A stretch of 26,797 nucleotides of DNA from Planctomycetota bacterium (lineage in GTDB: Bacteria > Planctomycetota > Phycisphaerae > UBA1845): positions 1 to 26,797 of the forward strand of contig JAJRSP010000134.1 of assembly GCA_024278775.1 (NCBI GenBank), in the 5' to 3' direction. Of the stretch, positions 1-26,797 are shown piece after piece; position 1 is the first letter of the stretch; every line of letters starts with the position of its first letter. Below the pieces are notes generated by a model. It did no database searches. It was not told where the DNA came from and saw only the letters and a program-made list of their open reading frames with translations. Both the position numbers and the translations under genes were made by a program.

Positions 1-149
1 CGGCACTGCGCGATCGCCTCTTGCACCGCGGCCACCACGATCTTCCTCGGCAATTCGGCCAGCCAGTGTTGCACCTCCTCGCTTTCGAGCAGCGCAGACA
101 CCGACGGCAACGATCGCAGCAGTTTTTCGACCTTCGCTGACACGCCCAT
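1..149 (-). CDS. selA: SelA, L-seryl-tRNA(Sec) selenium transferase, N-terminal part (cut by window edge)
   Basis: Seen: an ATG at 149 opens a frame running off the left edge. It begins MGVSAKVEKLLRSLPSV and continues with LLESEEVQHWL and a basic/helical stretch. Known: SelA proteins start with this kind of small helical domain (LRSLPSVDALL-like), which recognises tRNA(Sec); the PLP-dependent catalytic domain follows and converts Ser-tRNA(Sec) to Sec-tRNA(Sec) using selenophosphate. Only about 49 residues are present, so the PLP lysine cannot be checked. It starts 50 bases after the selB stop on the same strand, so the two are probably co-transcribed in the order selB-selA. The call rests on the short N-terminal similarity plus the selB neighbour. 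A different helical protein is possible but unlikely. Confidence 0.8.
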   Translation of the reverse strand, partial: MGVSAKVEKLLRSLPSVSALLESEEVQHWLAELPRKIVVAAVQEAIAQC

Positions 150-199
150 GACACCTGCCTTTTCCGATTCGCCGTTCGCCGCCGCCCTGCCCGCCGTCG

Positions 200-2116
200 T
201 TATTCGCTCGCTGGGGCTAACACACGCTGATCGCCGACGCGACGAGTGTACCCCACCCGGTCCAGGTATTCCAAGAGCGGCACGACGAATTTACGACTTG
301 ATCCCAGCGCCTCGCGGATTTCGGATACGGTGATCCCGCCGGAGGCTTGGATATGCCGCGCTACCGTCTCCCGCAGGGTCTGCTCAACATCCGTATGCAG
401 ATAGGTTTTACCATCGATCCGTACCAGATCACCCAGCGCGACGGCCAATGTCGCCAGCCGTTCGACTCGTTTTCGGTCGGTCGAAGCCTTGGCCGCCAGC
501 GCCTCCACCGAGGGCGGCTGAAACCCGGCGTCCTTCAATTGACGCACGATGGCGAGGAGGATTTTCTCATCGGCACCGGACAACTGCGGCGCAAAAGAGG
601 GGAGGCAAAGATAACGCCCCAGCCGTTTGAGCCGCTTCGACTTGACAAGCATCTCCACCAGCGGCTTGGCGATCTCACGGCGTGTCAGTCGTTCCAGCCA
701 ACCGACGACGGTATCGCTTAGCCGTCCCGGGCTGTCCGGCTGCTTGCGATGAAAACGCTCCAGCCAACGAAACAACCGCTCCGTCAGATCGTCGACGGCG
801 GCCGGCACCGCATACACCTCCGTCCCCGCCACCGGACACCACCGCCCGGATGATTCCAAAGTCGCCAATACCGATTTCAGTTCGTCCGGCTCAACACCAG
901 CTTGGCAACAGAGACTCAGATCACTTGGTCGGTGAAACCCGGCGGCCCGCAACACCTGCTCCAGCCGATCCGCCGGCGAACCCGTATCGAGTGCGGAGAG
1001 TGCCGCACGCTCATCCTCCGAGGTCCGGCGACGCCGACGCGCCAGCGGTCGCAACACGACACCGCCTCCGATGGTACGCGTGGCGTTTTCGTCACGGATG
1101 ATAAATCGCTGGCCGTAGGCAGCCGTGATCGCCACGCCGCCGCGAAGCTGAGCATAGTCAGATTCACCCGGCGCGAGTGTTTTTCGATCGAGCAGCACCA
1201 CGCGGACGGGCACCTCGGCCGTGCCGATTTCCAAACGGACCACGCTCGTTGATTTGAGTGGTTTACCATACGTCGATAGGCATTCCAGCTTGACGTCCAC
1301 CATGCGTGACGGCTGAAGATAGCCCGGTGTGGCCAACTCGGCCCCGCGTTCCAAATGCGAGCGATCCACACCGCTCACGTTGATGGCACAGCGCCGACCG
1401 CGAGGTAGCGCGGCGTGTGATTGTCCGTGTGCCTGCAACCCACGCACCCGGCACGGCACATCCGCCGGCCACACCTGCAAAGTGTCACCCGATGACACCA
1501 CACCGCGCTGCGACGATCCGGTCACGACGGTGCCGCGACCCGCCACGGTAAACACGCGATCCACCGTCATGCGAAACGGACCGCTTTCCGGCGTCTGGGT
1601 GACCTGCGCCGCCGCCGAAAGCAGCGCGGCTTTGAGTGCGTCCAAACCCACACCGGTGACGGATGAGACCGGGCAAACGGCCGAGCCGGAGAGCGACGTC
1701 CCCGCGATAAAGTCGGCTACCTCCTCCGACACCAACTCCACCATGTCCTCATCCACCATGTCGGTTTTCGTCACGGCGACGACGCCGTGTCGTACGCCGA
1801 GCAGATGCAGAATCTCGACGTGTTCGACGGTTTGCGGCATGACGGAATCATCTGCGGCGACGACAAGCAAGCCCACGTCAATGCCCGTCGCCCCGGCCAC
1901 CATAGTTCGCACAAATCGCTCATGACCCGGCACGTCCACCACGCCGAAGCAGACGTCTTCGACCATCAGCTCCGCGAACCCAAGATCGATCGTCATACCG
2001 CGCCGCCGTTCTTCCGGGAGCCGGTCGGTGTTCGTTCCGGTCAGCGCACGAACGAGCGAGGTCTTTCCGTGGTCGATATGACCGGCCGTACCGAGGATGT
2101 AGTGCCGCTTGGGCAT
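200..2116 (-). CDS. selB: SelB, selenocysteine-specific translation elongation factor
   Basis: This GTPase delivers Sec-tRNA(Sec) to the ribosome at UGA codons followed by a SECIS hairpin. The 638 residues show the SelB signature near the N-terminus: G1 GHIDHGKT (12-19), then the [20 protein letters not shown] switch region, G3 DVPGHE (61-66) and G4 TKTD (116-119; the Thr variant is usual in SelB). Beta-barrel domains follow, and the C-terminal part has the length and character of the winged-helix modules that bind SECIS RNA. I chose the ATG at 2116 because SelB proteins usually start a few residues before [13 protein letters not shown]. An in-frame ATG at 2161 and a GTG at 2191 are alternatives, and none has a convincing ribosome binding site. 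It is transcribed away from the selenoprotein gene at 2276 and is followed by selA. Confidence 0.95.
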
Positions 2117-2202
2117 TCCCGTGTCAGAAATTGTCGCGTCTAATTCAGTCACAAAAGCCATTATTGTGAGTGTGGTCCTCTCCGCAACCAACGCCTATCC
2201 AA

Positions 2203-2230
2203 TAGACACCGGACGACCAGCGGTTATGCT
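2203..2230 (+). promoter_or_regulatory. Putative sigma70-type promoter of the selenoprotein gene
   Basis: TAGACA (2203-2208, 5/6 match to TTGACA), a 16-base spacer and TATGCT (2225-2230) lie in the selB/selenoprotein intergenic region. A start of transcription near 2237 would fall after the upstream GTG at 2234 and before the Shine-Dalgarno at 2263-2267. This supports the ATG at 2276 as the real start. Inferred from sequence only. Confidence 0.45.
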
Positions 2231-2275
2231 CTCGTGACAACCTTGCCGGGGTTGGACTTCTTAGGAGAGAACAAG

Positions 2276-2953
2276 ATGCCACGACAGATGGGTAAGCAGT
2301 TGGCACGGGCGGCGATGGTCGTTCTGGTGTTGTCTACGTGCGCCTGCGCGCAGCAAAAACAGAAGGACGACATTCGAAAAATCATGAAAGATCACAAGAA
2401 CAAGAAGGATGCGGCACCGGCGGTAGGCACGCGTGCCCCGAACTTCAAACTGAAAACCATGGGCGGCGATAAAGAGATCGAGCTGGCCTCGTTCAAGGGT
2501 AACAAGCCCGTTGTGCTCGTGTTCGGAAGCTATACGTGACCGCCGTTTCGGCACCAGGTGGGTGCCCTCAATGAGCTCGCCAGTCAGTACGGTGATGTCG
2601 CCGAGTTCTTCGTCGTCTATATCAAGGAAGCCCACGCTGAAGACAGTAAGTGGGCGATCCCCATCAAGGGCGAGGAGAAGATTTACAAACCCAAGAACCT
2701 CGACGAACGAAAATCACTCGCCGCGAAATGCATGACCAAGCTCAAGGTCAAGCTGCCGTGTCTCGTCGACCATATCGATAATGCGGTGGCCGACGCCTAT
2801 GCCGCCTGGCCGGATCGGATCTTCGTCGTGGATGACGCCGGCAAGATCGCCGTTCGCGCGGAGCGCGGACCGTGGGGATTCAAGCCGGGCGTGGAAGCCG
2901 CCACGACATGGCTCGCCGAGCGATTTCCGGAAAAAGCCGGCGGCACGAACTGA
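2276..2953 (+). CDS. Secreted iodothyronine-deiodinase-like selenoprotein (Sec at in-frame TGA 2537-2539)
   Basis: Two open stretches in one frame are separated only by TGA at 2537-2539. Read as Sec (residue 88) they give a 225-residue protein. Around the TGA the product is VLVFGSYT-U-PPFRHQ, then DVAEFFVVYIKEAHAED (107-123) and WPDRIFVVDDAGKI with GPWGFKP near the end. Known: animal deiodinases have NFGSCT-U-P, then DFLVIYIEEAHASDGW, then DRLYV and GPWNYNP in the same order, within a thioredoxin fold with an active-site Sec. Start: ATG 2276 with AGGAG nine bases upstream. The N-terminus is a signal peptide (MPRQMGKQLARAAMVVLVLSTC, possible cleavage after ACA), so the enzyme should act outside the cytoplasm. 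A GTG at 2234 is less likely. The role in bacteria is not established: reductive dehalogenation or peroxidase-like redox chemistry are possible. It is divergent from selB-selA. An ordinary gene caller would split or truncate it. Confidence 0.9.
2537..2566 (+). promoter_or_regulatory. Bacterial SECIS element following the Sec TGA
   Basis: Ten bases after the TGA (2537-2539) a perfect six-base-pair stem forms: GGCACC (2550-2555) with GGTGCC (2561-2566), closing a five-base AGGTG loop (2556-2560). Exactly 16 bases separate the TGA from the loop. Known: bacterial SECIS elements sit directly after the UGA inside the coding region, with the apical loop about 16-37 bases downstream and a G among the first loop bases bound by the SelB winged helix. 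All these conditions are met. No folding program was run. Confidence 0.8.
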
Positions 2954-3153
2954 TCCGAAACAGTGGTGTCTTTGCCGCAACGCGTGCCCACGGCACCCGC
3001 TACATACAGGTTTACACAACTCTTTCCCTGACTTGCGACATAGGGGCTATGTCTGCTTAGCGCATGCTCCCCAAAGGGATCGCTCGGCGGTACAGTGGAA
3101 AGGTTGAAACGGTAACGCGGATTCTTTTGACCCAAGGAATAGGACCAACACAC

Positions 3154-3783
3154 GTGACAGTATTCTCACACCATTCGTTGCGTCGGGGCATCATCTTGTC
3201 TGTCCTTACGCTTTCCCTCGTCACCAACGTCTTCGCCGGCGTCCGAGAAAAGTTTAGTAAGCTCGAAGAAGAAATGGAGGCCGCCTCGAAACGCTATGTG
3301 GCCGCCCTCGACGCCTGGGATGCAAAGAAACGCAAAGATGCCAAGCCGGTGGATATACGTCAGCCGGTGCTGGCGAAAATGGATGCGCTCGCCGATGCCT
3401 CGCTCGATTCCGACGACGGCGCGTACGTGGCCGTGCAGTGTTTCGTATGGTCATGGATGTTTGATATCGACCTGCCCCAACTGTTCCACCGATTTCAACG
3501 ACTGGCGCAACATTATCCGGATGATGATCGCATGCCGGAGTTGCTCGACATGATCCCGCTGGCCTATCCGGTATCGGCCACACCGGACGATTGGACCGGG
3601 CAGATCAAGCACATCGTGGAATCGGCGAAACGCAAGTCGATCCGACTGGCTGCGCTCACGAGTATGGGGCAGGTCTTTATGAAATCCGAAAACCCCATTC
3701 AGGCCAAGGCGACATTCGAAAAAATCGTGAAGCTCGCACCCAAGACCGATCTATCCCAGCGTGCGGAAGGACTCATCTACTAA
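3154..3783 (+). CDS. Secreted helical/TPR-like protein, N-terminal part of a thioredoxin-fold protein interrupted by TAA
   Basis: GTG at 3154 has AGGA nine bases upstream and gives a clear signal peptide (LRRGIILSVLTLSLVTNVFA, then GVREKF). The next ~185 residues are helical: a charged KLEEEMEAASKRY segment and a C-terminal TPR-like unit (LTSMGQVFMKSENPIQAKATFEKIVKLAP). The frame ends at TAA 3781-3783 after RAEGLIY and reopens at once in the same frame as LEHLQVGMTAPTF, the usual entry to a TlpA-type thioredoxin domain. Known: bacterial redoxin proteins of this layout read a Y-E-L-E-like linker here, so GAA to TAA (one base) would explain the stop. I infer one ancestral gene, 3154-4218, broken by a nonsense change or a sequence error. 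An earlier ATG at 3064 has no signal peptide logic. It lies 200 bases after the selenoprotein on the same strand. Confidence 0.7.
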   Translation: MTVFSHHSLRRGIILSVLTLSLVTNVFAGVREKFSKLEEEMEAASKRYVAALDAWDAKKRKDAKPVDIRQPVLAKMDALADASLDSDDGAYVAVQCFVWSWMFDIDLPQLFHRFQRLAQHYPDDDRMPELLDMIPLAYPVSATPDDWTGQIKHIVESAKRKSIRLAALTSMGQVFMKSENPIQAKATFEKIVKLAPKTDLSQRAEGLIY

Positions 3784-3798
3784 CTCGAACATCTTCAG

Positions 3799-4218
3799 GT
3801 GGGCATGACCGCGCCGACATTCACTGCGCACACGTTGGATGGAAAAGAGATTTCGCTCGACAGCCTTCTCGGTAAAACCGTGCTGCTTAACTTCTGGGCG
3901 ACGTGGTGCCCGAGTTGCGTGGCGGAAATCCCCGACCTCAAAAAGGCGGACAAACACTTTTCCGGGAAACCGTTTGTCATTATCGCGGTGTCGTTGGATG
4001 ATGACAAACGGGGTGTGGTTGACTTCGTGAAGGAATCGGGCTTCCCTGGTATCCATACGTGGGACGAAAAGGGGTCGGACAATCCGGTGTCGGAGCTATA
4101 TCGTGCCGAGTTTCTACCCACCTGGTACTTAATTGACGGCAAGGGAATCATCCGTGCGCGAGACCCTTTCCACGACAAGCTCATACCGGCTATCGAGGCG
4201 GCGTTACAAGGAAAGTAG
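3799..4218 (+). CDS. Thioredoxin-fold (TlpA/ResA-like) domain, C-terminal part of the interrupted protein
   Basis: About 139 residues form a complete TlpA-like thioredoxin fold: APTFTAHTLDGKEISLDSL, LLNFWATWCPSCVAEIPDL with the redox-active WCPSC pair, FVIIAVSLDDDK, and the cis-proline region EFLPTWYLIDGKGII. Such domains reduce or exchange thiols in the periplasm. It is in exactly the same frame as the upstream secreted segment and separated from it by TAA (3781-3783) and 15 bases. Alone it has no signal peptide and only a poor start (GTG 3799 or ATG 3805), so as a free protein it would be cytoplasmic. Reinitiation after the stop is possible, but the simpler view is that it is the C-terminal half of the 3154-4218 gene. 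It converges on the gene ending at 4250. Confidence 0.75.
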   Translation: MGMTAPTFTAHTLDGKEISLDSLLGKTVLLNFWATWCPSCVAEIPDLKKADKHFSGKPFVIIAVSLDDDKRGVVDFVKESGFPGIHTWDEKGSDNPVSELYRAEFLPTWYLIDGKGIIRARDPFHDKLIPAIEAALQGK

Positions 4219-4249
4219 CGGGAGCGTTTTCAGAGTCACGATGCGTGAG

Positions 4250-7081
4250 TTAGAAATGGGGATTGCGGTACGGCTTTTTCGCTTCGTATAGCGGAAGTGC
4301 TGCGCGAAGATCCGTTGCTGTCGCCCTATCACCCTGTCGGGTGGCCAGCTCGATCGCTCGCACAGCCGTGGTGACCGCGCCGGAGAAGTTCCCCGTTTCA
4401 GCTTGGGCGGCCGCTAACGCGGCGAGTACGTCAGCGCGGGAGCTGCCGGCGAGTTGGTTTGCGTGCTCAGACAACGTCAGCGCTGTCGCCCCATCCCGAA
4501 GCGACACCACTGATGACGTGGCCAGTATCTTGGCGAACCGAGCGAGCAGCGTCACATTGTCCGGTGCGTGTGTGACGCCAATGTTCAAAATCCGAACCGC
4601 GTCGGCTGTCCGTTTGTTGAGCAGGTAGTAAGTGGACAACTCGTCGATCGGCGCGAAGTACCCCGGCTTGATCGCGATCGCTTCCTCATACAGCCGCACG
4701 GTCTCGTCGACTGCTCCACGGTGCGCCGCCGCGACGCCGAGCATGTACCGTGCTTCTGCGGCCACGGCGTCGATCGCCTTGGCTTTCGTCAAGACCGAAA
4801 CCGCCGCGGACAAGTCATTCTGCTGAACCAACACCGTGCCCAGGTTAATCAGCGCGTCGCCGAAATCCGGTTTGAGGTCAACAGCTCGCTGGAAATGACG
4901 CCGCGCGGCATCATACTGCTGCAAACCGGCAAACGCCAGACCCATATCATACTGCACGGAGGCATCCTCCGGTCGCTGCCGAACCACTTCACGATAATGC
5001 TCAATCGCCTCGGCCGGTCTACCCTGCCTGGCGAGAAGGCCCGCAAGTGCGAGACGCACATCGACCAGGTTTTCGTCTTTAGCGATCGCGTCGCGATAAG
5101 CCCGCAACGCCTTGTCCATCTGACCACTACGTTCGTACGCCTGTCCGAGCTTGGCGTACACGTCGGCCCCGGCCGAGTCACCGCGAGTCACCGCTTCATA
5201 TCGCCGAATCGCCTCGGCCGTATCCCCCTGAAGCAGCGCCAAATCACCAAGACCGGAAAGCGCCATGGCGTTCCTCGGGTCGGTGGCCAACGCCGCCACA
5301 AAGTGCGGTTGTGCTTCCTTGCTCTTGCCCGTTTGCATCAACACGGCCGCCAGCGCACAACGAAGATCGGCCGAGTGCGGCTTCTTCGTGACTAGGCTTT
5401 GCAACATATCCAGCGTTGCCGCGCCCTGTCCCGTGCGGGCGGCGGCCAAGCCCACCGCCGCCGGTAGCTGCTCATCCCAGGGGGGTCGCAGCGGAGATTG
5501 CAAACGCCATCGCGCCACGTCGGCCGCTGGAGAAAACGCCTCCGGCTGCTGCAACAGTTCGATGAGCATATCCAAGACCCAAAAATTGTCCGGATCCTCC
5601 GACAGCACCTCCCGAATTAGTCCGGCCGCCATCGACCACTGACGCCCCTCGATCCGCATCGAAGCCCGCGTGGCCTTGTCATGCAGCGCCACCATCGCCT
5701 TCGGATCGGCCAGCGGACCGGTGTCGTCTTGGCTTGGCCGGGCACCACCCACATATCCCAGCGCCGCGAGTTGCCGGATGACGCGCGCATCACTGCTGGA
5801 TTCCCCAACCGCCAGCGCCGGAGCGTCCGGAGCACTCTTTTGGGCGTCTCTCAAAGCGCGAACAAAACGTGCGTCGGGTTGGGTACCCCAGGCCAACAAG
5901 TTCGTTGTCTCCGTGGGATCGGTGACCACGTTGTAGAGTTCCGGCGTCGGCGCGGCGATATACTTGCTTTCGCCAAGGATCACGCCCTCCAGCTCGCTCC
6001 AACCGTATGTATTGAGCGGAAGCTGCGTTTCAAAGTAGATCGCTCGTGAGTCGTCTTGCTTGGCCGCACCCTCTGTCGGCAGCGGCACCCCGTCCAGCCC
6101 ATAGGGTTCTTTGATCCCCAACCGTTGAATCAGCGAAGGCATCACATCCACCAGCGACACGGGCGCATCCACCACGGTGCCGCCGGCTTCGTCGCCAAGC
6201 GTCGTGACAATCAACGGAACCTGAATCGTGGCGTTGTAGACGAACAGACCGTGAGTCCACTCCCCATGCTCGTGCAGGCTTTCGCCGTGATCGGCCGTAA
6301 ACACCACGAGCGTTTTCGTGCCGTTGGAGGCGTCACGCCGCTCGATTTGAGTCACCAGCCGCCCCAACTCCCCATCGGCGAAGGCGATTTCCGCATCGTA
6401 CGCCTCCTGCTCGGTAGCTCCCTTGTGAAGTCCCGGCGGCGCGTACGGCGAGTGCGGATCAAAGTAGTGAACCCAGAGAAAAAAGGGATCGTTGTCCCGC
6501 GTGTTCAGCCATTCAGCCGCGGCGTCGGTCACGGCTGAGGCCGGTCGTTCGGCGAAATGGAGTCCGGTGGTCGGATGCGTCTCGGAAATCCGGTCGTCGT
6601 AGTTGTCAAACCCCTGGTTCAGCCCATATCGAGCGTCCAGCACGACCGCCCCGACCACTGCCCCCGTGCGATAGCCGGCGTTCCGTAACAATTCGGCCAG
6701 GGTTTGCGCCTTTTCGTCCAGCTGGCCCGCCCCATTATCTCGAAGCCGGTGATGAGTCGGATACAGTCCCGTCAGGAGCGACGTGTGTGACGGCAGCGTA
6801 ATGGGAGCCGCGGCGTAACACCGCGTGTATCGAACGCCTTTGGCGGCCAGCGCGTCGATCGTGGGCGTTCGGATAGCCGCGTTGCCGTAACACGAGAGGC
6901 GATCAGCGCGGGTGGTGTCGAAAGTGACGAGCAACACATTGGGGCGCGATGCTGCCGATCCGCTTGAAATCCCTTCTCCCGTCGTTTTTTCGTGGTGTTC
7001 ACACCCGCTACATACGAAGCCGATTAGCAGAACCACAAGCCCCACCCCACGCGACCAGGACCGCGCCGATATACCGTTCAT
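4250..7081 (-). CDS. Lipoprotein with alkaline-phosphatase/sulfatase-superfamily domain and C-terminal TPR array
   Basis: The 943-residue product starts with a lipoprotein signal (VGLVVLLIGFVCSGC, lipid Cys 27). Residues ~47-480 are a sulfatase-like fold: NVLLVTFDTTRAD (metal ligands D55 and following), LPSHTSLLTGLYP (96-108), and FTADHGESLHEHGEWTHG. The nucleophile position, normally Cys or Ser in C/S-x-P-S-R and matured to formylglycine, is Thr here (TLPSH, 95-99), so a classical sulfatase is unlikely; a phosphohydrolase or phosphotransferase with Thr nucleophile is possible. From ~560 to the end there are repeated 34-residue TPR units (AEAIRRYEAVTRGD, KALRAYRDAIAKD, AIEHYREVVRQRPED). The longer frame reaching 7357 lacks a signal peptide, so I start at ATG 7081. 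Predicted to be anchored at a membrane facing the periplasm. Substrate unknown. Confidence 0.85.
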   Translation of the reverse strand: MNGISARSWSRGVGLVVLLIGFVCSGCEHHEKTTGEGISSGSAASRPNVLLVTFDTTRADRLSCYGNAAIRTPTIDALAAKGVRYTRCYAAAPITLPSHTSLLTGLYPTHHRLRDNGAGQLDEKAQTLAELLRNAGYRTGAVVGAVVLDARYGLNQGFDNYDDRISETHPTTGLHFAERPASAVTDAAAEWLNTRDNDPFFLWVHYFDPHSPYAPPGLHKGATEQEAYDAEIAFADGELGRLVTQIERRDASNGTKTLVVFTADHGESLHEHGEWTHGLFVYNATIQVPLIVTTLGDEAGGTVVDAPVSLVDVMPSLIQRLGIKEPYGLDGVPLPTEGAAKQDDSRAIYFETQLPLNTYGWSELEGVILGESKYIAAPTPELYNVVTDPTETTNLLAWGTQPDARFVRALRDAQKSAPDAPALAVGESSSDARVIRQLAALGYVGGARPSQDDTGPLADPKAMVALHDKATRASMRIEGRQWSMAAGLIREVLSEDPDNFWVLDMLIELLQQPEAFSPAADVARWRLQSPLRPPWDEQLPAAVGLAAARTGQGAATLDMLQSLVTKKPHSADLRCALAAVLMQTGKSKEAQPHFVAALATDPRNAMALSGLGDLALLQGDTAEAIRRYEAVTRGDSAGADVYAKLGQAYERSGQMDKALRAYRDAIAKDENLVDVRLALAGLLARQGRPAEAIEHYREVVRQRPEDASVQYDMGLAFAGLQQYDAARRHFQRAVDLKPDFGDALINLGTVLVQQNDLSAAVSVLTKAKAIDAVAAEARYMLGVAAAHRGAVDETVRLYEEAIAIKPGYFAPIDELSTYYLLNKRTADAVRILNIGVTHAPDNVTLLARFAKILATSSVVSLRDGATALTLSEHANQLAGSSRADVLAALAAAQAETGNFSGAVTTAVRAIELATRQGDRATATDLRAALPLYEAKKPYRNPHF

Positions 7082-7597
7082 CTCGGATTTCCGGGTCTGT
7101 GACCGCTGCGGTGGGTGGCCCCTCGCTTCGGAAGTGGAAGACTCGCACTGGTTCCCCGGCCCGTATCCCCCGCGGATAAACCCCGGGGTGGCTCGTCCGT
7201 GATCGGATTCGAATGAACACGGGTAAATGTAGACTTCATCGGTGCCCGTGGGACTCAGCTTGCCAGACGGTGCGTGTTGGGGTGGTGGTCCTGTCATGGT
7301 GTGAGGTTCATCTCGCAAAGACACTCGGCCGCAGGGATCGTGCGGGATGGACGCCACGACGCATCTTGGCTCCCGGTTCCCCTAGTTCATCGGCATCTCC
7401 ACCCCGGTCAGGCTGATTGTAGTCCGGCATCTTCACCCCGCCAACCAACCCGCAGGCAACCGTGTACACCGGCACAATTCACACCCGATCACCGGTTCGC
7501 AGGCGTTGTCGATCAGGCGTCGGCGTGGTAAGACTGTATCCGGTTGCTGTGACGCGAAGGCGTGGGGACCAACCGCGAGACCACGAGAATCTGCTTC
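7082..7597. other. Intergenic region between two divergent genes
   Basis: About 516 bases between the lipoprotein start (7081, minus) and yggS (7598, plus). The minus-strand frame stays open to 7357 but reads as low-complexity, Pro-rich sequence without a signal peptide, so I treat it as leader. No convincing promoter, terminator or RNA gene was found. Confidence 0.5.
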
Positions 7598-8368
7598 ATG
7601 AAACGAAAGCTGCAAGAGAACTTCAAGGAGGTGGAACGGCGGATCGCCGACGCCTGTGCATGTGTGGGTCGTAATCCGGCCGGGGTTCGGCTCGTCTCCG
7701 TTACAAAGAGCGTCCCCTTTGACGTGATCCGCACGATGGTGGAACTCGGCATGCAAGACCTGGGTGAAAACCAGGTGCAAGCGCTCACCAAACGGGCGGC
7801 CATGATGCAGGAATGGCTCAACCGCCGGCACCGGAGTACATCCTCGCCCGTGTTGAAACGGCCGCGCTGGCACATGATCGGCCATTTGCAACGCAACAAA
7901 GTCAAAACGCTCTTGCCGTGGATCGAGATGATTCACTCCATTGATAGCCTTCGACTCGCCGAAGAGGTCGACGCTCAGGCGGCCAAGCTCGACCGCGTCA
8001 TACCGATCCTGCTCGAAGTCAACGCCAGCGGCGAGAGCACCAAGCAGGGCGTCGCCGTGGCCGCCACGACACACCTGGCCGAGCAGATCCAAACACTTCC
8101 CCACATCAACGTGCATGGGCTGATGACGATGGCACCGCTCACCGAAGATGAAGGCGTCATCCGCCACACTTTCGAGCGAACGCGCGAGTTGTTTGACGAA
8201 GTGATTTCGTTGCGTATCTGTGGCCCACAGTTCAAAGAGCTATCGCTCGGCATGAGCGGCGACTTCGAGATCGGCATCGAATACGGGGCGACGTTCGTTC
8301 GCATCGGCACCGCTCTGTTCAAGGGGATTGAGCTCGCACCGCTGCCGGTCTCTGCAGAAGATTCCTGA
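7598..8368 (+). CDS. yggS: YggS/PLPBP-family pyridoxal-phosphate homeostasis protein
   Basis: The 256-residue protein has the usual family length (~230-250) and motifs. LVSVTKSVPFDVIR carries the PLP lysine, and GENQVQAL follows; then come WHMIGHLQRNKVK, the IHSIDSLRLAEEV strand-helix, LLEVNASGESTKQGV, GLMTMAPL, and the phosphate-binding end LSLGMSGDFEIGIEYGATFVRIGTALFKG. It is a fold-III, single-domain TIM barrel without known catalytic activity that binds PLP and buffers vitamin B6 and amino-acid pools in the cytoplasm. I chose ATG 7598 because the family starts with the helix KLQENFKEVERRI; an in-frame GTG at 7562 would add 12 residues and has a weak GAAGG upstream. tdk follows on the same strand after 81 bases. 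Confidence 0.93.
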   Translation: MKRKLQENFKEVERRIADACACVGRNPAGVRLVSVTKSVPFDVIRTMVELGMQDLGENQVQALTKRAAMMQEWLNRRHRSTSSPVLKRPRWHMIGHLQRNKVKTLLPWIEMIHSIDSLRLAEEVDAQAAKLDRVIPILLEVNASGESTKQGVAVAATTHLAEQIQTLPHINVHGLMTMAPLTEDEGVIRHTFERTRELFDEVISLRICGPQFKELSLGMSGDFEIGIEYGATFVRIGTALFKGIELAPLPVSAEDS

Positions 8369-8449
8369 CACCACACAACTCACACCGTAGTCCCATGCTT
8401 GATCCGTGCTCGCTTCACAGATCACGCGTTGTCGCGCACAATCCTCGCC

Positions 8450-9058
8450 ATGTCCCGATCGCCCGATATGGCACGAACGCTCACCGCGCATGCCGTGCCC
8501 ACGCAGCGCGGCGCGCTGACCATGCTGAGTGGCTGCATGTTCGCCGGGAAGACGACGCACCTGATTCGTTGCCTGGAGCCCTCGCGTGCCGGCTCGGTCG
8601 CCCTTTTCAAACACGTCGTGGATACCCGCTATTGCGATGACGCTGTCGTATCGCATGGCGGGACATCCATGCCGGCGATCGCCGTGCGATCATCTGCGGA
8701 GCTACTCAACCGACTCGACGAAGGTATCGACACCGTTGGGATTGATGAGGCTCACTTTTTCGATGACGCACTCGTGCCGACCATACAATCGCTGATAAGC
8801 CGTGGTATGGGCGTCGTCGTGACCATGCTCGATCGGGACAGTTGGGGGCGTGTCTTTTCGCTCGCCAAAAAACTCAGCGCGATCGCGGACGAGATGGTGT
8901 TGCTGCATGCCAACTGCGCTCGTTGCCAACGGCCGGCCAGCCGCACCCAACGCCTTACGCCGATCGTCAATTACCAGATGGTGGGTGGATCTGAAAGCTA
9001 CGAGCCGAGGTGTTTGGAATGCTGGCGTGCGCCGGCCGAACCACCGCCGCTTATCTAG
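8450..9058 (+). CDS. tdk: Thymidine kinase (type II, TK1-like)
   Basis: Phosphorylates thymidine to dTMP with ATP (pyrimidine salvage, cytoplasm). The 202 residues hold a P-loop GCMFAGKT (28-35), the Walker-B-like DEAHFF (99-104), a lasso/zinc site from two Cys pairs (C156-x2-C159 and C188-x2-C191), and the substrate segment VGGSESYEPRC. Length and motif order fit the bacterial TK1 family. The TK1 sequence GLDxxFxxxPF is here MLDRDSWGRVF, a somewhat divergent version. Start is uncertain: ATG 8450 was chosen, ATG 8468 and TTG 8399 are in frame, and no strong ribosome binding site is visible. Its last eight bases overlap the end of the convergent pyrK. Confidence 0.9.
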   Translation: MSRSPDMARTLTAHAVPTQRGALTMLSGCMFAGKTTHLIRCLEPSRAGSVALFKHVVDTRYCDDAVVSHGGTSMPAIAVRSSAELLNRLDEGIDTVGIDEAHFFDDALVPTIQSLISRGMGVVVTMLDRDSWGRVFSLAKKLSAIADEMVLLHANCARCQRPASRTQRLTPIVNYQMVGGSESYEPRCLECWRAPAEPPPLI

Positions 9059-10079
9059 CGATCGCAGGTTCCTCCCACAACACATCCTCAGCGCGAAACA
9101 CCGGCCCGTCTTTGCAGCAGAGTCGATACTGCCACGCGTTGGCACCGTCCCCATCGTCGTGAACCGGCACCACGCAGGACTGACACATCCCCGTGCCACA
9201 CGCCATCGAACGCTCCATACACACGTGGCACTCGATACCGCGGTCGAGGCAATAACGCGCTACGAAGGCCATCATGCGCTCGGGGCCGCACGTATATACG
9301 ACGAGATCATCCGCAACGCAGGGTTGCGATTCGTAATACGTCGTTAGGGCGGCGCCGATATGACCGTGATACCCGAGCGATCCATCGTCCGTGCTAATCA
9401 CGACCGGCGTGCCGCTGGCCGCGAACTCTTTCGCCGAAAGCGTGGCCGTCCGTCCATCGGTGCTCGGTGCCGGCTCGCCGCGCATGCTCACCGCCAGCAG
9501 GTCGGCCGTTTGCGCGCCGCAAAACGCAATCCGCCTCTTTCCGGTTCTTTCGAGAGCTGCAGACAACCAGAGCATCGGCGGAAGTCCCACACCGCCGGCC
9601 ACCATCCACGCGTGTGCCTTTTCAGGATGAATCGGAAAGGCCAGTCCCAGAGGACCGAGCACGCTTACGGCGGCTCCGGAAGTTAGTCCCGACAGCCACG
9701 CCGTTCCCTTACCGACCACACGATAGATCACGTCCAGTTCAACGCCGGTGTCGACCGCACGCACACCGGCCATGCTAAACGCTCGGCGCAACATCGGGCT
9801 GGTGACGCTGCGTTGCCACGCGGTGAGGTCACCACCGCCGTCATCCGGAAACTCACGGTAACCTTCAGCTCCGGTCGCCGTTGGACCAAGATGAACGAAC
9901 TGCCCCGGCTCGGCCGGCGCAAACGCCGACACGTGTACCGTCAGACGATAGTGCTCACGGCACAGACGCCGGTTTGTGACAACATACCCCGGATGAATCT
10001 TGTCTGTATTCACTGCGCGACACTTTCTGTTCACGACTCCGCCGCGCCGGTTACCATGACACGTTGCGAATGAACGCAC
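9051..10079 (-). CDS. pyrK: PyrK-like dihydroorotate dehydrogenase electron-transfer subunit (FAD/NAD reductase with [2Fe-2S])
   Basis: PyrK passes electrons from class 1B dihydroorotate dehydrogenase (PyrD) to NAD+ through FAD and a [2Fe-2S] cluster in de novo pyrimidine synthesis. Seen: an FAD-binding barrel (CREHYRLTVHV, PGQFVHL, LRRAFSMAGV, VIYRVVGKGTAWL), an NAD-binding half (AWMVAGGVGLPPMLWLS, VVYTCGPERMM), and a C-terminal Cys cluster, CHVCMERSMACGTGMCQSC then LCCKDGP, the PyrK ferredoxin-like site. At 342 residues it is longer than typical PyrK (~260), with an inserted acidic/Gly-rich segment around residue 70-85. The start is uncertain: GTG 10079 is the longest, GTG 10034 is also possible, and neither has a good ribosome binding site. 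No pyrD is in the window. An intrinsic terminator lies just upstream on the same strand. Confidence 0.88.
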   Translation of the reverse strand: MRSFATCHGNRRGGVVNRKCRAVNTDKIHPGYVVTNRRLCREHYRLTVHVSAFAPAEPGQFVHLGPTATGAEGYREFPDDGGGDLTAWQRSVTSPMLRRAFSMAGVRAVDTGVELDVIYRVVGKGTAWLSGLTSGAAVSVLGPLGLAFPIHPEKAHAWMVAGGVGLPPMLWLSAALERTGKRRIAFCGAQTADLLAVSMRGEPAPSTDGRTATLSAKEFAASGTPVVISTDDGSLGYHGHIGAALTTYYESQPCVADDLVVYTCGPERMMAFVARYCLDRGIECHVCMERSMACGTGMCQSCVVPVHDDGDGANAWQYRLCCKDGPVFRAEDVLWEEPAIAR

Positions 10080-10093
10080 CGCACCCCGCGCAG

Positions 10094-10139
10094 AAAAAAC
10101 TTCCGGAACCGGCAGCGTAAGCTAACACGATTCCGGAAG
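10094..10139 (-). terminator. Intrinsic terminator or attenuator 15-20 bases upstream of pyrK
   Basis: On the minus strand CTTCCGGAA (10139-10131) pairs perfectly with TTCCGGAAG (10108-10100) across a 22-base loop, followed immediately by six T (10099-10094). This is the classic stem plus U-tract. It lies within the probable leader of pyrK (start 10079), so it could attenuate pyrK, or end a small transcription unit encoded at 10150-10281. On the plus strand there is no U-tract, so the orientation is clear. Confidence 0.75.
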
Positions 10140-10149
10140 CTCGCCACGG

Positions 10150-10281
10150 CTAACAAGCGCCGCACAATCCGTTATGGCACGACATGCCCAAACCACACCC
10201 GCCGGGGAAGCATCCGCAAGAATCCAGCGCCCTATTATATCGATCGGATCGCTCGATCAATAGGCAAGATCCGTTTTTCAC
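10150..10281 (-). CDS. Possible Cys/Gly-rich mini-ORF upstream of the terminator
   Basis: A frame too short for usual gene calling ends at TAG 10152-10150, eleven bases before the terminator stem. From GTG 10281 it would encode 43 residues. Its last 22 residues hold six Cys (residues 22, 24, 29, 35, 40, 43) among many Gly: DSCGCFPGG, then CGLGMSCHNG, then LCGAC. If transcription starts at the TATAAT at 10239-10234, only the end could be translated, for example from ATG 10185 (MSCHNGLCGAC, 11 residues). No good ribosome binding site is seen. I do not recognise the peptide. It may be a small metal-binding or modified peptide, an attenuation leader peptide, or chance. The ordered Cys spacing and the terminator directly behind the stop are the reasons to list it. 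Confidence 0.3.
   Translation of the reverse strand: MKNGSCLLIERSDRYNRALDSCGCFPGGCGLGMSCHNGLCGAC
10234..10260 (-). promoter_or_regulatory. Putative minus-strand promoter toward the terminator and pyrK
   Basis: TTGATC (10260-10255) and a perfect TATAAT (10239-10234) are 15 bases apart, shorter than the preferred 17. They lie in an AT-rich stretch in an otherwise GC-rich region. Transcription would start near 10227, giving a leader of about 150 bases that includes the terminator hairpin before pyrK. Confidence 0.4.
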
Positions 10282-10356
10282 AACAAAAGATAACGACGTA
10301 AGTCAATAAACAACAATAGTTTAGGTGTTTCACTTGCGATTTGCCGGAGAATAATA

Positions 10357-10386
10357 CTGGCACGGTGTCAATCAATATGATATAAT
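10357..10386 (+). promoter_or_regulatory. Putative promoter of the SPFH gene
   Basis: CTGGCA (10357-10362, 4/6) and a perfect TATAAT (10381-10386) are 18 bases apart. Transcription would begin near 10393, just before the strong Shine-Dalgarno AAGGAAGG (10403-10410) that serves ATG 10416. This makes the ATGs at 10395 and 10398 poor starts. Confidence 0.5.
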
Positions 10387-10415
10387 TAAGATATATGATG
10401 GAAAGGAAGGTTCTC

Positions 10416-11328
10416 ATGGAAACTCGCGAAATCAAGACACGCACGCGTAATGGCTGGATGATGCTGGCGATCCTGCTTTTGGTATTCTCCCTGCTCGGCT
10501 ATGGAGAGTGCCTGTCGATTCTCTCGTGCGGTGGCCGAGGCCGGCTCGACGGGGTCAGCCGGATTGGCGACGATCGGGTGTGTCGTGGCTATCATCCTGG
10601 CTCTGATCTTCTGGTTTGTGCTGATGTTTGGCTTCTTCACGCTTCAGCCAAACATGGCGGCCGTGCTGATCCTGTTCGGAAAATACGTGGGCACGGTGGA
10701 CCAAAGTGGCTTTCACTGGGCCAACCCACTGCTCACCAAGAAGAAGGTCTCGCTGCGTGCTCATAACCTGGCCGGAGAGACACTCAAGGTAAACGATTCG
10801 CGCGGCAATCCGATCGAGATATCCCTGGTGGTCGTCTGGCGTGTGACCAACACGGCCAAGGCTGCCTTCGATGTCGAAGATTATGAAGATTATATCCGTG
10901 TGCAGAGTGAATCCGCGTTGCGTCATTTGGCGATGGCCTATCCCTATGACACCTTTGAGAATGAAACGCTCTCGTTGCGTGGCAGTGTGGATGAAATCTC
11001 GGTGGCGTTGGAGAAAGAAGTGCAGGAGCGAGCCGCAAACGCCGGCATTGAAGTGCAAGAAGCACGAATCTCCCATCTGGCTTACGCGTCCGAAATCGCC
11101 GGAGCCATGCTGCAACGGCAGCAAGCAGACGCGATTGTCGCGGCCCGTCAACGCATCGTCGAAGGTGCCGTCGGCATGGTCGAAATGGCGTTGGAAAAAC
11201 TGGAGGCGCACCAGACGGTCACCCTTGACGAGGAGCGTAAGGCGGCGATGGTCAGCAACCTGCTCGTAGTGTTGTGCGGTGAAAAGGCCGCCCAGCCTAT
11301 CGTCAACGCAGGCACGCTCTACAACTAA
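10416..11328 (+). CDS. SPFH/band-7 domain membrane protein, N-terminus and body in different frames
   Basis: Known: SPFH (stomatin/prohibitin/flotillin) proteins form membrane-anchored ring assemblies. Body (frame of 10501-11328): a hydrophobic segment [20 protein letters not shown], then [75 protein letters not shown], and the coiled-coil-like [16 protein letters not shown] end, all typical. N-terminus: the only strong ribosome binding site (AAGGAAGG, 10403-10410) serves ATG 10416, whose frame gives [30 protein letters not shown], the usual cytoplasmic start and first transmembrane helix of the family, but that frame diverges near 10505-10530 and ends at 10766. Joining the two needs one base skipped. 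This is a real frameshift, a sequence error or recoding. ATG 10501 lacks a ribosome binding site. The downstream gene at 11348 is tightly linked. Confidence 0.8.
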
Positions 11329-11347
11329 CACGGGGCAGAAGGGACTC

Positions 11348-11527
11348 ATGGCCGAGCGAAAGTCATACCTGCTCCGCCTGCCGCGGGAACTGATGGACGT
11401 GCTGCAACGGTGGTCGAAGGATGAATTACGAAGCCTGAACGCTCAGATCGAGTACCTGCTGCGTGACGCGGTCCGTCGAAGAAAGAAGGGATACGTCGAA
11501 CCGAACGACACCCAACCAGACCAGTAA
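11348..11527 (+). CDS. Small Arc-like ribbon-helix-helix protein linked to the SPFH gene
   Basis: 59 residues from ATG 11348, with GAAGGGA four to five bases upstream. The sequence [20 protein letters not shown] followed by [20 protein letters not shown] has the ribbon-helix-helix pattern of Arc/MetJ-type DNA-binding proteins: a short beta strand, then two helices with the [11 protein letters not shown] second helix. It begins 19 bases after the SPFH stop and is probably co-transcribed. Known: small Arc-like proteins commonly sit directly after band-7 genes of this type, as far as I recall; the role is not established. An antitoxin is an alternative, but no toxin gene is next to it. Confidence 0.8.
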
Positions 11528-11618
11528 ATGCGGCGATGGCGTGGGGCCGAACGTGTCCAGTGATTGATACCTGTCCCGGTTCTGTGAACGCCAATCCTCG
11601 TACGAATCCGAGAAACTG

Positions 11619-11636
11619 CGCGGGCTGAAGCCCGTG
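11619..11636. repeat. Short REP-like palindrome
   Basis: A seven-pair stem (one G-T) with TGAA loop, core CGGGCTGAAGCCCG, lies between the small DNA-binding-like gene and tRNA-Leu. Palindromes of this form occur as dispersed intergenic elements in many bacteria; here there is only one clear copy. It has no T-run, so it is not an intrinsic terminator. Confidence 0.35.
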
Positions 11637-11666
11637 GCCGGTAGGTGTGGAATCTGAACGCGGTAT

Positions 11667-11749
11667 TAGGCGAGGAGGGAATCGAACCCTCACGTCCTTC
11701 CGGACAGGGGATTTTAAGTCCCCAGCGTCTGCCATTCCGCCACTCGCCC
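11667..11749 (-). tRNA. tRNA-Leu (anticodon UAA)
   Basis: On the minus strand an 83-base cloverleaf folds with acceptor GGGCGAG (11749-11743) against CTCGCCT (11674-11668; G1-U72 wobble), a D-arm with GGCGGAATGGCAGACGC, anticodon stem GGGGA/TCCCC around loop CTTAAAA (anticodon TAA at 11716-11714), a long class II variable arm GTCCGGAAGGAC, and T-arm GAGGG-TTCGATT-CCCTC. The long variable arm and the UAA anticodon identify leucine. The discriminator is A (11667), as in Leu tRNAs. CCA is not encoded. Confidence 0.95.
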
Positions 11750-11822
11750 GCGGCCGACACAGCGTACCCGTGATCGGATCGGTCGAAAAGACGTTTTCGC
11801 ACACAATCGGTGCAGGTCCGGA

Positions 11823-12353
11823 TTAGTTGGCAAGTGGATCGTGTACCCCGTGGACGCCGCGACGACGGATCAGGACCGTCCCCGCGATGAGGAGCAACAG
11901 GAGCGTGGTGGTCAAACCCCAGTCCGATACGGTCGGAACCGGCGGGGGGAGGCAACGTGATCCTGCGATGGTGGAGTTGTTTCCATCGATCGAGACGATA
12001 CCAGAGAAGCATGGTGTCGAGCCGCCCGGGTCGGCCGGCGGGGTGATCGTATAATGGAGCGTGACCGGAATGTCATTGAAGTACGGTCCCCATTTCACCT
12101 TACCGTTGACGGCATCCCACGTTCCGTTGTTGTCAATGTTAGAGATGTTCGTCCAGCCGGTGGGTGTTAAATCTTCCACGCCGAAGGCGATTGTTCCGGT
12201 GGGAGGTGTCACCAGGATGGACACGGTAAACGGCTGGTTGGTAGACGAAAAATCAGATAGGTCTCGCAGAGCAACCTGTGCGCAGGCATCACCGACCAAG
12301 CCCAGCACGCACCACGCCGCCAATCCGAAAACGTAGCTACCCCGTGTCTTCAT
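11823..12353 (-). CDS. Secreted protein with one KVKWGP module and a C-terminal VPTVSDWG sorting signal
   Basis: 176 residues: signal peptide (1-25, ending DACAQ), an extracellular module (about 28-126) with GVEDLTPTGWTNISNI, NGTWDAVNGKVKWGPYF and YTITPPADPGGSTPCFSGIV, then VPTVSDWG (139-146), a hydrophobic helix (147-162) and RRR. Known: the last part matches IPTL/PEP-CTERM-type sorting signals, in which a short motif, a transmembrane helix and a basic tail are processed by an exosortase-like system for surface attachment. The module recurs twice in the next gene upstream (12430-15006). The two genes are 76 bases apart on one strand and may form an operon. Start ATG 12353 has GGAGTGG about ten bases upstream. 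The binding target is unknown. Confidence 0.85.
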   Translation of the reverse strand: MKTRGSYVFGLAAWCVLGLVGDACAQVALRDLSDFSSTNQPFTVSILVTPPTGTIAFGVEDLTPTGWTNISNIDNNGTWDAVNGKVKWGPYFNDIPVTLHYTITPPADPGGSTPCFSGIVSIDGNNSTIAGSRCLPPPVPTVSDWGLTTTLLLLLIAGTVLIRRRGVHGVHDPLAN

Positions 12354-12429
12354 CTATTCATTCCACTCCGGTTTACCACCGCTCAACTAGCGGCAGCGCC
12401 GTGTTGGCTCGGCAAGCAGCCATACCTAT

Positions 12430-15006
12430 CTACTCGTCTTGAATCGGTGCGAAAATAATAGGTTGATTAAACCCATCAAAGGAGACCGTTCCGCGAAACT
12501 CGGAAAACGCGGTTTTGCTGTTCGTAGTTCGTGCCTTAAAGCGGACCACGCGGGACAGATTCTCGAACAGCGGTCCCCATTTGACTTTACGGTTGGTTTC
12601 GTCCCATGTGCCATTATCACTGATCGCAGTAACTACCCACTCCTTGGGTACCCTCATTTCCAGGCCGACGGCCACGACGTCGTCATCGGCATATATGGTG
12701 ATCGGCACGCCTAAGATTCGTGATCGACCCTGAGTTCGCACGTTCAGCGAGTGTACGACGGCCCTACTGCCGTGTGCCAACGCCCGGGTCAATTCTGTTG
12801 GCTGACGGCGGTGGTCGTAGACCTCTCCGGCGGTGTTACCTCCCTCAAGGAACCCTGCCGTGGAACAACAACCCGGGTTGGTTGGTGGAGCCACGAGAGA
12901 TACCCAGTTCAGCAGCGTGTTGTCCCAGCAATGAAATTCACCGCTCTGCCAAAGAAAGGCAGCCCGGGTCATGGCGGCGATGTCATCGTTGCAGCCGGAT
13001 TGCCATGCACAGGCGTAACCGATCATTTCGCAAAGTTCGACGCGACCGTCTCCGCAGGTACCGCAGGCGCAGTCCGCACAGCCGGCTGGACAGGACGCTT
13101 GCGGCTCATCCGCCGGGAGGAAAGGACATAGCATCGCCTGGATACAAAGATCTCCGCAGGTGATCTCGTTGTTGTTGCCGTTGGCGGAACTGACGCCGTC
13201 AAAGCAGACCTCGCCGGTGGCCCCAGCGGGCGGTGTGATGTCGTAGGTGACTTCCATCGGGAAGGGGGGGCCGAACAACGGTCCCCACTTGACCTTTTGG
13301 GTGGCGGCGTCGTAGTTCCCACCGTTACTAATGTTGGTGATGTTGGTCCAACCCGTCGGTGGTGAGTCTTCTATGCCCAAGGCGGTGGTGTCTGCGTTCG
13401 GTTGAAGTACAATATGGATCGTTTTTGTCACGCCGGGTTCATAGGATGGTCGCGGCTGCGAGAGATCGCGCACAGTGAAACAAACCGGCGGTGGCACGAA
13501 GGTCAGTTCAAACGAACCCATATCTACGATGGCGGAACCGTTACCGTCACCATCCAGTATACGATTAGCACCATCGAGATCCGTAGTGGTTCGGGTGGCG
13601 GCGTTGTTCCCGATATCGAGGCAGGGCGACACGGCAGACAGGTGTAGATCGTCGTCGCCCGTTCCCGCAAGACCATCGTTGCCCAGCCTATCTACGAACA
13701 GCGGATCATCGCCAATGTTGTTGGCACCGGTGTAAACAGTCAGACCTTCTATGCAGGAGGAGGATATGGTCACCGTACCCGAACTCGCGGCGACCTGGGC
13801 CGCCTCTATCGTTCCGGAGCCGGCCGTGTTCTTCCAGAGGATGCTGTTGGTGACCGAGAAGGTCGCGCCCTGCGAGGCGATCCCGCCGCCGAAAAAAGCA
13901 TCGTTAGACGCAAAGGTGCTGTTTGTAACGTCCGGAGTGCCGCCGACAGCCCGAAATCCGCCTCCCTCGATCAACGCGATGTTGCCGTGGAATAAGGCGT
14001 TGGCGAGATCCGTATTGCCGGAAGTCGTATAAAGTCCCGCACCAAAGGAAGCGCGATTCGCCAGAAAGTGTGCGTTTTCGATCGTGATGCTACTGTTCTG
14101 GCTGAAAAGGCCGCCACCACTTTCCGCGCCGTTCGACTCAAACGTGCAGCGCACAAATTGTGGTTGACCGTTAAGGTTGAGCACCCCCCCGCCGAAACCG
14201 CTGGAGGATCCGAAGTAAGCGAAATTCGACCGAAACGTACAATCAGTGAAAGTGGCCTGGGAGTTCAAGTCGTTGTAGGCACCGCCGCCATTGATGGCAA
14301 TGTTGGCGACCCACATGCAGGAGTTGATGGTCGGACTGCCCACCACCAGATACATGCCGCCGCCGTTTCGATTTGCGTTGGTGCCTGTGGCGTTTCCGCC
14401 GGAGATCGTGAAGCCGTGCAATGAGGCGGAAGGGCCGTTCCCGGAACTGGTGACCACGTGGTAGGTGTTTTCGCTGTATCCTGTGGCGGCGGCCAACAGA
14501 GCAAAATCCACTCCATCGACTACACTGTCTCCGTTTTGGTCGAACCCGACGCACGGAGCCGTAACGGCCGATGCCCCACCCGTGTAGCATGTAGCGAAAT
14601 CATCGAAAAGGGCGACGTTGCCATCATTTCCGTTGAGGTCACCGGATAGGATCGTTTGATGGGCGATCCAATCTTGTTCATCCGGGACCGCCGCCCCACA
14701 CCCGGCGTAGCCACCTTCAATAGCCACGCCGTCTGCAAGCGAAAAGGTGGCCTCGCGCGGATCTGCGAGTCCTGCGGTATCAGGTGTATACGTGCCGTTG
14801 GCAACCTGAATGACCGTATTGGGACCAGCGACGGAGAGCGCGCCAGACAGCCCTCTGTACGCCGTACACCATGTCGTCCCGTCTTCCGTGGGCCCGTTCG
14901 CATCACGATCGACATAGATTACTGACTGCGCACGCAGCGAGCCCGTGGCCGACAGCACACATGCCGACACCACAAACCACACGCGCAGATGGATCAGTGG
15001 GTTCAT
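12430..15006 (-). CDS. Large secreted right-handed beta-helix protein with two KVKWGP modules
   Basis: 858 residues. Signal peptide 1-26 (MNPLIHLRVWFVVSACVLSA, ending LRAQ). Residues ~28-505 are a parallel beta-helix (pectin-lyase-like): YVDRDANG..TWCTAYRGLSGAL, then turns with repeated GGG and SNxA units (NGGGMYLVVGSP, GFGGGVLNLNGQP, SGGGLFSQNSS) and a closing DIGNNAA..DLDGANRILDGDG. Inside it, residues 155-171 (FDQNGDSVVDGVDFALL) look like a dockerin-type calcium loop. Two copies of the KVKWGP module follow (~510-618 and ~753-850), flanking a Cys-rich region (630-672). Unlike its neighbour it has no C-terminal sorting signal. Start: ATG 15006 with GGAGGGG and GAGGAG upstream; the frame to 15063 lacks a signal peptide. 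Role unknown; a surface or adhesion protein is a fair guess. Confidence 0.85.
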   Translation of the reverse strand: MNPLIHLRVWFVVSACVLSATGSLRAQSVIYVDRDANGPTEDGTTWCTAYRGLSGALSVAGPNTVIQVANGTYTPDTAGLADPREATFSLADGVAIEGGYAGCGAAVPDEQDWIAHQTILSGDLNGNDGNVALFDDFATCYTGGASAVTAPCVGFDQNGDSVVDGVDFALLAAATGYSENTYHVVTSSGNGPSASLHGFTISGGNATGTNANRNGGGMYLVVGSPTINSCMWVANIAINGGGAYNDLNSQATFTDCTFRSNFAYFGSSSGFGGGVLNLNGQPQFVRCTFESNGAESGGGLFSQNSSITIENAHFLANRASFGAGLYTTSGNTDLANALFHGNIALIEGGGFRAVGGTPDVTNSTFASNDAFFGGGIASQGATFSVTNSILWKNTAGSGTIEAAQVAASSGTVTISSSCIEGLTVYTGANNIGDDPLFVDRLGNDGLAGTGDDDLHLSAVSPCLDIGNNAATRTTTDLDGANRILDGDGNGSAIVDMGSFELTFVPPPVCFTVRDLSQPRPSYEPGVTKTIHIVLQPNADTTALGIEDSPPTGWTNITNISNGGNYDAATQKVKWGPLFGPPFPMEVTYDITPPAGATGEVCFDGVSSANGNNNEITCGDLCIQAMLCPFLPADEPQASCPAGCADCACGTCGDGRVELCEMIGYACAWQSGCNDDIAAMTRAAFLWQSGEFHCWDNTLLNWVSLVAPPTNPGCCSTAGFLEGGNTAGEVYDHRRQPTELTRALAHGSRAVVHSLNVRTQGRSRILGVPITIYADDDVVAVGLEMRVPKEWVVTAISDNGTWDETNRKVKWGPLFENLSRVVRFKARTTNSKTAFSEFRGTVSFDGFNQPIIFAPIQDE

Positions 15007-15128
15007 CTCCTCAGCCCCTCCGAAGCGACCTCGGTGTTCAGTTTTTCTTACCCCAATCGTCACCGCGCCTTGCTGGTGCCGATTCCCGTTGACGGGGAGA
15101 TCAAGACTTCGCTACTGAAAGCACCTCC

Positions 15129-15156
15129 AATATAGCGATTCTGACTTGAGATTCAA
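15129..15156 (-). promoter_or_regulatory. Putative promoter of the beta-helix gene
   Basis: TTGAAT (15156-15151), 16 bases, TATATT (15134-15129) on the minus strand, about 120 bases before the start at 15006. The -35 sits in the inverted repeat CTTGA-GAT-TCAAG, which could be an operator. The remainder of 15007-15308 holds no gene that I can support. Confidence 0.4.
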
Positions 15157-15308
15157 GCTAAAACAGGCTGGCATGCCTCTAGAACGGATAAATAGACTCT
15201 TATACAACCCGCGAAGTTATCGCCCCTTGCACCGAGTTGTTCTGATGCGGGACAAGTTATTGCCGGATGATGCTCTGATCCTATGGGGCGGGGGAAGTCT
15301 CAAGAACG

Positions 15309-16142
15309 TTACCCGGGTGGTTGTAGCGAGACATATTCGTTCATACTACCGCTTCGGAGCCCCCGGAGGTCGATCGTGACGTAGTGATAACCAAGCTCGC
15401 GAAATCGGCGATCGATTGTGCCCGCGAGTTCGGGCAGGGTAAGGCGTGGTAGATATTCCGTTGGCACTTCGATGCGGGCGATCGAACCGTGATGCCGCAC
15501 ACGACATTCTCGGACCCCGAGTTCGCGGAGAAAGGCCTCACCGGCCTCGATCATTCGCAGTTTATCGGGGGTGATTTCCTCGCCGTAGGGGACGCGGCTC
15601 GACAGGCAGGGGCTGGCCGGCTTGTCGAACACACTAAGCTCACATTGCCTGGCCAACGCTCGGACGTCCTCTTTGTTCATGCCGGCCTCGGCGATTGGTG
15701 AGCGAACCTCATGCTCCGACGCTGCGCGTAGTCCGGGCCGATAATCACCGTGGTCGTCGGTATTGGTCCCGTTGACGATTCCGCCCAAACCTCGCGCGGC
15801 GACGAAGACGGCCATCTGGTCATAGAGTGTCGTTTTGCAGTGGTAGCATCGATTCGTAGGATTGCGCACGTAATCCGGGTTCTCAAACTCATCCGTATCG
15901 AGGATGACATGCTCTACGCCTAGTTTCTCCGCCAGGTCTCGGGCCTGCGCGCATTCGGCTTGGGCGAGGCTATCGCTTCGGCCTGTGACGGCGACGACGT
16001 TCTCCGCGCCGAGCGTGTCCATAGCGACCCTGAGCACCAGAGTGGAATCCACGCCCGCGCTAAACGCAACGGCCACACTGCCCAGCTCGCGCAAGACATC
16101 CTGCATACGCGATAGTTTTTCATCCAAGATAATGCCGTTCAT
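15309..16142 (-). CDS. larE: LarE-type ATP-dependent sulfur transferase
   Basis: LarE adenylates the pyridinium dicarboxylate made by LarB and transfers sulfur to it while building the nickel-pincer cofactor of lactate racemase and related LarA enzymes. 277 residues with the PP-loop SAGVDS (28-33; usually SGGVDS), TGRSDSL, and YVRNPTNRCYHCK with C99 and C102, then NGTNTDDHGDYRPGL and SPCLSSRVPYGEEIT with C179. The three Cys are the set linked to iron-sulfur-type LarE proteins, in contrast to the single sacrificial Cys of other LarEs. I chose ATG 16142 because the family starts near here (LDEKLSRMQDVLREL); the frame opens to 16232. It is divergent from arsR. No larA, larB or larC is seen in this window. 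Confidence 0.92.
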   Translation of the reverse strand: MNGIILDEKLSRMQDVLRELGSVAVAFSAGVDSTLVLRVAMDTLGAENVVAVTGRSDSLAQAECAQARDLAEKLGVEHVILDTDEFENPDYVRNPTNRCYHCKTTLYDQMAVFVAARGLGGIVNGTNTDDHGDYRPGLRAASEHEVRSPIAEAGMNKEDVRALARQCELSVFDKPASPCLSSRVPYGEEITPDKLRMIEAGEAFLRELGVRECRVRHHGSIARIEVPTEYLPRLTLPELAGTIDRRFRELGYHYVTIDLRGLRSGSMNEYVSLQPPG

Positions 16143-16259
16143 CGTGTCGTTTCCGTTGTCATGACGGTGAGATTCTACTTGGATCGGCTGCGCCTTACCA
16201 CGGCCCGTACGTCGCACAAGCGTTCGTTTCAACGCCTACCGTTTCCGACAAAAGAACGC

Positions 16260-16288
16260 TTGACGAAGGCCCGGCGAGGGACTATGTT
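16260..16288 (+). promoter_or_regulatory. Promoter of the arsR-arsM operon
   Basis: TTGACG (16260-16265, 5/6), an exact 17-base spacer, and TATGTT (16283-16288, 4/6). Transcription would start near 16295. The -10 lies inside the inverted repeat at 16281-16296. Confidence 0.6.
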
Positions 16289-16296
16289 TGCATAGT
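16281..16296 (+). promoter_or_regulatory. Putative ArsR operator
   Basis: ACTATG (16281-16286) and CATAGT (16291-16296) form a perfect six-base inverted repeat around TTTG. It covers the -10 and the predicted transcription start of arsR. Known: ArsR/SmtB repressors bind such short dyads over their own promoters and let go on binding arsenite or antimonite. Binding here is inferred. Confidence 0.6.
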
Positions 16297-16324
16297 GACG
16301 CAAATGAGCAAAAGAAGGACCAAG

Positions 16325-16660
16325 GTGGCGAAGAACCCGTGTTGTGTCGGGAAGTTGCTGGACGCTCGGTTTTTTCGGGCGTTGGGTGATCCCAATCGGA
16401 TTGCGCTGTTGGATCGGCTGTCTTCCACCGGTCGACCCTGCTGCGTGTCGGAGTTGTCCGAGTGCTGCCCGACGGATCTATCGGTGACCTCGCGGCACCT
16501 TGTCCTATTGCGAGACGCGGGCATACTCGACGCCGAAAAATGCGGCAAAGAGGTACGCTACACTGTCCGCTTTACCGAACTGGCCGGAAAACTTCGGGCG
16601 ATGGCCGATGCCATTGCCGACTGCTGCCCGCATTCGGGTGGCCACACCAAGGAGAGTTGA
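16325..16660 (+). CDS. arsR: ArsR-family metalloid-responsive repressor
   Basis: 111 residues forming a winged helix: FFRALGDPNRIALLDRL, CCVSELSECCPTDLSVTSRH (helix-turn-helix), LVLLRDAGIL, and the wing CGKEVRYTV. It is Cys-rich: C6-C7 at the N-terminus, C39-C40 and C47-C48 at the recognition helix where classic ArsR uses ELCVCDLC to sense As(III), C73, and C100-C101 near the end. The exact arsenic-binding trio cannot be assigned by eye. Start: GTG 16325 has GAAGGA (16314-16319) five bases upstream and lies after the predicted transcription start. ATG 16304 and GTG 16295 are in frame but lack a ribosome binding site. arsM follows after four bases, so the operon should be induced by arsenite. 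Confidence 0.9.
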   Translation: MAKNPCCVGKLLDARFFRALGDPNRIALLDRLSSTGRPCCVSELSECCPTDLSVTSRHLVLLRDAGILDAEKCGKEVRYTVRFTELAGKLRAMADAIADCCPHSGGHTKES

Positions 16661-16664
16661 ACTA

Positions 16665-17564
16665 ATGAGCAAGAAGGATGACATTCGTGAGTCCGTGTCC
16701 CAGGCCTACGCCGACGCCGTGAACCGCCCGAGCCAAACGCCGGGTCTGTGTTGCGAGCCGGTGCAAAAGGGCGTCGTGGTGAAATCAGCCGGTTACGGCA
16801 AAGAGGAACTGGCCGACCTGCCGGCCGATGCCGTCGAAAACTCCTTCGGCTGTGGGAATCCGCTGGCCTTTAGTGAAGTCAAAACGGGTGAGGTCGTAGT
16901 GGATCTCGGCAGTGGAGCCGGGATCGACGTGCTGATCGCGTCCAAGAAAGTCGGTGATTCCGGTCGGGTCATCGGTATCGACATGACGGATGACATGTTG
17001 GCGCGTGCGCGGGCCAACATCGAAAAAGCCGGCGTGACGAACGCCGAGGTGCGTAAAGGATATATCGAGGCGTTACCGATTGACGATGCTTCGGTGGATT
17101 GGGTCATCTCCAACTGTGTCATCAACCTGTCACCCGACAAGCCGAAGGTGTTCGCGGAGATCGCGCGCGTGCTCAAGCCGGGCGGCAAGATGCTGGTGTC
17201 GGACATAGTGGCCCAGGACTTGCCGGAGGATGTGCTCGCGGATCAGCGGCTCTATTGCAGTTGCGTGTCCGGTGCTATCAGTGAGGCGGATTATGTGCAG
17301 GGCCTGCGCGATGCGGGCATGGACCCCGTCGAGGTGCGCGAACGCATCGTGTATGATGAGTGCCAGCTAGCGGCATTTATCGAATCGGAGATTCCCGCTT
17401 CGAGTGGTGGTGGGTCGGACGAATCGCCCTGTTGTTCCAGCTCTTGCAGTTGTGGCCCCGATGATTCAGCTACATCCAGCACCGGCCCATCCAGTGCAGA
17501 CCTGGCCAAGACCATGCAGGGCAAAATCTGGAGCGCCAAGGTGTTCGCCCAAAAACCGGCGTAG
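16665..17564 (+). CDS. arsM: ArsM, arsenite S-adenosylmethionine methyltransferase
   Basis: ArsM methylates As(III) with SAM to methylated, partly volatile arsenicals. 299 residues: SAM-binding VVVDLGSGAGIDVL (77-90) and GRVIGIDMTDDML, then DWVISNCVINLSPDK, VLKPGGKMLVSDIV and LYCSCVSGAI. The arsenic-binding Cys expected in the family are present: C63 (SFGCGNP), C151 (SNCVIN) and C198/C200 (LYCSC), plus C29-C30 near the N-terminus. The tail (from ~240) is a Ser/Gly/Cys-rich linker with SPCCSSSCSCG, seen in many bacterial ArsMs, then a short conserved end. Start ATG 16665 has AGGAG about ten bases upstream and is four bases from the arsR stop. The frame open from 16500 is only overlap. Confidence 0.95.
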   Translation: MSKKDDIRESVSQAYADAVNRPSQTPGLCCEPVQKGVVVKSAGYGKEELADLPADAVENSFGCGNPLAFSEVKTGEVVVDLGSGAGIDVLIASKKVGDSGRVIGIDMTDDMLARARANIEKAGVTNAEVRKGYIEALPIDDASVDWVISNCVINLSPDKPKVFAEIARVLKPGGKMLVSDIVAQDLPEDVLADQRLYCSCVSGAISEADYVQGLRDAGMDPVEVRERIVYDECQLAAFIESEIPASSGGGSDESPCCSSSCSCGPDDSATSSTGPSSADLAKTMQGKIWSAKVFAQKPA

Positions 17565-17574
17565 CCCTCTGTAG

Positions 17575-17925
17575 ATGGATCTTTCCTCTCTGTCCACCGT
17601 AGGTGAAGGGAAGGGGTGGCGCGTTGATGGTGGTGGCTTGGTGGAGGCGCGTAAGTTGACCATGAAGGCATACCACACAGGCATTCCGCACGACTTGATC
17701 GGTTTGCTTAGAGCGACTGTTATCGCGTCATGTCCGGATGCGATTTTGTGGGTGGGTGCGCGTACGGTGAGCTTCGATTCTCTCCAAGATCGGGATCGGG
17801 TGGTGGGAGCGCTTGTAGATGACTTGAGTGCGCGTGGATTGGACGAGAACGGTGAGGTCAATGACTACGGTCTCAGGATGGACAGGCTGATCGGAATCAT
17901 TGCGGCCACTGGACTCGGTGACTAG
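17575..17925 (+). CDS. Hypothetical protein after arsM
   Basis: I do not recognise this 116-residue frame. It starts ten bases after the arsM stop on the same strand, so it may belong to the operon, but ATG 17575 has no ribosome binding site. ATG 17662 would give 87 residues starting MKAYHTGIPHDLIGLL. The sequence has a normal soluble-protein composition with VIASCPDAILWVGARTVSF and an acidic, helical end (VVGALVDDLSARGLDENGEV), no signal peptide and no membrane segment. Real coding is likely but not certain. Confidence 0.5.
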   Translation: MDLSSLSTVGEGKGWRVDGGGLVEARKLTMKAYHTGIPHDLIGLLRATVIASCPDAILWVGARTVSFDSLQDRDRVVGALVDDLSARGLDENGEVNDYGLRMDRLIGIIAATGLGD

Positions 17926-18055
17926 CCCGGGCGTCGGGAAATGCCTGGCGCTCGGATGCCCATCTTTCGGAGGATGGCCGATCGATGGTGCTATCGAATC
18001 GTGCGTATTCGGGGTTGTCGAGTAGGAATTTCGGGCGTTAGCAAGAGTCCCGTGG

Positions 18056-19165
18056 TTAATACGTGTAGTAGGCGTAGTAGTGGTCGCGGATGGCCCCGTC
18101 ACAGTTGAAGGTGGAGGCAATAATCGCGGCGCGCATCCACATGCCGTTCTTCACCTGGTCCCAGTATTTTGCCTGAGGTAGCGTGTCGATCCGTTCGTCA
18201 ATCTCGCCGCGGCGCGGCAGCGGGTGCATGATGACGAGGTGATCCTTGAAACTCTTGGACATCTCATACGTCAGGCTGTAGCTGGCGTAGTCGATCGACT
18301 TGGATTCGCCGTCGGCGTCCCACTCGTCTTGCATGCGCGTAATGTAGGCCGCATCAATCTCGCCGATCACCGGGCGGATATCGTCGAGTTTTTCATACTC
18401 GATATCGTGTCGTTCGATGTATTCGACAATGTCATCACCAATCTGCAACTCCGGCGGTGCAATAAAGAGAAACCGCATCCCGGAGTATCGACAGAGCAGA
18501 TAGGCCAGCGATCGCACAGTGCGGCCACGTTTTAGATCTCCTGCGAAGGCGATGGTCTTACCCGCGAGCAGATTGGCCGAGTAACGTGGGGTGCTGCGCG
18601 GGCTTTTGGGTTGGGCCATGGATCGGAGCAGCGTGTAGATGTCGAGCATGGCCTGCGTGGGGTGCTGGTCCTTGCCGGAGCCGCCGTTAATCAGCGGGAT
18701 GGGACGCGGCATTTTGTTGAGCATGTTGGCCACGTGCTCGGCGAAGCCCTCGCTCGGGTGACGCATGATGATGAGGTCGAAGTACTGGCTGAGCACGCGA
18801 ATCGTGTCGTCTTCCGACTCACCTTTAACCTCGGAAGAAGTGGATCGGTCTCGGACCTCGTTGTGCGGCATGCCGAGAATCTGGCAGGCGGCCGTAAACG
18901 ACAAAAAGGTTCGCGTGGAGGGCTGAATAAAATAGAGCATCGCCCGGCGGTGGCTCAGCAGCGTGCGAAGAAACTGCGTCCCTTGTCGCGTGTTGGTGAT
19001 GGTGCGAATCATGTCGGACAACTGGCAGAGCTGCTCGATGCTTTGCCGGTCAAACTGCTGGGCCAGTACGACGTGAAACGGTTTGTCGTTTCGGTTGAGC
19101 GCGGCCACGCGCTGTGAGGTGTCATCGGCGTGCTTCATGACCGCGGCGGTTTCTATCGACTGCAT
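18056..19165 (-). CDS. pyrB: Aspartate carbamoyltransferase catalytic protein
   Basis: Joins carbamoyl phosphate and aspartate to carbamoyl aspartate, the committed step of pyrimidine synthesis. 369 residues with the carbamoyl-phosphate loop PSTRT (82-86), the SSEVKGESEDDT segment with the mobile Lys (K114), HPTQ (168-171), GDLKRGRTVRSL, and MHPLPRRGEID. The last motif with the aspartate-loop region supports ATCase over ornithine carbamoyltransferase. It is ~55 residues longer than E. coli PyrB, with an N-terminal extension and an insert near 183-200 (QPKSPRSTPRYSANLLAG). Start ATG 19165 has GGATGG upstream; ATG 19138 is an alternative, and the frame to 19474 is overlap with the upstream gene. 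No pyrI is present. It lies 82 bases downstream of the anti-sigma-like gene on the same strand. Confidence 0.93.
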   Translation of the reverse strand: MQSIETAAVMKHADDTSQRVAALNRNDKPFHVVLAQQFDRQSIEQLCQLSDMIRTITNTRQGTQFLRTLLSHRRAMLYFIQPSTRTFLSFTAACQILGMPHNEVRDRSTSSEVKGESEDDTIRVLSQYFDLIIMRHPSEGFAEHVANMLNKMPRPIPLINGGSGKDQHPTQAMLDIYTLLRSMAQPKSPRSTPRYSANLLAGKTIAFAGDLKRGRTVRSLAYLLCRYSGMRFLFIAPPELQIGDDIVEYIERHDIEYEKLDDIRPVIGEIDAAYITRMQDEWDADGESKSIDYASYSLTYEMSKSFKDHLVIMHPLPRRGEIDERIDTLPQAKYWDQVKNGMWMRAAIIASTFNCDGAIRDHYYAYYTY

Positions 19166-19247
19166 CCCCAAACCATCCGAAAAGCAGACTACTCCGCGGC
19201 GTGGGTCTGCCGAATCACGATCATGCGCAGTCCGACCGTCGGCGGCG

Positions 19248-20012
19248 CTAGGGATCATTCGGAGCGGGCATAGTAGACTCTTTGTGCGCGGCAGTGTCAA
19301 GACGATGCGTCTTGGTGGGGCGTCTTCCACGACGTGGAACGAAGGCTCTTTCGGGGCAATTGTCACCTTCGCAGTCGTCCCCCCGGTAGGCGGGGGGGAT
19401 GGCCGTCGGGTCGCGGTCGCTGGCCAGGGCGGCCTTCGTTTTTTCTTTTTTGGGAATGGTGAGGCTGGTGTCATCGGCCATCTGCATGTTGGGGTCGGTC
19501 AACCCACCACCTGCCCCGTGGCCCGACATAGACCTCAATCCATACAAACCGATCGCGAGGACGATGGCCGCGGCAGTGGTCAGCGAAATCAACTTGGGCG
19601 AACGCCACCACGCTGCTACGGTTTCGGGCCGTCCGATCTGCTCGGTCGTGACCTCCACCCGTCCCGTCATCCGGGCCCCATTCATCAGGGCGGACATGGC
19701 CTGGCGGTTCGCGCGGTTCAGTAGGGACGTCTCCGTATCTTCGGATGCCAATTCCGCCAGACCCCTGGTGACGGCTTGGAGCTCACCGGCCAACGCCCGG
19801 CAACTCGGGCACCGGGAGAGGTGAAACTCAAGCCCCTGGGGTAACGGGCTGCCTGTCCGAAGAGGTTCGTCGTTTATCCGCAGGATTTCATCATCGGCCA
19901 AAAGGATTTCATCATCGGCCAAAAGGATTTCATCATCGGATAGCACCGACATGACCCACACCCGCTTGGGGCAGGTTGATTCCTTTCCCGGCTGATCTGT
20001 AAGCTCGTTCAT
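19248..20012 (-). CDS. Anti-sigma-factor-like membrane protein with HxxxCxxC zinc motif
   Basis: 254 residues. The N-terminal cytoplasmic part carries HLSRCPSC (64-71), the H-x3-C-x2-C of zinc-binding anti-sigma domains, in a helical context (FHLSRCPSCRALAGELQAV). A single transmembrane helix follows (~141-159, LISLTTAAAIVLAIGLYGL), then a polar, basic tail (PRRGRRPTKTHR) outside. Known: such proteins hold an ECF sigma factor at the membrane until a signal arrives. It starts 34 bases after the sigma factor stop, so the pair is almost surely an operon. Start ATG 20012 has GAGGAG nine bases upstream. Before the zinc motif there is a threefold DDEILLA repeat (26-46) encoded by a perfect 21-base tandem repeat. 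Confidence 0.8.
   Translation of the reverse strand: MNELTDQPGKESTCPKRVWVMSVLSDDEILLADDEILLADDEILRINDEPLRTGSPLPQGLEFHLSRCPSCRALAGELQAVTRGLAELASEDTETSLLNRANRQAMSALMNGARMTGRVEVTTEQIGRPETVAAWWRSPKLISLTTAAAIVLAIGLYGLRSMSGHGAGGGLTDPNMQMADDTSLTIPKKEKTKAALASDRDPTAIPPAYRGDDCEGDNCPERAFVPRRGRRPTKTHRLDTAAHKESTMPAPNDP
19882..19939. repeat. 21-base in-frame tandem repeat in the anti-sigma-like gene
   Basis: The 16-base core AGGATTTCATCATCGG occurs at 19882, 19903 and 19924, a period of 21, and the first two units are identical over the whole period. It encodes three DDEIL(LA) units just before the zinc motif. Whole-codon period and identity suggest a recent, length-variable slippage tract. Confidence 0.9.
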
Positions 20013-20046
20013 CAAGAGTGACTCCTCGGAGGCGCGAGATACCGCA

Positions 20047-20736
20047 TCAGTTTTCGACTCCCAGTGTTTTCGCCAGTTGGACCACCGCGTGACGGCGGTA
20101 GACGCGGGCGGTCGTCGGCTCGATTCCCAGTACCCGGCCGATTTCGTCATAGCGTATTCGCGATAAGTCTCTTAAAACAACGACGTTACGTAAATGGGGC
20201 GGTAGATCGCCGATCGCCTTGCGAAGTTGCTCCTTATGGAGCACTTCCGATCCCGGCGTGGAATCTTCCGTCGGGTTGGCGCGTTGCGTTTTTGTCGCGA
20301 CCACATTGTCCCAATGGGCTCCTCGTCGCTGCCGTGTGCGTATCATCTCGATGGCGATGTTGCCGGCCGTTCGGTAGGCGTAGGCCCGTGCGTTTCGCGG
20401 CTCACGGCGTCCCGTCAGTTGGGCGAGCTTGCAGAAACAGTCTTGATAGGCATCCATGACATCAGCTTCTCGACCGAGGATCCTCCAGAGCAGCCTTAGA
20501 ATCCCCGGGCCATCGTCGGTCATCAGACGGACGATCCACCCGTGCCGTGCGTCGCTGTTTTTGTGGGCATCCCGTTCCTGTGGGGTAGTCAGGGCACCTC
20601 GGGCTGTCGCTGGGGCCGCGCCGATCATGCCATCCTGAGACGCGCTGGCCGGGGGAGTGTTAACGCGAGGCGACGACGGCTTTCCCGTCGCGTGCCTCTT
20701 GACTGTGCTTTTGGTCGATGGGTTCACTGTGGCCAT
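20047..20736 (-). CDS. ECF-type RNA polymerase sigma factor
   Basis: 229 residues. Region 2: GILRLLWRILGREADVMDAYQDCFCKLAQL and RNARAYAYRTAGNIAIEMIRTRQRR; region 4: LRKAIGDLPPHLRNVVVLRDLSRIRYDEIGRVLGIEPTTARVYRRHAVVQLAKTL, a helix-turn-helix that reads the -35. The order and spacing are those of ECF sigma-70 proteins. About 70 N-terminal residues before region 2 are low-complexity (Ser/Thr/Pro/Ala-rich), so the start is uncertain. ATG 20736 was chosen; ATG 20628 has AGGA four bases upstream and would remove 36 residues, and a TATAAT lies directly over ATG 20736. It is followed by its presumed anti-sigma factor. Target genes are unknown. Confidence 0.85.
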   Translation of the reverse strand: MATVNPSTKSTVKRHATGKPSSPRVNTPPASASQDGMIGAAPATARGALTTPQERDAHKNSDARHGWIVRLMTDDGPGILRLLWRILGREADVMDAYQDCFCKLAQLTGRREPRNARAYAYRTAGNIAIEMIRTRQRRGAHWDNVVATKTQRANPTEDSTPGSEVLHKEQLRKAIGDLPPHLRNVVVLRDLSRIRYDEIGRVLGIEPTTARVYRRHAVVQLAKTLGVEN

Positions 20737-20925
20737 TATAGCGGTTTGACGATTGATTTGGGCCAACAGGTAGCGTTTTTTCCAGTAGGATCGTGGCCAG
20801 GGGACCTTTTTTTCGGTTTCACCCACTTCCGGATGCCCCATTCTCCGACCCAAGGCCAAGGGTGAATGACTACGGAAACGGTAGCGATTTGGGCGGCAGA
20901 TGGAGTCTGGCAAGCGAAATCCGTC

Positions 20926-20957
20926 CCCCATCCTTCGGGGGCACCCGAAGAATGGGG
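20926..20957. repeat. Intergenic hairpin element with CCCCATTCTTCGGG-like arms
   Basis: CCCCATCCTTCGGG (20926-20939) pairs with CCCGAAGAATGGGG (20944-20957) across a GGCA loop: 14 positions with one C-A mismatch. It lies between the divergent sigma factor and EF-G genes, so it is not a gene-end terminator. Degenerate single-arm copies appear at 20831-20848 and 17954-17971. The remainder of 20737-21161 shows no gene that I can support. Confidence 0.6.
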
Positions 20958-21161
20958 TGCCCGCCGATGGCGTCATAGGTCCGTCCCGGGCTCATCCGTT
21001 TTTGTGCTGGAAACGCCGGCACCGTTCTTGTAGCATGGCAGGTTCCCTTAGCTTGTAGCGGGGCATTCGACGGCACTGTCCGGGTGGCCGATAGAAGGCG
21101 AGCCCGATGGTGTTCGGTTCGACTGACGCTGGTGATTATGCGATCGTCGAAGGAGTAACCG

Positions 21162-23195
21162 ATGGCCGAGTTGGAACCTAGAAACATTCGTAACATCGTC
21201 CTCGCGGGGCACCCGGGTGGCGGTAAGACTTCTCTCGGGGAAGCCCTGTTGTTTAAGACGGGCGTCACCAAACGTTTGGGGAGCGTGCCGGAAAAGACGT
21301 CCGTGCTGGATCACCACGAGGAAGAGCGAGAGAAGCAATCGTCGCATGACTCGGCGGTGTGCTATCTGACGCATGGCGGTTGCCATATCAATCTCGTGGA
21401 TGCGCCGGGGATGGCTGCTTTTTGCGGTCCGGCGATTGCGGCGTTGGGCTCATGCGAAACAGCCGTCATCGTGATTTCGGCGGCCTCCGGAATCCAGGTC
21501 AATACGCGCAAGATGTTTCAGCGCGCGAAGGAGTATGGGCTTGGCATATGGATCGTGATCAATCACATCGACGCGCCGAATGTCGAATTGTCGGAGGTGG
21601 TCGCCTCGGTACAGGAGACGTTCGGCGCTGAGTGCGTGCCGCTGAATCTTCCGTCCGGCAGCGGCAAGTCCGTGGTGGATTGCTTCAAAAACGAATCAGG
21701 GGATGTGGATTTTTCGAGCGTGTCCGATGCCCACACCGCGCTGTTGGAAGCGATCGTTGGTTCCGATGAGGCGCTGATGGATAAATATCTGGGGGGCGAG
21801 CTCACGGACGAGGAGGCGGTGGCCGCGGCTTCTAAGGCGGTGGCCGACGGCGAGCTGATCCCCATTTTGTTTACCGACGCGATACACGACGTTGGGATCG
21901 CGGAGTTTCTCGATGCTTTGCCCACGTTGTGCCCCAGTCCCGTCGACGGAAAAAAACGCACGCTCGTGTCCGATGAGACCGAGACCGAGCTTGTGGCGGA
22001 TGTCAACGCACCCTTCGTGGGGCAGGTGTTCAAAATCAGTACCGATGCCAAGAGCCACATCAAATACCTGAGCATTCGTGTGTTTTCAGGGAAGCTGACC
22101 ACGGATATGCATGTGAAGTCGCAGAAAGAACCCAAGGGGGTTCGTCCGGGGCAGATCACCCGGGCGATCGGCGGGGATCACAGCGAGTTGGAGTCGGGGG
22201 TGGCTGGTGACATCATCACACTGGCCAAGCTCGATTTCAACATCGGTGATGTCATTTACGACAAGCAGGGCGGCACCATTGCGATGCCGGCGTTGCCGGC
22301 ACCGATGTTTGCGCTGGCGTTGGAGTCCAAATCCCACGGCGACGCAGACAAGATCAACGGGGTGTTGAAACGGTTTGCCGAAGAAGACCCTTGCTTTGCG
22401 CTGGATCACAGCGAATCGGGTGAGATGGTGGTTCACGGTGTGGGTGAGTTGCAGATTCGGACGTACCTGCAACGGATGTCCAAACACCACAAGCTGGAGG
22501 TGGACACCAAGCCGCCGCGCATCCCCTACCGTGAAACGATTACGAGTTACGCCAAGGAGATCGAATACACGCACAAGAAACAATCCGGCGGATCGGGACA
22601 GTTTGGTCGGGTCATCATCAATGTCTTGCCAGCCGAGCGCGGGGAAGGCTACGAGTTTGTTGACAAGATCTTCGGCGGGTCCATCGATCAGGCCTACCGC
22701 CCGTCCGTCGATAAGGGGGTTCGGGCCCAGATGGCCGCCGGCGTGCTCGCGGGGTATCCGGTGGTGGATGTCAAGGTAGAACTGATCGACGGCAAGACGC
22801 ATCCGGTGGATAGCAAGGATATTGCGTTTCAGATTGCCGGTCGCGGTGCCTTTCGGGAAGGTTTTATGAAGGCGAAGCCGGTCTTGTTGGAGCCGATCGT
22901 GGATATCGAGGTGACGGTGCCGGCGGAGCACGTGGGTGATATTCAGGGCGATCTCGCGTCTCGTCGCGGGCGACCCCAGGGTCAGGAAATACTCCCGGGT
23001 AACTTCGCCGTTATTAAGGCGGTGGTGCCGTTGGCCGAAGTCGCCGACTACAACTCACGCCTGTCCAGCATCACCGGTGGACAGGGAAGCTACACTATGG
23101 AACTGTCGCATTACGAAAACGTACCCGGCAATGTGCAGCAGCAGATTATCGAACAGCACAAAAAAGAATTGGAGGAGGCTTCCAGCGCGCATTAG
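21162..23195 (+). CDS. Divergent elongation factor G paralog (EF-G-like GTPase)
   Basis: 677 residues with EF-G domains in order: G domain (1-~260), domain II, then III-V (HGVGELQIRTYLQRM, PRIPYRETI, GGSIDQAYRPSVDKGV, PVLLEPIVDIEVTVP, GDLASRRGRPQGQE). The G domain is unusual. G1 is GHPGGGKT (16-23), and the switch I RGITI stretch is replaced by EREKQSSHD. G3 is DAPGM (80-84) where translocating EF-G has DTPGH with a catalytic His, and G4 is NHID (134-137) where NKxD is expected. Known: an EF-G-like clade in many bacteria, distinct from housekeeping fusA, already lacks the His and its role is unclear. This copy adds the loss of the G4 Lys. Start ATG 21162 has AAGGAG six bases upstream. No rpsL, rpsG or tuf are near, which also argues against the main fusA. 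Confidence 0.88.
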   Translation: MAELEPRNIRNIVLAGHPGGGKTSLGEALLFKTGVTKRLGSVPEKTSVLDHHEEEREKQSSHDSAVCYLTHGGCHINLVDAPGMAAFCGPAIAALGSCETAVIVISAASGIQVNTRKMFQRAKEYGLGIWIVINHIDAPNVELSEVVASVQETFGAECVPLNLPSGSGKSVVDCFKNESGDVDFSSVSDAHTALLEAIVGSDEALMDKYLGGELTDEEAVAAASKAVADGELIPILFTDAIHDVGIAEFLDALPTLCPSPVDGKKRTLVSDETETELVADVNAPFVGQVFKISTDAKSHIKYLSIRVFSGKLTTDMHVKSQKEPKGVRPGQITRAIGGDHSELESGVAGDIITLAKLDFNIGDVIYDKQGGTIAMPALPAPMFALALESKSHGDADKINGVLKRFAEEDPCFALDHSESGEMVVHGVGELQIRTYLQRMSKHHKLEVDTKPPRIPYRETITSYAKEIEYTHKKQSGGSGQFGRVIINVLPAERGEGYEFVDKIFGGSIDQAYRPSVDKGVRAQMAAGVLAGYPVVDVKVELIDGKTHPVDSKDIAFQIAGRGAFREGFMKAKPVLLEPIVDIEVTVPAEHVGDIQGDLASRRGRPQGQEILPGNFAVIKAVVPLAEVADYNSRLSSITGGQGSYTMELSHYENVPGNVQQQIIEQHKKELEEASSAH

Positions 23196-23340
23196 GGTTT
23201 CCTCGGTTATTGGGAAAGAGGACGTTTTCTAATGGGGTTCGGCATTCAGATTGCGTGCTGGTGGGGGTCCTTGATCGGCACATCGCCGCCACGAATTCGC
23301 GCCAGCCCTACGCGACTTGATCGAATATGGAGGTGTACCA

Positions 23341-23538
23341 GTGATTTGGGACGTGTTCGTCAAGAGACACCGCACATTTCTCGGAACGGTGGAAGGAGAG
23401 GATCACACCGCAGCAGTTAAGTCGGCATATATTCGTTGGCCGGAGCACGATGTAACGCCCTGCCGGAGGATGATGAAGAAAAGAATCCTCGCCGGCAAAC
23501 TGTTGATACAACCAAAGGATTCGGAAGCGGGAGAATAG
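23341..23538 (+). CDS. Small hypothetical protein
   Basis: 65 residues from GTG 23341, with GGAGG (23329-23333) seven bases upstream. The sequence IWDVFVKRHRTFLGTVEGED followed by HTAAVKSAYIRW looks like a compact beta-beta-alpha unit of the kind seen in small single-domain hypothetical proteins; I cannot name a family. It follows the EF-G paralog by 145 bases on the same strand. No signal peptide or membrane segment. The good ribosome binding site is the main support. Confidence 0.6.
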   Translation: MIWDVFVKRHRTFLGTVEGEDHTAAVKSAYIRWPEHDVTPCRRMMKKRILAGKLLIQPKDSEAGE

Positions 23539-23654
23539 ACGGCTGCCGGGGCAGCGCGACTTCTCACGTTTCGCGTGTCGCCCTACTCGACTTTGCGGCA
23601 GCTTCGCTTGGCGCGGCCAAGGGGGTAGCGCGACAGACGCCGGCACGAATCTCG

Positions 23655-25793
23655 TTACGGTAGCGCACCGGTGAAGGCTTTTTCAAACCAGTGGTAATCG
23701 AACAGGTCGACGTCTCCATCGTCGTCCGTATCGAAGTCACCGCACGCACCCACGTTCACCGACACCTCGTATTCACTCCGATGGTGGCTCGTGTGGTTGC
23801 AATTGAGCGTCGCGGTGTCCCATACGACAAGACGTAACGTGTAGGCACAGGAACGCAGCAAGCTCGTGTCCCACTCGCCGAGCACGCCGTTGATGACCGG
23901 CGCTTCGGAGGAACTGATGGTGACCCACTCCGACGAGTCACCCCCGGTGTATTGCAAGACCCAATGGCTCATATTGGCATCATTGGCCGTGCCCGTCACA
24001 ACCACGATACCCTCGACGTAACTGCACGGCGTCGGGTCGGAGATGAGCGCGACCGGCGGGGTGTTGTCGACGATCACATCCACAAGCTCACTCGCCGAGT
24101 TGCCGCAATCATCGGTGGCGGCAACCAGTAGTGTGTAGGCACCGTCGGGAATGCCCAGGCCGACGGTGTTCCAGTGCGCGAAGGGATCGTTGACCACCGT
24201 GCTCGTGTAGACCGGCTGGGCCGGATCAACCGGGCTCCATAGGAGCGCGCCCGCCGGCTGATAGTCCACGGTGTAGTCATTGAAACAAAAAGAATCCCAC
24301 ACCGTGCCGTCTATGCAAACGTTTCCGCTGACCACTTCACCGGGGTCGGGTTCACGTACGGTCAGGTTGTCGAATCTCGTACTCAGCCAGACAAAGTTCA
24401 CCGCCGTCTCCGTGTGGCCGCAGGCGTCTTGCACGGTGAGCCGGATGAGGTAACGACCCTGTGCGAGTCCGGTGGTGTTCCAGACGCCGAGGAGATCGGC
24501 CAGGACGGGCGTGGTACTCATCGTGATGGTGGTCCACACGGGGTTCGTCACGGCGCGGTATTCCAGACGATACCGGTCGAAGTTGTCATCCGTGGCCGTG
24601 CCGAAAATCTCCACTGGGTCGCAGACGCAAGCCATAGGCCGCGGATCGGTCAGTTCGGCGACCGGCGGAGTTTTGTCAGCCACGCAGACGTTCTGAATAC
24701 ATTCGATATCGTCAATCCAGAGCTCCTGCCCTCCGAGGCTGAGCGATCCGATATCGCCCTCCAGCATGATCGTGCCGCAACCCTGCCCCGGCACGGGTTC
24801 GTCGACCAATACCGAGACCCCGCCGACGAGCATGGGCAGGTCGCTGAAGTTCGGTACGCTGATGCATTGCCCGTTGATTTGCAAGTTGATATTTCCGCCG
24901 TACTCCCCGAAGCGAATCATCAAACCGGTAAGCGGCACACCGTAGTCCAACTCCACGTTGACGTTGCTGATCATCAGCTCATTGCCCGTGCCGCACGCCT
25001 GCCCATTGTTCGCGATGCGGGCGAAGCCGCTCATGGTCGGGTTGGTGCATGATCCAATGCCCCAATAAAACTCATTGAGGTGAAGCAGTACGCCGTTGCT
25101 GGCGAACGATGCGCCGGCGGGAAACGTCGTACCTGACGCGACATCTTCAAAACCGATTCTCCGGCATCCGGGATCGACCACTCGAACAGGGCTCACGACG
25201 GGTATGGCGACTTCGTCACCGGTCTGCAGACCGATCACACACTGGCCGGTAGCTGCGAAATCTAGCGCCTCCGTTTTCGCAAACACAAACCGGCTCTCTT
25301 GCCCGATGAACAGCGGTGGACTGTCAAAATGGTAGGTCACCACCGCCCCATCCGGGGTTCTCGATGCGAGGTTGGGGGCCACGCTCCCCAGACCCGTCGT
25401 GCTGTAGCCCACGACCGTCAAAAAGGAGCTGAAGTCAGAGCATGCCAGCCGCACCACGACGCCGTTCAGACTACCGGCCTGGTCCGTATCCCGGATGCGG
25501 CGCTCAAAGCTCAGTGTGCCCGTGGCGTTGTTCCGAACGACACGATCCTGGAGGTTTCCTCTAAACATCAAGACACCCCGAAGGTCGCGAATCTCGAAAG
25601 GGATCAAGCCGTCGTGGACGACCGTACCGGGGCCGGACCCGCCGGACACACCGGCTACGGCTACCGTACCACCCGGTGGCAAGTCACCACCGATCGGCCA
25701 GCCGGCAAGTGCTGCAGACGGTGCGACCCATGCGGCCACCACGACGCAGACACACCAGAGATTCACGGAAGATGCCATTTGATTAACACACAT
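23655..25793 (-). CDS. Large secreted protein with Ig-like repeats and a C-terminal dockerin-like end
   Basis: 712 residues. Signal peptide (about 1-30, ending SAALA). Middle part (200-370): a lectin/CBM-like beta sandwich around GIGSCTNPTMSGFARI and LMIRFGEYGGNINLQING, closing with LGGQELWIDDIECI. From ~378 there are at least three Ig-like repeats, two of them opening with TPPVAELTDP and TPPVALISDP, sharing YRLEYRA/WVLQYTG and GVWNTTGL/GEWDTSLL strands. The end, CGDFDTDDDGDVDLFDYHWF, is a calcium-binding dockerin-type loop common at C-termini of planctomycete secreted proteins. Start: ATG 25793 has AGGAGG seven bases upstream; ATG 25778 has none. Function unknown; cell-surface or extracellular matrix protein is a reasonable inference. 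Confidence 0.85.
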   Translation of the reverse strand: MCVNQMASSVNLWCVCVVVAAWVAPSAALAGWPIGGDLPPGGTVAVAGVSGGSGPGTVVHDGLIPFEIRDLRGVLMFRGNLQDRVVRNNATGTLSFERRIRDTDQAGSLNGVVVRLACSDFSSFLTVVGYSTTGLGSVAPNLASRTPDGAVVTYHFDSPPLFIGQESRFVFAKTEALDFAATGQCVIGLQTGDEVAIPVVSPVRVVDPGCRRIGFEDVASGTTFPAGASFASNGVLLHLNEFYWGIGSCTNPTMSGFARIANNGQACGTGNELMISNVNVELDYGVPLTGLMIRFGEYGGNINLQINGQCISVPNFSDLPMLVGGVSVLVDEPVPGQGCGTIMLEGDIGSLSLGGQELWIDDIECIQNVCVADKTPPVAELTDPRPMACVCDPVEIFGTATDDNFDRYRLEYRAVTNPVWTTITMSTTPVLADLLGVWNTTGLAQGRYLIRLTVQDACGHTETAVNFVWLSTRFDNLTVREPDPGEVVSGNVCIDGTVWDSFCFNDYTVDYQPAGALLWSPVDPAQPVYTSTVVNDPFAHWNTVGLGIPDGAYTLLVAATDDCGNSASELVDVIVDNTPPVALISDPTPCSYVEGIVVVTGTANDANMSHWVLQYTGGDSSEWVTISSSEAPVINGVLGEWDTSLLRSCAYTLRLVVWDTATLNCNHTSHHRSEYEVSVNVGACGDFDTDDDGDVDLFDYHWFEKAFTGALP

Positions 25794-26298
25794 ATCAAAA
25801 CCTCCTCGGTCGAGTTCGAATGAACTACCAACCCCATGAACGACGCAAGCGCCGTACCCGCAGGAACGCGACCACCCTGTCGGGCATGCTTCGCGTCAGG
25901 TACAACATGGACACCCCGCTGCGAACCACCGCCCCACCTCAAGGGGTGCGCAACCACTACATACGACAAGAGTAGTCTCGGACCAAGCGTGCGACAGTCA
26001 CAGAACCGTTAAGGCTGTCGCGTCCGCCGAGGCTACCGAATGGCGCGCCATTGTGGCACGAGGCGTGGTAAATGTCAAGATATCCTCGAAAAAGTGGCGA
26101 GATGAAATCGGCGGCGGGAGCGGATGTACAGGCCCACGCTTACCTAGCCTAGGGCGGCGGAGGCAAACCAATCCATCGCTCGATGCTGACCCGCATGGCC
26201 CCACCCACTCGACACACCGGCTCGGCCGCAAAAGCCAGCCACTCCCTGCGTTTGAGCTTCTACCACGTTCCGAAGAGACGGGATCACGGAGGCGCTGC
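25794..26298 (-). other. Intergenic region, probable long leader of the secreted-protein gene
   Basis: About 505 bases without a supported gene. A promoter-like site lies at 26079-26050. The stretch down to 25793 can form a nested stem: 25854-25858 with 25899-25903, 25866-25871 with 25891-25896, and 25875-25877 with 25882-25884. A five-pair hairpin (25813-25817 with 25822-25826) sits just before the ribosome binding site. I do not recognise a known riboswitch. Plus-strand frames here (for example from 26053) look like chance. Confidence 0.35.
26050..26079 (-). promoter_or_regulatory. Putative promoter with perfect -35 for the secreted-protein gene
   Basis: TTGACA (26079-26074, perfect), an 18-base spacer, CACAAT (26055-26050, 4/6) on the minus strand. 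Transcription would start near 26043 and leave a 250-base leader before ATG 25793. It also lies 220 bases downstream of the nucleotidyltransferase-fold gene, so read-through is possible. Confidence 0.4.
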
Positions 26299-26797
26299 CT
26301 AACGGTGGTCTTGACCCATTTCCGCTTCGATCGCACAAAGACGCCCGCGCAGATCCACCGGCAAAGTCGCGCGCACGTCGTCCGCCACCAAGCCAACGGA
26401 AATAAGATCCTGAATATGAGCCCTGTCGATGAAACGGTAAGACTGTAGCTTCATACCAACTAGCGCCGCTACTTCGATGATTCGGAGGCCGTCGGGCATT
26501 TCCACTGAACGTGATGGATGTGGGGCCGCGTGGGTGTAGTGCGTGCGAACCTTTTCCTCTGCAAAGACGACGTGTACGCCCGTCTTCGGGTTTGGGTTCT
26601 CCTCGTCGAGAAACATCTGAACGCCCATCGCCTCAGCCGAAGTGAGTCTGCACGCGCGCAACGCATCGGCGGCTCGATCGAGGTCATCCCGACACAACAA
26701 GACATCCACATCCTTCGTCGTGCGCGCGGCCGACTCATCCACCGTGCTCACCCATGCCGCCACCGCGTTACCGCCGATGATCGCATACGCGATGCCG
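26299..26797 (-). CDS. Nucleotidyltransferase-fold protein, partial (5' end beyond the window)
   Basis: The frame is open to the window end and its visible N-terminal residues read GIAYAIIGGNAVAAWVSTVD. A GTG at 26763 would cut off the GGNAV motif, so the true start is outside. GG-N-A-V followed by ARTTKDVDVLLCRDDLD gives the G-G...D-x-D pattern of the nucleotidyltransferase fold found in AbiEii-like and related small proteins. Later parts are GVQMFLDEENP, TGVHVVFAEEKVR and LVGMKLQSYRFIDRAHIQDLISVGLV, typical of a family of unknown function in planctomycetes and others. Enzyme activity and any partner (antitoxin, target) are not shown. About 165 residues are present. Confidence 0.75.
   Translation of the reverse strand, partial: GIAYAIIGGNAVAAWVSTVDESAARTTKDVDVLLCRDDLDRAADALRACRLTSAEAMGVQMFLDEENPNPKTGVHVVFAEEKVRTHYTHAAPHPSRSVEMPDGLRIIEVAALVGMKLQSYRFIDRAHIQDLISVGLVADDVRATLPVDLRGRLCAIEAEMGQDHR

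Follow-up and report, generated by a model that had tools for sequence, protein, structure and literature searches.

A predicted bacterial selenoprotein of the iodothyronine deiodinase family encoded divergently from selB in a Planctomycetota contig

The window analysed in this work, i.e. the whole 26,797-nt stretch of a Planctomycetota contig, almost certainly encodes, to judge from its sequence, a selenoprotein of the iodothyronine deiodinase family (2276-2953, forward strand; 225 residues with selenocysteine, Sec, at residue 88). The frame runs from ATG 2276 to the stop codon TGA 2951-2953 and its sole interruption is the in-frame TGA 2537-2539, kept at the equivalent codon in related loci, whose UGA would be read as Sec88. 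The assignment is based on the frame continuing through UGA, a covarying SECIS hairpin, the conserved TGA and a divergently oriented selB followed by the start of selA, and the predicted model of the protein has the deiodinase fold. The full explanation, to which we assign a probability of about 0.7, is that of a genuine deiodinase-family selenoprotein for which Sec insertion, export, chemistry at Sec88 and recharging by an outside thiol are proposed.

The sequence-only reading of this DNA had joined two same-frame segments across the TGA into a single protein, and both the positions and the four motifs that it had named (FGSYT-U-PPF, YIKEAHAED, PDRIFVVD and GPWGFKP) were recovered in the read-through product. 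The start codon ATG 2276 is preceded at a distance of six bases by AGGAGAG (2263-2269, forward strand), which we take to be a Shine-Dalgarno-like sequence; mechanical ORF calling places the beginning of the upstream ORF at GTG 2234 instead of ATG 2276. Inspection of the N-terminus revealed a hydrophobic stretch within residues 10-25 followed by the cleavage-like site ACA-QQ, so residues 1-25 (2276-2350, forward strand) probably constitute an export signal and secretion of the selenoprotein is plausible. In the AlphaFold2 model residues 8-42 form a helix, with low confidence at its start.

The expectation that standard gene calling would split such a gene was borne out for its downstream part, since the 131-residue piece past the TGA stands in the protein database as a separate protein from this contig (P0002); the 101-residue upstream ORF is below the size that the protein search could return (approximately 124 residues). 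A motif search was used to sort the 66 protein-database matches: 39 were tails starting 2-23 residues before YIxEAH, that is past the site; Cys occupied the site in 22, Trp in one and Ser in one; two were unclassed; and one, P0067, ends exactly at FGSYT. The 25 phmmer matches whose alignment covers the Sec site have Cys (22), Trp (2) or Ser (1) there, and the existence of the Cys forms indicates that Sec is not indispensable to the deiodinase-like family. Trp was seen in P0022 and one second match and Ser in P0061; the Trp may be due to gene calling with TGA read as Trp. The deiodinase-family selenoprotein is thus a clear example of a catalytic protein missed by standard annotation.

When the read-through product was searched against the T4 deiodinase family, as had been suggested earlier, Pfam T4_deiodinase (PF00837) matched residues 33-213 across the TGA (1e-30), its 107.3 bits being well over the cut-off of 27, and weaker matches were obtained to AhpC-TSA (2.5e-12) and Redoxin (1.8e-10). 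The top relatives of solved structure by sequence were mouse DIO3 (2e-19) and DIO2 (1.5e-18). The likewise suggested fold model (AlphaFold2, pLDDT 88.2, pTM 0.79) gave the same picture, with DIO3 and DIO2 first and second in the fold ranking.

Conservation of the TGA was assessed in a genome scan which yielded 181 relatives, the best 80 of them being examined as loci. TGA was present at the equivalent codon in 79 of these 80 loci (73 detected by motif search and six more), the single exception, L013, having TGC in its place, and the frame was open and conserved past the TGA; homologues ending at this codon, which would have spoken against a selenoprotein, were therefore not the pattern found. 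Comparison with the close relative L001 gave dN 0.13 and dS 1.90 over 87 codons before the TGA and dN 0.08 and dS 1.05 over 78 codons after it, indicative of purifying selection; in several of the other comparisons dS was not estimable. In the wider sample of the phylum of genome G001, PF00837 scored over its cut-off in 99 of 294 genomes at 127 places, of which by hand count 109 contained exactly one TGA (counted irrespective of its position relative to the active site), 18 were stop-free (some being fragments missing the site) and none contained TAA or TAG. TGA-type members scoring over the cut-off were present in 84 of the 294 genomes. In G073 the family is expanded, PF00837 matching this single genome at five places that each contain one TGA.

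Bacterial SECIS elements lie just past the UGA and have a small apical loop with a G (PMC1088965). A hairpin of this kind follows the TGA directly at 2550-2566 (forward strand), with the stem GGCACC/GGTGCC and the small apical loop AGGTG containing GGU. GGU in the SECIS loop is what SelB reads. The stability of the single sequence was unremarkable (-14.7 kcal/mol; z -0.95 over 42 nt and 0.28 over 76 nt), so the case for a SECIS rests on covariation. The 73 TGA loci of the motif search, together with the window, were divided by the presence of GGTC at offset 21 after the TGA, which placed 51 sequences (50 distinct) in the register of the window and 23 loci in a second register, the six later-found TGA loci being in neither. 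For the seven stem pairs of the 51 sequences, 92.9 % of cells were paired, compared with 63.1 % in shuffled alignments (0/500 shuffles), double-change cells numbered 81 against 22.8 (0/500), the covariation score was 0.715 against 0.198 (0/500) and further pair types numbered 21 against 16.1 (2/500); the count of pairs showing at least one double change did not stand out from the shuffles (7 versus 6.4; 266/500). Relatedness alone can beat such shuffles, but sliding the partner strand by 1-3 columns, which keeps relatedness, brought pairing down to 36-55 %, with a score of 0.11-0.32, and RNAalifold recovered the identical helix unaided. In the Cys form L013 the top hairpin found by the same search was a 4-pair stem located elsewhere. 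Rfam at gathering thresholds matched only a tRNA-Leu in the window. The loci of the second register (L018, L021, L028 and 20 more) have a similar hairpin four bases farther from the TGA with the loop GGTC.

These data bear on the explanation that the TGA is a true stop codon separating two genes or marking a pseudogene, a sequencing error or a Trp codon. TGA is ordinarily a stop, the tail stands as its own database protein and two of the 25 site-spanning homologues have Trp at the site, all of which would agree with such an explanation; however, the TGA recurs in 79 of 80 loci taken from separate records, which makes a sequencing error unlikely and counters the doubt raised on this point at the outset, selection is purifying on both sides of it and the hairpin behind it covaries. 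TGA is in use as a normal stop codon too, ending three of the 13 window ORFs inspected (the selenoprotein gene included) and 31 of 75 frames (the window, the 73 TGA loci and L013), the remaining frames ending with TAG (27) or TAA (15) or running off (2). Two separate genes were rejected on the conservation of the codon, the covariation of the SECIS and the use of TGA as a stop, as were a sequencing error, a pseudogene and a reassigned TGA, all three very unlikely, and the probability left to the explanation as a whole is negligible.

The selenoprotein gene is located next to genes for Sec insertion. selB, encoding the selenocysteine-specific elongation factor (200-2191, reverse strand; TIGR00475, 339.7 bits against a cut-off of 242.25), is divergent to it, and downstream of selB lies the 5' end of selA (1-149, reverse strand), approximately 49 residues from an assumed ATG and cut by the window end; its match to TIGR00474 is partial (positions 1-38, E 0.0022) and under the cut-off. 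The window and L001 share 79 % DNA identity over 2.8 kb, the genome of L001 has selA right after selB, and the selB/selA-start neighbourhood was seen again in close relatives. For 15 of the 80 loci the genome was searched: selB passed the cut-off in 14 of these, selA in 14 and tRNA-Sec in 15, in comparison to two, one and five, respectively, of 14 control genomes. The same 15 genomes had 18 PF00837 places over the cut-off, each with one TGA, and none was found in the 14 controls. In the phylum sample selA (E up to 1e-30) was present in 78 of the 84 TGA-type genomes versus 115 of the 210 others (odds ratio 10.7, p 2e-11, kinship ignored) and in nine of the 15 genomes with stop-free members only; six TGA-type genomes lack selA, five of these having selB and G076 neither gene. 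The Sec machinery of the relatives and the selB neighbour, along with the family profile, the fold search, the conserved TGA and the covarying hairpin, uphold the identification of a deiodinase-family selenoprotein made in the sequence-only reading.

The proximity to selB could also reflect a function in selenium homeostasis, the protein being coupled to selAB and made only when Sec is available. In eight of the 15 relatives' genomes no more than 1.3 kb separates the gene from selB, the two being divergently oriented in six (G001-G005, G008) and pointing the same way in G007 and G009, and tblastn detected selB in the available flank of 10 of the 80 loci, many flanks being short. Among the matches listed for the 84 TGA-type genomes, however, selB adjacency occurred in G001 only and selA lay within approximately 10 kb only in G001, G124 and G186, so that a role as a selenium-status protein is improbable. 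Linkage to selB as a general rule of the family was dropped since it is rare among these listed matches of the wider phylum sample; selAB linkage is limited to a lineage.

For a deiodinase-family selenoprotein the following mechanism is proposed. SelB would bind the GGU-loop hairpin and insert Sec88, and the read-through protein would be exported. A network of Ser85, Thr87, Tyr115, Glu118, His120 and Arg145 may then activate Sec88 for attack on a small electrophile, either a hydroperoxide or the halogen of an aromatic ring, with uptake of the electrophilic atom by selenium. Ser85, Thr87, U88, Tyr115, Glu118 and His120 align with the network residues of animal deiodinases, whose roles were described for Ser123, Thr125, Tyr153 and Glu156 of DIO1 and His202 of DIO3 (PMC9141512, PMC7506546). 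Alignment shows the DIO-type catalytic network to be retained, with Tyr in place of the Cys adjacent to Sec: Cys124 of DIO1 (Cys168 of DIO3) corresponds to Tyr86 of the window protein, whereas DIO2 has Ala. Re-reduction by an outside thiol is proposed for this reason; the oxidised selenium might be restored by the product of a TlpA-like gene downstream or by Cys152/Cys162, the partner being a guess.

The TlpA/ResA-like thioredoxin-fold ORF with a CPSC motif (3799-4218, forward strand; PF00578, 1.1e-20) lies 0.85 kb downstream of the selenoprotein gene and has an equally placed relative in four of the 80 loci (L004, L005, L006 and L009), which makes its product a reasonable candidate reductant. 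Between the two genes there is a weakly TPR-like ORF (3064-3783, forward strand), possibly part of a functional partner region, with tblastn relatives in L004 and L005; its region forms an ORF cluster shared with L004, L005, L006 and L009. The TPR-like and TlpA-like ORFs are in one frame separated by TAA 3781-3783, and because the in-frame stop is TAA this frame was ruled out as a further selenoprotein. The region is a single ORF in each of L004 (382 residues), L005 and L006 and two ORFs in L009.

The protein may be a single-selenium reductase of small electrophiles, and dehalogenation is possible. We consider the chances about even that it is an exported reductase that depends on thiols and acts mainly on a peroxide-like or similar electrophile, the substrate being guessed. 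A peroxide-like or general electrophile was favoured because the substrate-contact positions Arg275 and Trp207 of DIO3 vary in the family and the chemical core does not: Arg197 (= Arg275) was kept in 32 of 75 locus rows and Trp126 (= Trp207) in 40 of 75 (20/65 and 40/65, respectively, in a second alignment count), residue counts in the genome loci being partly circular as the scan patterns and the site search demanded parts of the motifs. The same variation weakens the proposal of a true reductive dehalogenase, in which Sec88 would act as in animal deiodinases and abstract iodine or bromine from halo-aromatics, whether exported or environmental. In favour of a dehalogenase the window protein itself has both Arg197 and Trp126, retains the proton-relay and anchor residues of the DIO enzymes, His120 (His202 of DIO3) among them, and matches DIO3 best by fold; against it, the relatives include MAGs from groundwater and lakes according to their record names, and no halogen-related gene was noticed in the ORF list of the window, few ORFs of which were covered by the family searches. 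A dehalogenase is on balance rather unlikely.

A quickly built tree relating Sec and Cys forms comprised 80 bacterial Sec rows, 20 Cys rows and two animal rows (102 in all), the animal rows being set as outgroup. The Cys rows need at least seven changes, three of them forced by starred branches, and the tree does not give the direction of change. An unstarred grouping next to the window branch unites the Cys forms P0003-P0005 with L003, a Sec form, and the window protein is 62 % identical to P0003, which provides a Sec/Cys pair. With only two animal rows, set as outgroup, no claim is made on the origin of the animal enzymes. A widespread bacterial class of reductive dehalogenases that are exported and Sec-dependent, defined by SxTUPPF without the adjacent Cys, recharged by TlpA-like proteins, in part linked to selenocysteine operons and of the kind ancestral to animal deiodinases, would be a doubtful extrapolation from these sequences. 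Domain fusions were encountered in P0067 (YceI/EF-hand, in the N-terminal piece ending at the site) and in L021 and L053 (EF-hand); an EF-hand fusion was reported in a 2021 study (PMC9402790).

An origin of the selenoprotein gene from a phage or plasmid found no support. A search of 50,697 phage records gave no match, 34 pattern matches in viral_contigs included no relative, and 72,556 plasmid records gave one weak match (28.3 % over 66 %), annotated as deiodinase-like, from Mycolicibacterium. Elsewhere in the window, at 16295-17564, an ArsR-type regulator overlaps an arsenite methyltransferase ORF; NCBIfam names related ArsM models selenoproteins (NF041537), and the ArsM ORF of the window is open without a TGA. 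By eye, the adjacent reverse-strand ORFs 11823-12353 and 12430-15063 have in common the repeated stretch PTGWTNI..N.G..D....KVKWGP, and the 1035-residue ORF at 4250-7357 (reverse strand) appears sulfatase-like followed by TPR repeats.

Bacterial deiodinase-like selenoproteins have been known as a kind since 2005, and the novelty implied by the sequence-only reading was in this respect overstated. The prokaryotic deiodinase-like selenoprotein of Zhang, Fomenko and Gladyshev (2005, PMC1088965), from a study of Sargasso Sea sequences, likewise has the PF00837 domain, an in-frame UGA, a bacterial SECIS and both Sec and Cys forms (four and six, respectively, per its table), and a redox function of unspecified type was proposed for it; selAB linkage is not mentioned in the accessible portion of that paper. 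A 2026 review describes the functions of such proteins as still largely unknown (PMC13188914), and this review and another of 2022 (PMC9312934) give the deiodinase-like motif, in the parts available, as UxxC. The window protein has U-P-P-F instead, as the animal enzymes do, and the discrepancy may be a listing slip or point to another subfamily. Among the open-licence papers listed, no account was found of a planctomycete deiodinase-like selenoprotein, nor an earlier one of the covarying SECIS, the UPPF site, the selAB neighbourhood or how abundant such proteins are in Planctomycetota; the word 'deiodinase' does not occur in the main text of a paper on planctomycete selenoproteins (PMC4807772).

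The active site of animal deiodinases is thus present in many bacteria. Thyroid hormone is not an expected product of bacteria, a point also argued in PMC1088965, so that finding the bacterial reaction would bear on the original purpose of deiodinase chemistry, and the covarying SECIS alignment of 51 sequences together with the Sec/Cys pairs makes this reaction directly testable.

Among known systems, the NCBIfam deiodinase family protein NF038285 has a homologous domain (5.5e-53), the window protein scoring 180.6 bits, under the cut-off of 250, and matching the 347-long model only at 171-334. The 1-Cys peroxiredoxin AhpE and the ResA/TlpA thioredoxin-fold proteins were approximately 4 Z units below DIO3 in the fold comparison, and where these proteins have a peroxiredoxin motif or CxxC the window protein has the DIO-type motif. 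The closest likeness is to animal DIO1-3 (4tr3, 9h48), which take iodine off thyroid hormone and with which the window protein shares the fold at 28-30 % identity (fold matches), the SxT-U-PPF site and the active-site Tyr, Glu, His and Arg. It differs from them in Pro139 at the position of His174 of DIO1 (His219 of DIO3), where 15 of the 75 rows (window, 73 TGA loci and L013) have His; in human DIO1 this His is not absolutely required, H174A being active and H174Q inactive (PMC9141512). Unlike that of the animal enzymes, the SECIS of the window protein is of the bacterial type and lies inside the gene.
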